A stretch of DNA of 64,000 bases from Acidimicrobiales bacterium (GTDB taxonomy: Bacteria; Actinomycetota; Acidimicrobiia; Acidimicrobiales; Acidimicrobilacustridaceae), in NCBI GenBank assembly GCA_025456085.1, contig JALOLF010000013.1, positions 1 through 64,000 on the forward strand, written 5' to 3'. This document shows positions 1 through 64,000 of the stretch, in pieces. Position 1 is the first letter of the stretch. Each line of letters opens with the position of its first letter. Below the pieces are notes generated by a model. It did no database searches. It was given only the letters and a program-made list of their open reading frames with translations, and was not told the DNA's origin. A program made the translations under genes and the position numbers.

Positions 1-93
1 TGTGAGCGAGCGGCACGAGCGAACAGCCCGGCGGCGCGAGCGCATGCTCGCCCGACGGCGATGGGCCCGGGGCGCAGCCCCGGTGGTGGCGCT

Positions 94-729
94 GTGAGCC
101 GCACCCTCTCGTCCGGGGGCGCGCGCGTCGAGCGGGTCGTGACCCGAGGCATCTTCTCCATCGACGGGGAGGACTTCGAGGTCGACAACAACATCTGGCT
201 GATCGGCGACGACGAGGAGGTGCTGATCGTCGACGCTGCGCACGACCACCGACCCATCGTCGAGGCCGTCGGCACACGGCGCGTCGGCGCCATCGTGTGC
301 ACCCACGGCCACAACGACCACGTCAACGCAGCGGTGGCGCTGGCCGAGGCCACCGGAGCACCGGTGTGGTTGCACCCCGCCGACCGGATGCTGTGGGACG
401 TCGTGCACCCCGACCGGGCACCGGACGGCGAGCTGCACGACGGCCAGCGGATCCCGGTCGCCGGCACCACGCTCGACGTGCTGCACACCCCCGGCCACAG
501 CCCGGGCGGCTGTTGCCTGCACGACGCGGCGCACCGCACCCTGTTCTCGGGCGACACGCTGTTCAACGGCGGCCCCGGCGCCACCGGCCGGTCGTTCTCG
601 AGCCGCGACGAGATCCTGGCCAGCATCCGCCAGCGCCTGCTCGTGTTGAGCGCCGACACGGTCGTGCACACCGGCCACGGCGACGACACCACCATCGGCG
701 CCGAGGCACCGGCCCTGCTCGAAGGCTGA
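94..729 (+). CDS. MBL-fold metallo-hydrolase (glyoxalase II-like)
   Basis: This is a metallo-beta-lactamase-fold hydrolase of about 211 residues. The metal-binding signature THGHNDH is at residues 70-76. It is followed by the later ligands HTPGHSPGG and the GDTLF aspartate motif, so the di-metal site looks complete. The closest family I recognise is the small MBL protein usually encoded next to the mycothiol-dependent formaldehyde or nitrosothiol dehydrogenase in actinobacteria; the opening stretch VDNNIWLIGDD is typical of it. A hydroxyacylglutathione-hydrolase-like thioesterase role is therefore inferred, and the partner gene would lie off the left edge. I chose the GTG at 94. An in-frame ATG at 61 would add eleven Gly/Pro-rich residues that do not look like protein. 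Confidence 0.8.
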   Translation: MSRTLSSGGARVERVVTRGIFSIDGEDFEVDNNIWLIGDDEEVLIVDAAHDHRPIVEAVGTRRVGAIVCTHGHNDHVNAAVALAEATGAPVWLHPADRMLWDVVHPDRAPDGELHDGQRIPVAGTTLDVLHTPGHSPGGCCLHDAAHRTLFSGDTLFNGGPGATGRSFSSRDEILASIRQRLLVLSADTVVHTGHGDDTTIGAEAPALLEG

Positions 730-838
730 CCATCGGGTCGGTCGAAGCGACGGGTCCTCCGGGGAGCCTCGCACCCTCGACCGTCCCGACCCGCACTGCC
801 GATCCCCCACTCGCCCGACGACCGACAGGGAGGCCCTC

Positions 839-1684
839 GTGCGCCTGGCCCGCTACGCCCACCCCGACGGCCGGATCGCCGTCGGCGTCGTCCTCGACGA
901 CGGTATCGCCGAGCTCGACGGCGACGACCTGGTGCCGCTCCTGGATCCGACGGCAGCAGCCGCAGCCATGCGGCGATCCACCACGCGCGTCCGACTGGAC
1001 GAGGTCCGGCTCCTGGCCCCGGTGCCCCGGCCGCCGGAGTTCCTGGCCATCGGCCTCAACTACGCCGACCACGCCGCCGAGGGTGGCCGCGACACGCCGG
1101 ACTTCCCCATCTTCTTCAACAAGCAGACCACCTGCGTCGTCGGCCCCGGGGAGGACATCCACGCCCCGAAGGCCTCGACGCACGTCGACTACGAGGGCGA
1201 GCTCGGGGTCGTGATCGGCCGTCGAGCCCGCCACGTGCCCGTCGAGCACGCCCTCACCGTCGTCGGCGGCTACCTGGTGGTCAACGACGTGAGCGTGCGG
1301 GACTGGCAGCGCCGGGCGCCGACCATGACGCTCGGCAAGTCGTGGGACACGCACGGCCCGACGGGCCCGTGGATCGTGACCGCCGACGACGTGGCCGACC
1401 CCCAGGACCTCCGACTGCGCACGTACGTCAACGACGAGCTGCTCCAGGACGCCTCGACCCGGGAGATGGTCTTCGGCATCGCCCAGCAGATCTCGATCCT
1501 GTCCACGGTGATGACGCTGCTCCCCGGGACGTTGCTGGCCACCGGCACCCCCGCCGGTGTGGGAGCCCTGCGCCAGCCGCCTCGCTTCCTGCAGCCCGGC
1601 GACACCGTGCGCATCGAGATCGACGGCATCGGCGTGCTCGAGAACCCCGTGGTGGCCGAACCCGACGACACCCCGACGTGGTGA
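839..1684 (+). CDS. Fumarylacetoacetate hydrolase family protein
   Basis: The 281-residue product has the complete FAH / 2-hydroxyhepta-2,4-diene-1,7-dioate isomerase fold. A small N-terminal domain is followed by AIGLNYADHAAE, the acidic metal-binding segment VDYEGELGVVIG, the NDVSVRDWQ segment and the LLATGTPAGVG loop. Family members hydrolyse, hydrate or isomerise beta-diketo acids in aromatic and tyrosine catabolism using Mg or Mn. The exact substrate cannot be read from sequence. The GTG start at 839 is preceded by AGGGAGG at 826-832, a good ribosome-binding site. It follows the metallo-hydrolase by 109 bases and may be co-transcribed. No dedicated aromatic pathway is visible nearby. Confidence 0.88.
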   Translation: MRLARYAHPDGRIAVGVVLDDGIAELDGDDLVPLLDPTAAAAAMRRSTTRVRLDEVRLLAPVPRPPEFLAIGLNYADHAAEGGRDTPDFPIFFNKQTTCVVGPGEDIHAPKASTHVDYEGELGVVIGRRARHVPVEHALTVVGGYLVVNDVSVRDWQRRAPTMTLGKSWDTHGPTGPWIVTADDVADPQDLRLRTYVNDELLQDASTREMVFGIAQQISILSTVMTLLPGTLLATGTPAGVGALRQPPRFLQPGDTVRIEIDGIGVLENPVVAEPDDTPTW

Positions 1685-1793
1685 GGCCGCCGACACGACC
1701 TCGCCACGTCGTGCAGATCCGGGTCGTGCGACGACCTCGGCCGGCACGGCGTCGACTCGGCCCCTTCGACCGGCGTCGACCGGTGGCGGTCGG

Positions 1794-3163
<1,370 letters not shown>

Positions 3164-3167
<4 letters not shown>

Positions 3168-4945
3168 CCGTACTCCTCGGGCTGCTCCACGAGCCAGGCT
3201 AGCAACTGCTCCGCCGCCGGGGCGGCGGTGGTGGCGTCATCGAGCTCGTTGCTGCGCAACATGACCCACTGCACCGTGGACAGCAGCTCGAGCGCCTCCG
3301 GATCCGCCCGCAGGCGCGACTCGAGGACGCGCAACGCCCGACGCGTCGCCTCCCGCACCAACAGCACCACCACGTCGCCTGCGTCGGCGTCCGTGTCCTC
3401 CACGGCGAGGCGCTGGAGGAGCTCCGCGGTGTCGGCATCCGCGGAATCGATGGCTCGGCGCAGGTCGGTGCCGCCGGCGAGCAGCTCGTAGGCGGACCGG
3501 GCGTGGGGATCACCGAACAGGACCGGATGCAGGGAGCCGTCGATCTCCTCCGGCCGGGTCACGAGCAGCCGCAGGGCTTCGAGCTCGGGCCCGCCGACAG
3601 CCACCGCGCGCCGTCCCGGACCTCGCGCCGTCGCCACGACCCGACCGCGGGTGGACGCCGGGGCCGACCCGGACGCGGCGCCCGCCCCGGAGCGGAGGCG
3701 GTCGGGGTCGACCCGGGTCCGGGACGCGACGTCCATCACGTACTGGTCGCGGACGAGCTCGCTCGGGTGCTCGGCGATCACGGCGAGGGCGGCCTCGGCA
3801 GCTCGGGCCCGGCCCTCCGGCGTGGAAAGGTTCGCTGCGCCGAGCACCCGGTCGACCCGGAACCGCAGGAAGGGCGCGGCGCCTCGCACGGCGTCGGCGA
3901 GCGCCTCGGGGTCGGAGCGGGCCAGGTCGCCCGGATCGACCCCTGCCGGCATGGCGGCCACCGCCACGTCGAGGTCGAGCGAGCGCTCCCAGGCGTAGAA
4001 GCGCTCGGCCGCGTTCTGCCCTGCGGCGTCGGCATCGAAGGCGAGCACGATGCGGCGGGCGTAGCTGCGCAGCACCCGGACGTGGTCGTCGGTGAGGGCC
4101 GTGCCGCACGTGGCCACGGCCCGCGGCACCCCGGCGGCGGCGAACCCGATGACGTCGGTGTACCCCTCGCACACCACCACCTCGTCGGCGTTCACGATCG
4201 CCGCCTTGGCGAAGTTGAGCCCGTACAGCACCCTGGACTTGTTGTAGATCGCCGACTCCGCGGAGTTCTTGTACTTCGGTCCCTGCCCACCGGGCAGGAT
4301 CCGACCCCCGAAGGCGACCGGGTCGCCACCGGCGTCGAAGATGGGGAACAGCACCCGGCCCCGGAACGCGTCGGTCTGGCCACCCCGTCGGTTCAGGAAG
4401 CCGAGCCCGGCATCCACGAACACCTGGTCGGGCAGGCGCAGGGCACGACCCAGTTCGTCCCAGCCCTCCGGCGCCCAGCCCAACCGGTACCGACGCACCT
4501 CGTCGCCGGTGAGGCCGCGGGACCGCAGGTAGGCCCGGGCCTTGGCCGCGTCGGGAGCCGACAGGAGCCGCTCGTGGTACCAGGTCGTCGCCCGGGCGAC
4601 CGCGTCCAGCAGGGCGGTGCGGCGCTTGCGGCCCTCCTGCTCCCCCTGGTCGGTGTAGCGCAGCGAGAACCCGGCGCGCGCCGCGAGCTTCTCGACCGCG
4701 CCCACGAAGTCGACGTGTTCGATCTCACGCACGAAGGTGATGACGTCGCCCTTGGCGTGGCATCCGAAGCAGTAGTACAGGCCCTGCTCGGCGTTCACGG
4801 AGAACGACGCCGACTTCTCGGTGTGGAACGGACACAGGCCCTGCCAACGTCGACCGACCCGCTTGAGCTGGGTGTGCTCGGAGATGACGGCGACGATGTC
4901 GGACGTCTCGCGAACACGCTGGATGTCCTCGTCGAGAATGCCCAT
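3164..4945 (-). CDS. dnaG: DNA primase
   Basis: The 593-residue primase makes RNA primers at the replication fork. The N-terminal zinc-binding domain shows C38, H41, C59 and C62 ([12 protein letters not shown] and [11 protein letters not shown]). The catalytic core has the RNAP-basic motif region [16 protein letters not shown] at about 215-230, and the TOPRIM domain has E260-GYTD and the metal-binding DAD at 304-306. The last roughly 150 residues form the helicase-interaction domain. A ribosome-binding site (GGGGAGG on the minus strand, about 4959-4965) and a TACCGT -10-like element at 4977-4972 lie upstream. The gene overlaps rpoD by four bases. Confidence 0.97.
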
Positions 4946-4971
4946 GGACGCAGTGGCACCTCCCCGTCGGG

Positions 4972-5077
4972 ACGGTAGCAGCGTTCGTCCCGGCCACCAC
5001 CGGGGTCCGGCCCCGCAGCGGCGGCCTCGCCCGCCCGGACCGCGGTGGCCCGACGACCTCCGCCGCGGCGGTAGCCT
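4972..5077. promoter_or_regulatory. Divergent promoter region dnaG / acidic lipoprotein
   Basis: The 159-base gap between dnaG and the gene at 5105 holds a -10-like hexamer for each direction: TACCGT on the minus strand (4977-4972) and TAGCCT on the plus strand (5072-5077). Each lies upstream of a clear ribosome-binding site. No convincing -35 box is visible for either, so these are pattern-based candidates. Confidence 0.35.
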
Positions 5078-5104
5078 CGCCTCCCGTCATCTCTGGAGGA
5101 ACCC

Positions 5105-5689
5105 GTGCACGACAACGACGACCTGGACGACATCGAGACCACCTCGACGACCGACGCCCCCCGGGCACACCGGCGGCTGCTCCCGACGCGGCTGGCAGCC
5201 GGCGCCGCCGCCGTGCTCCTGTTCACCGGCGCGGCTGCGGCGTGCGGCGACAGCGGCGACGACGAGGACACCGAGCAGGAGTCCGAGAACGAGGGCAACG
5301 AGGACGAGGGCGGCTCCAGCGGTTCCGAGGACGAGGGCAACGAGGAAGAGGAGTCCGAGGACGAGGGCGGCGACGACGAGGAGAGCGCGCCCGAGGGCGA
5401 TCTGGCCGCTTTCTGCGCCGACGTCGAGGCGATGGACGACGAGATCGACGCCATGGGCGACGAGATGCCGCCGGCCGACGAGCTGAGCGCGCTGGCCGAC
5501 GACATGAGCGACCTCGCCTCCGATGCCCCCGACGCCGATGCCGCCGCCGACCTCGAGATCATCGCAGCGGGCTTCGCAGCGCTGGCCGAGGACGACGCCT
5601 CGGTCCTGTCGGATCCCGAGACGACGCAGGCCTCCGACGACTGGGAGGCCTGGGTGTCGGAGAACTGCGGCTTCGACATCAGCGACTGA
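5105..5689 (+). CDS. Acidic secreted lipoprotein, function unknown
   Basis: I do not recognise a named function. The 194-residue protein has a charged leader of about 28 residues, then a hydrophobic stretch (LAAGAAAVLLFTGAAAACGD) ending in a plausible lipobox cysteine. An extremely Asp/Glu-rich linker follows at about residues 50-97 (DDEDTEQESENEG-type sequence), and then a helical C-terminal domain bracketed by two cysteines (FCADVEAMDDE ... SENCGFDI). Small actinobacterial lipoproteins with this FC...ENCGF arrangement are common and uncharacterised. The GTG start has GGAGGA at 5096-5101. The cytoplasmic leader before the hydrophobic segment is long for a signal peptide, so an internal start is possible. 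Confidence 0.7.
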   Translation: MHDNDDLDDIETTSTTDAPRAHRRLLPTRLAAGAAAVLLFTGAAAACGDSGDDEDTEQESENEGNEDEGGSSGSEDEGNEEEESEDEGGDDEESAPEGDLAAFCADVEAMDDEIDAMGDEMPPADELSALADDMSDLASDAPDADAAADLEIIAAGFAALAEDDASVLSDPETTQASDDWEAWVSENCGFDISD

Positions 5690-5713
5690 ACCCGCGCCCA
5701 TCCCGAGCACGAC

Positions 5714-5740
5714 GAAGGCCCCGGCGACGCCGGGGCCTTC
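5714..5740. terminator. Bidirectional hairpin terminator
   Basis: A perfect 12-bp stem (GAAGGCCCCGGC, 5714-5725) and its complement (5729-5740) surround a three-base GAC loop. It lies between the convergent lipoprotein gene and ppdK. There is no clear T-tract, as is usual for actinobacterial terminators, but the perfect GC stem and its placement make termination in both directions likely. Confidence 0.7.
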
Positions 5741-5798
5741 TCGATGGTGCGGGGTGTATCCCGCGGCGGGGTGGACCGCCGACAGGTCGTCCGGCTGC

Positions 5799-8435
<2,637 letters not shown>

Positions 8436-8542
8436 GGTCAGTTCCTCGCCGGGGGTCGGATGGCCCGCCGAGCCTAGCGCCCGACCCTCCCCCGTCAGGG
8501 CTCCGGCACCCGCGCCGCTCGCCGCTGCTGACAGCACGACCG

Positions 8543-9982
8543 GTGTGCGACGCTTGGGCCGTGTCCGAGCACCCCACGGCAGACCCGGGCGGCGTCGCGC
8601 CCCAACGGCCGACGGATCCCGTGACCGGGTCGTCGAGATCGAGCGTCGCGCCCGCACCCTGGCCGCCGGGGGCCGACCACCTGCCCGACGTGCTGCTCAC
8701 CGTGGGGGCGGACGGCACCATCACCTGGGCGAACCGGGCCGTGGAAGGCGTCCTCGGCCACCGGGTCGAGGACCTGCTCGGCGTCGACGCCATGTCGCTC
8801 GTCCACCCCGACGACGTGGGCGGTGCCACGGACGGACTGCACAACGTGGTCGAGCACCCGGGCCGTCTCGCCCCGTCCGAGTACCGGGTCCGCCACGCCG
8901 ACGGGAGCTGGCTGGACATGGAGGTGAACGCCGGCGTGGACGCGTCGGTCGAGCCACCGCAGGTGGTGATCGTCGCTCGGGACATCTCGCACCGCCAGGC
9001 GCTCGACGCCGTGCTCGCCTCGCTGGCTGCAGGTGCGCGCCTGGAGACGACCCTCACCCGACTGGCCCACGCCATGGACCGCCAGCTCTGGGAGATCGAC
9101 GTGGTGATCGCCTTCGACGGCGACGACGGGGAACGTTGCGCGGTCGGCGTCGACCTCCCACCGGCGCTGAGCGGTGTCGTCGACCCCGTGGACGGAGCAT
9201 CCCCGTGGCTCGAAGCGGAACGGCTCGGCGAGGTGGTGGTCGACGACGACCTGGCCCGGTGCGGCGCGCAGCTCCGGGCCCTCGCCGCCGAGCGGGGCTA
9301 CACGAGCTGCGCGGTCACCCCTGTGGCCGACTTCGGCGGACGCCGGCCCGCCTGCATGATCATCTGGAGCCGCGATGCCCGCCTGCTGTCGGTCGCCTAC
9401 CGCTGGTCGGTGCAGTCACCCTCGGAGCTGGCGGAGCTCGCACTCGAGCGGCGGCACCACCTGGTGTCCCTGGAGCGAGCCGCGAGCCACGACGCGCTGA
9501 CCGGTCTCCCCAACCGCACCGTCTTCTTCTCCGCCCTGGACCTCGGCACCGGGGCGACGAAGGGACCGCGTGCTCTGCTGTACCTCGACCTCGACAGCTT
9601 CAAGGCCGTCAACGACACCCATGGTCACGTCCTCGGTGACCGCTTCCTGGCCCTGCTGGCCGACCGGCTGCGCACCCACCTGCGCCCCGGTGACCTCGTG
9701 GCGCGCATCGGGGGCGACGAGTTCGCCGTGCTGTGCCCCTCCGCCGACGCCGCCGACGCCATCACCATCGCGGAGCGCCTCCTCACCGCCGTCGGCGGCC
9801 CGATCGAGATCGACGGTCTACGCCTGCACCCCGGGCTGTCCATCGGCATCGCCATCGACCGGACCGGCGCCTGCGCGCCCGACGCCGTGCTGGAGGCCGC
9901 CGACCTCGCCCTCTACGACGCCAAACGACAGGGCAAGGGCCGCTGGGTCCTGTCCGAAGCGGGATCGACCCCGCCGGGGTGA
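8543..9982 (+). CDS. PAS-GAF-like-GGDEF diguanylate cyclase
   Basis: The 479-residue protein is a soluble c-di-GMP synthase with N-terminal sensors. A PAS domain (about 45-150; LLTVGADGTITWANRAVEGVLG ... LVHPDD) is followed by a GAF-like segment (about 155-320) and a GGDEF domain. The active-site GGDEF is intact at 390-394, and a canonical allosteric I-site (RPGD, five residues before GGDEF) is present, so product feedback is expected. No EAL or membrane segment is seen. The PAS ligand is unknown. An alternative GTG start at 8561 would remove six residues. The gene is divergent from ppdK and has two architectural paralogues near 49,808 and 51,231. Confidence 0.92.
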   Translation: MCDAWAVSEHPTADPGGVAPQRPTDPVTGSSRSSVAPAPWPPGADHLPDVLLTVGADGTITWANRAVEGVLGHRVEDLLGVDAMSLVHPDDVGGATDGLHNVVEHPGRLAPSEYRVRHADGSWLDMEVNAGVDASVEPPQVVIVARDISHRQALDAVLASLAAGARLETTLTRLAHAMDRQLWEIDVVIAFDGDDGERCAVGVDLPPALSGVVDPVDGASPWLEAERLGEVVVDDDLARCGAQLRALAAERGYTSCAVTPVADFGGRRPACMIIWSRDARLLSVAYRWSVQSPSELAELALERRHHLVSLERAASHDALTGLPNRTVFFSALDLGTGATKGPRALLYLDLDSFKAVNDTHGHVLGDRFLALLADRLRTHLRPGDLVARIGGDEFAVLCPSADAADAITIAERLLTAVGGPIEIDGLRLHPGLSIGIAIDRTGACAPDAVLEAADLALYDAKRQGKGRWVLSEAGSTPPG

Positions 9983-10001
9983 GACGGCACAGCAGCGCGA
10001 G

Positions 10002-10853
10002 CTAGGCCCGACGGGCGCGCAGGCTGTACAGCAGGGGCAGCGACGGATACGACGCCGGCAACCGGTACGTGAAGTCGTCGCATCGCTCGAGGAACGGCCA
10101 ACGCTCGAACAGCGTGTGGTCGTGCTCGTGGAACGACTCGAGGTGCAGACCGGCGGCGAGCACGGCGCTGACCACCGAGCCGATCGGATGGGTCCACTCG
10201 ACGGTGGTGTTGTGCTCGGTGGCCGCGCCCCAGTCCGTGTAGGTGCCCGGCGCACGCTCGACGGTGCCCTCCGCGGGGCCGAAGTAGGGCCGCTCCACGA
10301 CGAGCGCGTCGTCGGCGAACACGTCGGCCACCGGATGGAACTCCACGAGGTAGAGCACACCTCGGGGACGCAGCAGTGCGGCCACGATCTGCGCCCACCG
10401 GACCAGATCGGGCAGCCACAGCAGCGCGCCGAGGCCGGTGTAGACGACGTCGAACCGCTGCCCACCGAGCGCCTCGACGGCGTCGTAGACGTCGGCCTGC
10501 ACGAAGGCGGCGTCGACGCCCAGTCGCGCCGCGAGCTCCGCTGCGGCGGCGATCGCCGGACCCGAGAAGTCGAGTCCGGTGACGCGGGCGCCTTCCCGCG
10601 CCCAGGAGAGCGTGTCCTGGCCGAAGTGGCACTGGAGGTGAACCAGGTCCAGCCCGTCGACGGGCCCGAGCTCGGCCCGCTCGAAGCTGCGCAGCGTCGA
10701 ACGGCCGGCCACGAAGGAGTCCACGTCGTAGAAGTCCGATGCCAGGTGCAGGGGGACCCGCTCGTCCCACGCCGCGCGGTTGTGGTCGCGCCACGCGGCG
10801 CGCACCCCGGCGTCCCCCTGGTCGGGATGGGCGTGTCCCTGCTCGCCCGTCAC
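10002..10853 (-). CDS. Class I SAM-dependent methyltransferase
   Basis: A Rossmann-fold methyltransferase of 283 residues. Motif I is seen as LVHLQCHFGQDTLSWA, followed by the acidic SAM-ribose strand VTGLDFSG and the later strand FDVVYTGLGALLWLPD. Tryptophan-rich N-terminal sequence and a C-terminal aromatic region (FHEHDHTLFERWPFL) fit a small-molecule or cofactor methylase, but the substrate is unknown. The GTG at 10853 was chosen because a GGGGA site precedes it and it follows the glyS stop by only 29 bases, suggesting read-through expression from glyS. The open frame continues far upstream through glyS on this strand, but that extension is a shadow. Confidence 0.83.
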   Translation of the reverse strand: MTGEQGHAHPDQGDAGVRAAWRDHNRAAWDERVPLHLASDFYDVDSFVAGRSTLRSFERAELGPVDGLDLVHLQCHFGQDTLSWAREGARVTGLDFSGPAIAAAAELAARLGVDAAFVQADVYDAVEALGGQRFDVVYTGLGALLWLPDLVRWAQIVAALLRPRGVLYLVEFHPVADVFADDALVVERPYFGPAEGTVERAPGTYTDWGAATEHNTTVEWTHPIGSVVSAVLAAGLHLESFHEHDHTLFERWPFLERCDDFTYRLPASYPSLPLLYSLRARRA

Positions 10854-10882
10854 GTCGTCCCCGCGCCCGACCGGGCCCCCGG

Positions 10883-12244
10883 CTACAGGCCGAGCTTCGC
10901 TCGGAGGTGCTCGGCCAGCTCCTCGATGGGCACCCGCTCCTGGGCCATGGTGTCGCGCTCGCGGATGGTGACGGCCCGGTCCTCGAGGGAGTCGAAGTCG
11001 ATGGTGACGCAGTACGGCGTGCCCAGCTCGTCCTGGCGGCGGTAGCGGCGGCCGATGGCCTGGGTCTCGTCGTAGTCGCACATGACGTGGGGCTGCAGGC
11101 GGGCCAGCACGTCGCGGGCCACCGGGGTGAGGGTGTCCTTCTTGGACAGGGGCAGCACCGCCACCTTGTAGGGCGCCAGCCGGGGGTGCAGTCGCAGCAC
11201 CGTGCGCACCTCGCCCCGCACGAGCTCTTCGTCGTAGGCCGCCAACAGGAACGCCATCATGGCCCGGGTGGCACCGGCGGCGGGCTCGATGACGTGGGGG
11301 GTGTAGCGGGTGTTGGTGGCCTGGTCGAAGTAGTCCAGCTTCTCGCCGGAGTGCGTGGCGTGCTGGGTGAGGTCGTAGTCGCCCCGGTTGGCGATGCCCT
11401 CGAGCTCGCCCCAGCCCCACGGGAAGAGGAACTCCACGTCGGACGTGCCGCTGGAGTAGTGGCTCAGCTCGTCGGGATCGTGGGCCCGCAGGCGCAGCTT
11501 GGCCTCGGGGATGCCGAGCTCGACGTACCAGTCGTGGCGGGCCCGACACCAGTACTCGTACCACCGGAGGGCCTCCTCGGGCGGCACGAAGTACTCCATC
11601 TCCATCTGCTCGAACTCGCGGGTGCGGAACACGAAGTTGCCGGGCGTGATCTCGTTGCGGAACGACTTGCCGACCTGCGCGATGCCGAACGGCGGCTTCT
11701 TGCGGCTGGCGTTCAACACGTTGGAGAAGTTGATGAACATGCCCTGCGCGGTCTCCGGGCGCAGGTAGGCGACCGCGGCGTCGCTCTCGATGGGGCCGGC
11801 ATGGGTCTTGAACATGAGGTTGAACTGCCGGGCCTCGGTGAAGCTGTCCTTGGCGCCGCAGTTCGGGCAGGTCGTCGGGTCGGGCAGGTTGTCCTGACGG
11901 AAGCGCTCCTTGCACTGCCGGCAATCGACCAGCGGATCGGTGAAGTTCCGCAGGTGCCCCGAGGCCTCCCACACGGCCGGTGGCGACAGGATGGCCGCGT
12001 CCAGACCCACCACGTCGTCGCGCAGCTGCACCATCGCCCGCCACCAGGCGTCCTTCACGTTGCGCAGCAGCAGGACCCCGATGGGGCCGTAGTCGTAGGT
12101 GGAGCGGAAGCCCCCGTAGATCTCCGCCGAGGGGAAGACGAAGCCACGGCGCTTGGCCAGGCCCACGACCTTCTCCATGAGGGTGTCGTCGTTGGGGACC
12201 TCGATCGGTCGGGATGCGTCGGCGGCGTCGGGGGCGTCGGACAT
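10883..12244 (-). CDS. glyS: Glycyl-tRNA synthetase (homodimeric class II)
   Basis: The enzyme charges tRNA-Gly. The 453-residue product is the single-chain alpha2 type rather than the alpha2-beta2 GlyQ/GlyS type. It shows the N-terminal FVFPSAEIYGG ... YDYGPIG, a Cys4 zinc insertion (CRQC ... CPNC at about 103-125), class II motif 2 (SFRNEITPG...FRTREFEQMEMEYF), motif 3 near the C-terminal half (GATRAMMAFLLAAY) and an anticodon-binding domain at about 340-453. The ATG at 12244 starts MSDAPDAADA. A TAGGCT -10-like hexamer ends eight bases upstream (12258-12253), which suggests a leaderless mRNA. Confidence 0.96.
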   Translation of the reverse strand: MSDAPDAADASRPIEVPNDDTLMEKVVGLAKRRGFVFPSAEIYGGFRSTYDYGPIGVLLLRNVKDAWWRAMVQLRDDVVGLDAAILSPPAVWEASGHLRNFTDPLVDCRQCKERFRQDNLPDPTTCPNCGAKDSFTEARQFNLMFKTHAGPIESDAAVAYLRPETAQGMFINFSNVLNASRKKPPFGIAQVGKSFRNEITPGNFVFRTREFEQMEMEYFVPPEEALRWYEYWCRARHDWYVELGIPEAKLRLRAHDPDELSHYSSGTSDVEFLFPWGWGELEGIANRGDYDLTQHATHSGEKLDYFDQATNTRYTPHVIEPAAGATRAMMAFLLAAYDEELVRGEVRTVLRLHPRLAPYKVAVLPLSKKDTLTPVARDVLARLQPHVMCDYDETQAIGRRYRRQDELGTPYCVTIDFDSLEDRAVTIRERDTMAQERVPIEELAEHLRAKLGL

Positions 12245-12326
12245 GAGGGGCGAGCCTACTGCCGACGCCATGTGGCCCCGACGACGGACGCCCCGGACGG
12301 CCCCACCCCGGGCACACTCGCCGTCC

Positions 12327-13085
12327 ATGGGCGACAATGCGGCCATGAGCGCATACCAGGTGCCCGTGGACCCCACCAAGGTCAGCGGTCGTCGCATCGT
12401 CGCGGTGATCATCGACGTCCTGATCGTGTACCTCCTGTCCATCGCCGTGTTCGCGGCGGTGGCCGAGCAGGTCGACACCCGCCGAGACCTGTGCAGCGAC
12501 GCCACCAACGAGATCTGCATCGACGTGGGCGACACGGTCTACGTGGCGGAGGGAGGCGACGCCGGGCTCGTCTCCGGTGCGTCGCTGGCCGTCAACGTCG
12601 CCATCTTCATCCTGCTGCGTGGCCTGACCGGCGCCACCCCCGGCACGCTGCTCACCGGCATCCGCTGCGTGCGCGAGGACGGCCGCTCGCCGGGGCTGAT
12701 CAAGGCGACCGTGCGCAGCGTGGCCGGCATCGTCGACTACCTGCCGTGCTGCTTCCCCCTCGTGGGGTTCATCACCATGCTCACCACCAAGGGCCACCGG
12801 CGGGTCGGCGACATGGCCGCCAAGACCTTCATGGTTCGCAGCAGGGACAAGGGCCGACCGGTCGTCGTGCCCGGCCTCACACCGGCCGCACCCGTCGGCT
12901 ACGCAGCTCCGGGCTACGGCGCCGCCCCCTACGGCGCCCCGGCGACCACGGTGCCCGGCGTCGGCGCCGCGCCGACGCCCGACGCACAGTGGGACGCCGA
13001 TCGGGGCACCTGGGTGCGCTTCGACCGCGGCCAGCAGCGCTGGTACGGGCTGGACCGGGTGTCCGGGGACTGGTACCCGCTGTAG
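12327..13085 (+). CDS. RDD-family membrane protein
   Basis: The 252-residue protein has an N-terminal RDD domain: SGRRIVAVIIDVLIVYLLSIAVF as the first membrane helix, a second helix around VNVAIFILLRGL, the conserved ATPGTLLTGIRCV loop and a third hydrophobic segment (YLPCCFPLVGFITML), followed by GHRRVGDMAA. A Pro/Gly/Ala-rich linker leads to a C-terminal tail with paired Trp residues (DAQWDADRGTWVRF, RWYGLDRVSGDWYPL). RDD proteins are poorly characterised, with some linked to ion transport. The start may be ATG 12327, eight bases after a CACACT -10-like element, or ATG 12345. The next gene also encodes an RDD protein. Confidence 0.78.
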   Translation: MGDNAAMSAYQVPVDPTKVSGRRIVAVIIDVLIVYLLSIAVFAAVAEQVDTRRDLCSDATNEICIDVGDTVYVAEGGDAGLVSGASLAVNVAIFILLRGLTGATPGTLLTGIRCVREDGRSPGLIKATVRSVAGIVDYLPCCFPLVGFITMLTTKGHRRVGDMAAKTFMVRSRDKGRPVVVPGLTPAAPVGYAAPGYGAAPYGAPATTVPGVGAAPTPDAQWDADRGTWVRFDRGQQRWYGLDRVSGDWYPL

Positions 13086-13159
13086 ATGCCGATGCCGTAG
13101 CCCTCGCCACCGACGCGTCCGCCGAGGCAACGGCCGCCGGACGCGGCACACTGGATCTC

Positions 13160-13972
13160 GTGGTGACCACCCGGCTCATCGATCCGGCCGACGTGCTGTG
13201 GCGGCGTGTGGGAGCTGCGGCGATCGACGTCGCGACCGTCGCCACCGCATCGATGCTGGCCTGGTGGGCGTCGCCGGGCTCGACCGGCCCGCTCGGCGCG
13301 ATGGCCGTCGTGGTGGCGTGGTTGGTCGGAGTGCTCACGCTGTGGCAGGGCATCACCGGCCGGACACCGGGCAAGGTCCTGGTGGGGATCCGCACCGTGG
13401 ACGCCTCCGGCGACCCGCCCGGCGTGGGGCGTGCGGCACTGCGCACGACGGCCTGGGCGATCGACGCCTTCCCGTACGTGGTCCCCGGCCTGACCGGCTA
13501 CGCCGCGGCTTTCGGCTCGACGCACCACCAGCGGGTCGGTGACCGCCTGGCCGGCACGTTCGTGATCGACGACACCTACCTCGGCCACCCGCCCTTCGCC
13601 CTGGCCGTCGACGCCGACGGGCACGCGACACCGGTCGAGCACCTGGCGGCCTACCTACCGTCGTCGAACCTCGACGAGCTGCGTCGCCACCAGTTCCCCG
13701 ACGACCGCTCCGACGACGCTCCGGACGGCGCCGCGGCAACGGCCGATGGAGCACCGCAGGCTGCATCGCCGGCGGCCGCCCGGGCCGTCGCCGGCGAGGG
13801 CCGGCCGAGCGGTGCGCGCCTCTCGCTACCGCCGGGCACCCCGGCGTGGGACGACGAGCTGGGCGCCTTCACCCGCCGGGACGCCCGAGGGGCCCGGGAC
13901 CTCGCCTTCGACGAGACCCGACGCGAGTGGGTGCCCGTCCACCGGGACCGCCGCCGTCCGCCGTCGTCCTGA
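13160..13972 (+). CDS. Second RDD-family membrane protein
   Basis: A 270-residue paralogue of the preceding gene. The RDD domain (about 5-145) begins LIDPADVLWRRVGAAAIDVA, with hydrophobic helices around ATVATASMLAWWA and AMAVVVAWLVGVLTLW, the GRTPGKVLVGIRTV loop and HHQRVGDRLAGTFVID. The C-terminal half is a long Ala/Pro/Asp-rich linker and a terminal segment with TPAWDDELGAFTRRD, echoing the Trp-containing tail of its neighbour. The GTG at 13160 is weakly supported: there is no strong ribosome-binding site, but CACACT ends seven bases upstream, as for the first RDD gene. The substrate is unknown. Confidence 0.72.
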   Translation: MVTTRLIDPADVLWRRVGAAAIDVATVATASMLAWWASPGSTGPLGAMAVVVAWLVGVLTLWQGITGRTPGKVLVGIRTVDASGDPPGVGRAALRTTAWAIDAFPYVVPGLTGYAAAFGSTHHQRVGDRLAGTFVIDDTYLGHPPFALAVDADGHATPVEHLAAYLPSSNLDELRRHQFPDDRSDDAPDGAAATADGAPQAASPAAARAVAGEGRPSGARLSLPPGTPAWDDELGAFTRRDARGARDLAFDETRREWVPVHRDRRRPPSS

Positions 13973-14025
13973 CCGCCGCCGGCGGCGCTCGCTCCCCGCG
14001 CCCTCCGGGCAGCACCGGTCGGCCA

Positions 14026-14742
14026 TCACCAGTTGGGCAGGAGGGCGGCCGAGCGCAGGCGCCGCTCGAGGTGGTGCTCCATGGCCCGCGTGGCGAGGTG
14101 GTCGACCTCGTGGGTGGCGGGCGACGCGGCCTCCCCCAACGCAGCGCCGAGCTGACCCCCCAGGATCCGCCGCAGCAGCGCGAGGGCGTCGGGGGTGATC
14201 GACGACCCACGCCGACAGCCCCGACACAGCACGCCGCCGCTGTCGAGGTCGAAGGCCACCAACGGCTCCGCCGCGCCGCACTCCACGCAGACGTCGAGCT
14301 CGGGCCGGTAGCCCTCCAGCGCCAGCACCTTCCAGAAGAACGCCGGCGCGACGAGCGGCGCATCCTGGGCGGACAGGGTGCGCAGAGCGCCGAGCAGCAT
14401 CTGGAACAGCCGCGGGTTGGCCTCGCCCTCCTGCGCGAGCTGGTCGACGGCCTCCAGCATGGTCGCGGCCCGGCCGAAGCGGTCGAGGTCCTCGCGCACG
14501 GCACGGAAGTGGTCGATGCTGTCGGCCTGGGTGACGATGTCGAGCTCGCGCCCCTCGTAGAACTGCAGAGCTGCGTGGCTGGTCGGCTCGAGGCGGGCGC
14601 CGAACTTGCTGCGGGTCTTGCGCACGCCCTTCGCCACCGCGCGCACCTTGCCGCGGCCGAGCGTCAGGAACACGACGATGCGGTCGGCCTCACCCAGCTT
14701 CCAGGTGCGCAGCACGATGCCTTCGTCACGGTAGAGGGCCAT
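14026..14742 (-). CDS. recO: DNA repair protein RecO
   Basis: RecO anneals SSB-coated single strands and helps load RecA in the RecFOR pathway. The 238-residue protein has the N-terminal OB-fold start MALYRDEGIVLRTWKLGEADRI, the basic VRAVAKGVRKTRSKFGARLEP segment, a helical middle and a C-terminal Cys4 zinc motif (CVEC ... CRGC at about 150-175). It follows uppS by ten bases, and its ribosome-binding site (AGGAG) overlaps the uppS TAG stop, so the two are translationally linked. Confidence 0.95.
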   Translation of the reverse strand: MALYRDEGIVLRTWKLGEADRIVVFLTLGRGKVRAVAKGVRKTRSKFGARLEPTSHAALQFYEGRELDIVTQADSIDHFRAVREDLDRFGRAATMLEAVDQLAQEGEANPRLFQMLLGALRTLSAQDAPLVAPAFFWKVLALEGYRPELDVCVECGAAEPLVAFDLDSGGVLCRGCRRGSSITPDALALLRRILGGQLGAALGEAASPATHEVDHLATRAMEHHLERRLRSAALLPNW

Positions 14743-14752
14743 GGGCCTGCTC

Positions 14753-15478
14753 CTAGGCGTCGGTGTCGATGCCGCCGAACCGACGGGCCCGGATCTGGTA
14801 CTCCCGCACCGCGTCGAACAGGTGCTGACGGCGGAAGTCGGGCCACAGCACGTCGGTGAACACCAGCTCGCTGTAGGCCAGCTCCCACAGCAGGTAGTTG
14901 GAGATGCGGTACTCGCCGGAGGTGCGCACCATGAGGTCGGGATCGGGCATCTCGGGGTCGTAGAGGTACTGGTGCACCAGCTTCTCGGTGACCTTGGACG
15001 ACGGCACGCCGTCGTCGATCATCCGCTTGATGCCGTCGATGAGCTCGGCCCGGCCGCCGTAGTTGAAGGCGATGGTGAGGGTCATGGTGCGGTTGTGCCG
15101 GGTCAGCTCGATGGACTCGTCCATGCGGCGGATGAGGCGCCGGGGCACCCGCCAGTCCCGACGGCCGATGAAGCGCATCCGGACGCCGCGGTCGTGCAAC
15201 TCGTCGCGCCGGCGTACCAGCAGCGACTCGTTGAAGTTCATGAGGAAGCGCACCTCGTCGGTCGGTCGACGCCAGTTCTCGGTGGAGAAGGCGTAGACGG
15301 TGAGCCAGCGGATGCCCAGCTCGAGGGCGCCCTCGACGGTGTCGAACAACGCCTCCTCACCCGCGGCATGGCCGTCGGTGCGCTTCAGGCCCCGGCGCTG
15401 CGCCCAGCGCCCGTTGCCGTCCATGACACAGGCGACGTGGGTCGGGATGCGCGTCGGGTCGATGCCGGGGATGTCCAC
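14753..15478 (-). CDS. uppS: Isoprenyl (undecaprenyl) diphosphate synthase
   Basis: This cis-prenyltransferase of 241 residues makes the C55 (or shorter Z-) polyprenyl diphosphate carrier for peptidoglycan precursors. Signature motifs are complete: CVMDGNGRWAQRRG with the catalytic Asp, FSTENWRRP, NYGGRAEL and RTSGEYRISNYLLWELAYSE. Chain length cannot be decided from sequence. I chose the GTG at 15478 because the hexamer TACGTT (15490-15485) ends six bases upstream, consistent with a leaderless transcript. The open frame extends another 63 bases but that sequence is not conserved. MurF and Ddl elsewhere in the window act in the same pathway. Confidence 0.95.
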   Translation of the reverse strand: MDIPGIDPTRIPTHVACVMDGNGRWAQRRGLKRTDGHAAGEEALFDTVEGALELGIRWLTVYAFSTENWRRPTDEVRFLMNFNESLLVRRRDELHDRGVRMRFIGRRDWRVPRRLIRRMDESIELTRHNRTMTLTIAFNYGGRAELIDGIKRMIDDGVPSSKVTEKLVHQYLYDPEMPDPDLMVRTSGEYRISNYLLWELAYSELVFTDVLWPDFRRQHLFDAVREYQIRARRFGGIDTDA

Positions 15479-15560
15479 CCGCCAAACGTACCGCCCCCTC
15501 CCCTGCCTCCCGGTCATGCGGAGCGCGGACGCGCCCGACACGCGCCCGGCCCGGTCGGCT

Positions 15561-16427
15561 TCAGTACCCCAGGCGGTCGAGGGCCCGGGGACGGCGCTGC
15601 CAGTCCTTGTCGACCTTCACGAACAGCTCGAGGTACGCGCCCGCCGGCAGCTGCTTGCGCACCTCGATGCCGACCTGCTTGAGCACACCTCCCCGGCGCC
15701 CGATCACGATGCCCTTCTGGGAGTCGCGCTCCACGAGGATCTCGCAGCGGATGCGGGGCCACTCCCACTCGGTGACCCGTGTGGCCACGGAGTGCGGTAC
15801 CTCGTCGTGGGTCACCGCCAGCAGCTGCTCTCGCACCAGCTCCGCCACCCAGAAGGCTTCGGGCACGTCGGTGACCATGTCGTCGGGGTAGTACTTCGGC
15901 CCCTCGGGGAGTCGGACCAGCAGGTGCTCCGCGAGGGCGGGCACCCCGTCACCGGTGGCGGCCGAGACCGGGAAGTAGGCCGACAGGTCGAGCTGGGCGG
16001 CGGCCACCACGAGCTGTTCGAGCACCTCGGCCGGCGAGGCGAGGTCGGTCTTGTTGACCACCACCACGGCGTCGGGCGGGCAGCGTTCGGCGACGAAGCG
16101 GTCGCCCCGGCCGATGGGTGCGGAGGCGTCGACGACGAGACACACCACGTCGACGTCGCCGATGGCGTTCCCCGCCGTGCGGTTGAGCCGCTCGCCGAGC
16201 AGGGTGCGGGGCTTGTGGATGCCGGGAGTGTCCACGAACACGATCTGCCCGTCGGGTCGGTTCAGCACGCCGCGCACCTCGGTGCGGGTCGTCTGGGGCT
16301 TGTCGGACACGATGGAGACCTTGGCGCCGAGGAGGGCGTTGAGCAGGGTGGACTTGCCCACGTTGGGCCGCCCCACCAGCGTCACGAAACCGGAGCGGAA
16401 CCCGGCGGGTGCCTCGCCGACGCTCAC
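15561..16427 (-). CDS. era: GTPase Era
   Basis: Era binds 16S rRNA during 30S maturation. The 288-residue protein contains G1 GRPNVGKST, the switch I region PQTTRTEVRG, G3 DTPGIHKP, G4 NKTD and a C-terminal KH domain with the GXXG-type loop IGRRGGVLKQVG. The GTG start at 16427 overlaps the TGA of the corC-like gene (GTGA), so it is the last gene of the phoH-ybeY-corC-era run. This conserved order ties the operon to ribosome assembly and RNA quality control. Confidence 0.96.
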   Translation of the reverse strand: MSVGEAPAGFRSGFVTLVGRPNVGKSTLLNALLGAKVSIVSDKPQTTRTEVRGVLNRPDGQIVFVDTPGIHKPRTLLGERLNRTAGNAIGDVDVVCLVVDASAPIGRGDRFVAERCPPDAVVVVNKTDLASPAEVLEQLVVAAAQLDLSAYFPVSAATGDGVPALAEHLLVRLPEGPKYYPDDMVTDVPEAFWVAELVREQLLAVTHDEVPHSVATRVTEWEWPRIRCEILVERDSQKGIVIGRRGGVLKQVGIEVRKQLPAGAYLELFVKVDKDWQRRPRALDRLGY

Positions 16428-17725
16428 GTCTCGCCCTCGGCCCGAGCGCCGTCGGCGTGCGCCGAGCGGCGCACCACGACCCTGCTGATGCGGCGGCCCT
16501 GCACCTTGTCGGCCAGCAGCGCGACGTCGTCGCAGACGACCTCCTCACCCTCGACCGGGATGTGGCCCAGCAGATGGAAGATGAGCCCGCCCACCGAGTC
16601 CCAGTCACCCTCGGGCAGCGAGACGTGGAGCAGTTCGTTGAGCTCGTCGACGGCCATGCGGGCGTTCACCCGGACCCGCCCGTCGGCCAGCGGCTCGAGG
16701 GCCGGCTCCTCCCGGTCGTACTCGTCGACGATCTCGCCCACCAGCTCCTCGATGAGGTCCTCGAGGGTCACCACGCCGGCGGTGCCGCCGTACTCGTCGA
16801 CGACGATGGCCATGTGGAACTGCTCGGCCTGCATCTCCCGCAGCAGCTCGGCGACGCGCTTGGTCTCGGGCACGAAGCGGGCCGCACGGGCCAACGTGGC
16901 CACCGCATGGTCGTCGTGGCCGTCGCGTTCGGCCCGCATGAGGTCCTTGGCGTACACGAGGCCCACGATGTCGTCGACGTCCTCGCCGACGACCGGCAGC
17001 CGGCTGTAGCCGTTGAGCAGGATGACCTCCATCACGTCGGCCACCCGGAACCCGGACGGCACCGTGACCATGTCGGGGCGGGGAACCATGACCTCACGCA
17101 CCACGGTGTCGCCGAACTCGATGATGGACTCGATGAGGTCGCGCTCCTCCTCCTCGATGACGTCCTCCTCGACCGCCACGTCGGCCAGGGCCAGCAGCTC
17201 CTCCTCCGACACGTAGGGGCCGTCCTTGAGGCCCTTGCCGGGCAGGATGACGTTGGTGAGCCCGATCAGACCGCGGGAGAGCCAGCGCAGCGGTGCGAAG
17301 GACACCAGCGCGCTGATGGGTGGCGCCGAGAGGAGGGCGGCCCGCTCGGCGTGCAGCACGGCCCAGGTCTTGGGCGCGGCCTCGGCCACCACGAACACCA
17401 CGCCGATGTTCACGAAGGCGGCGACGGCCACGCCCGCGGCGCCGAAGAGCCGGTCGGCCAGGATGCCGGTGAGGGTGGCCTGGAGCAGCTGCGCGCCCAG
17501 TGCCAACAGCAGCACCGGGTTCAGGAACCGCTCGGGGTGTTCGACGAGGCCCACCAGCCTGCGGCCCCCGGGTCGACCCGATTCCTCCAACGCGCTGGCC
17601 TTGGCCCGCGAGATGCGGGTCAGGGAGATCTCGGCGACCGCCAACGCGGCGGAGAACACGAGCAGCACCACGATGGTGGCGAGCAGGGCCGCGTCGGCGC
17701 CACCGAAGGTCGCCGCCAGGGTCAT
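16424..17725 (-). CDS. CNNM/CorC-type membrane protein with CBS domains
   Basis: The 433-residue protein has an N-terminal DUF21/CNNM transmembrane domain (about 1-190) with hydrophobic segments near [35 protein letters not shown] and [20 protein letters not shown] linker and a pair of CBS domains follow (about 210-335; [37 protein letters not shown]), then the CorC/HlyC accessory domain. It was formerly annotated as hemolysin. Family members are linked to Mg or Co export, with adenine nucleotide binding at the CBS pair. It overlaps ybeY by ATGA and era by GTGA. Confidence 0.93.
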
Positions 17726-18378
17726 GCGTCCTCCCCCCGTCGGGCATCGGCCTGCTCGCCCTCGGACGCCTCGGCGTCGGGTTGCCAGGGGTCGAGCGCC
17801 GGGATGCCGTGGAAGGCCTCCAGGTGGGCGCGTTCCCGGCCCTGCATCTCGGCCCGTTCGTCGGGCTCGGCGTGATCGTGGCCCAGCACGTGCAGCACGC
17901 CGTGCACCACCAGCAGCGCCAACTCGTCGTCCACGCTGCCGGCATGGGCAGGGGCGTTGCGCGCCGCCACGGCCGGGCAGACGACCACGTCGCCCAGCAG
18001 CAGCGGCAGTTCACCCAGCTCCGGCGGCTCGCGGTCGGGGCCCGGCCCGGCCGCGTCCGGCCAGCGGCCACCCTCGTGTCCGTCGACCACCGCGGCCACC
18101 AGGTCGCCGTCGAGGGGGAACGAGAGCACGTCGGTGGGACCGTCGACGCGCATGAACCGCCGGTTGAGGTCGGCCATGACCTCCTCGTCGACGAACAACA
18201 GGGCCAGCTCCGCCGCGCCGCTCACCCCCTCCGCGAGCAGCACCTGCTCGGCGAGGCGACCCCACCGGGTCGCGTCGACCGGGTGGGCGACCTGCTCATC
18301 GGCCACGAAGACCTCGACCTCGCCGTCGACGGGTCCACGCCGAGGGGGCCGGATCCGGCGCGGCGGTCCGTCGGCCAT
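17722..18378 (-). CDS. ybeY: Endoribonuclease YbeY
   Basis: YbeY is a zinc RNase for 16S rRNA 3'-end maturation and 70S quality control. The 218-residue protein has the conserved [15 protein letters not shown] region and the metal site [16 protein letters not shown], with three His ligands near residue 160. Compared with short bacterial YbeY (about 150 residues) it has an N-terminal Arg/Pro-rich extension, a mid-protein insertion rich in Pro/Asp, and an acidic C-terminal tail. Its ATG shares one base with the phoH stop (TGATG), and its stop overlaps the next start. Confidence 0.94.
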
Positions 18379-19379
18379 CAGCCCGGTTCGGGCCCGGAGG
18401 CGCGGTCGCCGTCCGTCCCACCTGTCGCCACGTCGGCCGACGCCGCCCGCTCGTAGGCGCTCACGATGTCCTGGACGATGCGGTGACGCACCACGTCGCG
18501 GCTCGACAGCCACACCCATGCCAGCCCGTCGATGCCGGTGAGCACCTTCTCCAATCCGAGCAGCCCGCTTCGCCCACCGGCGATGTCGACCTGGGTGACG
18601 TCGCCGGTGATCACCGCCCGGGAGCCGAAGCCGATGCGGGTGAGGAACATCTTCATCTGCTCGGGTGTCGTGTTCTGGGCCTCGTCGAGGATGATGAAGC
18701 TGTTGTTGAGCGTGCGACCCCGCATGAACGCCAGCGGAGCCACCTCCACCGTGCCCCGGTCGAGCAGCCGCTGCGCACCCTCCGGATCGACCATGTCGTA
18801 CAGGGCGTCGTAGAGCGGGCGCAGGTACGGATCGATCTTGGCCATGAGATCGCCGGGCAGGAACCCGAGGCGCTCGCCGGCCTCGACCGCGGGACGGGTG
18901 AGGATGATGCGGTCGACCTGCTTGGCCTGGAGGGCGTACACGGCCATGGCCACCGCCAGCCAGCTCTTCCCGGTCCCCGCGGGGCCCACGCCGAAGGTGA
19001 TGATGTTGTCGCGGATGGCGTCGACGTAGCGCTTCTGACCGCTGGTCTTGGGGCGCACGGCCCTGCCCCGCTTGGAGCGCAACACCTCGGCGGTGAGCAC
19101 CTTCGACGGGCGTTCGTCGGCGCGGACCATGTCGATGGTGCGCAGCACGGACGCCTCCTCCAGGTGCTGGCCCTGTTCGAGCAGCAGCACGAGCTCCTCG
19201 AAGAGGTGGGCGACCAGCTCCGCCTCGGCGCCTTCGACGGTGATCTCGTTGCCCCGGACGTGCACCGACACCCCGCTGAACGCCGACTCGACGAGCCGCA
19301 GCAGCTCGTCGCGCTGGCCCAGCAGACCCACCATCAGGTGGTTGCCGGGAACGAGGACCTTGACCTGGGTGTCAGACAT
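18378..19379 (-). CDS. PhoH-family ATPase
   Basis: A 333-residue PhoH-like protein. An N-terminal KH-like region (about 25-80) is followed by the P-loop NTPase domain with Walker [12 protein letters not shown], the segment [19 protein letters not shown] and Walker [15 protein letters not shown]. It is partnered with YbeY in most bacteria and is presumed to be an RNA helicase-like ATPase in RNA metabolism. First gene of the phoH-ybeY-corC-era operon. The ATG at 19379 lies eleven bases after a TACGCT -10-like hexamer (19396-19391). Confidence 0.94.
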
Positions 19380-19390
19380 CGGAAGCGACC

Positions 19391-19409
19391 AGCGTACCGG
19401 CCCTACGCT
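19391..19409. promoter_or_regulatory. Back-to-back promoters for phoH and the 19418 gene
   Basis: Two identical TACGCT hexamers face opposite ways here: minus strand 19396-19391 toward phoH (start 11 bases on), and plus strand 19404-19409 toward the GTG at 19418 (8 bases on). This spacing fits leaderless transcripts. No -35 match is obvious. Confidence 0.4.
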
Positions 19410-19417
19410 GCAGTGCC

Positions 19418-20053
19418 GTGACCAGCTCCCCGCCCGATCCGACCGATCGGCAGCCCGAGCCACCGGGTCCGCCCGCACCGGGGGCGCCGGAGCCGGCGAC
19501 GGAATCCGTCGGGCCGACCGGGATCGACGGCCTGGAGGCCTGGGTGGCGTCGATCCGGGTCGAGGATGCGGCGCGGACGAGATCCCGCAGGCATTGGCTC
19601 GAGCGTCAGGCCGAGGAGGAGGCGAGCATCGCGGGGGTGCTCGTCGATCTGGCCGAGCGTGGCCACCCGGTGGTGCTCGCCCTGCGTCACGGGCGCCGGC
19701 TCCGAGGCCGGGTGCAGCTCGTCGGATCGGACGTCGTGGCCCTGCGCACCCCGTCGGGCCAGGAGGTGCTGGTGCGCTCGAGCACCGTCTCCTGGATCAC
19801 GGCCGAGCCGGGGAGTCCACCGGTGCGCGGCGCTCGCGCCCTGCGCACCCGGGCGACCTTCGCGGAGGCGCTCCGGGAGCTCGCCGCCGTTCGACCCCGG
19901 GTCACGGTCCTCACCACGGGCGGCGACACCCTGGTCGGGGTGCTGCGCGGCGTGGGGACCGACCTGGCCGTCCTGCGTCTCGACGGTGACGGCGGCGAGG
20001 CCTACGTGGCGCTCTACTCGCTGGCCGAGGTGTCGCCCACCGCTTCGGGGTAG
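19418..20053 (+). CDS. Unknown protein with two Sm-like beta repeats
   Basis: I do not recognise this 211-residue protein. The first 35 residues are Pro-rich and low in complexity. A charged helix follows (AARTRSRRHWLERQAEEEASI), then two segments of the same pattern: HPVVLALRHGRRLRGRVQLVGSD (about 82-104) and PRVTVLTTGGDTLVGVLRGVGTD (about 159-181), each followed by a second pair of strands. This V-x-V / G-x-L-x-G-x-L / VGxD layout resembles a small Sm-like or SH3-like barrel, so an internal duplication is likely. The GTG is preceded by TACGCT. The 3' end overlaps the convergent regulator gene by 40 bases. Confidence 0.62.
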   Translation: MTSSPPDPTDRQPEPPGPPAPGAPEPATESVGPTGIDGLEAWVASIRVEDAARTRSRRHWLERQAEEEASIAGVLVDLAERGHPVVLALRHGRRLRGRVQLVGSDVVALRTPSGQEVLVRSSTVSWITAEPGSPPVRGARALRTRATFAEALRELAAVRPRVTVLTTGGDTLVGVLRGVGTDLAVLRLDGDGGEAYVALYSLAEVSPTASG

Positions 20054-20274
20054 AGGTGCTCGAGCGTGCCGGGCTCGATGCGGCACGACTCGATGAAGGC
20101 GTCCACGTCGACCTGCTTGAGGCGGATGACCCGACCGAAGCGGTAGGCGTTGATCTTCCCCTCGTCGATGAAGCGGTACAGCGTGCGGGGTGTGATGCCC
20201 AGATAGGAGGCGGCATCGGCCGTGCTCAGCCAGGTGATGGCCTGGGCGGCGCCCTGGGACTCGGAACTGCTCAC
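20014..20274 (-). CDS. BldC-like MerR-type HTH regulator
   Basis: A single-domain DNA-binding protein of 86 residues. The MerR/HTH_17 winged helix is WLSTADAASYLGITPRTLYRFIDEGKINAYRFGRVIRL, followed by a short helical tail. It matches the BldC type of small developmental regulators that bind direct repeats cooperatively, and also resembles phage excisionases; no integrase is nearby, so BldC-like is preferred. GTG at 20274 was chosen over an upstream TTG at 20289 because a good promoter ends eight bases before the GTG. It is divergent from the Tad pilus locus and could regulate it. Confidence 0.83.
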   Translation of the reverse strand: MSSSESQGAAQAITWLSTADAASYLGITPRTLYRFIDEGKINAYRFGRVIRLKQVDVDAFIESCRIEPGTLEHLYPEAVGDTSASE

Positions 20275-20282
20275 GCCGCCAG

Positions 20283-20311
20283 AGTACAACCCTTGGTGAC
20301 GTTTACGGCAA
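20283..20311 (-). promoter_or_regulatory. Sigma-70-type promoter of the BldC-like gene
   Basis: On the minus strand TTGCCG (20311-20306) and TGTACT (20288-20283) are separated by 17 bases. The GTG start follows the -10 box by eight bases, so the transcript is probably leaderless. This is the best -35/-10 pair in the window. Confidence 0.5.
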
Positions 20312-20458
20312 TTTCAGTGTCCTCCGATGACGCATGTCACTGGTGAAGCAGGGTGCTCCTCGTTGTGGCGAACGTCACGTAGACGCCCGGCGGGACTCGT
20401 GCATATGGTTCGGCCAGGTTCCCTCCGCACACCCCCGAGCGGCCGGGATCCCCAGCGC

Positions 20459-21313
20459 ATGACATCGAGACTCCTCCCGCCGCCGGCGGAGAGCGAGGGT
20501 GGGCACCCTCTCCCTGCTCCTCCGTCGCGCGTCCCCGAACATCCCACCAGCCACGGCTCCGGCCCGACGCAGCGCCTCCTGGGGCGACGACCGACGTTGC
20601 CCGGCACGCGCGCCGTGGTCGGGGGCCTCCTCGTCGTCGTGGCGGCCATCGGTGCCTACACCGTCGCGACGAGCGGTTCGGGTCGCCCCTCGACGAGCTA
20701 CGTCGTGGCCGCGACGCCGATCGCACCGGGCGAGGCGCTCACCGGCGACGACCTGGCGGTGGTGGCCATCGACCTGCCGGCATCGACCGCATCCGGCGCC
20801 TTCACCGACCCCGACGAGCTCGAGGGAGCCGTGTCGCTCGCCGCGCTGCAACCCGGCGACCTGCTCACCCGGTCCACGGTGGCGGCCGGCACGTCCGCTC
20901 CCACGCCGCACCACGAGGTCTCCTTCGCCGTCGAGAAGGCCCGCGCGCTCGACGGACGCCTGCAGCTGGGCGAGCGGGTGGGGGTGCTGGCCACCTACGG
21001 CACCGGCGACGCCGCCATCACGCTGTCGGTGGTCGAGGCAGCGACGGTCGTGCACCTCAGCGGCGCCGACGACACCCTCGGCTCGACAGGGACCATCACC
21101 GTGGCCCTCGCCCTCGGCAGCGCCGATCAGGCCATCGAGGTCACCCACGCCGCAGAGGTCGGTGCGCTCACCCTCACCCGGTCGGCCGGCACGGGTGACG
21201 TCGACGACCCGGCGCCCGTCCCCTACCGGACCCCCCGATCCTCGAGCTCGACGGTCGACGGTCCGACCAGCGGTACCAGCGACGCCGACGACGACCCGGA
21301 CGGCGGGTCGTGA
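20459..21313 (+). CDS. CpaB/RcpC-like SAF-domain pilus assembly protein
   Basis: The 284-residue protein has a basic Pro-rich N-terminus, one membrane helix (RAVVGGLLVVVAAIGAYTVA), then a SAF domain beginning VVAATPIAPGEALTGDDLAVV and containing ALQPGDLLTRSTV. A C-terminal RcpC-like beta region and an acidic Ser/Thr-rich tail follow. This is the CpaB role in Tad pili: an exported, envelope-anchored assembly factor. I chose ATG 20459; an open frame from ATG 20327 adds 44 residues with no clear support. It is the first gene of the Tad operon, and its TGA overlaps the tadZ GTG. Confidence 0.8.
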   Translation: MTSRLLPPPAESEGGHPLPAPPSRVPEHPTSHGSGPTQRLLGRRPTLPGTRAVVGGLLVVVAAIGAYTVATSGSGRPSTSYVVAATPIAPGEALTGDDLAVVAIDLPASTASGAFTDPDELEGAVSLAALQPGDLLTRSTVAAGTSAPTPHHEVSFAVEKARALDGRLQLGERVGVLATYGTGDAAITLSVVEAATVVHLSGADDTLGSTGTITVALALGSADQAIEVTHAAEVGALTLTRSAGTGDVDDPAPVPYRTPRSSSSTVDGPTSGTSDADDDPDGGS

Positions 21314-22623
21314 GCGGCGCAGACGACGCCCGCTACGTGCTGCTCGGCCTGGCCCATGCCCGAGCGTCCTGGTTCCGCGACGTCGCGCGGTGGTCGACCG
21401 CCGGCTCGCTCCCCGTCGAGTTCGTCAAGTGCCTCACGCCCGACGAGCTCCGGGCGCACCTGCGCTCCGGGCGGCCGTTCTCGGCGCTCGTCGTCGATGC
21501 CGGCTCCAGCGCCGCCGACCGGGACCTGCTGGCCCTGGCCCGACAGGCGGGCTGCCCGGCGCTCATCGTGGACGACGGCCGGTCGGGCAAGCCGTGGAGC
21601 GCGCTCGGCGCCACCGAGGTCCTGCCGGCATCGCTCGACCGAGACGCCCTGCTCCAGGCGCTCGACACCCACTGCCGCCAGATCCGTCAGGCGGTCGAGC
21701 CCGTCCACGTCGGCCCGGCCCCGGCCACGCCTGCGCTGTGGCGGGGTCGTCTCGTCGCCGTCACCGGCGGTGGGGGCACGGGGACCTCGATCACGGCCAT
21801 GGCACTGGCCCAGGGCTTCGGCCGCGACGCCCGCAGCCGCGGCCTGGTCGTGCTGGCCGATCTGGCCCGCCGAGCCGACCAGGCCGTGCTGCACGACGCC
21901 GGGGACGTGCTGCCCGGCGTGCAGGAGCTCGTCGACGCGCACCGCCACGGCACCACGACGGCGGAGTCGGTTCGAGCCCACACCTTCCACGGCAGCGACC
22001 GGGGCTACGACCTGCTGCTCGGGCTGCGACGACCGACCGATTGGACGGCGATGCCGCCACGGGCCTTCGCAGCCGCGGTCGACAGCCTCCGCCGGGCCTA
22101 CACGACGGTGATCGCCGACGTCGACCCCGACCTCGAGGGCGAACGGGAGACCGGCTCCATCGACGTGGAGGATCGCAACCTGATGACCCGCACCATCGTC
22201 ACCGGCGCGGACCTCGTGGTGGTGACGGGTCGGGCGGACGTGCACGGCATCCACCGACTCCTGGCCGTGCTGCACGACCTCGTCCGCTTCGGCGTGGCGC
22301 CCGACCGCCTGCTCCCGGTGGTGACCGGCGCCCCCCGCAGCACACGGGCGAGGGCCGAGATGACCCGGACGATCGGCCTGCTCGGTCCCACCCACGACGA
22401 CCGGGCGATGCCCAGCGCGCTCCACCTGGGGCCGACGCGGCGCCTGGTGTCGCTGCTTCGTGACGGGGAGCCGCTGCCGGCGTCGCTCACCCACGCCGTC
22501 ACCGCCGCGGCGCGTGCCGTGCTCGATCGGGCCTCCACGCCGGTGTCCGCGCCAGCGGTCGACGACCCCGAACCGGTCCGTCCGGGGTCGCTCGGCTCAT
22601 GGTCCGACGAGGAGACGGCGTGA
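21310..22623 (+). CDS. TadZ/CpaE-like pilus localisation protein, degenerate P-loop
   Basis: A 437-residue MinD/ParA-fold protein placed between CpaB and TadA. Residues 1-115 form a receiver-like domain (FSALVVDAGSSAADRDLLALARQ) and the rest a SIMIBI-type ATPase fold. Where a deviant Walker A (KGGxGKT) is expected, the sequence reads VAVTGGGGTGTSITA, with neither lysine. Loss of the lysines is known in TadZ and mycobacterial Ssd-like proteins, so it probably positions the pilus machine instead of hydrolysing ATP. The GTG start overlaps the cpaB stop (GTGA), and the stop overlaps the tadA ATG (TGATG). Confidence 0.8.
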   Translation: MSGADDARYVLLGLAHARASWFRDVARWSTAGSLPVEFVKCLTPDELRAHLRSGRPFSALVVDAGSSAADRDLLALARQAGCPALIVDDGRSGKPWSALGATEVLPASLDRDALLQALDTHCRQIRQAVEPVHVGPAPATPALWRGRLVAVTGGGGTGTSITAMALAQGFGRDARSRGLVVLADLARRADQAVLHDAGDVLPGVQELVDAHRHGTTTAESVRAHTFHGSDRGYDLLLGLRRPTDWTAMPPRAFAAAVDSLRRAYTTVIADVDPDLEGERETGSIDVEDRNLMTRTIVTGADLVVVTGRADVHGIHRLLAVLHDLVRFGVAPDRLLPVVTGAPRSTRARAEMTRTIGLLGPTHDDRAMPSALHLGPTRRLVSLLRDGEPLPASLTHAVTAAARAVLDRASTPVSAPAVDDPEPVRPGSLGSWSDEETA

Positions 22624-23681
22624 TGGCCGTGCTCGAGTCCTCCGGGCCGACCACCGCCGTCGAAGCCTCCTCGGCTCCCGCCATCGAGCCCGCGGACCCG
22701 GTCGTGCCACTCCTGGAGATCGAGCGCAACGTGCAGCAGCGAGCCAAGGAGCTGGCGCTCGACGCACGCGGCGACACCGCGGACGACACGCTGCGAGTGC
22801 TGATCGACGACGAGCTGCGCCGTTGGGACGAGGAACACCGTCGCGGCCTGCGGCCCTTCGCCCTCGCCCGACCGGACCAGATCGCGGCGCGGGCGTTCCG
22901 CAACCTCGCTCGTTTCGGGCCCATCACGGGCCTCCTCGAGGATCCCGACGTGTGGGAGATCATGGTCAACGCTCCCGATCAGATCTTCGTGAAGCGACAC
23001 GCCGGACCCAGCGGCTACCACGACGAGGTCTTCCACGACGACGACCACGTGGCCCGCACCCTCACCCGCCTCCTCGATCGCTCCTCGACCAGCCACCGCA
23101 AGCTCGACCCGACGGAGGGACTGCAGGACGCGCAGCTCGACGACGGTGCCCGGGTGCACATCGTGCACGGCGACATCAGCCGCGGCGGGCACCTGCTCGT
23201 GAACATCCGGAAGTTCACGGGCGTGCCGTTCTCCCGGCTCGACCAGCTCGTGGAGCGCGACATGCTGGGCCCCACCGCGGCGGCGACCCTGGCCGCATGT
23301 GTGCGAGCCGGCTGCTCGGTCATCGTCGCCGGCCCCCCGGGCTCGGGGAAGACCACCCTGCTGTCGTGCTGCACCGCCGAACTGGACCCCTCCCAGCGCG
23401 TCGTGATCGCCGAGGAGGTGTTCGAGGCCGACGTCCCGCTCGCCAACGTGGCGAGCATGCAGACCCGCCCCCTCCGTGCCGACCGGGCCGCAGTGGACCT
23501 GCGGCGATTGGTAGCCGGCTTCCTGCGCATGGCGCCCGACGTCGCCATCGTGGGTGAGGTCCGCGACCGCGAGGCGTTGCCCCTCCTGCTGACGCTGTCC
23601 TCCGGGGTGCAGGGCTTCACCACCATCCATGCCGGCTCGGCCCGCCAGGCCCTCACCCGGCTCCGGTGTTGTCGGCGCTGA
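22623..23681 (+). CDS. tadA: TadA/CpaF secretion ATPase, N-terminal part before a frameshift
   Basis: The motor ATPase of the Tad pilus. This frame contains the N-terminal domain and nearly all of the catalytic core: Walker A AGPPGSGKTTLL, Asp box VIAEEVFEADV, Walker B IVGEVRDREALPLLL and His box GFTTIHAGSARQALTRLR. It then runs into CCRR and a stop at 23679-23681. The rest of the protein continues in another frame from 23666. Adding one G in the run CCGG/TG near 23665 joins them as ALTRLR-VLSALNTLVSES, so a one-base deletion or sequencing error is the simplest explanation. There is no slippery heptamer for programmed frameshifting. The ATG is coupled to tadZ (TGATG). Confidence 0.85.
   Translation: MAVLESSGPTTAVEASSAPAIEPADPVVPLLEIERNVQQRAKELALDARGDTADDTLRVLIDDELRRWDEEHRRGLRPFALARPDQIAARAFRNLARFGPITGLLEDPDVWEIMVNAPDQIFVKRHAGPSGYHDEVFHDDDHVARTLTRLLDRSSTSHRKLDPTEGLQDAQLDDGARVHIVHGDISRGGHLLVNIRKFTGVPFSRLDQLVERDMLGPTAAATLAACVRAGCSVIVAGPPGSGKTTLLSCCTAELDPSQRVVIAEEVFEADVPLANVASMQTRPLRADRAAVDLRRLVAGFLRMAPDVAIVGEVRDREALPLLLTLSSGVQGFTTIHAGSARQALTRLRCCRR
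23443..23472 (+). repeat. 30-base match to the window's right edge (copy in tadA)
   Basis: This segment of tadA, coding for ANVASMQTRPL between the Asp box and Walker B, is identical over 30 bases to 63971-64000. The match is cut off by the window end, so its full length is unknown. Confidence 0.9.
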
Positions 23682-23959
23682 ACACGCTGGTGAGCGAATC
23701 GATCGACGTGGTCGTGCACTGCACCCGCACCCCCGCCGGACCTCGGGTGAGCGAGATCATCGCCGTGGACGACCTGGCCGGGGGCGTCGAGGCCGCCCAG
23801 TTCACCGTCACCGAGCTCTTCGCTCGGGCCCGCCCCGGCGATCAGCTCGCCTGGACCGGGCTCGTCCCTCAACGGCTCGCACGCCGGCTCGACGCCGCAG
23901 GTGTCGACCTCCACCACCTCGTGGCCCCCGCGGGCTCCGGTCGCTGGGAGCGGTTCTGA
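23666..23959 (+). CDS. TadA/CpaF C-terminal part, out of frame with the rest
   Basis: This frame supplies the missing end of the ATPase: VLSALNTLVSESIDVVVHCTR is the conserved helix and strand that follow the His box in secretion ATPases, and about 80 residues lead to a normal C-terminus (SGRWERF). It has no ribosome-binding site of its own and makes sense only as the continuation of the upstream frame. The stop at 23957-23959 is directly followed by tadB, as expected for an intact operon. The damage is therefore a single point event and not gene decay. Confidence 0.72.
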   Translation: MLSALNTLVSESIDVVVHCTRTPAGPRVSEIIAVDDLAGGVEAAQFTVTELFARARPGDQLAWTGLVPQRLARRLDAAGVDLHHLVAPAGSGRWERF

Positions 23960-23970
23960 ACGCCCTGCTG

Positions 23971-24834
23971 GTGGCGTCGGCGGCGGGAGCCGGGGTCTAT
24001 CTCGTCTTCACCGCGCTCGCCTACGGACGGCGGGACCTGTGGACCCGCAGCCAGCTCCCGCCCCGGCGCCGTCGACGGTCCGTGGAGGAGTGGCTCGTCC
24101 AGGCAGGGCTGCAGGGCGTGCCCCGGTCGGAGCTGGCCGGCGCCGTGGCCGGCCTCGGTCTCGCCGGAGCCGTCACCGGCGCGGTCCTCTTCGGTGGCGT
24201 CCTGCCGGCGGTGGTGCTGGCGGTGTTCGCCGCCACCGCTCCGGTCGCCTACTACCGGCGGCGACGGGCGGACCGACAGGCTCGCGCCCAGGAAGCCTGG
24301 CCCCGACTCATCGAGGAGATGCGGATCCTCACCACCGCGGCGGGACGCTCGATCCCCCAGGCTCTGTTCGAGATCGGACGTTCCGCTCCACCTTCGATGC
24401 GACCGGCGTTCGAGGCCGCCGAGCGGGAGTGGCTGCTCACCACGGACTTCGCCCGAACCGTCGCCGTGCTGAAGGCGGGACTGGCCGACCCCTGTGCAGA
24501 CATCACCTGTGAGACGTTGCTGGTGGCCCACGAGGTGGGCGGCGCCGACCTCGACGCCCGCCTCGAGGCGCTGGCCGACGACCGCCGCCTCGACACCCAG
24601 GGCCGCAAGGACGCGCGAGCCGGCCAGGCCGGGGCCCGCTTCGCCAGGCGCTTCGTGATCATCGTGCCGCTGGGCATGGCGCTGGCCGGCATGTCGGTGG
24701 GCAACGGGCGCCAGGCCTACGCCACCCCGCTCGGCCAACTCCTCGTCGCGGTGGGTCTCGGGGTGATCGTGGCGTGCTGGGTGTGGGCAGGGCACATCAT
24801 GCGACTGCCCGCAGAGGACCGGGTGTTCCGATGA
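23971..24834 (+). CDS. tadB: TadB-like type II secretion F-domain protein
   Basis: An inner-membrane platform protein of about 287 residues. An N-terminal helix (VASAAGAGVYLVFTALAY) is followed by two close hydrophobic segments (VAGLGLAGAVTGAVLFGG, VVLAVFAATAPVAYY), a cytoplasmic T2SSF helical domain (LIEEMRILTTAAGRSIPQAL; LLVAHEVGGADLDARL), and two C-terminal membrane helices. The start is uncertain: GTG 23971 is used, but a CTG at 23956 overlapping the tadA stop would add five residues. The stop overlaps the tadC ATG (ATGA). Confidence 0.83.
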   Translation: MASAAGAGVYLVFTALAYGRRDLWTRSQLPPRRRRRSVEEWLVQAGLQGVPRSELAGAVAGLGLAGAVTGAVLFGGVLPAVVLAVFAATAPVAYYRRRRADRQARAQEAWPRLIEEMRILTTAAGRSIPQALFEIGRSAPPSMRPAFEAAEREWLLTTDFARTVAVLKAGLADPCADITCETLLVAHEVGGADLDARLEALADDRRLDTQGRKDARAGQAGARFARRFVIIVPLGMALAGMSVGNGRQAYATPLGQLLVAVGLGVIVACWVWAGHIMRLPAEDRVFR

Positions 24835-25736
24835 GCCGGCCCATCCTGGCCGCGGCGGTCGTCGCCTGGATCGGCCTCGTGCTCGTGCTGTCCGAGGTCC
24901 GCTGGTTCGCCCGGGTACCGCTCGTCGAACGCCTCCGGCCCTACACCCCCACCAGCCGCGCCGCAGGGGCGGCCCACCTCCGGTCGTCGGGGTCGCTGCG
25001 CGACGTCGTCGGATCGCTCGTCCAGGACGTGGGCGAACGGATCAGCCACGGCCTCGGCATCCACGACGACCTGTCCACCCGACTCGCCCGCATCGGCGCG
25101 GCGTCCAGCCCCGCCGAGTTCCGACTCCGGCAGCTGGCCTGGAGCGGCGCCGCGTTGGTCGCCGCCGCCGCGGTCGTGGTGGCGAGCGCCCCACCCGTCC
25201 TCATCGGCGTGCTGTTCCTGCTCGGGGCGCCGGCCCTGGCGTTCCTGGTGCTGGACCACCGCCTCGAGCAGGCCAACCGCGCCCACCAGCGCCAGCTCGT
25301 GCTGGAGCTCCCCGTGGTCACCGAGCAGCTGGGCATGTGCCTGGCCGCCGGCTACTCACTCGGCGGCGCCATCGACCGTCTGGCCCGACGCGGCAACGGC
25401 GTGTGCGCGCAGAGCCTCGCCCGGGTGGCGTTGCGCTCCCGACACGGCCTGTCCGACATCGACGCACTGCGGGAGTGGGCCGACCTGGCCGACGTGCCGG
25501 CGCTGCACCACCTCGTGGCCGTGCTGGCGTTGCACCGCGACGCCGGGGACCTCGGCCACCTCATCAGCGAAGAGGCCCGATCGATGCGACGCGACGTGCA
25601 CCGAGAGCTGATCGAGACGATCGAACGCCGAGCCCAGCAGGTCTGGATCCCGGTCACGGTGGCCACGCTGCTGCCCGGCGCCCTCTTCCTGGCCGTTCCC
25701 TTCATCGAGGCCATGCGCCTCTACGGCGGTGCCTGA
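24831..25736 (+). CDS. tadC: TadC-like type II secretion F-domain protein
   Basis: The second platform protein, 301 residues. It starts MSRPILAAAVVAWIGLVLVL (membrane helix), has a pair of central membrane helices (LVAAAAVVVASAPPVLIGVLFLLG), the T2SSF domain with VTEQLGMCLAAGYSLGGAI and VLALHRDAGDLGHLI, and a final helix (TVATLLPGALFLAVPFIEAM). TadB and TadC pair to form the pilus-extruding platform driven by TadA. The ATG overlaps the tadB TGA. Confidence 0.86.
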   Translation: MSRPILAAAVVAWIGLVLVLSEVRWFARVPLVERLRPYTPTSRAAGAAHLRSSGSLRDVVGSLVQDVGERISHGLGIHDDLSTRLARIGAASSPAEFRLRQLAWSGAALVAAAAVVVASAPPVLIGVLFLLGAPALAFLVLDHRLEQANRAHQRQLVLELPVVTEQLGMCLAAGYSLGGAIDRLARRGNGVCAQSLARVALRSRHGLSDIDALREWADLADVPALHHLVAVLALHRDAGDLGHLISEEARSMRRDVHRELIETIERRAQQVWIPVTVATLLPGALFLAVPFIEAMRLYGGA

Positions 25737-25791
25737 GCACCACCGTGACCCGACCCCGGTCCTGACGGACCCCGACGAACAGGAGCCCCCC

Positions 25792-26022
25792 ATGCCCGTG
25801 ACCGTCCTGTGGTTGCACGCCCGCCTGGCCTCCCACCATGTCCGTGACCACGGCCGCCGTCGCCTCGCGGGCGACCGGGGCGAGGGAGTCATCTCCGCCG
25901 CCATCGCCGTGCTGATCATCGCCTTCCTCGGCGCCGCCATGTGGCTCGGCTTCCAGCGCATGTGGCAGGACACCGAAGCCCGCACGAACGATCAGGTCGA
26001 GCGCATCGGCTCCGGTGGGTGA
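25792..26022 (+). CDS. Flp-pilin-like small prepilin
   Basis: A 76-residue protein with a basic leader (about 1-30, ending RRRLAGDRGEG) and one hydrophobic helix (VISAAIAVLIIAFLGAAMWLGF), then a short polar tail. The Gly followed four residues later by Glu just before the helix matches the class of site cut by prepilin peptidases, and position after tadC is where Flp-type pilins are found. AGGAG at 25781-25785 supports ATG 25792 over an earlier ATG at 25729. No prepilin peptidase gene is seen in the window. Confidence 0.68.
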   Translation: MPVTVLWLHARLASHHVRDHGRRRLAGDRGEGVISAAIAVLIIAFLGAAMWLGFQRMWQDTEARTNDQVERIGSGG

Positions 26023-26500
26023 GCCCGCGGCGACCCCGGCGGCGCGGACCCGGCGTCGACCACCCGGCGAACCCCCGCGGCTCCGCTGGCGGCACCGGCT
26101 CGACGACACCGGCGCGGGGCTCTTCGGCACCGTGGCCGGGGTCGCCGTCGTGCTGGTGTTCCTGCTGTTCGCCGTGCAACTCCTCGTGGGCCTGCACGCT
26201 CGCAGCGTCGTCACCTCCGTGGCCTGGGCCGGAGCCCGCGACGTCGCCACGGCCGACACCCTCGCCGCCGATCCGACCGTGCAGGCCGATGCCCGGCGAG
26301 CGGCGGAGTCCCGGATGCGCGCCGAGTTGGGCGGCCTCGGCGGTTCGGCCCGGTTCGACTGGTCCGGTTCTGACGCCGACACCGTGGTGCTGCGGGTGCA
26401 GGCCGACAGCCCGCGCTTCTCGCTGCCGGGCACCGGCGGCCCGCTCGTGACCGACCACATCGACCGCACGGTGCGCATCCGGGTGGAGCGACCGCGGTGA
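26015..26500 (+). CDS. TadE-like pilus assembly protein (first)
   Basis: A 161-residue pseudopilin-like protein: Arg/Pro-rich leader, a hydrophobic N-terminal helix (GTVAGVAVVLVFLLFAVQLLVGL) and an extracytoplasmic domain beginning ARSVVTSVAWAGARDVAT, which is the TadE pattern (TM then a conserved Arg/Ala helix). The GTG overlaps the pilin stop by eight bases, and the TGA overlaps the next GTG. Minor pilin or assembly role inferred from context. Confidence 0.7.
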   Translation: MGEPAATPAARTRRRPPGEPPRLRWRHRLDDTGAGLFGTVAGVAVVLVFLLFAVQLLVGLHARSVVTSVAWAGARDVATADTLAADPTVQADARRAAESRMRAELGGLGGSARFDWSGSDADTVVLRVQADSPRFSLPGTGGPLVTDHIDRTVRIRVERPR

Positions 26501-26991
26501 GGCATCAACCGACGTCGACCGCGTCATCGGTCGCGCCGCGCCGGGGGCGCGGCGACGCCGGGCAGGTGGCCGGGATCGAGGTGCTCCCCTTCGGGCTGCT
26601 GGTGTTCATCGTCGGAGCCCTGGTGGTGACCAACGCCTGGGCGGTCATCGACGCCAAGCTGGCCGTGTCCGCTGCGACCCGCGAGGGTGTGCGGGCCTAC
26701 GTCGAGGCACCCGATGCCGCCACCGCCGGCACGGCGGCCGACGACGCGGCGCGCTCGGCCTTCGCCGGCTACGGGCGCGATCCGGCCGCGCTCGACCTGG
26801 ACGCGCCGGCACACGACGGCAACCTGCCCTTCGGGCGCTGCGTACGGGTCACCCTGCGCGGCACCCACCAGTTGCCCGCCCTGATCGTGCCGTTCCTGGG
26901 CACGCTGGGAGACGGCGTCACGGTGAGCGCCCGCAGCTCCGAGGTGATCGACCCCTACCGCTCCGGCCTCCCCGGGGAGGCCACGTGCTGA
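26497..26991 (+). CDS. TadE-like pilus assembly protein (second)
   Basis: A 164-residue protein with the same plan: leader GRGDAGQVAGIEVLPFG, a hydrophobic helix (LLVFIVGALVVTNAWAVI) and the helix DAKLAVSAATREGVRAYVEA. Two cysteines (FGRC, EATC) may form a disulfide outside the membrane. The GTG start overlaps the previous TGA. Minor pilin-like role inferred. Confidence 0.7.
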   Translation: MRHQPTSTASSVAPRRGRGDAGQVAGIEVLPFGLLVFIVGALVVTNAWAVIDAKLAVSAATREGVRAYVEAPDAATAGTAADDAARSAFAGYGRDPAALDLDAPAHDGNLPFGRCVRVTLRGTHQLPALIVPFLGTLGDGVTVSARSSEVIDPYRSGLPGEATC

Positions 26992-27467
26992 ACCCGACGT
27001 CACGAGCGACCCCGACACCCTCCCACGCGGACGGCGACGCCCCCCGTCACCGGGGCGGCGACCGCGGCAGCGTCCTCATGCTCATGCCCGCCGCCGTGCT
27101 CGTCATGATCGTGCTCGGCGCCATCGCCGTGGACCTGACCGTCGTGCAGCTCGGCCAGCGTCAGGTGGCGGACGCGGCGGCCAGCGCCGCCAACGACGCG
27201 GTCACCGTGGGCCTCGACCCCGAGGCGCTGCGCCGGGGTGACCAGGTGCTCGAGCCGGCCCTCGTCGAACAGGCGGCGCGGGCGACGGTGGGCGCCCGTG
27301 GTCTGCCCGGCGTCGTGCTCGTGCGGGCGGAACCCGGGCCGGGCGCCGACGAGGTCACCGTCGAGCTCTCGATGCCGGTCGAGTACGTGTTCGCCAAGGG
27401 TCTGCCCGGCGGACCAGACGGGACCACGGTGCACGCCTCGGCGACCGCCTCGCTCACCCGCCGCTGA
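26985..27467 (+). CDS. TadG-like pilus assembly protein (third of the set)
   Basis: A 160-residue protein with a leader, DRGSVLMLMPAAVLVMIVLGAIAVDL as the single membrane helix, and the segment QRQVADAAASAANDAVTVG typical of the TadG/TadE N-terminal region. It is short compared with full TadG proteins, which carry a von Willebrand domain. Last gene of the Tad operon; its GTG overlaps the previous gene by seven bases. A 202-base gap follows. Confidence 0.68.
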   Translation: MLNPTSRATPTPSHADGDAPRHRGGDRGSVLMLMPAAVLVMIVLGAIAVDLTVVQLGQRQVADAAASAANDAVTVGLDPEALRRGDQVLEPALVEQAARATVGARGLPGVVLVRAEPGPGADEVTVELSMPVEYVFAKGLPGGPDGTTVHASATASLTRR

Positions 27468-27601
27468 GCGACGCCGCGGCGGCACACGCCGTGCACCGAG
27501 GTCGAGCCCCGCAGGCCCCGTAACCGCGGTCGACCCGCTGCGACCTGAGGACGCGGGACGAGCGGACCACACCAACGCCGCGATCAGGCGTCGGCGCCCG
27601 C

Positions 27602-27607
27602 TAATCT
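27602..27607 (+). promoter_or_regulatory. Candidate -10 for the SPFH-Tim44 operon
   Basis: TAATCT lies 62 bases before the ATG at 27670, in the only sizeable gap after the Tad genes. It suggests the SPFH gene has its own promoter. No -35 is evident. Confidence 0.3.
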
Positions 27608-27669
27608 CCGCTTCGATCGGCGGGCCGTCCGCCGGGAGTCGTATCGGCAGGGAAACGCGAGGCGCAGGC

Positions 27670-29175
27670 ATGGGTTTTCTCCGGGACGAGGTCGCACGCC
27701 AATTCATCGCGGTCCCCGACGACAAGAAGGACCAGATCGTCTACAAGTGGCCCGACATCAACATCCGCAAGGGTGCACGGGCCATCGTCGAGGCCGACGC
27801 CGTCGCGGTGTTCATGAACAAGGGCGAGGTCCTGGGTACGCTCGGCCCCGGCCAGCACCGCCTCGACGCCGACGAGATCATGTTCCTCGGCATCGTCATC
27901 GACTGGGCGACCGACGGCAACGCCTACCGGGCCGAGATCTTCTTCTGCGGTACCCGGCAGTACACGGGCCAGACCTTCGGCGGGCGCATCGACAACGTGC
28001 AGGACCCCCAGACGGGCATGATCATCACCCTGCGCGTGTTCGGCGACTACGCCATGCAGGTGGTCGACCCCACCAAGCTCATCCTGAAGCTCACCGGCAC
28101 GGTCAACGTCGAGAACAACCAGGACATCACCTACTGGATGAGCCAGCAGCTCCTGAAGGTGATGCGCACCGAGATCACCCGCCAGATCGTGCGCAACGGC
28201 TGGCCCCTGCTCGGCCTGTCGGCCTACACCCCCGAGATCGAGGCCGCGGTGATCGCCGCCGCCAACAACGAGCTCGCGGACTACGGCATCGCCATCACCC
28301 GCATGGGCAACTTCGACATCAACCTCGACGAGGAAGACGAGAACCTGCTCAAGGGCTTCCAGAAGGACACCGCCTACAGCCGTCTGGCCGGCAGCTTCCA
28401 GCAGTACGCCGCCGGCCAGGCCATGCTGGGCGCCGGCGAGGGCATGGCCCAGGGCGGTGGCGCCGCGACCCAGGGCGCCTTCCTCGCCACCGGTCTCGGC
28501 GTCGGCGGTGCCATGGGCGGTGCCATGACCGGCGGCTACCCGGTCGGACCCACACCGCCCCCGCCGCCCGGCGCAGGTGGCCCCGGCTACTACCCACAAC
28601 AGCCGGTCGGCCCCGGCGGTGGCGGCGGCGCGGCCATGTGCGCCAACTGCGGCGTGGCCAACGCGCCCGGCGCCCGCTTCTGCGCCTCCTGCGGCACGCC
28701 CGTCGCTGCTCCGGCCAGCGTCTACTGCCAGAACTGCGGCACCGAGATCGTGGGCGGAGCCCGCTTCTGCTCCAGCTGCGGCACCCCCGCACCCGCACCC
28801 GCTCCCGCGGCAGCTCCAGCGGCGACCGCCGCAGCCCCGGCACCGGCGGCTGCCGACCCCTATGCCCAGCAGGCCGCTGCTGCCGCCTACGCCCAGCAGG
28901 CCGACCCCTACGCCCAGCAACCGGCCTACCCGCAGCAGGCCGCGCCCGCCGCGCCGCCGGCAGCTGACCCCTACGCCCAGCAGCAGGCCTACCCGCCACA
29001 GGCCGCACCCGCCTACCCGCCACAGGCCGCACCCGCCTACCCGCCGGCACCTCCGGGCGTCGACCCCGCGGCACCGCAGCCCCCCGCATACCCACCCACG
29101 CCTCCGGGTGTCGACCCGGCGACCCAGCAGGCGCCGCCCGCTCCCGAGCAGCCGACCCCGCCGGCCGGCGCATGA
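27670..29175 (+). CDS. SPFH-domain protein with two C-terminal zinc ribbons
   Basis: A 501-residue protein of the stomatin/prohibitin-like group with C-terminal Zn ribbons (the YdjI or 'virion core protein' type). The SPFH domain spans about 15-250 (IVEADAVAVFMNKGEVLGTLGPG; TLRVFGDYAMQVVDP). A Gly/Ala-rich amphipathic stretch follows, then two Cys4 ribbons (CANCG...CASCG at about 323-343; CQNCG...CSSCG at about 355-376) and a long Pro/Ala/Gln tail of PYAQQ and AYPP repeats. There is no transmembrane helix, so membrane association is peripheral. Related proteins organise membrane-stress complexes. The stop overlaps the next ATG (ATGA). Confidence 0.85.
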   Translation: MGFLRDEVARQFIAVPDDKKDQIVYKWPDINIRKGARAIVEADAVAVFMNKGEVLGTLGPGQHRLDADEIMFLGIVIDWATDGNAYRAEIFFCGTRQYTGQTFGGRIDNVQDPQTGMIITLRVFGDYAMQVVDPTKLILKLTGTVNVENNQDITYWMSQQLLKVMRTEITRQIVRNGWPLLGLSAYTPEIEAAVIAAANNELADYGIAITRMGNFDINLDEEDENLLKGFQKDTAYSRLAGSFQQYAAGQAMLGAGEGMAQGGGAATQGAFLATGLGVGGAMGGAMTGGYPVGPTPPPPPGAGGPGYYPQQPVGPGGGGGAAMCANCGVANAPGARFCASCGTPVAAPASVYCQNCGTEIVGGARFCSSCGTPAPAPAPAAAPAATAAAPAPAAADPYAQQAAAAAYAQQADPYAQQPAYPQQAAPAAPPAADPYAQQQAYPPQAAPAYPPQAAPAYPPAPPGVDPAAPQPPAYPPTPPGVDPATQQAPPAPEQPTPPAGA

Positions 29176-30167
29176 ACGCCACGCTGGCGCTCCAGACCCT
29201 GCAGGTCGAGAGCTACCGCATCGCCGTCGACATCCTCCCCCGCGCCGGCGGCGGCCGCGGCGGCGGTCGTAGCAGCAGCGGCGGTGGAGGCGGCTTCAGC
29301 GGCGGCGGCGGCTCCGGGTTCTCGAGCAGCTCGAGCAGCTTCTCCGGGGGTACCGCGGCGGCCGGCAGCATCGTCGGCCTGGTCTTCGGCCTCATCTGCA
29401 TGGTCCTGTTCTTCGTCGTGATCTTCGCCGTCATCAAGGGCGCGAAGACCAAGGGGCAGGACACCAGTCCCGGGGTGATCACCGACTACGACCCCGGCAC
29501 GCAGGCCGCGCTGGCCCAGGCCCTCCAGGACGGGACCGGCCCCTACGCGCACGCCTCCCGAGCGCAGGTAGAGGCCGGCGTCGGCGCCATCCAGGCCCAC
29601 GACCCCGCCTTCAACGAGGCCGACTTCCTGTCCGACACGAATCGGGCCTTCTTCATGATCCAACAGGCCTGGACCGAACGCCGGCCCGAGCTGTCACGCC
29701 AGGTCATGCACGACGGGGTGTGGCAACAGCACAAGTTCCAGATCGACCAGTACCTCTCCGGCAACAAGCAGAACGTGCTCGAGAACCTGGCCATCCAGAA
29801 CTCGGTCGTCGTCTCGGCCAACAGCGACGAGAGCTTCGACACCATCGTCGTGCGCTTCTTCGCCTCCTGCGCGGATTACGACATCGACCTGTCCGACGAC
29901 AAGCGCAAGGTGATCCGGGGCGACCGCAGCATCGCCGACTGGGCCGAGGACTGGGTCTTCCAGCGCAACTCGAAGGCGATCACCAAGCCCAACCAGAGCA
30001 CCTTGAAGCAGCGCTGCCCGAACTGCGGCGCACCGCTGAACCTCGACCTGGCCGGCGTGTGCCAGTACTGCCGGGCCCCGGTCATGAGCGGCGAGTTCGA
30101 CTGGGTCCTGACCCGCATCGAGCAGCTCCCCAGCTACGAGGTCGCGCAGGCCACGATCCCCAGATAG
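29172..30167 (+). CDS. Tim44-like membrane protein with zinc ribbon
   Basis: The 331-residue protein begins with a short hydrophobic segment and a striking Gly/Ser-rich run (about 28-62), followed by a strong membrane helix (IVGLVFGLICMVLFFVVIFAVI). The C-terminal half is a Tim44/MBA1-type domain (DFLSDTNRAFFMIQQAWTERR ... IVVRFFASC) ending in a Cys4 ribbon (CPNC at about 283, CQYC at about 298). It is translationally coupled to the SPFH gene, and both carry zinc ribbons, suggesting a joint membrane complex. Bacterial Tim44-like proteins are of unknown function. Confidence 0.8.
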   Translation: MNATLALQTLQVESYRIAVDILPRAGGGRGGGRSSSGGGGGFSGGGGSGFSSSSSSFSGGTAAAGSIVGLVFGLICMVLFFVVIFAVIKGAKTKGQDTSPGVITDYDPGTQAALAQALQDGTGPYAHASRAQVEAGVGAIQAHDPAFNEADFLSDTNRAFFMIQQAWTERRPELSRQVMHDGVWQQHKFQIDQYLSGNKQNVLENLAIQNSVVVSANSDESFDTIVVRFFASCADYDIDLSDDKRKVIRGDRSIADWAEDWVFQRNSKAITKPNQSTLKQRCPNCGAPLNLDLAGVCQYCRAPVMSGEFDWVLTRIEQLPSYEVAQATIPR

Positions 30168-30222
30168 CGCTCGGCGCCAGCGCGAGCCGGATGGGTGCGT
30201 CGCGTCCGGCGCCGATCCGCGA

Positions 30223-30434
30223 CCACAGCCGGCCACGCGAGGCACGGTCGGAATCCGACACCCGCACGCCGACCCAACCCGCCGCCACAGCCGGCCACGC
30301 GAGGCACGGTCGGAATCCGACACCCGCACGCCGACCCAACCCGCCGCCACAGCCGGCCACGCGAGGCACCGTCGGAATCCGACACCCGCACGCCGACCCA
30401 ACCCGCCACCACAGCCGGCCACGCGAGGCACCGT
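30223..30434. repeat. 62-bp tandem direct repeat, 3.4 copies
   Basis: Three full units of 62 bases begin at 30223, 30285 and 30347, and a fourth partial copy runs 30409-30434. The copies differ at only one or two positions. Each full unit contains the short palindrome GTCGGAATCCGAC. The array occupies most of the 368-base gap between the Tim44-like and MFS genes. Because 62 is not a multiple of three, all minus-strand frames stay open through it, but they are not credible genes. It is not a CRISPR array because the repeats abut with no spacers. Confidence 0.9.
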
Positions 30435-30535
30435 TGCGATGGCTCCGCCCTCCCCTGCACTCGACCCGCGCCCAGCGTGGCCACGAGAGCATGATCGGCG
30501 CGTGCAAGCCGTAGCCTGCGCCGGGGAAGCCGACC

Positions 30536-31852
30536 GTGACCACCACCGAACCGCGCCGCGAACCGAGTCAGCCCACCGTCGAGGACGTCGAGGACGCCGA
30601 TCTCGACGGTGACCGACCCTTCGCCGCCGGCACGGCGCGGGCGGCCCTCTCCTACCGGTCCTTCCGCCGGGTCTACACCGGCTCACTGGTGTCGAACATC
30701 GGCACGTGGATGCAGAACGTCGTGCTGGGCCAGTACGCCTACGCGCTCACGAAGTCGCCCACCTTCGTCAGCCTCATGGTCTTCGCGCAGCTCGGACCCC
30801 TGCTGCTGCTCGCCGTGGTGGGCGGCGCGCTGGCGGATCGGTTCGACCGACGCAAGCTGCTCATCGGGGTCAGCGTGTGGCAGGCCGCGTTCGCGTTCGC
30901 CCTGGCCTACGTGGGCCGCGACGCCGATCCCTCCAAGGCGCTGCTCGTCGCGGTGGTCTTCCTGATCGGCGTGGGTCAGGCCCTGGCGGGGCCGGTGTTC
31001 GCGTCCGCGCTCCCCGCCCTCGTCGAACGGCGGGACCTGTCCGGCGCCGTGTCGCTGCAGTCGACCAACATGAACCTCTCCCGGGTGATCGGTGCACCGC
31101 TCGGGGCCTTCGTCTTCAGCCGCTTCGGTGTGTCGTGGGTCTTCGTCCTCAACGGGCTGAGCTACTTCGCGATCGTGGCGGCGGTCTCGACCGTTCACCT
31201 GCCGAAGCCCCGCCCGGACCCTGCTGCGCCCAGAGGATGGCGTCAGCTGCTCGGTGGCGTCCGGGTCGCACGCCGCGACCCGATCGTGGCGCGCATCCTG
31301 ATCACGGTGGCGCTGTTCTCGTTCTTCTGCCTCACCTTCATCGGCCAGATGCCCACCCTGGCCGAACGCAACCTCGGCATCGACGAGACCTCGACCGCGT
31401 ACGGCTGGCTCTACTTCGGCTTCGCGCTCGGGGCCATGACCGGCGCGCTCTCGATCGGCACCGTCCTGGCCGGCCGGCGACTGGACCGGGTGGTGGTGGC
31501 AGGGCTGACCGGCTTCGCCGCGCTGCTGGCTGCCTTCTCGCTGTGGCGGGCACCCGGGCCGGCGTACCCCACGGCGCTCGTGATGGGAGCCTTCTACTTC
31601 GCCACGATCACGTCGCTGTCGACGTTGCTGCAGCACCGGCTGGCCGACGCCGAGCGCGGCCGGGTGATGGCGCTGTGGATCATGGCCTTCGGCGGGACGG
31701 TACCCGTCGGCGTGCTCGTGGCCGGGCCGGTGATCGAGGCCACGTCGGTCACCGCGGTGATGCTGGTCGGGGCCGTGGTGGCCGCGCTCCTCGCGGCGTG
31801 GAACCGGGCTGGGCTCGTCGAGCCCGACCGACACGTCGACCCCGCCCGCTGA
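30536..31852 (+). CDS. MFS transporter (EntS-like)
   Basis: The 438-residue major facilitator has about twelve hydrophobic helices after an acidic 35-residue cytoplasmic N-terminus. The start of the membrane domain, YRSFRRVYTGSLVSNIGTWMQNVVLGQYAY, and the loop GGALADRFDRRKLLI (motif A) match the MFS_3/EntS group of exporters for siderophores or drugs. The substrate is unknown and no siderophore genes are nearby. GTG 30536 has CGGGGA at 30521-30526; TAGCCT at 30512-30517 is a possible -10 close upstream. Confidence 0.87.
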   Translation: MTTTEPRREPSQPTVEDVEDADLDGDRPFAAGTARAALSYRSFRRVYTGSLVSNIGTWMQNVVLGQYAYALTKSPTFVSLMVFAQLGPLLLLAVVGGALADRFDRRKLLIGVSVWQAAFAFALAYVGRDADPSKALLVAVVFLIGVGQALAGPVFASALPALVERRDLSGAVSLQSTNMNLSRVIGAPLGAFVFSRFGVSWVFVLNGLSYFAIVAAVSTVHLPKPRPDPAAPRGWRQLLGGVRVARRDPIVARILITVALFSFFCLTFIGQMPTLAERNLGIDETSTAYGWLYFGFALGAMTGALSIGTVLAGRRLDRVVVAGLTGFAALLAAFSLWRAPGPAYPTALVMGAFYFATITSLSTLLQHRLADAERGRVMALWIMAFGGTVPVGVLVAGPVIEATSVTAVMLVGAVVAALLAAWNRAGLVEPDRHVDPAR

Positions 31853-31944
31853 GCAGAGCACTAACCTCCGGCTGCCGTCCCGGAGGGACGGCGATCGCCG
31901 AGTGACGGGGTGACGGGATCGCCCGGACCCGGGGAGGACACGCC

Positions 31945-32898
31945 ATGACGAAGGTCAACGTCGACAACTTCCGGGCTGCGGAGACCGCCCGCATGTTCGA
32001 CGGCTTCGTCGGCCTCGCCGGTGCCGTCAACTCCTGGCTCCACTTCCGCTCCCCGACACCCGTCGACAACCAGCCGGTGATCCGCATGAACCGCGACACC
32101 CTCTACAGCATCGCGGTGGTGGACCTCCGCGGCGGGGCGACGCTGACCCTGCCCGACGCCGGCGACCGGTACCTGTCGGTGATGGCCGTCAACGACGAGC
32201 ACTACATCAACCGGGTGTACCGGGGCCCGGGTACCGTCGAGCTCAGCGCCGAGGAGCACGGCTCGCCGTTCGTCGCGCTCGCCGCCCGCATCTTCGTCGA
32301 CCCCGACGATCCCGACGACATCGCAGCCGTGAACGCCCTCCAGGACCAGCTCCGGGTGGAGGCGCGCTCGGTGGGCCCGTACGTGCACCCCGACTACGAC
32401 ACCGCCAGCCTCGACGCCACGCGAGACGCCCTGTTGGCGCTGGGCCAGGGTGTCAGCGACACCGACGACACCTTCGGCAGCAAGGCCGAGGTCGACGCCA
32501 CCCGGCACCTCATCGGCACCGCCGTGGGTTGGGGTGGCCTCCCCGAACACGAGGCCTACTACTACCTCGAGGCGGCACCCAACCCAGTCGGCGACTACAC
32601 CCTCACGCTGGCCGACGTGCCCGTCGATGCCTTCTGGTCGCTCACCGTCTACAACCGTGACGGCTACTTCGAGGCGAACCCCTTCGACTCGTACTCGGTG
32701 AACTCGGTGACGGCCTCGGCGGAGCCCGACGGGTCCGTGGTGCTGCACCTCTCCCCCGACGGAGCCGGCCGGAAGAACCACCTCTACGTCATGGACGGCT
32801 GGAACTACGCGCTGCGTCTCTACCGCCCGCGCCCGGAGGTCCTCGACAAGTCCTGGACTCCCCCGCGGCCCCGACCCGTCAGTTCACCCGACTCCTAG
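31945..32898 (+). CDS. DUF1254/DUF1214 domain protein
   Basis: The 317-residue protein contains the DUF1254 N-terminal part (IRMNRDTLYSIAVVDLRGG; DRYLSVMAVNDEHYINRVY) and the DUF1214 C-terminal part (LADVPVDAFWSLTVYNRDGYFE; HLSPDG...). These paired domains occur in many bacterial proteins of unsettled function; some are secreted but no signal peptide is visible here, so it is probably cytoplasmic. GGGAGGA about ten bases before the ATG is a strong ribosome-binding site, and TAACCT at 31862-31867 may be its -10. It converges on murF with a four-base gap. Confidence 0.82.
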   Translation: MTKVNVDNFRAAETARMFDGFVGLAGAVNSWLHFRSPTPVDNQPVIRMNRDTLYSIAVVDLRGGATLTLPDAGDRYLSVMAVNDEHYINRVYRGPGTVELSAEEHGSPFVALAARIFVDPDDPDDIAAVNALQDQLRVEARSVGPYVHPDYDTASLDATRDALLALGQGVSDTDDTFGSKAEVDATRHLIGTAVGWGGLPEHEAYYYLEAAPNPVGDYTLTLADVPVDAFWSLTVYNRDGYFEANPFDSYSVNSVTASAEPDGSVVLHLSPDGAGRKNHLYVMDGWNYALRLYRPRPEVLDKSWTPPRPRPVSSPDS

Positions 32899-32902
32899 GC
32901 GG

Positions 32903-34207
32903 TCAGGTCTCCAGGAGGCGGTGGACGAGGCGCTCGAGCCCGGCCACCCGGCTGCCCTTCACCAACAGCGCGTCCCCCGTTCCCAGCTCGCCGAGCCGCG
33001 ACAGGGCCTCGTCCACGTCCGCCACGTCGGGCAGGCCGTAGTCCGGCGCGTCGACGGCGACGGCCTCGACCCCGAGCTCGCCCACGAGCTCGCCGATGGC
33101 GCGGTGCGCCTCCGGCCCGTGGTGGCCGAGCTCGGCCATGGGACCCAGGACGGCCAGGTGACGGCGGGCCTCGAGATGCACCAGCGAGCGCAGCGCCGCC
33201 TCCACCGACGCAGGACCGGCGTTGTAGGCGTCGTTGATGATCACCGCACCCGACGGCGCCGTGTGCAGCTCCATGCGCCACGGTGACAGCTCGGCCTCGA
33301 CCAGCCCGGCGGCCACGTCGGCGAGCTCGACGTCGCACACCAGCCCGGCTGCCGCCGCGGCCAGGGCGTTGCCCACCTGGTGCAGACCACGAACCCGGAG
33401 CTCCACCTGGGTGTCGCCCCAGGGCGTGCACAACCGGAACGACGGATGCAGCGCCCGGTCGACGAAGACGTCCTCGGCCCGGACGTCGGCGTCGTGGGCA
33501 CCGAAGGTGAGCACGTCCGCCTCGGTGCGCTCGGCCATGTCCGCCACCCACGGGTTGGCTCCGTTCAGCACGGCGGTACCCGACGCCGGCAACGATTCGA
33601 CGAGCTCGGCCTTGGCTCGGGCCACCGAGGCCAGGTCCCCGAACATCTCCGCGTGCACGAGCTCCACCGCCGTGACGATGCCCACCGTGGGCTGCGCCAC
33701 GGCGCACAGCTCCGCGATGTGGCCGTGGCCCCGCGCCCCCATCTCGGCGACGAGCGCCTCGGTGCCGTCGGCCGCGTTGACGAGGGTGAGGGGCACCCCC
33801 AGCTCGTTGTTGAACGAACGGAGGCTGGCCGAGGTCAGCCACTGGCGGCCGAGCACCGAGGCGGTCAGATCCTTGGCGGAGGTCTTGCCCACGGAGCCGG
33901 TGATGCCCACGACGCGCGGTGGCAACCGCCGGCGGGCGGCCATGGCCAGGGCTCGCAACGCCGACGCCGGATCGTCCACGACCACGGCGGTCCCGCCGAC
34001 GGGTGCTCGTGCCGTGAGGTAGGCCGCAGCGCCGGCTTCGAGCGCCGCCCCGATGAAGTCGTGCCCGTCGCGCAGGCCCTGCACGGGTACGAACAGCTCC
34101 CCGCCCACGACGTCACGGGAGTCGTGTCGGGCCTCGTCCACCTCGACATCGGGCCCGACGAGCGTGCCGTCCACGGCAGCAGCGATGTCCGAGGTGAGGA
34201 AGCGCAC
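32903..34207 (-). CDS. murF: UDP-MurNAc-tripeptide--D-Ala-D-Ala ligase
   Basis: MurF adds the D-Ala-D-Ala dipeptide to the peptidoglycan precursor. The 434-residue Mur ligase has the N-terminal substrate domain (DSRDVVGGELFVPVQGLRDGHDF), the P-loop VVGITGSVGKTSAKD, the central ATPase motif VAEMGARGHGHI, the INDAYNAGPASVEAAL segment and a C-terminal Rossmann-like domain (LAVLGPMAELG). GTG 34207 lies six bases after TACCGT, supporting this start over upstream codons. It is divergent from ddl, whose product makes its dipeptide substrate. Confidence 0.95.
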   Translation of the reverse strand: MRFLTSDIAAAVDGTLVGPDVEVDEARHDSRDVVGGELFVPVQGLRDGHDFIGAALEAGAAAYLTARAPVGGTAVVVDDPASALRALAMAARRRLPPRVVGITGSVGKTSAKDLTASVLGRQWLTSASLRSFNNELGVPLTLVNAADGTEALVAEMGARGHGHIAELCAVAQPTVGIVTAVELVHAEMFGDLASVARAKAELVESLPASGTAVLNGANPWVADMAERTEADVLTFGAHDADVRAEDVFVDRALHPSFRLCTPWGDTQVELRVRGLHQVGNALAAAAAGLVCDVELADVAAGLVEAELSPWRMELHTAPSGAVIINDAYNAGPASVEAALRSLVHLEARRHLAVLGPMAELGHHGPEAHRAIGELVGELGVEAVAVDAPDYGLPDVADVDEALSRLGELGTGDALLVKGSRVAGLERLVHRLLET

Positions 34208-34213
34208 GCCGGC

Positions 34214-34291
34214 ACGGTAGCGGCCCGGAGACGCACGATCGGGCACCGCGGCGCCGGAGTCGCAGGGTCCGGTGGTGCCAGCAGGTACCGT
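34214..34291. promoter_or_regulatory. Divergent murF/ddl promoters
   Basis: TACCGT on the minus strand (34219-34214) is six bases before the murF GTG. The same hexamer on the plus strand (34286-34291) is eight bases before the ddl ATG. The two genes of one pathway thus share a 92-base gap with matching promoter elements, and both mRNAs look leaderless. Confidence 0.45.
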
Positions 34292-34299
34292 CGACCACG

Positions 34300-35406
34300 A
34301 TGAGTCCGCCCGACGCCCCCCGCATCCGTCTCGTCGTGCTCTTCGGCGGTCAGTCGGCCGAGCACGACATCTCCCGGGTCACGGCCCGCCACGTGCTCGC
34401 CGCCCTGGACCGCACCCGCTACGACGTCGAGCCCATCGGCATCACCACCGACGGCACCTGGCTGTTCGCCGAGGACGCGGCACTGGCACTGGCCCGGGGG
34501 CCGGAGGCGCTGCCGGCGGCGCTGCCCGTCGAGGGACCGACCGTCGATCCGCTCCCGACCGTGCTGCCCTCGTCCCCCGACGACCGCGTCGTCGTGTTCC
34601 CCCTGCTGCACGGCCCGCTCGGCGAGGACGGCACGGTGCAGGGCCTGCTGGAGCTCGCCGGCGTGCCCTACGTGGGCTGCGGGGTCCTGGCCTCGGCGCT
34701 GGCGATGGACAAGGCCAAGGCCAAGGAGGTGTTCGCCGCCAACGGCGTGCCCCAGGGCCGGTGGGTGACGGTGCGGGAGTGCGATGCCGACGACACCACG
34801 CCGGACCGCCTGGCCGAGTCGCTGGGCCTGCCGGTGTTCGTGAAGCCGGCCAACCTCGGCTCCTCGGTCGGGGTGAGCAAGGCGACGAGTCCGGCGGAAC
34901 TGGCGTCGGCGCTCACGCTGGCGTTCTCCTACGACGAGTGGGTGGTGGTCGAGGAGGCCATCACCGGACGGGAGATCGAGTGCGCCGTGCTCGGCAACGA
35001 GATCCCCCGGACCTCCCTGCCGGGTGAGATCGTTCCCGGTGCGGAGTTCTACGACTACGAGGACAAGTACGTCGACGGCAGCGCCGAGCTGCTCATCCCC
35101 GCACCGCTCGACCCGGCGACCACCGAGGAGCTCCGCGACCTGGCCGCCCGGGCCTACACCGCGCTGCGCTGCGAAGGGATGGCCCGGGTCGACTTCTTCT
35201 ACGAGGCCGACGGCCGGGGTCTGCTGGTGAACGAGGTCAACAGCATCCCCGGGTTCACGGAGATCTCGATGTATCCCCGGATGTGGGAGGCCTCGGGCCT
35301 GCCCTACGCCGAGCTCGTCGACGAGCTCGTGCGCCTCGCTGTCGAGCGGCACGGGCGGCGCATGGCCAAGCGCCGCACCGACCGTCCGGGCCGACCCACC
35401 ACCTAG
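34300..35406 (+). CDS. ddl: D-alanine--D-alanine ligase
   Basis: An ATP-grasp ligase of 368 residues. Motifs: VVLFGGQSAEHDISRVTARHV at the N-terminus, LLHGPLGEDGTVQGLLE, YVGCGVLASALAMDKAKAKEVF, the ATP-binding FVKPANLGSSVGVSKA, the omega-loop FYDYEDKY whose tyrosine favours D-Ala as acceptor over D-lactate, and the Mg-binding VNEVNSIPGFTEISM. It makes the terminal dipeptide of peptidoglycan stems. No Van-type features are seen. The final 15 residues are basic and variable. Confidence 0.96.
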   Translation: MSPPDAPRIRLVVLFGGQSAEHDISRVTARHVLAALDRTRYDVEPIGITTDGTWLFAEDAALALARGPEALPAALPVEGPTVDPLPTVLPSSPDDRVVVFPLLHGPLGEDGTVQGLLELAGVPYVGCGVLASALAMDKAKAKEVFAANGVPQGRWVTVRECDADDTTPDRLAESLGLPVFVKPANLGSSVGVSKATSPAELASALTLAFSYDEWVVVEEAITGREIECAVLGNEIPRTSLPGEIVPGAEFYDYEDKYVDGSAELLIPAPLDPATTEELRDLAARAYTALRCEGMARVDFFYEADGRGLLVNEVNSIPGFTEISMYPRMWEASGLPYAELVDELVRLAVERHGRRMAKRRTDRPGRPTT

Positions 35407-35446
35407 ACCGTCCGGGCGTCCGGCGGAGCCGCGGTTCGGCCGCGAG

Positions 35447-35452
35447 TAGATT
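35447..35452 (+). promoter_or_regulatory. Candidate -10 for the SMP-30-like gene
   Basis: TAGATT lies 45 bases before the GTG at 35498, in the short gap after ddl, ahead of a GAGGGGGA ribosome-binding site. The same hexamer precedes gltA. Confidence 0.3.
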
Positions 35453-35497
35453 CATGCCGCCCCACGACGGGGCATCCCGACCTGGCGAGGGGGACGA

Positions 35498-36349
35498 GTG
35501 ACCGACGCTGAACCGAGGGTGCTGCTGGAGAAGCTGGCGTTTCCCGACTGCCCGCGCTGGCACCAGGGGCTCCTGTACTTCTCCGACGTGCACGACGGAC
35601 GGGTCTGGTGCAGCACCGAGCAGTCGCAGGTGCAGTTCGTGGCCGAGCTGCCGGGTCGCCCGGCGGGTCTGGGCTGGCTGCCCGACGGTCACCTCCAACT
35701 CGTGTCCATGCGCGACCGCGCCGTGCTGCGCCTCACCCAGACGGGTCTCGTGCAGGTGGCCGATCTGAGCGGGTCCTTCGAGCACGCCGCCAACAACATG
35801 GTCGTCGATGGCCGGGGCCGGGCGTACGTGTCGAGCCTGGGCTTCGACCTCGACGGCGGCGGCAGCCCGGCACCCACTCGCATGGCCTGCGTCGAACCCG
35901 ACGGCGAGACCTGGGTGGTCATCGAGGACCTCCTGTTCCCCAACGGCTCGGCGATCACCCCCGACGGACGCACGCTGCTCGTGGCCGAGACCTGGGGCCG
36001 ACGGATCAGCGCCTACGACATCGAACCCGACGGCTCGCTCGCCAACCCCCGGCTGTGGTCGGACCTCCAGCCCAACGTTCCTGCCGGCATCTGCCTGGAC
36101 GCGCAGGGCGCGGTCTGGGCGGCCGACCCGGTCAACAACGGCGTGATGCGGGTGATCGAGGGGGCCGGTGCAGTCGAGTGGATCCCGTTCGAGGGACGGG
36201 GCGTGCACGCGTGCGCTCTCGGCGGCAGCGACGGCCGCACGCTGTTCCTGTGCACGTCGCCCACCTCGAACCCCAGCCGCACGATCGAGCAGCGCGAGGG
36301 CCGCATCGAGATGCTCCGGGTCGAGGTGCCCGCGGCCGGCACGGTCTGA
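35498..36349 (+). CDS. SMP-30/gluconolactonase-like protein
   Basis: A six-bladed beta-propeller hydrolase of 283 residues. Recognisable segments are EKLAFPDCPRWHQGLLYFSD near the N-terminus with the metal-ligand glutamate, NNMVVDGRGRAYVSSLGF, LLFPNGSAITPDGRTLLVAETW with the family Asn, and GICLDAQGAVWAADP. Family members are Ca-dependent lactonases acting on sugar lactones or other esters. The substrate here is not evident. GTG start with a purine-rich GAGGGGGA site at about 35487-35494. Confidence 0.87.
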   Translation: MTDAEPRVLLEKLAFPDCPRWHQGLLYFSDVHDGRVWCSTEQSQVQFVAELPGRPAGLGWLPDGHLQLVSMRDRAVLRLTQTGLVQVADLSGSFEHAANNMVVDGRGRAYVSSLGFDLDGGGSPAPTRMACVEPDGETWVVIEDLLFPNGSAITPDGRTLLVAETWGRRISAYDIEPDGSLANPRLWSDLQPNVPAGICLDAQGAVWAADPVNNGVMRVIEGAGAVEWIPFEGRGVHACALGGSDGRTLFLCTSPTSNPSRTIEQREGRIEMLRVEVPAAGTV

Positions 36350-36392
36350 CCCCCGACCACCCCGATCCCGCGGAGTCGGCGGGGGCTCTGCG

Positions 36393-37226
36393 TCACCCCC
36401 GGTGCGGGACTCGCCGCGCCGCACCGACCGCACGGATGGCGTCGCGGTCGTAGGGCGCCGGCACGGTCAGCACGACGCGGTCCACGCCACGGGAGGCCAG
36501 TGCAGCCAGTCGGTCGGCCGCGACCGTGTTCGGGTGGAAGGCGCCGCCGACGGTGACGACGAACGGCTCGGACTCCCGGCCCACCGAGCGCCGCGCCGCG
36601 TGCGCCGTGGCCAGGAGCCGTTCCAGCCCCGCACCGGCACCGGTGTTGATCCCGTCGGCCACCTCACCTGCGAGAGCTGCCATCTTGGGGCCGAAGGCGC
36701 CCAACACGACGGGCGGCGCCGGTCGGGGCACCGGGAAGCCCGATCCCACGCCGAGGCGGTAGTGATGGCCTTCCCACGGCTCGACCGTGCCCGACCACAC
36801 GGCACGTAGCACCCGGGCGGCTTCGCGGACCTGCTGGCGGCGCACCCCGTCGGGCGGGACCACCTCGCCGAGCGCGCGCTGCTCGCGTGGATAGGGCAGC
36901 CCCCTGCCGCCTCCTGCGCCGAGCCCGAGCAGGAGTCGTCCCTCCGACACCTCCTGGAGCGTCGCCGCCATGACCGCCAGCACACCGGGCCGGCGGTTGG
37001 CCACGTTGAGCACCATCGGCCCCAGCATCACGCGGGGCACCACCGCAGCCAGGGCCGACAGCACGGTCCACCCTTCGAGCACGGTGTCGGCGTCGTGCAC
37101 CATGCCGGCGAGGTGGTCGTAGGTCCACACGCCGTCGAAGCCGGCTTCCTCGGCGGTCGAGGCGGCATCGCGCAGATCGGGCCACCGACCGCCGAACGGG
37201 TCGAAGAGGAGATCCACGGCGACCAT
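36393..37226 (-). CDS. LLM-class F420-dependent oxidoreductase
   Basis: A luciferase-like (beta/alpha)8 barrel flavin/F420 enzyme of 277 residues. The family pattern appears as AEEAGFDGVWTYDHLAG, VMLGPMVLNVANRRPGVLAVMAATLQEVSEGRLLLGLGAGG and PVVLGAFGPKMAALAGEVADGINTG. The Gly-rich loop and the actinobacterial setting favour F420 over FMN. Substrate unknown. It lies ten bases downstream of the TetR gene on the same strand, so it is probably in the regulator's transcript. Confidence 0.87.
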   Translation of the reverse strand: MVAVDLLFDPFGGRWPDLRDAASTAEEAGFDGVWTYDHLAGMVHDADTVLEGWTVLSALAAVVPRVMLGPMVLNVANRRPGVLAVMAATLQEVSEGRLLLGLGAGGGRGLPYPREQRALGEVVPPDGVRRQQVREAARVLRAVWSGTVEPWEGHHYRLGVGSGFPVPRPAPPVVLGAFGPKMAALAGEVADGINTGAGAGLERLLATAHAARRSVGRESEPFVVTVGGAFHPNTVAADRLAALASRGVDRVVLTVPAPYDRDAIRAVGAARRVPHRG

Positions 37227-37236
37227 GACACAGACG

Positions 37237-37923
37237 CTAGTGCCGGGAAGGCGCGCGTCCCCGCCCCGCCGACGTCTCCGTGGTCGACGGACCGCCGGCG
37301 CCGCCGGGCTGTCCGTCGCCCACGGAGACGGCGTCCGAGACCAGGGCCGAGCGCAGGAAGCGCAGCAGCTCCCGGCGCCGCAGCACCGCCGAGCGCAGGG
37401 TGGGCTCCACGCCGACCGCCCGCAGCACCTCCACCTCGGTGGCCACCCCCAGCACGGTGGAGTACGTCGACAGCAGCAGCAGCCGGGCGTCGCAGCGACG
37501 GAACCGGCCGGCCGTCATCTCGGCCTCGAGGAACACCCGGGCCGAGTCGACGAGCGGCTCCAGATCACCCGACAGGCGCGTCGCCGCCGGCGGACCGAGC
37601 CTGCTCACCTCCCGCAGCAGCCCGAGGAGCTCGGGCCGACGCAGGGCGAGGCGGAACACCGAGCGCACGATGCGCTCCACCCGCTCGAAGCCCTCCCCGA
37701 CCGAGGCCGCCTCGACCAGCACAGAGGCCAACTGCCCCGACGAGTGATCGATCACCGCGTCGAGCAGCTCGGCCTTCGAGGGGAAGTAGTAGAGGATGGT
37801 CTGCTTGCGGATGCCCAGCTCCACGGCGAGCTGGTCGAGCGAGGTGGCGTCGTAGCCCCTGGTGCCGAACGACGACAGGGCGGCGTCGAGCACGCGCCGG
37901 CGGGTGTCGGATGTCGCCCCCAT
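37237..37923 (-). CDS. TetR-family transcriptional regulator
   Basis: A 228-residue repressor-type protein. The HTH is RRRVLDAALSSFGTRGYDATSLDQLAVELGIRKQTILYYFPSKAELLDAV at about 8-57, followed by an all-helical ligand domain and a Gly/Ser/Pro-rich tail. It is divergent from the four-gene lipid operon starting at 37948. A 12-base inverted repeat fills the 24-base gap and overlaps its own -10 box, so autoregulation and operon control are likely. Fatty acyl-CoA is a plausible ligand given the target genes; that is inference. Confidence 0.9.
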   Translation of the reverse strand: MGATSDTRRRVLDAALSSFGTRGYDATSLDQLAVELGIRKQTILYYFPSKAELLDAVIDHSSGQLASVLVEAASVGEGFERVERIVRSVFRLALRRPELLGLLREVSRLGPPAATRLSGDLEPLVDSARVFLEAEMTAGRFRRCDARLLLLSTYSTVLGVATEVEVLRAVGVEPTLRSAVLRRRELLRFLRSALVSDAVSVGDGQPGGAGGPSTTETSAGRGRAPSRH

Positions 37924-37924
37924 T

Positions 37925-37936
37925 TACCAAATGGTA
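37925..37936. promoter_or_regulatory. Inverted-repeat operator between tetR and the lipid operon
   Basis: TACCAAATGGTA has 4-bp arms (TACC/GGTA) around AAAT. On the minus strand it contains TACCAT (37936-37931), seven bases before the tetR ATG, suggesting that the operator covers a leaderless tetR promoter. The operon GTG begins 12 bases beyond the repeat on the other side. Confidence 0.5.
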
Positions 37937-37947
37937 GACAGTGGGGC

Positions 37948-40413
37948 GTGATCCGCGAGCGCCTGGCGGGCAAGCGCATCTTCATCACCGGCACGACCGG
38001 GTTCCTCGGCACGAACGTGCTGGAGCGCCTGCTGCGCTCCGTACCCGACTGCGACATCGTGCTGCTGGTGCGACCCGGCCGCCGGTCGTCGGTTGCCCAG
38101 CGGCTCAAGCGCGAGATCCTCAAGAACGACGCCTTCGACCGGCTGCGCACCGAGTTGGGCGGCGCCGCCGTTTTCGACGAGCTGGCCGCGCGGCGCATCA
38201 CCGCTGTGGCCGGCGACGTGAGCCGCGATGGGCTCGGCCTCGACGAGGAGGGGCGCGCCGCCCTGGCGAGCTGCGACATCGTCATCCACTCAGCCGCCAC
38301 CGTCTCGTTCGACTCGCCGCTCGACAGCGCGGTCGAGGTGAACCTGCTCGGCCCGAGCCGCATCGCCGCCACCCTCCACGACCTGGGCGTCACCCCGCAC
38401 CTCGTCGCCGTGTCCACGTGCTACGTAGCCGGCAACCGACGTGGTGCCGCCCCGGAGCAGCCCGTCGACGAGAGCCCGTTCTTCGTCGACGTCGACTGGC
38501 GGGGTGAGGTGGAGGGCGCCCGTCGCGCCCGCGCCGATGCCGAGGCGGCCAGCCGCACCCCCGAGCAGTTGGCCGGGTTCCGCAAGCGGGCCCGCGCCGA
38601 GCTGGGCGCGGCCGGCACGCCGCTGCTGGCCGAGAAGACCGAGCAGCTCCGCCAACGGTGGGTGGCCGATCGCATGGTGGAGGCCGGTCGGGCCCGCGCC
38701 GCGTCGCTGGGCTGGCCCGACGCCTACGCCTACACCAAGGCCCTCGGCGAGCGGGCCCTGCTCGAGACCCGGGGACCGGTGCCGGTGAGCATCGTGCGCC
38801 CCTCGATCATCGAGTCCGCCCTGGCCGAGCCCCGTTCGGGCTGGATCCGCGGCTTCCGCATGGCCGAGCCGGTGATCATCTCCTACGCCCGGGGTCTGCT
38901 CAAGGAGTTCCCCGGCGTCCCCGAGGGCATCGTCGACGTCATCCCCGTCGACCTCGTCACCTCGGCCATCATCGCCGTGGCGGCTCGCGGGCCGCAGGAG
39001 ACCCCCGACATCGTGCAGGTGGCCTCGGGCTCGGCCAACCCGCTGCGCTACCGCCGCCTGGTCGACCTGGTGTCGAACTGGTTCGCCGAGCACCCGCTCT
39101 ACGACCACCAGGGCCAGCCCATCGTGGTGCCCAAGTGGTCGTTCCCCGGACGGGGCCGGGTGCAGTCCCAGCTCACCCGGGCCAAGGACGTACTGGAGCG
39201 CACCGAGAAGGCGCTCTCGACCCTGCCGCTGCGCGGCAAGCAGGCCGAGTGGAGCGCCACCGTCGAGGAGAAGCGCGAGGAGGCCGAGCGGGCGCTGGGC
39301 TATGTGGAGCTCTACGGCGCCTACGCCGAGTGCGAAGCCGTCTACGGCGTGGAGCGCCTGCTGGCGCTGTGGGACGCCCTCGACGACGCCGACCGCGACG
39401 AGTTCTGCTTCGACCCACGCGTCATCGACTGGCAGCGCTACGTCGAGCAGATCCACCTGCCCTCGGTGGTCGAGCACGCCCGGGTGCGCACCACGCCCGG
39501 TGGGCGCACGGGGCCCAACCGCGAAGACCGCCTGCGCCGACAGGTGCTGGCCCCCGAGCGTCAGCTCGCGGCGTTCGACCTCGAGAACACCCTCATCGCC
39601 TCCAACGTGGTGGCCTCGTACTCGTGGCTGGCCACGCGGCGCCTCCCGCCGGCCGACCGGCTGCGCTTCGTGGCCCAGACGCTGCGCGACGCCCCGGGCT
39701 GGCTGGCCCAGGACCGCAAGGACCGCAGCGACTTCCTGCGCTACTTCTACCGACGCTACGAGGGCGCCCCCGTCGAGCAGATCGACGAGGACTCCTGGGA
39801 GCTGTTCAACCAGCTCATCCTCACCAAGTCGTTCCCGGCCGCCATCCGGCGGGTCCGCGAGCACCGCCGCCTCGGCCATCGCACCGTGCTCATCACCGGC
39901 GCCCTGGACTTCGTGGTGAAGCCCCTCGAGCCGCTCTTCGACGACATCGTGGCCGCCCACCTGAGCGTCGAGCGCGGCGCCTACACCGGCGAGATGACGG
40001 GGGTCCCACCCACCGGTGAGAGCAGGGCCCAGGCCCTCATGGACTACGCGGCCGAGCACGATCTGGATCTGCGCGAGGCCGTGGCCTACGCCGACTCCAC
40101 CAGCGACCTGCCCATGCTCGAGATCGTGGGCTTCCCGGTGGCGGTCAATCCCGAGACCCGCCTCGCCGCGCTGGCCCGCAAGCGGGGCTGGCTGGTGGAG
40201 CACTTCGACAAGGCTCCCGGCGGGCCCCGCCCGATCGTGCCGCTGGCCGAGCGGCGCGGGCAGCGGACCAGGGCCGGCCTGCTGACCCGGGCCATGGGCG
40301 CGGCGCCCGACCTGCCCGATCTCGCGGGCGACGGAGACGGCGCCCGCCGCAGCGCCACCCGCACCGCGGCGCAACGCCTGGCGACCCCCACCCGACGGGG
40401 AGGCCGACGGTGA
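37948..40413 (+). CDS. Fatty acyl-CoA reductase fused to HAD-IB domain
   Basis: An 821-residue two-domain protein. Residues 1-400 form an extended SDR of the fatty-acyl-CoA/thioester reductase (FAR) type: GTTGFLGTNVLERLL for NAD(P)H, HSAATVSFDSPL, and the catalytic Y260-AYT-K264 pair. After a linker, residues from about 540 form a HAD-IB (SerB-like) domain with AFDLENTLIASN, VLITGALDFVVKP and AYADSTSDLPML. The normal DxD nucleophile motif reads D544-L-E546, so phosphatase chemistry is uncertain. The probable role is reduction of long-chain acyl-CoA to aldehyde or alcohol. GTG 37948; the stop overlaps the next GTG. Confidence 0.87.
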   Translation: MIRERLAGKRIFITGTTGFLGTNVLERLLRSVPDCDIVLLVRPGRRSSVAQRLKREILKNDAFDRLRTELGGAAVFDELAARRITAVAGDVSRDGLGLDEEGRAALASCDIVIHSAATVSFDSPLDSAVEVNLLGPSRIAATLHDLGVTPHLVAVSTCYVAGNRRGAAPEQPVDESPFFVDVDWRGEVEGARRARADAEAASRTPEQLAGFRKRARAELGAAGTPLLAEKTEQLRQRWVADRMVEAGRARAASLGWPDAYAYTKALGERALLETRGPVPVSIVRPSIIESALAEPRSGWIRGFRMAEPVIISYARGLLKEFPGVPEGIVDVIPVDLVTSAIIAVAARGPQETPDIVQVASGSANPLRYRRLVDLVSNWFAEHPLYDHQGQPIVVPKWSFPGRGRVQSQLTRAKDVLERTEKALSTLPLRGKQAEWSATVEEKREEAERALGYVELYGAYAECEAVYGVERLLALWDALDDADRDEFCFDPRVIDWQRYVEQIHLPSVVEHARVRTTPGGRTGPNREDRLRRQVLAPERQLAAFDLENTLIASNVVASYSWLATRRLPPADRLRFVAQTLRDAPGWLAQDRKDRSDFLRYFYRRYEGAPVEQIDEDSWELFNQLILTKSFPAAIRRVREHRRLGHRTVLITGALDFVVKPLEPLFDDIVAAHLSVERGAYTGEMTGVPPTGESRAQALMDYAAEHDLDLREAVAYADSTSDLPMLEIVGFPVAVNPETRLAALARKRGWLVEHFDKAPGGPRPIVPLAERRGQRTRAGLLTRAMGAAPDLPDLAGDGDGARRSATRTAAQRLATPTRRGGRR

Positions 40414-41630
40414 AGGCCCTGCTGTTCCGGCGCAAGCCAGCCCGCTACGCCGCCGCCGTGGTGGCGGCATCGGTGGTGCCCGGCAGCGGCGCCCGGGTCG
40501 GTCCGCTGGCCCTCGAGGACGTCGACCCGCCGGAGCTGCCCGGTCCGGACTGGGTACCCATCAAGCCCCGCCTGGCCGGCATCTGCGGCAGCGACCTGTC
40601 CACCATCGACGGACACTCGTCGCGCTACTTCGAACCCATCGTGTCGTTCCCCTTCGTGCCCGGCCACGAGGTCGTCGCCGACCGTGCCGGACCCGACGAC
40701 GGCGCACCCGACGGCTCCCACCGGGTGGTGCTGGAGCCGGTGCTGGGCTGCGTGGCGCGCGGCATCGACCCCCCGTGCGGGGCCTGCGCCCGGGGCGACC
40801 TCGGCAGCTGCGAGCGCATCAGCTTCGGCGACATCGAACCGGGACTGCAGACCGGCTTCTGCTGCGACACCGGCGGTGGCTGGTCGACGGCCATGATCGC
40901 CCACCGCAGTCAACTCCACGAGGTGCCCGCCGCCCTGAGCGACGAGGCGGCCGTGATGGTCGAGCCCACCGCCTGCGCCGTGCACGCAGCCCTGGCCGCC
41001 GGCGTCGAGTCCGGACAGACCGTCGTCGTGCTGGGCTCGGGCACGCTGGGGCTGCTGACCCTGGCGGCGCTGCGCCGCTACACGGATCCGGGCACGCTCG
41101 CGGCGGTGGCCAAGCACCCCGAGCAGCGCCGCCTGGCCCGCGAGCTGGGCGCCGACGTGGTGCTCGAACCGGGCGAGGAGCGCCGGGTGGTTCGCCGGCT
41201 CACCAACAGCCTCGCCATCGGCGACGGCCCCATCACCCGCCTGACCGGCGGTGCCGACGTGGTCGTCGACTGCGTCGGCACCGAGGCCGCCCTGGCCGAC
41301 GCCTTGGCGCTGGCGCGACCCCGGGGACGGATCCTGCTGGTGGGCATGCCGGGCCGGGTCTCGGTGGACCTGACCGGCCTGTGGCAACGCGAGCTGCAGC
41401 TCGTGGGGGCCTACGCCTACGGCACCGAGACCCTCGCCGACGGCACCCGGCGCCGCACCTTCGACCTGGCCTTCGAGTTGGTCGAGGCCGCGGACCTGGG
41501 ACGCCTGGTCAGCGCCACCTACCCCTTGGCCCGCTACCGCGCCGCCATCGCCCACGCCGCAGCCGCCGGGTCGCGAGGCGCGGTGAAGATCGCCTTCGAC
41601 CTACGCAACGAACGAGAGAGGACCCGCTGA
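40410..41630 (+). CDS. Zinc-binding MDR alcohol dehydrogenase
   Basis: A 406-residue medium-chain dehydrogenase. Catalytic zinc ligands are visible in GICGSDLSTIDG and PGHEVVAD, the structural-zinc region is reduced (CGACARGDLGSC), and the nucleotide fold has VVVLGSGTLGLLTL. It differs from standard ADHs by a longer N-terminus and an unusual FGDIEPGLQTGFCCDTGGGW segment. Coupled by GTGA to the acyl-CoA reductase gene, it probably interconverts fatty aldehyde and alcohol or a glycerol-type intermediate. It overlaps the next start (TGATG). Confidence 0.86.
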   Translation: MKALLFRRKPARYAAAVVAASVVPGSGARVGPLALEDVDPPELPGPDWVPIKPRLAGICGSDLSTIDGHSSRYFEPIVSFPFVPGHEVVADRAGPDDGAPDGSHRVVLEPVLGCVARGIDPPCGACARGDLGSCERISFGDIEPGLQTGFCCDTGGGWSTAMIAHRSQLHEVPAALSDEAAVMVEPTACAVHAALAAGVESGQTVVVLGSGTLGLLTLAALRRYTDPGTLAAVAKHPEQRRLARELGADVVLEPGEERRVVRRLTNSLAIGDGPITRLTGGADVVVDCVGTEAALADALALARPRGRILLVGMPGRVSVDLTGLWQRELQLVGAYAYGTETLADGTRRRTFDLAFELVEAADLGRLVSATYPLARYRAAIAHAAAAGSRGAVKIAFDLRNERERTR

Positions 41631-43225
41631 TGCCCAGGCCGGGGTTCGTCCTGGAGGTCGATCGCTCGACCCCGCCCATCCTGTTCCACCACGGCGAGGG
41701 CTTCCGCCTCGAGAAGCTGCCCGCCGGCCGGTCCCGGGTGCTCTATCCGGCCGAGCCGCTGCCCGCGCTGCGCGACCCCGAGGGCGCCATCCGTCACGCC
41801 CTGGCCAACCCGATGGGCGACTCCGAGCCGCTGTCCGCGCTGCTGTTCCCGGGCATGAAGCTCACGATCGCCTTCGACGACATCTCGCTGCCCCTGCCCC
41901 CCATGCGCCGGCCCGACATCCGCCAGCGCGTCATCGAGCAGGTGCTGGACCTCGCCGCCGCCGCCGGTGTGGACGACGTGATGCTCATCGCGGCGCTGGC
42001 CCTGCACCGCCGCATGACCGAGGCCGAGCTGCGCCACGCGGTGGGTGACCGGGTCTACGAGGCGTTCGCCCCTCACGGGCTGCTCGTGAACCACGACGCA
42101 GAGGATCCCGACAACCTCGCCTTCCTGGGCACCACCGACCAGGGCGAGGAGGTCGAGATCAACAAGCGGGCCGCGGAGAGCGACCTGATCGTCTACGTGA
42201 ACATCAACCTGGTTTCGATGGATGGGGGCTGGAAGTCCACCGCCACCGGTCTGGCCAGCTACCGAAGCCTGCGCCACCACCACAACGTGCGCACCATGCG
42301 CCACAGCCGCTCCTTCATGGACCGGCACTCGAGCGAGCTGCACCACGCCAACTGGCGCATGGGCAAGGTGCTGCGCGACGCCGGCGTCAAGGTCTTCCAG
42401 ATCGAGACGACCATGAACAACGACGTGTTCGGCGCCGAGGGCCCCATGAGCGTGCTGCAGAAGCGCGAGTGGGAGTGGTCGGCGAAGGACCGCGCCACCT
42501 TCCTGGCCATGAAGACGGGCCTGGACCGTCTGCCCATGCGGGCCCGGCGCCGCATCTTCCAGTCGTGGCTGGCCCCCCACCAGATGACCTCGGTGCAGGC
42601 CGGCGAGGTGGAGGCCGTGCACGAGCTCACGACCGCCAACGTGTACGCCCAGCACCTGGTGCCGGTGGAGGGCCAGACCGACATCCTCACGATGGGGCTG
42701 CCCTACATCTGCCCCTACAACGTGAACTCGATCATGAACCCGATCCTGGTCATGTGCCTGGGCCTCGGGTACTTCTTCAACCTCTACAAGGGCCGGCCAC
42801 CGGTGCGCGAGGGCGGGGTGCTCATCCTGAGCCACCCCACCACGTGGGAGTTCCACCCGGTGCACCATCCGAGCTACATCGACTTCTTCGAACAGGTGCT
42901 GTCCGAGACCACCGACCCGGAGGTCATCGAGCGGGACTTCGAGCGCTCCTTCGCCGAGGACGAGTGGTACCGCCACCTCTACCGCACCTCGTACGCCTAC
43001 CACGGGGTGCACCCCTTCTACATGTGGTACTGGGGCAGCCACGCCCTGGCACACCTGGGCCGGGTGATCATCGTGGGCGGCGACGTGCGGGCCGTCCGGC
43101 GGCTGGGCTTCCAACCCGCCTCCACGCTGCAGGACGCGCTGGAGATGGCCAGCGACGTGGTGGGTCGCGACGCCACCATCACCCACGTGCACAACCCGCC
43201 CATCCTCATGGCCGACGTGAGCTGA
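41630..43225 (+). CDS. LarA-N-like (DUF2088) protein of the lipid operon
   Basis: A 531-residue protein whose N-terminal half resembles the nickel-pincer lactate racemase (LarA) N-domain: FPGMKLTIAFDDISLPLPPMRRPDIRQ, AAGVDDVMLIAALALHRRMTEAELR and GLLVNHDAEDPDNLAFLG. The C-terminal half (LSHPTTWEFHPVHHPSYIDFFEQVL ... WYRHLYRTSYAYHGVHPF) is His/Tyr-rich and not LarA-like as far as I can tell. It is much longer than LarA (about 420). Whether it binds a Ni-pincer cofactor is unknown; no larB/C/E genes are in the window. Coupling to the ADH gene suggests a role in the same pathway. Confidence 0.72.
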   Translation: MPRPGFVLEVDRSTPPILFHHGEGFRLEKLPAGRSRVLYPAEPLPALRDPEGAIRHALANPMGDSEPLSALLFPGMKLTIAFDDISLPLPPMRRPDIRQRVIEQVLDLAAAAGVDDVMLIAALALHRRMTEAELRHAVGDRVYEAFAPHGLLVNHDAEDPDNLAFLGTTDQGEEVEINKRAAESDLIVYVNINLVSMDGGWKSTATGLASYRSLRHHHNVRTMRHSRSFMDRHSSELHHANWRMGKVLRDAGVKVFQIETTMNNDVFGAEGPMSVLQKREWEWSAKDRATFLAMKTGLDRLPMRARRRIFQSWLAPHQMTSVQAGEVEAVHELTTANVYAQHLVPVEGQTDILTMGLPYICPYNVNSIMNPILVMCLGLGYFFNLYKGRPPVREGGVLILSHPTTWEFHPVHHPSYIDFFEQVLSETTDPEVIERDFERSFAEDEWYRHLYRTSYAYHGVHPFYMWYWGSHALAHLGRVIIVGGDVRAVRRLGFQPASTLQDALEMASDVVGRDATITHVHNPPILMADVS

Positions 43226-43238
43226 GGACGCCACCGCC

Positions 43239-44234
43239 ATGGCCCGCGCCTCCCGCCCGACCAAGCTGACCAGGAAGCTGCCCGTGAACGGCGTGCCCCT
43301 CCAGGCGCTGGCCTCGATGGCGAAGCCGTCGGCGGCCGCGCTCGTGCGCCGAGCACCGTTCCCGCTGCGGCCGGCCAGCATCCCCCAGGGGGTGGAGCCC
43401 CTGCCGCCGGTGAAGCGCACCGGCGCCGACTACGACACCGCCTGGGCGCGGCGCTACCCCGCACGGGCGGCCCGGGTGCTGCTGGTGGAGGGCATCGTGC
43501 GCCCCGCCATGGATGTGCTCGCCGCGCCCGAGGTCCGGGGACTGGACCGACTGGGCGACCTCGAGGGTCCGGTCATCTTCGCCGCCAACCACCACAGCCA
43601 CGTGGACACCCCCCTGTTGCTGTCGGTGGTGCCCGAGCCGTGGCAGCACCACATCGTGATCGGCGCCGCGGCCGACTACTTCTTCGGCACCCGGGTCACC
43701 GCCACCCTGTCGGCCCTGGTGATCGGCGCCATCCCCATCGAGCGGACGAGGGTGAGCCGCTCCTCCGCCGACGAAGCGGCCGAGCTCATCGACGACGGCT
43801 GGAGCTTCCTCATCTTCCCCGAGGGCGGCCGCAGCCCCGACGGGTGGGGTCAGCCCTTCCGCGGTGGCGCCGCCTACCTGTCGGCGCGCTGCAGCGTGCC
43901 GGTGGTGCCCATCCACGTCGCGGGCACGGACCGCATCCTGCCCAAGGGCAAGAGCGTGCCGAAGCCGACGAAGACGACGGTCACCTTCGGCGCCCCGCTG
44001 CGCCCCACCGACGGCGAGGACTCCCGTCGGTTCGCCGTGCGGCTCGAGGCCGCCGTGGCGGCGCTGGCCGACGAGTCCCGCGACGACTGGTACACGGCCC
44101 GCAAGCGGGCCCACGCCGGCACCACCCCGCCGCTGCAGGGCCCGGAGCTCGGTGCCTGGCGACGGGCCTGGGCCGTCGACGACCGGTCGCCGAAACGGCG
44201 TCGGCAGCGTCGCCGCTGGCCCGATCTGGGCTGA
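43239..44234 (+). CDS. PlsC-like 1-acylglycerol-3-phosphate acyltransferase
   Basis: A 331-residue acyltransferase. The HX4D catalytic motif is ANHHSHVDTPLL, followed by IPIERTR, the substrate-binding FPEGGRSPDGWGQPFRGGAAYL, and VPVVPIHVAGT. An N-terminal extension of about 95 basic residues and a basic C-terminus frame the domain. Last gene of the TetR-flanked operon; with the acyl-CoA reductase it may acylate an alkyl or alcohol intermediate. A perfect hairpin terminator follows at 44310. Confidence 0.88.
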   Translation: MARASRPTKLTRKLPVNGVPLQALASMAKPSAAALVRRAPFPLRPASIPQGVEPLPPVKRTGADYDTAWARRYPARAARVLLVEGIVRPAMDVLAAPEVRGLDRLGDLEGPVIFAANHHSHVDTPLLLSVVPEPWQHHIVIGAAADYFFGTRVTATLSALVIGAIPIERTRVSRSSADEAAELIDDGWSFLIFPEGGRSPDGWGQPFRGGAAYLSARCSVPVVPIHVAGTDRILPKGKSVPKPTKTTVTFGAPLRPTDGEDSRRFAVRLEAAVAALADESRDDWYTARKRAHAGTTPPLQGPELGAWRRAWAVDDRSPKRRRQRRRWPDLG

Positions 44235-44309
44235 AGCGGTCGCCGCCGGACACGTCGACCGGTCGACAGCTGCTCCGCCCGAGAGACGACCACCGGGTTC
44301 GGGACGCAA

Positions 44310-44336
44310 CCGTGCCCGCCACAGGGGCGGGCACGG
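44310..44336. terminator. Hairpin terminator between convergent genes
   Basis: A perfect 11-bp stem (CCGTGCCCGCC, 44310-44320, with 44326-44336) has a five-base loop ACAGG. It lies between the PlsC-like gene and the convergent lipoprotein gene. No T-tract is present. Confidence 0.65.
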
Positions 44337-44362
44337 CAGGTCGGACCGCTCGGTGAGCCGGA

Positions 44363-44671
44363 TCAGCCGGCGACGGAGTCGTCGGGCACCTCGAGGTCAC
44401 CCAGGTCACCGAGGCCCATGCACTCGGTCGTGATCTCGCCGAGCTTCTGGGTGTCCTCGGCGGTGAGCTCGTCGTCGGACTCCAGCTTCTCGATGCCGAA
44501 CTCGTCCTCGACCGCGTCGACCACACAGGTGGCCTGCTCCTCGGTCAGGCCGGCCTCCGTCAGATCCGAGATCGCATCGTCACGGTTGTAGGAGTCGCTG
44601 GAGCACGCCGTCCCTGCCAACGTCAACGCCAACGCCGTTCCCGCCGCGGCGGCCAGCATGCGAACCTTCAT
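44363..44671 (-). CDS. Small lipoprotein with paired cysteines
   Basis: A 102-residue exported protein: signal peptide MKVRMLAAAAGTALALTLAGTAC with a good lipobox (LAGTAC). Then an acidic helical domain with GLTEEQATCVVDAVEDEFG and EITTECMGLGDLGDL. Function is not recognised. The spacing of the two cysteines is the same as in the next gene upstream, so the two are paralogues. GGAGGAG before the ATG is a strong ribosome-binding site. Confidence 0.78.
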   Translation of the reverse strand: MKVRMLAAAAGTALALTLAGTACSSDSYNRDDAISDLTEAGLTEEQATCVVDAVEDEFGIEKLESDDELTAEDTQKLGEITTECMGLGDLGDLEVPDDSVAG

Positions 44672-44706
44672 CGTGGTGTCTCCTCCGGGTCGGTGGACGG
44701 GCCACG

Positions 44707-45363
44707 CTAGCCCGTCGACGCCGGAGGGGACGGCGATCCTCCGCTCCCAGTTACACCGTCGGTGTCCTCCGACGTGCCCGTGGAGGGCAACGTCGGCACG
44801 CTGGCATCGGGTGGTAGTTCCGGGTAGACGTCGGCGCAGCGGTACTCCCGGGTCCGGTCCCCGCACGTCGCCCCGAACTGCTCGTACTCGGACCCGAGCG
44901 GCGCCTCGTCGAAGAGCTGATCGCACGCCGGGCCGCTCCCGGCCTGGCAGCGCAGGTAGAGCAGGTCGAAGTCGGGGTCGTCGCCGAGCCGCGAGGGCTC
45001 GGTCACGCCCGGCACGTCGCCGGCCATCGGCAGCGACGTCGTCGACGCCACGTTGCCCAGGTTGGCCACGCCGATGCAGTCGACCCGAATGCTCGTGAGC
45101 CGGCGGATCTGCTCGGGGCTCGGCTCGGCGTCGGGAGCCAGCAGGTCGGCGCCGAGCTCGTCGACCACCCGATCCACGAAGCATCGGGCCTGTTCCTCGG
45201 TGAGGCGCCCCTGCTCCCGCGCCAGCAGCTCGGCGGTGGCGGCCTCGCGATCGAAGCCGTCGTCGACGCACCCGACGGCCAGTGTCACGACCGTCCACAC
45301 CAGACCCGTCGCCGCCAGCCGCGCCAGGCGTCGCCGCGCCGTGCTCGAGCGAGGACCCCACAT
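44707..45363 (-). CDS. Longer paralogue of the small paired-cysteine lipoprotein
   Basis: A 218-residue lipoprotein with a basic N-terminus and lipobox TLAVGC. Its first domain mirrors the neighbour: RLTEEQARCFVDRVVDELGADLL ... RVDCIGVANLGNV. It adds a second module with four cysteines (LRCQAGSGPACDQLF; ATCGDRTREYRCADVY) and a Thr/Ser/Pro tail. That CxxGxxxxC pattern is the repeat unit of many actinobacterial septum-formation or SLR1-like exported proteins, but no function is assigned. ATG 45363 lies eight bases after TACGGT. Confidence 0.75.
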   Translation of the reverse strand: MWGPRSSTARRRLARLAATGLVWTVVTLAVGCVDDGFDREAATAELLAREQGRLTEEQARCFVDRVVDELGADLLAPDAEPSPEQIRRLTSIRVDCIGVANLGNVASTTSLPMAGDVPGVTEPSRLGDDPDFDLLYLRCQAGSGPACDQLFDEAPLGSEYEQFGATCGDRTREYRCADVYPELPPDASVPTLPSTGTSEDTDGVTGSGGSPSPPASTG

Positions 45364-45371
45364 CGGCGCGC

Positions 45372-45476
45372 ACCGTAGTGGACCTGCCGTGGCGCTCCAC
45401 GTCGGGGGACGGCGGTCCCGGCCCGTTCGACGCGACCGACGGCGTCGCGGCCGACGCCCACGCCGTCGCCTAGGGT
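45372..45476. promoter_or_regulatory. Divergent promoters lipoprotein / DUF4190 gene
   Basis: TACGGT on the minus strand (45377-45372) sits eight bases from the lipoprotein ATG. TAGGGT on the plus strand (45471-45476) sits 34 bases before the ATG at 45511, ahead of a CGGAGG site. Confidence 0.35.
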
Positions 45477-45510
45477 TGCCACCAACGACCGAGGCGGCAC
45501 GGAGGCCGAC

Positions 45511-46014
45511 ATGACCGATACGCCGAACTGGGGCACGCCGGACCCGGGTGGCTGGGACCAGAGCGGGCAGGGTGGCTACCCACAACAGCCCGGCGCGGGC
45601 CAGCCCGGCTACGGCCAACAACCCGGCTACGGCCAGCCCGACTACGGCCAACAGCCCGGGTACGGCCAACAGCCCGGGTACGGCCAACAGCCCGGTTACG
45701 GCCAGGCGCCCCAGCAGTACGGGTACGGCTACAGCGCTCCCACCCCCAAGACCGACGGCCTGGCCATCGCCTCGATGGTGACGTCGATCGTCGGCTTCGT
45801 CCTGTGCTTCTGCTGGATCGGGATCATCGGCTGCATCGCCGGCCTCATCATGGGCTTCATCTCGCGCAAGCGCATCAACGAGTCGGGCGGGGCGCTCACC
45901 GGTGCAGGCATGGCGCTGGCCGGCATGATCGTGGGAGGCGTCGGGATCGTCCTGTTCGCCGTGGGACTGGTGTGGCTCATCGTGACCGGCGACTGGAGCT
46001 ACTCGACCACCTAG
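45511..46014 (+). CDS. DUF4190 membrane protein with GYGQQP repeats
   Basis: A 167-residue protein. The first 75 residues are a low-complexity Gln/Pro/Gly/Tyr-rich cytoplasmic region of GYGQQP repeats. Two membrane helices follow ([27 protein letters not shown] and [25 protein letters not shown]) with the conserved [14 protein letters not shown] between them: the DUF4190 layout. Function unknown; such disordered Tyr/Gln-rich tails often mediate self-association. It is directly followed by a paralogue. Confidence 0.83.
45610..45714 (+). repeat. In-frame 18-bp coding repeats (GYGQQP)
   Basis: Units of TACGGCCAACAGCCCGG-type sequence begin at 45610, 45628, 45643 (after one 15-base unit), 45661, 45679 and 45697. 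The last few are nearly identical at DNA level, which favours slippage and copy-number change. Confidence 0.8.
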
Positions 46015-46025
46015 GCAGACCCGCC

Positions 46026-46505
46026 ATGAGCGACTGGGACCGCACCCAGGGCGGTGACGCCGAGACACGGCCCGCGTACGGCCAACCCGCGTACGGCCAA
46101 CCCGCGTACGGCCAACCCGCGTACGGCCAACCCGCGTACGGCCAACCCGCGTACGGCCAACCCGCCTACGGCCAGGTCCCCCACCAGTACGGGTACGGGT
46201 ACGGGTACGGCTTCCCGGCCCCGAGGAACGACGGCCTGGCCGTCGCCTCGATGGTGACGTCGATCGCGGGGATCGTGCTCGCCTTCTGCTGTGCCGTCTT
46301 CGTCGCGGGGTGCATCGCCGGGATCATCATGGGGGCCATCTCCCGGAAGCGCATCCGGGAGTCGAACGGCATGCTCACCGGCGACGGCATGGCGCTGGCT
46401 GGGATCATCGTCGGTGCCGTCGGAACAGCCCTGTACGTCGCCTTCTTCGTGATCTACATCGCTCTGCTGGGCGGCAGCATGATGCTCGGGGGGACCTCGA
46501 GCTGA
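46026..46505 (+). CDS. DUF4190 paralogue with PAYGQ repeats
   Basis: A 159-residue paralogue of the preceding gene. The membrane part is clearly related ([49 protein letters not shown]), but the N-terminal tail is built of seven PAYGQ pentapeptides and a YGYGYGYG stretch. The repeats of the two genes are different at DNA level, so the tails expanded independently after duplication. Twelve bases separate the two genes, and they are probably co-transcribed. Confidence 0.83.
46071..46175 (+). repeat. Perfect 15-bp coding repeats (PAYGQ)
   Basis: Six identical copies of CCCGCGTACGGCCAA run from 46071 to 46160, then a seventh variant copy to 46175. Perfect identity indicates recent expansion or homogenisation. 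Confidence 0.92.
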
Positions 46506-46578
46506 GGCCGCGAGGTGCCGAGTCCTCGAGACCGGAGCGTCCCGGCACCCACGACCGACGGAGACCTGCCGGAGCTGA

Positions 46579-47310
46579 TCAGTCGACCAGGCGCAGGCCG
46601 CTCGGCGCCATGGAGGCCTCCGCGTGGGGCAGGTCCACGACGAACTCGGTGAGGTGGGCGGGGAACACGTGCTCGCTCACCAGCACCGGCTCCCCGGAGG
46701 TCGCTCGGGTGATCCGCTCGCAGCGCAGCACGGGCGAGCCGACGGGCACGCCGAGCAGGTCGGCCTCCGACGCCGCAGCCGCGGTGGCACCGATGGTCTG
46801 GGTCGCGCCGCCCAGCGCCACACCCATGAGCTCGTAGAACGGTGAGCGCTCGACGGCCGCGCGGGACAGCTCGGCGCCGTACTCCTCCGGGCACCACACC
46901 GTGACCACCGCGAAGGGCTCGCCGTCGGCCAGGTTCAACCGACGCACCCGCAGCACGGTGTCGCAGCCCAGGACCTGGCGTACACGGGGGGGAGCCGGCA
47001 CGAAGCGGAAGTCCAGCACCCGTCGCTCCGAACCGATGCCCTCCTGCGCGAGCTGGGCCTCGATCGTGCCCAGACGGGCCAGGGACTGGCGCACCGGATC
47101 GGCGGCCACGAACCAGCCGAAGCCCTGCCGTGAGTCGACGAGGCCCTCGTCCCGCAGCACCTCCAGGGCGCGCCGCACGGTCACCCGACTGGCGGCGTAG
47201 CGCTCCGAGAGCTCGGCCTCGCTCGGCAGCAGCCGTCCGGCGGCGTACGCTCCGGACTCGATCTCGGTGCGGAGGCCTTCGGCGATCGTCTGGTATCTGG
47301 TCTGGCGCAC
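46579..47310 (-). CDS. GntR/HutC-family regulator
   Basis: A 243-residue regulator. The winged HTH (about 5-75) reads [21 protein letters not shown] then [31 protein letters not shown]. The C-terminal UTRA effector domain (about 95-240) includes [19 protein letters not shown] and [10 protein letters not shown]. It is divergent from aconitase, with an AT-rich palindrome between them, so it probably controls acn and itself. The effector is unknown. GTG 47310 gives the usual family length. Confidence 0.87.
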
Positions 47311-47316
47311 TTGTCC

Positions 47317-47328
47317 TATACTTGTATA
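47317..47328. promoter_or_regulatory. AT-rich palindrome, probable GntR operator and promoter
   Basis: TATACTTGTATA has 5-bp arms (TATAC/GTATA). The GTATAC core repeats at 47324-47329, and two TATACT hexamers (47317-47322 and 47325-47330) could be -10 boxes toward acn. It is one of the most AT-rich stretches in a roughly 70 percent GC window and lies seven bases before the GntR start. Confidence 0.6.
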
Positions 47329-47411
47329 CTTCGCTGACAGAGCGCAACCGGAGCCCCGCTCCCCCTGCGATCCACCTGATCGAACCGCTCGCCTACCCAG
47401 GGAGGAACCCC

Positions 47412-49691
47412 ATGGCCGTCGCCGCCGAGACCCCGATCGAGCTCGTCCGGGCCGTGTACGAACGACTCGGTGCCCGAGCAGCACTGGGTCGCGAGCGCCT
47501 GGGACGCCCGCTCACCTTCGCCGAGAAGGTGCTGATCAACCACCTCCGCTTCCCGGAGACGCAGGAGCTCGAGCGGAGCCGCTCCTACGCCGATCTCGAC
47601 CCCGACCGGGTCGCCATGCAGGACGCCACCGCCCAGATGGCCCTGCTGCAGTTCATGACGGCTGGCCTGCCCCAGGTTCGGGTGCCCTCCACGGTGCACT
47701 GCGACCACCTCATCCAGGCCCGTGAGGACGGCAAGGTCGACCTGCTCGCCGCGCTCGAGAACAACGAGGAGGTCTACGACTTCCTGGAGTCCGTCTCGGC
47801 CCGCTACGGCATCGGCTTCTGGAAGCCGGGTTCGGGCATCATCCACCAGGTCGTGCTCGAGCAGTACGCCTTCCCCGGCGGCATGATGATCGGCACCGAC
47901 AGCCACACGCCCAACGCGGGCGGCCTGGGCATGGTGGCCATCGGCGTGGGCGGGGCCGACGCGGTCGACGTGATGACCGGCTACCCGTTCAACGTGCGCT
48001 GGCCCAAGCTCATCGGCGTGCACCTCACCGGCGAGCTCGACGGCTGGTCGGCTCCCAAGGACGTGATCCTGAAGGTGGCCGAGATCCTCACCGTGAAGGG
48101 CGGCACCGGCGCCATCGTGGAGTACTTCGGTCCCGGCGCCGAGTCGCTCAGCGCCACCGGCAAGGCCACCATCTGCAACATGGGCGCCGAGATCGGTGCC
48201 ACCACGTCGCTGTTCGCCCACGACGCCGCCATGGCCCGCTACCTGACGTCCACCGGTCGGGGGGCCATCGCGGACGCCGCCGACCGGGTGGCCGCCGACC
48301 TGCGGGCCGACGACGAGGTCCACGCCGATCCCGGGCGCTTCTTCGACCAGGTCATCGAGATCGACCTGTCGACGCTCGAGCCGCTCATCAACGGGCCCCA
48401 CACCCCCGACCGGGCCCGTCCCGTGTCGGCGCTGGGCGCCGAAGCCTCGGCCGAGGGATGGCCGCTCGAGATCAGCTCCTCGCTGGTGGGGTCGTGCACG
48501 AACTCCTCCTACGAGGACATCTCCCGCGCCGCGGGCATCGCACGCGCGGCTGCGGCCCGGGGCCTGCGCGCCCGAACGCCCCTGCTCGTCACCCCCGGCT
48601 CGGAGCGGGTCCGCGCCACCATCGAGCGCGACGGCCTGCTGGCCGATCTCGAGGCCATCGGCGCCACCGTGCTGGCCAACGCCTGCGGCCCCTGCATCGG
48701 GCAGTGGGCCCGCAGCGACGTGCGGGAGGGCGACACCAACGTGATCGTCACCTCGTACAACCGCAACTTCCCCAAGCGCAACGACGGCCTGGCCTCCACC
48801 CTGGCCTTCGTGACGTCACCCGAGTCGGTCGTGGCGCTGGCCCTGGCGGGCCGCATCGACTTCGATCCCCGCAGCGGGACGCTCACCAACGGCGCCGGCG
48901 AAAAGGTCCGACTGGAGGTGCCCCCGGGCGAGGAGCTCCCCGGACGCGGCTTCGAGTCCGGGGAGTCGGGCTTCATCGCCCCACCCGCCGACGGAAGCGA
49001 CGTGGTGGTGAAGGTCGACCCGGCCTCGGAGCGTCTACAGCTCCTCGAGCCCTTCCCCGCCTGGGACGGACAGGACTTCCTCGACCTGCCGGTGCTGATG
49101 AAGGCCGCAGGCAAGTGCACCACCGACCACATCTCCGCCGCCGGACCGTGGCTCAAGTTCCGGGGCCATCTCGAGAACATCTCGGGCAACCTCTTCCTCG
49201 GCGCCGTGAACGCCTTCACCGGCGAGACCGGCATCGGCAAGGACCAGCTCGACGGCGAACGCAAGCCCTATCCCGACATCGCCAGGCACTACATGGAGGC
49301 GGGCCAGGGCTGGGTGGCCGTCGGCGACGAGAACTACGGCGAGGGCTCGTCGCGCGAGCACGCCGCCATGGAACCCCGTTATCGCGGCGCCAAGGCCGTG
49401 CTGACCCGCAGCTTCGCCCGCATCCACGAGACCAACCTCAAGAAGCAGGGCGTCCTGCCGCTCACGTTCGCCGACCCGGCCAGCTACGACCTCATCGGTG
49501 AGGACGATCGGGTCTCGGTGCTGGGGCTCGCCGAACTGGCACCCGACACCCCGGTTCGGGTGCGGGTCCGACGGCCCGACGGCTCCAGCGTCGAGTTCGA
49601 CGCCGACCACACCATGAACGACGAGCAGATCGGCTGGTTCCGCGCCGGCGGCGCGCTCAACATCATCCGGGCCGAACAGCTCGGGTCATGA
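47412..49691 (+). CDS. acn: Aconitate hydratase (mitochondrial type)
   Basis: Aconitase isomerises citrate to isocitrate in the TCA cycle. The 759-residue protein has the 4Fe-4S ligands C362 (GSCTNSS), C425 and C428 (ACGPCIGQW), the early [27 protein letters not shown] region, and the C-terminal swivel domain with [21 protein letters not shown]. Length and Cys positions match the roughly 750-residue mitochondrial type more closely than the roughly 890-residue AcnA usual in actinobacteria. ATG 47412 has GGAGGA at 47401-47406. The divergent GntR gene is the likely regulator. Confidence 0.95.
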
Positions 49692-49807
49692 GCACACGAC
49701 CCGGGCGGCGCAGCGGCGCGCTGCCCGGGCGGGGCTCTCGTGCCAGATACGACGACGAGTCGTTGCGCGGACCACCGGTCGGCTACCGTCCGCTCGGACC
49801 CACCCCC

Positions 49808-51223
49808 ATGTCCGCCGACTCCGCCTCCGAGGGCCAGCGCCTCGACGCCGCCACCCGCGGCGTCACGCCGACGCCGGGCTCCGACCGATGGCTCGCCGCC
49901 ACGGTCGATCAGCTCGGCGACCCCGTCATCGTGCTCGCCCCCGACGGCTCCGTCGCCTGGGCGAACCGGGCCACCTGCGAGCTCCTGCAGATGGAGACGG
50001 TCGAGCTCTTCGGCCACGACGGCATGGAGCTGGTGCACCCCGACGACCGCAACCTCGCCCGGAGCCAGATCGGTGTCGCCGCCCGCTTCCCGGGTCGGGC
50101 TGCGCCGAGCAACTTCCGGCTCCGGACGAGCGACGGGAGCTGGCTCCCGTTCGAGATGAACCTGGTGCCCCTCGACGGGGCCGGCCTCGAGGGACACCTG
50201 GGGGTCATCGGCCGACTCACCTCACCGCGGGTCGCGATGTCCACCGCGTTGACCGCGCTGGCCCGCAGCGCCCCCATCGGTGAGACGATGCGCCTGCTGT
50301 GCGACGCCGTCAGCGAAGCAGGCCTGCCCAAACCGAGCGCCATCGTCTACGACGACGACCAGGGCAACCGCCAGGTCACCCAGACCTCGCTGCCCCTGGC
50401 GTTGACCGGGTTCCTCGACGCCGAGGCCGACGGATCCGACCCGTGGTCCCTGGCGCTGGCCCGATCCCCTGAGCCGGTCACCGTCGAGCGCCTCGACCTG
50501 CTCCCCCCGGGCATCGCCGACACGGCACGATCGCTCGGGTTGCAGGCATGCGCCGTGCTGGCGGTCAGCGACCCGGCCGGCCGGTCGTCGGCCATGATCA
50601 CGTGCTGGGTGGCCGGCAACCCCGGTCGGGCGCAACCCCTGGCCCACTACCTGGCGGGCGAGCCCCGTGAAGTGCTCGCCCTGGCGCTGGAGCGACGCGA
50701 CGCCGAACGTCGCCTGCGCCAGGCCGCCCTGCACGATCCCCTCACCGGGCTGCCCAATCGGGGGCACTTCTTCCAGCTCCTGGAAGCGGCGCTGCTCGAC
50801 ACCCCGCCCACCGAACTGGTCGCGGTGCTCGTCGTCGACCTCGCCGGCTTCAAGGAGCTGAACGACGCGTGGGGCCACGTCGCCGGGGACCGAACCCTCA
50901 TCGAGGTCGCCCGCCGCCTGCGCGCCGCCGCCCAGGACGCCGACGTGGTCGCCCGCCTCAGCGGCGACGAGTTCGCCGTCGTGCTGACCGGCCTCTACGA
51001 CGCGGAGGAGGTGCAGGACCTGGCCGACCCGCTGCTCGACCACCTCGACGAGCCGATCGACCTGGGACCGGTGACCATCCGACCGAAGGCCCGTCTGGGC
51101 AGCGCCACGTGCGAGGCCAACGCCGCAACGCCCGAGATGCTGGTCCGGGCGGCCGACGCCGCGCTGCGCGACGCCCGCCGAGTGGACACCCGATGGCACG
51201 TCCGCCGGCTGCAGGAGGGGTGA
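49808..51223 (+). CDS. PAS-GAF-like-GGDEF protein with SGDEF variant
   Basis: A 471-residue sensor protein. PAS domain (about 30-140; DPVIVLAPDGSVAWANRATCELLQ, LVHPDDR), a GAF-like region (about 145-300) and a GGDEF-type domain in which the signature reads SGDEF at 385-389. The I-site position reads QDAD where RxxD is expected, so product inhibition is probably lost. Some SGDEF enzymes are active, so catalysis is possible. I chose ATG 49808: TACCGT (49784-49789) lies upstream, and the in-frame ATG at 49688, which overlaps the acn stop, adds 40 basic low-complexity residues. Followed eight bases later by a paralogue. Confidence 0.85.
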   Translation: MSADSASEGQRLDAATRGVTPTPGSDRWLAATVDQLGDPVIVLAPDGSVAWANRATCELLQMETVELFGHDGMELVHPDDRNLARSQIGVAARFPGRAAPSNFRLRTSDGSWLPFEMNLVPLDGAGLEGHLGVIGRLTSPRVAMSTALTALARSAPIGETMRLLCDAVSEAGLPKPSAIVYDDDQGNRQVTQTSLPLALTGFLDAEADGSDPWSLALARSPEPVTVERLDLLPPGIADTARSLGLQACAVLAVSDPAGRSSAMITCWVAGNPGRAQPLAHYLAGEPREVLALALERRDAERRLRQAALHDPLTGLPNRGHFFQLLEAALLDTPPTELVAVLVVDLAGFKELNDAWGHVAGDRTLIEVARRLRAAAQDADVVARLSGDEFAVVLTGLYDAEEVQDLADPLLDHLDEPIDLGPVTIRPKARLGSATCEANAATPEMLVRAADAALRDARRVDTRWHVRRLQEG

Positions 51224-51230
51224 CACGACG

Positions 51231-52664
51231 GTGACGGGCGCCGACCCGACCGCACACGCCGAGACGCCGGCCGGACACCCGTCGACCACGGAGCCGCCCG
51301 AAAGGCTGTTCCGCGCCATCGTCGAGTCCCAGCCGTACGTCTACGCGGTGCTCGACGACCAGACACGCTTCGTCTACGTGAACGAGGCCGCCCGCGAGGT
51401 GCTGGGCCTCGATCCCGACCAGCTCCGGGGCCGCAGCGCAGCCGAGCTCATCCACCCCGACGATCTGGGCACTGCGCTCGATGCCCTGTCCCAGGTCGTC
51501 GAGGAGTGGTCCGAACGACCCGGTGAAGGCATCCCCCTCGAGCTGCGGGTGCTCCGGGCCGACGGCACGGTCGCCACCATCGAGGTGGGTACCGTTCCCC
51601 GCTTCGACGATCCCGACGTGCGCGGCGTCATCCTGCGGGCCCGGCCGGTGAGCGGCCAGCAGTACATCGACCGCGCCCTGCAGGCGCTCGTGGCCAGCAG
51701 CCCCCTCGACGACGTGCTGCGCTTCCTGGCCGCGTCGCTCGAGCACGACATGCCTCCCACCCGCGTGGCCATCCTCTACGACTGGGACGGCGAGCGCTTC
51801 ACCAGCGCGGCATCGACGTCGCTGCCCGAGCCGCTGACCGGCCCGGCCCCGACCCCTCCCGGTGCGCCGGCATCGGCGGGCCGACCGTCCGAGGCGCCCT
51901 GGCAGGTGGCCGTCGACCGCAACGAGCTCGTGGTGTGGCCGACGCTCGAGGGTCTGCCACCTGAGGTGCGTGCCGCGGCTGCGGCACTCGGGCTCGAGGC
52001 CTGCTGGGCCATGCCGGTGGCGCTGTCCGGGGGTCCCCCGGTGGCGTGCGTGGTGGCCTGGCGGGAGCTCCCCGGTTCCCCGTGGGTGAGCCACGAGGTG
52101 TCACTCGAGCGGGCCCGCTCACTCGTGGCCCTGGCCTTCGAGCGTCGCCGGGCCGAGGACCGGCTCCGCCACGCCGCCCAGCACGACACCCTGACCGGGG
52201 TCCCGAACCGCTCGCAGTTCTTCGAGCGGCTCGACCGGCTGGCCTCGGCCGACACCGGCCGGCTGGTGGCCATCCTCTACCTCGACCTGGACGGGTTCAA
52301 GCCGGTCAACGACACCTACGGCCACGCAGCAGGCGACCAGCTCCTGCAGATCGTGTCGGGGCGGCTGGGCTCCCACCTCCGCGGCGACGACCTGCTGGCC
52401 CGGCTGGGCGGCGACGAGTTCGCCGTCATCTGCCCCGGCGTCCAGGACCCCGACGAGGCGGTGCACATCGCCGAACGTCTCCTCGCCGCGGTCCGCGAGC
52501 CGGCCGTGCTCGACGGCGGCGTGCAGGTGAGCGTCGGTGTGAGCATCGGCATCGCGCTCGGTGAAGGCCACGAGGTCGGCGAAGGGCTGCTGGAGACCGC
52601 CGACGACGCGCTCTACCACGCCAAGCGCGACGGCAAGGGGCGCTGGCACCTGGCCCGGAGCTGA
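51231..52664 (+). CDS. PAS-GAF-like-GGDEF diguanylate cyclase
   Basis: The 477-residue paralogue has a PAS domain (about 25-140; FRAIVESQPYVYAVLDDQTRFVYVNEAAREVLG), a GAF-like region (about 150-310) and an intact GGDEF at 393-397 with a canonical I-site (RGDD, five residues before). It should make c-di-GMP with product inhibition. GTG start with a GAGGGG-type site in the end of the preceding gene; the pair is probably one transcript. The domain order matches the 8543 gene, implying two duplications. Confidence 0.92.
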   Translation: MTGADPTAHAETPAGHPSTTEPPERLFRAIVESQPYVYAVLDDQTRFVYVNEAAREVLGLDPDQLRGRSAAELIHPDDLGTALDALSQVVEEWSERPGEGIPLELRVLRADGTVATIEVGTVPRFDDPDVRGVILRARPVSGQQYIDRALQALVASSPLDDVLRFLAASLEHDMPPTRVAILYDWDGERFTSAASTSLPEPLTGPAPTPPGAPASAGRPSEAPWQVAVDRNELVVWPTLEGLPPEVRAAAAALGLEACWAMPVALSGGPPVACVVAWRELPGSPWVSHEVSLERARSLVALAFERRRAEDRLRHAAQHDTLTGVPNRSQFFERLDRLASADTGRLVAILYLDLDGFKPVNDTYGHAAGDQLLQIVSGRLGSHLRGDDLLARLGGDEFAVICPGVQDPDEAVHIAERLLAAVREPAVLDGGVQVSVGVSIGIALGEGHEVGEGLLETADDALYHAKRDGKGRWHLARS

Positions 52665-52687
52665 CCCGCGAGGGCCTCGGCGACGGT

Positions 52688-54115
52688 TCAGTCGGAGCCG
52701 GGACGGCGCTCGTTCTCGTGATCGGCGTCGACGGCATCCGACGAGGCACCGGGGGGCAGCGTGCGCGCCAACTCCTCGGCGGTGGGCTCCCGCCACTCCC
52801 GGGCCTCGGCCGGCAACAGCTCGACGACGGCGCTCATGATCCGCTCGGTGTCGGCGCCGGGTTCGCCGACGAGGTCCACCGGCTCACCCACCCGAACCCG
52901 CACCGTCGGCGGGCTGGTCACGTTCCACACGTTGGGCACCCGTGCGCTGCGGGGCCAGACCCGCTCGGTCCCCCACAGGCCGACCGGGATGACCGGCGCG
53001 CCGCTCAGCTCGGCCAGCCGTGCCGCGCCCCACCGACCCCGCAACACCGGGTCGAAGAAGGCCCGCCCCCGGGGGATGGTGCCCTGCGGCATCACCGCGA
53101 CGAGCTCGCCGGCGGCGAGCGCGGCCGCCGCCTCGCGCAGGGGCTCGTCGGAGCCCGTTCCCCGATCGACGCGGATACCGCCCATGGCCCGGGCGAGGTC
53201 GCCCACGAGGGGCGCATCGAACACCTCCCGCTTGCCCAGGAACCGCACGGGACGCCCTCGTCGGGCGATGGTCATGCCGAGGGCCATCGGGTCGAAGTAG
53301 CTGCGGTGGTTGCCGCAGATGATCGCCGCGCCGCGGGCCGGGAGGTGCTCGGTGCCCTCGATGTCGAAGCGGGCGTAGGGCACCAGCTCGGGGCGCAGGA
53401 ACGGGAGCAGGGCCTGCTGCGGTTCGACGCCGGCGAGCTTCGGCACGCCGGGAGGCACGTCGAAGAACACCGTCGGCCAGCGGCGCGCCAACGCGATGAA
53501 CCGCATCCGGGGATCGGGGTTGACCACGACGGGGTGACCGACCGCTCCGAGGAGCGCGGCGTCGTAGTAGCTGTCGGAGTAGGCGTAGCTGTCCGCCAGG
53601 GAGATGTCGTGCTCGGCCGCCCAGGTGCGCACGGCCTCGAGCTTCCCCTTGCCCCACACGAAGGGTCCGACGATCGACCCGTCGTAGTGGCCGGCGTCCT
53701 CGCCGTAGCGGGTGGCGATGACCTGGTCGATGCCGAGGAGCTCGGCGAAGGGCTTGACCATGTCGTAGGGCGTGGTGGTGGCGATGGCGACGACACGGCC
53801 GGCCTGGTGGTGCTCGTCGATCACGACCCGGGCGTAGGGCTGCACGTTGTCGGCGAGCACCTCACCGGCCAGCTTGCCGGCCTGCTGGGCGACCTCCCGA
53901 CGCCAGCCTCCGGCGAGCCGGGCACCGTGGCGGGTGAGGATCATGGACGGGCGGTTCTCCCCGAACCGGTTGAACAGGCCGAACAGGAAGTCCTCACCGG
54001 GGAGCTGGCTCTCGGGCAACAGACCCATGGCCCGCAGCGACCGCGAGATCACCGGCCCGCTCGCCCCGGCGAGCAGGGTCCGGTCGAGGTCGAAGATGGC
54101 GGCGGCACGACTCAT
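52688..54115 (-). CDS. HAD-IB phosphatase fused to PlsC-type acyltransferase
   Basis: A 475-residue fusion. Residues 1-215 are a HAD-IB hydrolase with a normal FDLDRTLLAG nucleophile motif, the VAIATTTPYDMVKPFA motif II region and SYAYSDSYYDAALL motif IV. Residues from about 235 are an acyltransferase with HX4D (GNHRSYFDPM), FLGKREVF, RVDRGTG and the modified substrate motif MPQGTIPRG. SerB-PlsC fusions act on lysophosphatidic or phosphatidic substrates, and the HAD part could dephosphorylate the product. ATG 54115 lies six bases after TACCGT (54127-54122). A 6C-like RNA is encoded just upstream on the same strand. Confidence 0.9.
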   Translation of the reverse strand: MSRAAAIFDLDRTLLAGASGPVISRSLRAMGLLPESQLPGEDFLFGLFNRFGENRPSMILTRHGARLAGGWRREVAQQAGKLAGEVLADNVQPYARVVIDEHHQAGRVVAIATTTPYDMVKPFAELLGIDQVIATRYGEDAGHYDGSIVGPFVWGKGKLEAVRTWAAEHDISLADSYAYSDSYYDAALLGAVGHPVVVNPDPRMRFIALARRWPTVFFDVPPGVPKLAGVEPQQALLPFLRPELVPYARFDIEGTEHLPARGAAIICGNHRSYFDPMALGMTIARRGRPVRFLGKREVFDAPLVGDLARAMGGIRVDRGTGSDEPLREAAAALAAGELVAVMPQGTIPRGRAFFDPVLRGRWGAARLAELSGAPVIPVGLWGTERVWPRSARVPNVWNVTSPPTVRVRVGEPVDLVGEPGADTERIMSAVVELLPAEAREWREPTAEELARTLPPGASSDAVDADHENERRPGSD

Positions 54116-54182
54116 GGCCGCACGGTAGCCCCCGATCGTCGGGAACGCTCGGGTGGACGGACGCCTCGTGGCGCCGACGCGA

Positions 54183-54308
54183 AGGAGCTGGCCGGGGGGA
54201 CGGCCAGCTCCTCACACATGGTTTCGACGCCGGGGGGGACGGCGTTGTCGAAACCTGCACCGAGGGGACTCGAGGGGGATCGAGTGCGACCCTCGGACTG
54301 CGTTGTTG
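54183..54308 (-). ncRNA. 6C-like small RNA
   Basis: On the minus strand this stretch forms three successive stem-loops, each with a C-run in the loop. Hairpin 54296-54260: outer 7-bp and inner 6-bp stems, loop TCCCCC. Hairpin 54255-54220: 9-bp plus 4-bp stem with a three-base bulge, loop containing seven Cs. Hairpin 54211-54184: 10- to 11-bp stem, loop TCCCCC, followed by TTC and probably the terminator. This is the defining layout of actinobacterial 6C RNA (hairpins exposing six or more cytosines), whose mycobacterial form B11 represses targets through the C loops. The neighbouring HAD-IB gene is also the neighbour I recall for B11. Ends are estimated. Confidence 0.8.
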
Positions 54309-54314
54309 ATCGCC

Positions 54315-54344
54315 AGTTTGCCGCCCGGGGAACGATCTGTCCAA
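54315..54344 (-). promoter_or_regulatory. Candidate promoter of the 6C-like RNA
   Basis: Minus strand TTGGAC (54344-54339) and CAAACT (54320-54315) are 18 bases apart and would start transcription near 54308, just before the first hairpin. The region also holds CTGTCCAACAG (54337-54347), a small inverted repeat that could be a LysR site for the divergent gene. Confidence 0.45.
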
Positions 54345-54378
54345 CAGTTGTTCGTGATACGTGCCATCATGACGAGCG

Positions 54379-55317
54379 ATGGACCTTCGTCAGCTGCACG
54401 CGCTCGTGGCGGTCGCTGATCACGGGAGCTTCTCCGCTGCGGCCCGGGCCCTGCACACCGTGCAGTCCAACGTCTCGACCCACGTCGCCCGCCTCGAGCG
54501 CGAGATCGGTGCCACGTTGATCGATCGGGCGAGCGGCACCCTCACCCCGGAGGGCGAGCTGGTGGTCACGCGGGCCAGGCGCATCCACGCCGAGCTCGAC
54601 GCGCTGGCCGCCGACCTGGCGTCGCTGCACGACGAGATCGCCGGACGGGTCCGGATGGGCTCCATCGGCACCACCGCCCGCTGGCTGCTCCCCCCGCTCA
54701 TGGCGGAGATGTCCCAACGCCATCCCCGGGTGCGGGTGGTGGTCATCGACGCCACCACGTCCTCCCTGTTGCCCCAGCTCGGCGAGGGCGATCTCGACCT
54801 CGCCGTGGTGAACCTCCCGGTCGTGGATCCCGACATCCTCACCGAACCGCTCTTCGAGGAGGACCACCTCCTCCTCACCCCGCAGGGCCACCCGTTGCAC
54901 GATCGGGCCCGCATCGACTTCGGTGAGCTCGACGGCATACCCCTGCTGCTCGAGCCACAGGGCACCGGCTTCCGGGACCACCTCGACGCCCAGGCGACAC
55001 GGCTGGGCATCTCCCTGGTACCCCAGGCGGAGGTCGACGGGATGCGGCTGCTGGCCTCGCTGGCCTACCAGGGCTTCGGCGCCGCCCTCGTGCCCGCCAG
55101 TGCCGCACCCGTCTGGCTCACCGGCGGGTGGCACACGGCACCGGTCGACGGCCTCCAGCGGCGGACCGTCGGGTTGGCCACGCGCCGACGAGGGCTGCCG
55201 TCCGCGCCCGCCCGCGCGCTGCGCGAGGCGTTGCTCGCGGTGATCGCCGCGGTCGGGGCGAACCAGCGTGGCATCCACCCGCTGCCCACGGTGGGCACGG
55301 CGCGTGACACCGGGTGA
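54379..55317 (+). CDS. LysR-family transcriptional regulator
   Basis: A 312-residue LysR protein. The N-terminal HTH is MDLRQLHALVAVADHGSFSAAARALHTVQSNVSTHVARLEREIG, and the periplasmic-binding-like effector domain runs from about 88 (GRVRMGSIGTTARWLLPPLMAEM) with EPLFEEDHLLLTPQGHPL and AYQGFGAALVPASA. It is divergent from the 6C-like RNA, with an inverted repeat between, and precedes citrate synthase by 184 bases on the same strand. LysR regulators often act on a divergent neighbour, which here would be the RNA; regulation of gltA is the alternative. Confidence 0.9.
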   Translation: MDLRQLHALVAVADHGSFSAAARALHTVQSNVSTHVARLEREIGATLIDRASGTLTPEGELVVTRARRIHAELDALAADLASLHDEIAGRVRMGSIGTTARWLLPPLMAEMSQRHPRVRVVVIDATTSSLLPQLGEGDLDLAVVNLPVVDPDILTEPLFEEDHLLLTPQGHPLHDRARIDFGELDGIPLLLEPQGTGFRDHLDAQATRLGISLVPQAEVDGMRLLASLAYQGFGAALVPASAAPVWLTGGWHTAPVDGLQRRTVGLATRRRGLPSAPARALREALLAVIAAVGANQRGIHPLPTVGTARDTG

Positions 55318-55458
55318 GGCCCCGACCGGTCACGCCCGGTCCCATCGACGACGACGACCGCTCGGACACCGCGGACCCGGCGGGCCCGCGCACCGCCCGC
55401 CGGGTCGGCGACGACGAGTGGGCCGGCGTCGGCGTCACACGGCGCAGCCCCGGCGGCG

Positions 55459-55464
55459 TAGATT
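55459..55464 (+). promoter_or_regulatory. Candidate -10 for gltA
   Basis: TAGATT lies 37 bases before the GTG at 55502, followed by a CGGGAG ribosome-binding site. No -35 is clear. Confidence 0.35.
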
Positions 55465-55501
55465 GAGCGAACCGATTCCACTTCCCACCCGGGAGCCAGA
55501 C

Positions 55502-56770
55502 GTGGCCGAGACGATCACCATCACCGACAACCGCAGCGGGGAGTCCATCGAGATCCCGATCGCCAACGGCGGTGTCGACGCGAGCCAGTGGCGCAAACTC
55601 CTCCCCAACGTCTGGTTCTACGACCCGGCCTTCTCCACCACCGCGGCGGCGTCGAGCGCCATCACCTACCTCGACGGCGACGCCGGCATCCTGCGCTACC
55701 GGGGCTACCCCATCGAACAGCTCGCCGAGCAGTCCACCTACCTCGAGGTCGCCTACCTGCTCATCCACGGCGAGCTGCCCGACCAGCAGCAGTACGAGAC
55801 GTGGGTCCACGACATCACGTACCACACCTTCATCCACGAGAACGTGCGCAAGCGGTTCATGGAGGGGTTCCACCACGACGCCCACCCCATGGGCATCCTG
55901 GTGTCGACCATCGCGGCGCTGTCCACCTTCTACCCCGACGCCAAGGCGATCTACGACGACGACTCCCGCTACAAGCAGATCATCCGACTCATCGCCAAGA
56001 TGCCGACCATGGCCGCCGGGGCCCATCGCCACAGCGTCGGCATGCCCTTCGTGTACCCCGACAACAGCCTCGACTTCTCGTCCAACTTCCTGTCGATGAT
56101 GTGGAAGGTCGCCGAGCCCCGCTACGAGCCCAACCCGGTGCTGTCGCACGCCCTCGACGTGCTGTTCATCCTCCACGCCGACCACGAGCAGAACTGCGGC
56201 ACCACCGCGCTGCGGGTCACGGGCAGCTCGCACGCCGACCCCTACTCGGCCGTGGCCGCCGCCACCACGGCGCTGTACGGGCCTCGACACGGCGGTGCCA
56301 ACGAGGCGGTCATCCGCATGCTGACCCAGATCGGCTCGATGGACAACGTCGAGGGCTTCATCGCCGACGTGAAGTCGGGCAAGGGCCGCCTGCAGGGCTT
56401 CGGCCACCGGGTGTACAAGAACTACGACCCGCGGGCCAAGATCATCAAGCAGGTGGCCGACGAGGTCTTCGGCGTCACCGGCAAGAACCCGCTGCTCGAC
56501 ATCGCCCTGAAGCTCGAGGAGGTGGCGCTCTCCGACGAGTACTTCACGAGCCGCAAGCTGTACCCCAACGTCGACTTCTACTCCGGGCTCATCTACCAGG
56601 CGATGGGCTTCCCCATCGAGATGTTCACGGTGCTGTTCGCCATCCCCCGCACGTCGGGTTGGCTGGCGCACTGGCTCGAGCTGCTCGACCGCGACGAGCG
56701 CATCGCCCGGCCCCGTCAGCTCTACGACGGCGCGCCCGAGCGCGACTACGTCCAGCTCGACCAGCGCTGA
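55502..56770 (+). CDS. gltA: Citrate synthase
   Basis: Condenses acetyl-CoA and oxaloacetate. The 422-residue type II (hexameric-type) enzyme has catalytic H225 (ILHADHEQN), H263 (GPRHGGAN) and D309 (FGHRVYKNYDPRA), plus the N-terminal small beta domain characteristic of GltA (ETITITDNRSGESIEIPI ... FYDPAFSTTAAASSAITYLDGD). GTG 55502 was chosen from the conserved N-terminus and upstream CGGGAG. It converges on the quinone oxidoreductase gene with a 12-base gap. Aconitase, PEP carboxylase and PPDK in the same window are its metabolic neighbours. Confidence 0.96.
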   Translation: MAETITITDNRSGESIEIPIANGGVDASQWRKLLPNVWFYDPAFSTTAAASSAITYLDGDAGILRYRGYPIEQLAEQSTYLEVAYLLIHGELPDQQQYETWVHDITYHTFIHENVRKRFMEGFHHDAHPMGILVSTIAALSTFYPDAKAIYDDDSRYKQIIRLIAKMPTMAAGAHRHSVGMPFVYPDNSLDFSSNFLSMMWKVAEPRYEPNPVLSHALDVLFILHADHEQNCGTTALRVTGSSHADPYSAVAAATTALYGPRHGGANEAVIRMLTQIGSMDNVEGFIADVKSGKGRLQGFGHRVYKNYDPRAKIIKQVADEVFGVTGKNPLLDIALKLEEVALSDEYFTSRKLYPNVDFYSGLIYQAMGFPIEMFTVLFAIPRTSGWLAHWLELLDRDERIARPRQLYDGAPERDYVQLDQR

Positions 56771-56782
56771 ACCCGCCCCGGG

Positions 56783-57769
56783 TCAGGGCTGCACGTCGAG
56801 CAGGATCTTGCCCACGTTGGCGTTCGTCTCCATGTAGGCGTGGGCCTGCGCCACGTCGGCGAGGGCGAAGCGCGAGTCGACGACCGGTCGCAGCGATCCG
56901 TCCTCGAAGCGGGGAAGCACCTCGCGGACGGCCCGCTGCGTGAGGGCGATCTTCTCCTCCAGGGGACGGGCCCGCAGCACGGTCCCGATGAGCGCGGCGC
57001 GCTTGGGCAGCAGCTTGGCCACGTTCACCTGGGCCATCCCCCCGCCCATGACGCCGACCTGGATGATGCGCCCGCCGACCGCCACGGCGTCGATGTTGCG
57101 ATCCACGTAGTCGCCTCCCACGGTGTCGAGCACGACGTCCGCGCCCTGTCCGCGGCCACCGGTCACCTCGTGCACGGCGGCGACGAAGTCCTCGGTGGCG
57201 TAGTCGACCGCGAGGTCGGCGCCCAGCTCCAGGCAGCGGTCCCGCTTGCCGGCCGACACCGTGACCACCACCCGGGCACCGATCGCCTTGCACAGCTGGA
57301 TGGCCGCGGTACCGACCCCGGAGGCGCCGGCGTGCACCAGCGCCACCCGCCCGCCGGTCAGCCCGCCCTGCACCACGAGCGCGTCGTAGGCGGTCAGGAA
57401 CACCTCCGGGATGGCGGTCGCGTCGGCCAGCGCGACGGCGGCGGGCACCGCCATCAGCTGGCGTTCGTGGACGGCGATGCGCTCGGCGTAGGCACCGCCT
57501 CCCACGATGGCCATCACCTCGTCGCCCACCGCCACCGCCCGCACGCGCTCGCCGACGGAACGCACCCGGCCGGCCAGCTCCATACCCGGGATCTCGTGGG
57601 CCATCGGTGGCCCCGGGTACAGGCCGCGCCGTTGCAGGAGATCGGCGCGGTTGAGCGCCGTCGCCACGACATCGACGACGACCTCCTCGGGTCCCGGCTG
57701 CGGGTCGGGCACCTCCCGTACCTGCAGGACCTCCGGGCCGCCGTACTGCTCGAGCACCACCGCACGCAT
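56783..57769 (-). CDS. NAD(P)H:quinone oxidoreductase (MDR, zinc-free)
   Basis: A 328-residue zeta-crystallin/QOR-type reductase. It starts MRAVVLEQYGGPEVLQVREVPDPQP, has the ALNRADLLQRRGLYPG substrate region, the nucleotide motif VHAGASGVGTAAIQLCKAIGA with downstream SAGKRDRCLELGAD, and ends ANVGKILLDVQP. No zinc ligands are present. The pattern matches PIG3-like quinone or enone reductases. AGGAG precedes the ATG at 57769. The open frame continues upstream through the acyl-CoA synthetase gene but this is a shadow. Confidence 0.91.
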   Translation of the reverse strand: MRAVVLEQYGGPEVLQVREVPDPQPGPEEVVVDVVATALNRADLLQRRGLYPGPPMAHEIPGMELAGRVRSVGERVRAVAVGDEVMAIVGGGAYAERIAVHERQLMAVPAAVALADATAIPEVFLTAYDALVVQGGLTGGRVALVHAGASGVGTAAIQLCKAIGARVVVTVSAGKRDRCLELGADLAVDYATEDFVAAVHEVTGGRGQGADVVLDTVGGDYVDRNIDAVAVGGRIIQVGVMGGGMAQVNVAKLLPKRAALIGTVLRARPLEEKIALTQRAVREVLPRFEDGSLRPVVDSRFALADVAQAHAYMETNANVGKILLDVQP

Positions 57770-57824
57770 CACTCGCTCCTCCTCGACCGGGCACGTCCCG
57801 ACCCGCACGGGCCAGTATCGGCGT

Positions 57825-59423
57825 TCACGACGCCCACACGGCAGCTTCGGCCGCGTCGCGGGCCCAGGTGTAGTCGGCCTTGCCGGTGGGCAGGCGCTCG
57901 CAGTGTGCCACCCGCACCCAGGCGCGGGGCACCTTGTAGCCGGCGAGGTGTCGTCGGACCTCGGCCTCGAGCGCGTCGTCGCCCGGCCACGGCACGCCGG
58001 GCTGGCAGGCGACGACCGCCGCCACCCGCTGGCCGAAGCGCTCGTCGGGCACACCGACCACGAGGCAGTCGAACACGGCCGGATGCTGCTTGATCGCCGC
58101 CTCCACCTCCTCGGGGTACACCTTCTCGCCGCCGGTGTTGATGCACGTGGCGCCGCGGCCGAGCAGGGTGACGGTGCCGTCGTGCTCCCGCACCGCGTAG
58201 TCGCCGGGCACCGCCCACCGTTCGCCGTCGACGACGGGGAAGGTGGCGGCGGTGCGGGCCTCGTCCTTCCAGTACCCGAGCGGCACGTGACCCCGGCGGG
58301 CGAGGCGGCCCACGGCGCCGGGCGCCACCGGACGCAGGTCCTCACCCAGCACCGCCGTGTCACCGTCGGTCACGAGGCGCGGGGTGTCTCCCGGTCCGCG
58401 ACGGGCCAACCGCCCCTGCCCACCGGTCTCCGAGGCCCCGAAGGTGTCGACGACCTTGGCGGTCGGCACCACCTCGGCGAGCGCCGCGGTGACCGCCGGC
58501 GACAGCACGGCGCCCCCGGAGGCGACGACCTGCAGCGCCGACAGGTCCCAGCGGCCGGGCTGCTGGCGCAGGGCGTCGGCCAACGGTCGGGCCGTGGCGT
58601 CACCGATGACCATCACCAGCTCCACGCGCTCGGCGGCGATGACGTCGAGCGCGTCGGCCGGTTCGAAGTGGCGGTCGACGTCGAGCACCAGGCTGCCGCC
58701 CGACAGCAGGGCCTGCAGGGCGATCCACTGCGCCCCGCCGTGCATGAGCGGGCACAGCGGCAGGCGCCGGCCCGGGCCGGCGTCGCGGCGGATCCGCTCG
58801 GGCAGCTCCCCGGGAGCAGCCAGCGGTGCGATCCCCTGCGACGGGACGCCGCGCCCACCCAGCGCCGCGAAGTAGACGTCCTCGTGGCGCCACATGACCC
58901 CCTTCGGCTTGCCGGTGGTCCCGCCCGTGTACAGCAGGTAGAGGTCGTCGGCCGAGCGGGGCCCGACATCGGGCGGCCGCGCCGGAGCCTCCGCCACGAG
59001 GCGCTCGTAGTCCTCGCCGCGCTCCACGACGGTGTGCAGCAGCGGCAGGTGGCCCGCCACCGATCGCACGGTCGCCGCCAGCTCGGGCTCGGTGACCACC
59101 GCACGCAGCTCGGCATCCCGGAACAGGTAGTCGAGCTCCTCGGCCACGTACCGGTGGTTCACGTTGACCGGCACGGCCCGCAGGCTGAACAGCGCCAGCA
59201 TCACCTCCACGTACTCGGCACAGTTGAACAGGTGGATGCCGACGTGGTCGCCGACGCCGACGCCGCGCCGGGCCAGACCACCGGCCACCCGGGCCACCCG
59301 GGCCGCCAGCTCGTCGTAGCGGAGCCTGCTGCGGACCGTCCCTCCCCCGGCCACGACGAGCGCCTCGCGCTCGGGCACGGTGTCGACGACGACCTCGAAC
59401 AGGTCGGCCAGGTTGAACTCCAC
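57825..59423 (-). CDS. Acyl-CoA synthetase (AMP-forming)
   Basis: An ANL-superfamily adenylating enzyme of 532 residues. The P-loop is LLYTGGTTGKPKGVMWRHED, followed by FGASETGGQG (A5), GYWKDEARTAATF, and the A8-A10 region LGRGATCINTGGEKVYPEEVEAA ... RLPTGKADYTW with the catalytic Lys. It most resembles acyl-CoA synthetases of the fatty-acid or steroid-side-chain type. GTG 59423 lies six bases after TACGAT (59435-59430), so a leaderless message. It is probably co-transcribed with the quinone reductase 55 bases downstream. Confidence 0.9.
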   Translation of the reverse strand: MEFNLADLFEVVVDTVPEREALVVAGGGTVRSRLRYDELAARVARVAGGLARRGVGVGDHVGIHLFNCAEYVEVMLALFSLRAVPVNVNHRYVAEELDYLFRDAELRAVVTEPELAATVRSVAGHLPLLHTVVERGEDYERLVAEAPARPPDVGPRSADDLYLLYTGGTTGKPKGVMWRHEDVYFAALGGRGVPSQGIAPLAAPGELPERIRRDAGPGRRLPLCPLMHGGAQWIALQALLSGGSLVLDVDRHFEPADALDVIAAERVELVMVIGDATARPLADALRQQPGRWDLSALQVVASGGAVLSPAVTAALAEVVPTAKVVDTFGASETGGQGRLARRGPGDTPRLVTDGDTAVLGEDLRPVAPGAVGRLARRGHVPLGYWKDEARTAATFPVVDGERWAVPGDYAVREHDGTVTLLGRGATCINTGGEKVYPEEVEAAIKQHPAVFDCLVVGVPDERFGQRVAAVVACQPGVPWPGDDALEAEVRRHLAGYKVPRAWVRVAHCERLPTGKADYTWARDAAEAAVWAS

Positions 59424-59429
59424 GGGCGC

Positions 59430-59511
59430 ATCGTAGGGTCCGTGACACCGGGGCCCCCACCACGACGCTGGCCCGACGTACCCCGACGACGTACCGTTGA
59501 GCGGGTACGGT
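59430..59511. promoter_or_regulatory. Divergent promoters acyl-CoA synthetase / J-domain gene
   Basis: TACGAT on the minus strand (59435-59430) precedes the synthetase GTG by six bases. Toward the J-domain gene there are two plus-strand hexamers, TACCGT (59492-59497) and TACGGT (59506-59511), 24-44 bases before the ATG at 59536. Confidence 0.4.
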
Positions 59512-59535
59512 CGGGTCCGGTTGGGGACTGAGACG

Positions 59536-60084
59536 ATGGGGATTCGAGACTGGCGGCGCATTCGGGAACAGGCAGCGAACGAGCCGCCGATCCCCCACGC
59601 GCCCAACGCCTGGGCCCTGTCCGCGGAGGAACCCGACGACCGCGGCACCGCGTCGAGCGAGGACGTCGCCCCTGACGACGGCCGGGCGGCCGACCCTGTC
59701 AAGGTGGAGGAGTACATCGCCTGGGCGGAACGGCTCAAGGCCAAGAAGGCCCGCAACCAGCAGGCCCGTCGCGAGGAGGCCGAGCACCTCGTCGAGCCCT
59801 CCTACTGGTCGACCGAGTCGGTGTTCGCCGAGAGCCGCCGGGTGGAGCACGAGGAGGCCACCTCCGGGCGGCACACCAACGCCACCGACGAGGCCTACGC
59901 GGTGTTGGGCCTGGCGCCCGGCACCGGGATGGGCGCCGTCACCGAGGCCTACCGACGGCTCGCCAAGCAGCACCACCCCGACCGCTACTCGACCGCCGAC
60001 GCCACCACCCGCCGCGACCACGAGGACCGCATGCTCGCCATCAACGACGCCCTGCGGGTGCTGCGGGCCGCACTCGAGCTGTGA
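59536..60084 (+). CDS. Protein with C-terminal J-domain
   Basis: A 182-residue protein with no Gly/Phe region or zinc domain. The N-terminal 50 residues are polar and acidic, a charged helix follows (KVEEYIAWAERLKAKKARNQQARREEAEHLV), and the J-domain is at the C-terminus (about 118-182; AYAVLGLAPGTGMGAVTEAYRRLAKQHHPDR) with the intact HPD tripeptide that stimulates Hsp70 ATPase. C-terminal placement makes it a type C co-chaperone with a dedicated client. Its stop overlaps the PEP carboxylase start. Confidence 0.82.
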   Translation: MGIRDWRRIREQAANEPPIPHAPNAWALSAEEPDDRGTASSEDVAPDDGRAADPVKVEEYIAWAERLKAKKARNQQARREEAEHLVEPSYWSTESVFAESRRVEHEEATSGRHTNATDEAYAVLGLAPGTGMGAVTEAYRRLAKQHHPDRYSTADATTRRDHEDRMLAINDALRVLRAALEL

Positions 60085-62747
60085 TGCCTGCTTCCCCCGA
60101 CCCCGACACGGCCGACGCCGCGGCACAACGCGAGGCCGAGCGCGCGCTGCTCGACGGGATCCTGCGCGAGGTGCTCGACGCGACCGGCCCCGGCGTGGGG
60201 GTGGCGCTCGACGCGCTCCACTCCGCCGTCGCCCGGGGAGACGACCCCTCCCGGGTCGTCGAGCAGATCGACCTGCCCACCGCCGAACGGGCCGCGGCCG
60301 CGCTGAACGTGCGGTTCCACCTGGCCAACCTCGTCGAGCAGCGCGATCACGTGCGCCAGCTGCGACGACCGACCGAACACGAGGGCGCCACGCGCTGGCC
60401 GTCGCTCACCGGCACCGGCGTCGACGCCGATGCGCTGCGCGCCCTGCGGGTCCACTCGGTGCTCACCGCCCATCCGACCGAGGCCCGGCGTCGGGCGGTG
60501 GTCACCGCGGTGGCGCGGATCGCTCACCACCTCGAGGCCTACACCGATCCCCGCCTCGGCCCCGACGAGACGGCGGCCGCACGGCGGGCGCTGCGCGAGG
60601 CCGTCGAGGTGCTGTGGCGGACGGCGCCGCTGCGTGCCACCCGCCCGGAACCCCTCGACGAGGTCCGCACCGCCATGGCGACGTTCGACCGGACGCTGTT
60701 CGACGTGGCACCCCGCCTCTACCGGGCGGCCGAGCTCGCGCTCGGCCACGAGCCCGGCACGGGTCCGTCACCGGTGCCGGCATTCCTGCGGTTCGGCTCG
60801 TGGATCGGGGGTGACCGCGACGGCAACCCGTACGTCACCGGCTCGGTCACCACCGACGCGCTGGCGCTGCAGGCCACCCACGTCCTGACCGCGCTCGAGG
60901 CCGCAGCCGACCGCCTGGGGCGATCTCTCACCCTGGACGCGGGGTCGACCCCGCCGTCGGCGAAGCTCACCGAGCTGCTGGCGCTCGACGAAGCGGCGTT
61001 CCCGCACCTGCTGGCGGAGATCGCGACATCCTCGCCGTCCGAGCCGCACCGACAGAAGATGCTGGTCATCGCGGCCCGCCTCGCCGCCACACGCGACGCC
61101 GATGCGTCGATGGCCTACCGGGACGCCGGCGAGTTGGTCGCCGCACTGCGCACGGTGCAGGACTCCCTCGCCGAAGCCGGGGCCACGGTCATCGCCTACG
61201 GCGAGCTCCAGGACCTGATCTGGCAGGTCGAGACCTTCGGGTTCCACCTCGCCCAGCTCGAGGTGCGCCAGCACTCCAAGGTCCACCGCGACGCCCTCGT
61301 CGACCTGCTCGCCCAGCTCCCCGGCGTCGTGGATCCGGAGGCCGCCAGCCACGACGCCGCCCTGTTGGACCGCATCGCGACCGAGGGCTGGCCGGCGCCC
61401 GTCGTGGCGACCGACCCCGTCACCCGGGAGGTGCTCGCCACCATCCGGGTCATGTCGGTGCTGCAGCACCGCTGGGGCCGCGACAGCTGCGGGCGCTACA
61501 TCGTGAGCTTCACCCGGGAGCCCGCCGATCTGGTGGCGGTCGCCGCGCTGGCCCGCCACGCGGTCGGCGACGCCGCGCTGCGCCTCGACGTGATCCCCCT
61601 GTTCGAGACGGGGAACGACCTCGCCGCCGCGGTCGGGATCGTCAGCGACTGGATCGCCCTGCCCGGCGTGGCGCGCTGGCTCGACGGCAACGACCGGGCG
61701 CTCGAGGTGATGGTCGGCTACTCCGACTCGGCCAAGGACGTCGGGCCGGTCGCGGCCACGCTCGCCCTGTACCGGGCCCAGGAAGCCCTGGCGAGCTGGG
61801 CGGCGGCCCATGACGTCCGGCTCACGCTCTTCCACGGCCGGGGTGGTTCGCTCGGCCGTGGCGGCGGACCGGTCCACCGCGCCATCCTGGCCCAGCCACC
61901 CGGATCGGTCGCCGGCCGGTTCAAGGTGACCGAGCAGGGCGAGGTGATCTTCGCCCGCTACGGCAACCCGACCGTGGCCTTGCGACACCTCGAACGGGTC
62001 ACGACCGCCGTGCTGCGCGCCGGCACGGCAGCGGTGGCGACCCGCAACCACGACGCTGCTCGCCGCTTCGCTCCGCTGGCCGAGACCCTGGAGACGGTGT
62101 CACGCGCCGCCTACCTGCGCCTCGTCGGCACCGAGGGCTTCGCCGACTTCCTGGCTCGGGTCTCGCCGCTGGAGGAGATCGGCGAGATGCGTCTCGGCTC
62201 GCGGCCCCCCAAGCGCGCCGGGGTGATGACCGGGAGGGACCTGGCGGACCTGCGGGCCATCCCCTGGGTGTTCGCCTGGTCGCTGACCCGGTCGAACCTG
62301 CCCGGCTGGTTCGGGCTCGGCACGGCGCTCGCCGCCGTCGGCGACGTCGACGAGCTTCGTGCCGCGTACCGGGACTGGCCGTTGTTCGGGGCCATGATCG
62401 ACGTCGCCGAGATGAGCCTCGCCAAGGCCGACCGCCGCCTGGCGGAGCGCTTCTTCGCGCTCGGCGAGCGACCGGATCTGACCGAGGCCGTCCTCGCCGA
62501 GTGGGACCGGGCCGAACGGTGGATCACGGCCGTGACCGGCCAGGACGAGCTCCTGGGCGGCAAGGTCCACCTCTCCCGGGTGGTCGCCGACCGGTCCCCC
62601 TACGTGGATGCGCTGTCCTGGCTGCAGCTCCGCGCCCTCGACGCCGTCCGCCACGCCGAGCCGGCTGCGGAGGAGCACCGCGCCGCAGGCCGACTCCTAC
62701 TGCTGGCCGTGCTCGGCGTCGCCGCAGGCGTGCAGAACACCGGCTGA
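60084..62747 (+). CDS. ppc: Phosphoenolpyruvate carboxylase
   Basis: Carboxylates PEP to oxaloacetate to refill the TCA cycle. The 887-residue enzyme has catalytic H130 in LTAHPTEARRR, RFGSWIGGDRDGNPYVT, GYSDSAKDVG, the Gly-rich FHGRGGSLGRGGGPVHRAI at about 583-601, EQGEVIFARYG and the invariant C-terminal QNTG. Start is ATG 60084 (TGATG with the J-domain stop) or GTG 60081. Tight coupling to a J-domain protein is unusual for ppc. Confidence 0.96.
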   Translation: MPASPDPDTADAAAQREAERALLDGILREVLDATGPGVGVALDALHSAVARGDDPSRVVEQIDLPTAERAAAALNVRFHLANLVEQRDHVRQLRRPTEHEGATRWPSLTGTGVDADALRALRVHSVLTAHPTEARRRAVVTAVARIAHHLEAYTDPRLGPDETAAARRALREAVEVLWRTAPLRATRPEPLDEVRTAMATFDRTLFDVAPRLYRAAELALGHEPGTGPSPVPAFLRFGSWIGGDRDGNPYVTGSVTTDALALQATHVLTALEAAADRLGRSLTLDAGSTPPSAKLTELLALDEAAFPHLLAEIATSSPSEPHRQKMLVIAARLAATRDADASMAYRDAGELVAALRTVQDSLAEAGATVIAYGELQDLIWQVETFGFHLAQLEVRQHSKVHRDALVDLLAQLPGVVDPEAASHDAALLDRIATEGWPAPVVATDPVTREVLATIRVMSVLQHRWGRDSCGRYIVSFTREPADLVAVAALARHAVGDAALRLDVIPLFETGNDLAAAVGIVSDWIALPGVARWLDGNDRALEVMVGYSDSAKDVGPVAATLALYRAQEALASWAAAHDVRLTLFHGRGGSLGRGGGPVHRAILAQPPGSVAGRFKVTEQGEVIFARYGNPTVALRHLERVTTAVLRAGTAAVATRNHDAARRFAPLAETLETVSRAAYLRLVGTEGFADFLARVSPLEEIGEMRLGSRPPKRAGVMTGRDLADLRAIPWVFAWSLTRSNLPGWFGLGTALAAVGDVDELRAAYRDWPLFGAMIDVAEMSLAKADRRLAERFFALGERPDLTEAVLAEWDRAERWITAVTGQDELLGGKVHLSRVVADRSPYVDALSWLQLRALDAVRHAEPAAEEHRAAGRLLLLAVLGVAAGVQNTG

Positions 62748-62790
62748 ACCGGGCAGGGGCGCACCGCCGGCTCCGGGCGCCGGGCGGGCG

Positions 62791-63042
62791 TCACGGGACC
62801 GGCAGGTCGGGAAGGCCGACGTCGGTGGCGACCTGCACGACCTCACCGAGGTCACCGGGCACCACCTCGCCGACGCCGCCGATCGTCTCGGCTGCCTGGT
62901 CGACGCCGCCTCCCAGCGACTCGGCAACGGCGGCGCCCTCGCCGAGGAGCCCCCCGACCTGCTCGGTCAGTCCGGTCGACTCGAGCGCGTTCTGGACCGT
63001 CTCGCCACCGATCAAGCCCTTCACCATGTCCAACAGACCCAT
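62791..63042 (-). CDS. Small Gly/Val-rich protein, function unknown
   Basis: An 83-residue protein beginning MGLLDMVKGLIGGETVQNALE and continuing with Gly, Val and acidic residues (LTEQVGGLLGEGAAVAESLGGG). It has no signal peptide or clear transmembrane helix. The opening resembles short bacterial proteins of the YidB/DUF937 kind, but I would not assign it. GGAGAG before the ATG and TACCGT at 63082-63077 support expression. Confidence 0.6.
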   Translation of the reverse strand: MGLLDMVKGLIGGETVQNALESTGLTEQVGGLLGEGAAVAESLGGGVDQAAETIGGVGEVVPGDLGEVVQVATDVGLPDLPVP

Positions 63043-63105
63043 CTCGGCTCTCCTTCGAGGTCGATTCCCACCCCGCACGGTACCGTCGATCCGCCTATTT
63101 GCCAC

Positions 63106-64000
63106 TCTGATTTCCTGAATCTTCCTTCGGCTATTTGTCGGGAAGGTGGAGGCCGTCGGGATGTGATCGCCTGCTCTCCTGCCCCACCGTCACGGGCCCG
63201 AGCTCGAGCCCGAGCCCCGATCCCCGATCCCCGATCCGATTCCCGAGCCCCCACCGACCAGGGGCGCTCGTGAGGTGCCGACCGGTGGCCAGGTGGTGGC
63301 TTCCCCCATCTGCACGATCGTCGCCCGTGCACCGCACTGCACGCGCCACAGGATCGACCCGGCGCTGCTCAGCGCCATCCGAGTGCGACGCCCTGCGGCT
63401 ATCCGTCCCGTGGCACGAGCCGGCGCTCCCAGGGATCACGGCGGTGCGCCGGGCGCGGCCCGGAACGCCCGCCGCCCCTTCGACCGCGCCGTCACCCGCC
63501 TGGGCCCTCCGTCAGCAGCAGGAACCGGTCAGCTCGAAGGCGCCCGACTCGGACGCGGTGGTGCGGGAGCCCGACGCGGTGGAGTCCCCTGTGGCGCCGA
63601 TGGAACGGGCCACCAGCGCGGCGCCCCCACGAGCACCGCCAGGGTCACCGCCCCCTCTCGCCGCACGGAGGTGACGGTTCGCCCCGACGAGGCCGACGTC
63701 GACGGCCGAAGGACCCGATCCACCCCGTGCACCACCGGGCCGCTTCGGCAACGGTCTCCCACGCCGACGAGATCCTCTCGCTGATCGCCGTCGAGCCCCG
63801 GCGGCCGGGCGGCGGCCTCGGGGTCGTGGCCCCTCAGCAGCTGGCGGGAGTGCGGCACACCCACCTCGCCCGCAACCCGGGTACCTCCACGCCGCGCTGG
63901 CGAACACCACGTCGGCGCCGGCCGTGGCGGTCGACGACGAACCCGGTAGCCGTCGGCGTGGCGTCCGAGCCCAACGTGGCGAGCATGCAGACCCGCCCCC
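63106..64000. other. About 900 bases without a convincing intact gene
   Basis: I see no gene I can support here. At 63190-63260 there is a short GC-skewed patch of GCCCGAGCTCGAGCCCGAG and repeated GATCCCC. Fragments on the minus strand look protein-like but fall in different frames: a Ser/Thr-rich tail after a hydrophobic stretch ending at 63512, and a VVHGVDRVLRPS segment near 63,720 reminiscent of a fasciclin-domain end. A plus-strand frame covering the last 250 bases is open to the edge. The region could be a decayed gene or poor sequence. The last 30 bases duplicate part of tadA. Confidence 0.5.
63971..64000 (+). repeat. 30-base match to tadA at the window edge
   Basis: Identical to 23443-23472. 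In frame it reads PNVASMQTRP, preceded by sequence not resembling tadA (VAVGVASE). It could be the first bases of a second tadA-like gene beyond the window, a partial duplication, or an assembly join error. Confidence 0.85.

Follow-up and report, generated by a model that had tools for sequence, protein, structure and literature searches.

Organisation of the locus

The window (the whole stretch of 64,000 nucleotides of DNA from an Acidimicrobiales bacterium that was analysed) carries a gene encoding a TetR-family regulator on the minus strand, followed by four genes on the plus strand which encode a fatty acyl-CoA reductase (FAR) fused to a HAD domain, a zinc-dependent alcohol dehydrogenase (ADH), a LarA homologue and PlsC. 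Domains were assigned to the proteins by Pfam and NCBIfam profile scans. The divergent regulator gene (37237..37923, TetR_N 6e-15) has its start at 37923. The fusion gene (37948-40413, with a GTG start codon at 37948; NAD_binding_4 3e-57, Sterile 1e-6, HAD 5e-27) encodes a FAR domain with its Sterile part in residues 1-513 (37948..39486, NAD_binding_4 3e-57) and a HAD-IB phosphatase-like domain in residues 538-755 (39559..40212, TIGR01490 2e-32, above the cut-off). It is followed by the gene for the ADH, a medium-chain zinc enzyme (40410..41630, ADH_zinc_N 1e-17), the gene for the LarA homologue of the LarAH14/15/16 family (41630..43225, Lar_N 1e-38, NF052592 893 bits) and the gene for a PlsC-like 1-acyl(alkyl)-glycerol-3-phosphate acyltransferase (43239..44234, Acyltransferase 8e-19). 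All five genes lie where the earlier note had placed them and have the identities that it gave. The overlapping or nearly abutting ends that it described were also verified, as GTGA (40410), TGATG (41628-41632) and a spacer of 13 bp ahead of plsC. Neither a promoter-like site nor a convincing terminator was found inside the operon.

The 24-bp gap between the TetR and FAR genes holds a probable operator, TACCAAATGGTAGA (37925..37938), which had been overlooked by the earlier note. This is the sole match in the 64 kb, with 0.00 expected by shuffling. The related pattern TACCNNNNGGTA is found at most 150 bp upstream of the FAR gene in 58 of 60 loci with a TetR gene versus 2 of 44 without it (Fisher 4e-24, although P values such as this are exaggerated by the fact that the genomes are not independent of one another). 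The operator consensus is TACC-N4-GGTA, and no such site was found near larBC or larE. On this sequence evidence the TetR protein is predicted to regulate the operon, probably through this dedicated operator.

Active sites of the FAR-HAD, ADH and PlsC proteins

In the PDB the FAR domain matches the fatty acyl-CoA reductase 7eoz (E 7e-60), and its structural model aligns with this protein, the fatty acyl reductase DPW of rice, with a Z of 40.6 over 458 aa. The NAD_binding_4 and Sterile domains and the YxxxK motif that characterise alcohol-forming FARs are all present, with Y260 and K264 invariant, and the protein is predicted to be a fatty acyl-CoA reductase of the alcohol-forming type. In the HAD-IB domain D544, D716 and D720 are invariant; motif I, which holds the nucleophile, reads DxE in the Acidimicrobiia, including the window, and DxD in Rubrobacter. 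The ligands of the catalytic zinc in the ADH (C59, H86, E87 and E185) are invariant in 82 sequences. PlsC matches the PlsC structure 5kym in the PDB (1e-12), and its HX4D (H118, D123) and EG (E195, G196) motifs are at least 97% conserved.

The LarA-like protein

The LarA-like protein matches the NCBIfam profile NF052592 ("NPN-dependent hydroxyacid isomerase, LarAH14/15/16 family") with 893 bits against a cut-off of 740, and the match is full length (residues 6-530 on positions 1-519/520 of the profile). Its AlphaFold model (pLDDT 93.9) can be superposed along its whole length on LarA structures that have been solved, giving for holo LarA_Sp (9q3k) a Z of 41.6 over 453 aa with an rmsd of 2.2. 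The long C-terminal half, which had seemed unfamiliar at first reading, is by this alignment a normal LarA C-domain, and a novel C-terminal domain was ruled out.

Four residues of the protein, H126, N193, K202 and H218, are invariant in 125 sequences. By sequence alignment, from which alone the residue correspondence was taken, H126 (the first catalytic histidine), K202 (the lysine that binds the nickel-pincer nucleotide, NPN) and H218 (the nickel histidine) align with H115, K195 and H211 of LarA_Sp. The residues expected of the NPN-dependent LarA superfamily are thus present and the protein very probably carries the nickel-pincer cofactor. The second catalytic histidine (His174 of LarA) is replaced by an asparagine, N193, in 125 of 125 sequences, so the pair of histidines of a two-histidine racemase is not found here. 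This single-histidine state has been described for LarA_Sp and LarA_Bw, and LarA groups 14 and 15 are without His174 (PMC12611868). The operon protein resembles LarA_Sp and LarA_Bw (PDB 9q2u, 9q3k, 9q3j) in its fold from end to end, in the catalytic histidine, the NPN lysine and the nickel histidine, and in the asparagine that takes the place of the second histidine. However, it is set among lipid genes whereas LarA_Sp and LarA_Bw are found near glycolysis genes, and the active-site His306 of LarA_Sp aligns with an invariant proline in the operon family. A LarAH14 protein of Frankia has been purified and showed no activity with any of seven small hydroxy acids (Desguin et al., PMC7583248), a result which says nothing on lipid substrates.

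Conservation of the gene set

The analysis covered 20 loci sampled evenly across the phylum, together with 80 named loci. The FAR-HAD gene lies directly 5' of the LarA gene in all 75 loci with enough sequence, except that in Rubrobacteraceae the ADH gene and sometimes further genes stand between the two, and the PlsC gene lies directly 3' of the LarA gene in 86 of 89 loci. The ADH gene is less constant, being present at the locus in 47 of 75 relatives and missing in 28. A TetR homologue is encoded divergently upstream in 46 of 68 loci, and in some other families it is beside or downstream of the operon. Among 296 genomes of the phylum a LarAH protein above the cut-off was found in 72, and FAR-HAD in 72 of these 72; FAR-HAD without such a protein was found in only 8 of the 296, some of which hold LarA fragments. 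Moreover the distances of the LarA and FAR-HAD proteins covary (r = 0.93). Since the order is kept in relatives, the families co-occur and their distances covary, the gene set is no chance grouping; it is kept across many Actinomycetota. The proposal that these genes must act together, made at first from their overlaps, now finds support in their conservation and co-occurrence and in the operator that they share.

The carriers include Acidimicrobium ferrooxidans (G080), Ilumatobacter coccineus (G113) and Rubrobacter (family f24), the last with R. tropicus, R. indicoceani and R. marinus. In every Rubrobacteraceae locus with sufficient upstream sequence a gene for PlsY, assigned from sequence and position rather than by a family scan, is found immediately before the FAR-HAD gene, which is followed by those for ADH and LarA, and no PlsC was detected in these loci. 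Two lineages therefore join different glycerolipid acyltransferases, PlsC and in Rubrobacter PlsY, to one core.

Genes for the nickel-pincer cofactor

In the genome of the window the genes for LarB and LarC are adjacent on one contig (C279) and the gene for LarE is on another (C132). In a sample of 60 Acidimicrobiia genomes LarB and LarE were above the cut-off in 12 of 12 genomes with the operon versus 1 of 48 others, and in the Acidimicrobiia genomes with the operon its LarA is the sole strong Lar_N protein. The genes larE, larB and larC are placed beside the operon in three other families (f22, f70 and f54; genomes G051, G226, G289 and G267). In G051 the genes for FAR-HAD, ADH, LarA, PlsC, LarE, LarB and LarC are co-directional, with overlapping ends throughout except for a gap of 65 bp 5' of the LarA gene, and form one seven-gene operon. 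Both larB and larC are missing from 7 of the 72 operon genomes, two of which are 96-98% complete, and the LarA sequences checked from such genomes have all the examined residues intact. In two further genomes (G163 and G270) larC is missing, probably by assembly loss since larB is present. The tie between the operon and NPN synthesis is well supported, and so are the composition and conservation of the gene set, its operator and the intact active-site motifs.

The product of the operon

As the FAR domain is like rice DPW and PlsC or PlsY is attached throughout, the product would most simply be a glycerolipid with a chain derived from a fatty alcohol. An unusual lipid had been suggested from the start, with ether lipids and waxes among the candidates. 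A paper on the Rubrobacterales (doi 10.1016/j.syapm.2023.126404; referenced by both PMC11150832 and PMC13412118) reports in its title that their polar lipids show a "dominance of mixed ether/ester" types. Five Rubrobacter genomes tested had no Ger/PlsA and no clear alkylglycerone phosphate synthase (AGPS), and all eight tested had no WS/DGAT. The flavoproteins of the five resemble D-lactate dehydrogenase or glycolate oxidase, with a third group of about 960 aa that was set aside on its length and weak similarity to AGPS. Because mixed ether/ester lipids are reported for the Rubrobacterales, and the Rubrobacter genomes tested carry the operon but no Ger/PlsA, WS/DGAT or clear AGPS, ether lipids are favoured and wax esters are untenable as the general product. 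The support for the ether product is correlative.

The known routes to ether lipids resemble this operon in part. The elb operon of Myxococcus xanthus, with the HAD protein ElbB and the FAR-ACS-ACP-acyltransferase ElbD, likewise brings FAR, HAD and PlsC-like activities together in one operon (PMC9131029). However, the operon in the window has FAR fused to HAD instead, adds an NPN enzyme and a zinc ADH, and is without the acyl-CoA synthetase and ACP domains of ElbD, none of which was found in its four products by Pfam scan. As in the AGPS route of animals and of MXAN_1676, the operon would use a fatty alcohol, here derived from FAR, and end in acylation at sn-2, but there is no AGPS within it. 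AGPS was also considered as a hidden universal partner and rejected, given the D-lactate dehydrogenase- and glycolate oxidase-like nature of the flavoproteins found in the Rubrobacter genomes tested, apart from the third group mentioned above. The genome of the window has an AGPS homologue on a different contig, so that the operon may not itself form the ether bond in this organism. The glycerol ester reductases Ger/PlsA also give saturated alkyl glycerol ethers in bacteria, but their DUF2229 part is absent from 10 of 10 operon genomes tested, with a positive Thermotoga control, and this route was ruled out.

Taken as a whole, we infer with a probability of roughly 0.6 that the operon makes 1-O-alkyl (ether) glycerophospholipids, with its own TetR protein regulating it through TACC-N4-GGTA. 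In the order of steps that we propose, the FAR domain would first make a fatty alcohol by reducing acyl-CoA or acyl-ACP. A glycerol-phosphate acceptor, supplied by PlsY or from the general pool and in Rubrobacter probably the 1-acyl-glycerol-3-phosphate made by the linked PlsY, would then be converted to 1-O-alkyl-glycerol phosphate. The redox chemistry of this second step is the part proposed for the LarA-like protein. As an NPN enzyme it may abstract the C2-carbinol hydride of the glycerol phosphate; while the hydride is held on the NPN, alkyl could be exchanged for acyl at C1, an exchange that AGPS carries out on a free ketone, and the hydride would then be returned. PlsC would finally acylate sn-2 to yield a mixed ether/ester phosphatidic acid, and HAD and ADH may process phosphorylated or oxidised intermediates. 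The LarA redox chemistry as worded here is doubtful and is the least certain part of the model. Several findings count against the model: most of all the lack of larB and larC in 7 of 72 operon genomes, but also the AGPS homologue elsewhere in the genome of the window, the loss of the ADH gene from 28 of 75 loci and the DxE form of the HAD nucleophile motif in the window. Equally tentative is the broader suggestion that the NPN enzyme forms the glycerol linkage of the ether lipid, or sets its stereochemistry, by parking the C2-carbinol hydride.

The same genes can be read in other ways. It is possible, if unlikely, that the LarA-like protein epimerises a 2-hydroxyacyl intermediate which FAR reduces to a 1,2-diol and PlsC acylates, giving diol or 2-hydroxy lipids. 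Long-chain diols do occur in related deep actinobacteria. Moreover 2-hydroxy acids are the substrates of LarA enzymes (PMC11770544), but in the sequence alignment the Arg/Lys that helps to hold the carboxylate in lactate-type LarA (PMC12611868) is not kept, and the PlsY linked in Rubrobacter is an acyltransferase for glycerol phosphate.

Glycerol stereochemistry offers another and rather improbable role, in which the LarA-like enzyme would turn the sn-3 form of glycerol phosphate into the sn-1 form by epimerising its C2, and the remaining genes would attach the chains to that backbone. Chemically the C2 carbinol resembles what LarA enzymes act on, PlsY and PlsC take both enantiomers of glycerol phosphate, and a further bacterial route to G1P has been called for (PMC13400652). 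Nevertheless the conserved asparagine in place of the second histidine argues against a freely reversible racemase, and FAR would be left unexplained.

Single-histidine LarA relatives are found near sugar-phosphate genes (PMC12611868) and polyols are the substrates of the ADH families closest to this one, which would suit a sugar acid or sugar phosphate as the substrate of the LarA-like enzyme, with the operon making some other fatty-alcohol lipid (e.g. an alkyl glycolipid) or serving a degradative or detoxifying pathway for fatty aldehydes. Given the constant association with a glycerolipid acyltransferase and the lack of sugar genes in the operon, we think little of the chances of this explanation.

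A locus for wax esters or neutral lipids, in which FAR feeds fatty alcohol to a WS/DGAT encoded elsewhere, would agree with the 17 WS/DGAT matches in the genome of the window and with the wealth of WS/DGAT in Ilumatobacter and Microthrix (PMC10351704), but it is very unlikely and as a general function refuted, since WS/DGAT is missing in 10 of 20 operon genomes (the eight of Rubrobacter, A. ferrooxidans and G049), and it leaves the linked PlsC or PlsY and the NPN enzyme unexplained.

Novelty and significance

NPN is a rare organonickel cofactor which, in the literature covered, is known only from hydroxy-acid racemases and epimerases and has several orphan subfamilies. The locus had been put forward as an undescribed system. 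This is right in part. The LarA family is already catalogued (NF052592), but the literature searched connected no nickel-pincer enzyme to lipid synthesis. The operon of Rubrobacter has probably been noticed before. In the abstract of the lipid paper on the Rubrobacterales, 1-O-alkyl glycerol phosphate is reportedly ascribed to a putative operon. What is new is that the NPN cofactor is linked to lipid synthesis through cofactor genes inside the operon.

If the proposal that the operon makes ether lipids is true, the NPN cofactor would for the first time have a role in making lipids. The part assigned to the NPN enzyme, if true, would moreover represent the first NPN reaction other than hydroxy-acid isomerisation and a route to alkyl glycerol ethers independent of both AGPS and Ger. 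An orphan LarA subfamily gains a pathway and candidate substrates, namely fatty alcohol and acyl- or alkyl-glycerol phosphate. In addition, the operon marks candidates for ether lipids among the uncultured Acidimicrobiia and the cultured Rubrobacter, Ilumatobacter and Acidimicrobium, and with these the synthesis of alkyl glycerol ethers in aerobic bacteria that have neither AGPS nor ElbD nor Ger becomes directly testable.

Neither LarB nor LarC, two proteins of nickel-pincer cofactor synthesis, was detected in the operon-carrying genomes G263, G294, G084, G106, G160, G181 and G213. The cofactor residues are retained in the LarA sequences that were checked from genomes without detected LarB or LarC. 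Genome G332, a member of the class, encodes a protein with the Lar_N domain of LarA (L151, a 511-residue open frame on contig C107); in this genome neither LarB nor LarE, a further cofactor synthesis protein, was found over the cut-off. The converse was observed in genome G296, where LarB and LarE are present and there is no Lar_N protein.

The acidimicrobial-type operon was also found in two metagenome-assembled genome records (L057 and L125) bearing the title Bifidobacterium breve. With this operon and LarA proteins 76-85% identical to that of the window, these records look mislabelled.

Upstream of the operon lies ddl, encoding D-Ala-D-Ala ligase (34300-35406), and this position is conserved in most of the Acidimicrobiia loci tested, the genes separating it from the operon differing among them. 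Outside the operon, the window genome encodes a homologue of the alkyl-ether-forming enzyme AGPS (L209, contig C255; best PDB match 2uuu, 4.6e-69). The same genome gave 17 matches to WS/DGAT neutral-lipid synthases, an unusually rich set for a single genome.

HAD motif I, the nucleophile motif of the phosphatase-like domain, corresponds to residues 544-546 of the fusion protein (39577-39585). Of 107 sequences, 80 carry DLE (DxE) at this motif, and another 26, chiefly from Rubrobacteraceae, have DxD, a sequence difference that may affect the activity of the phosphatase.
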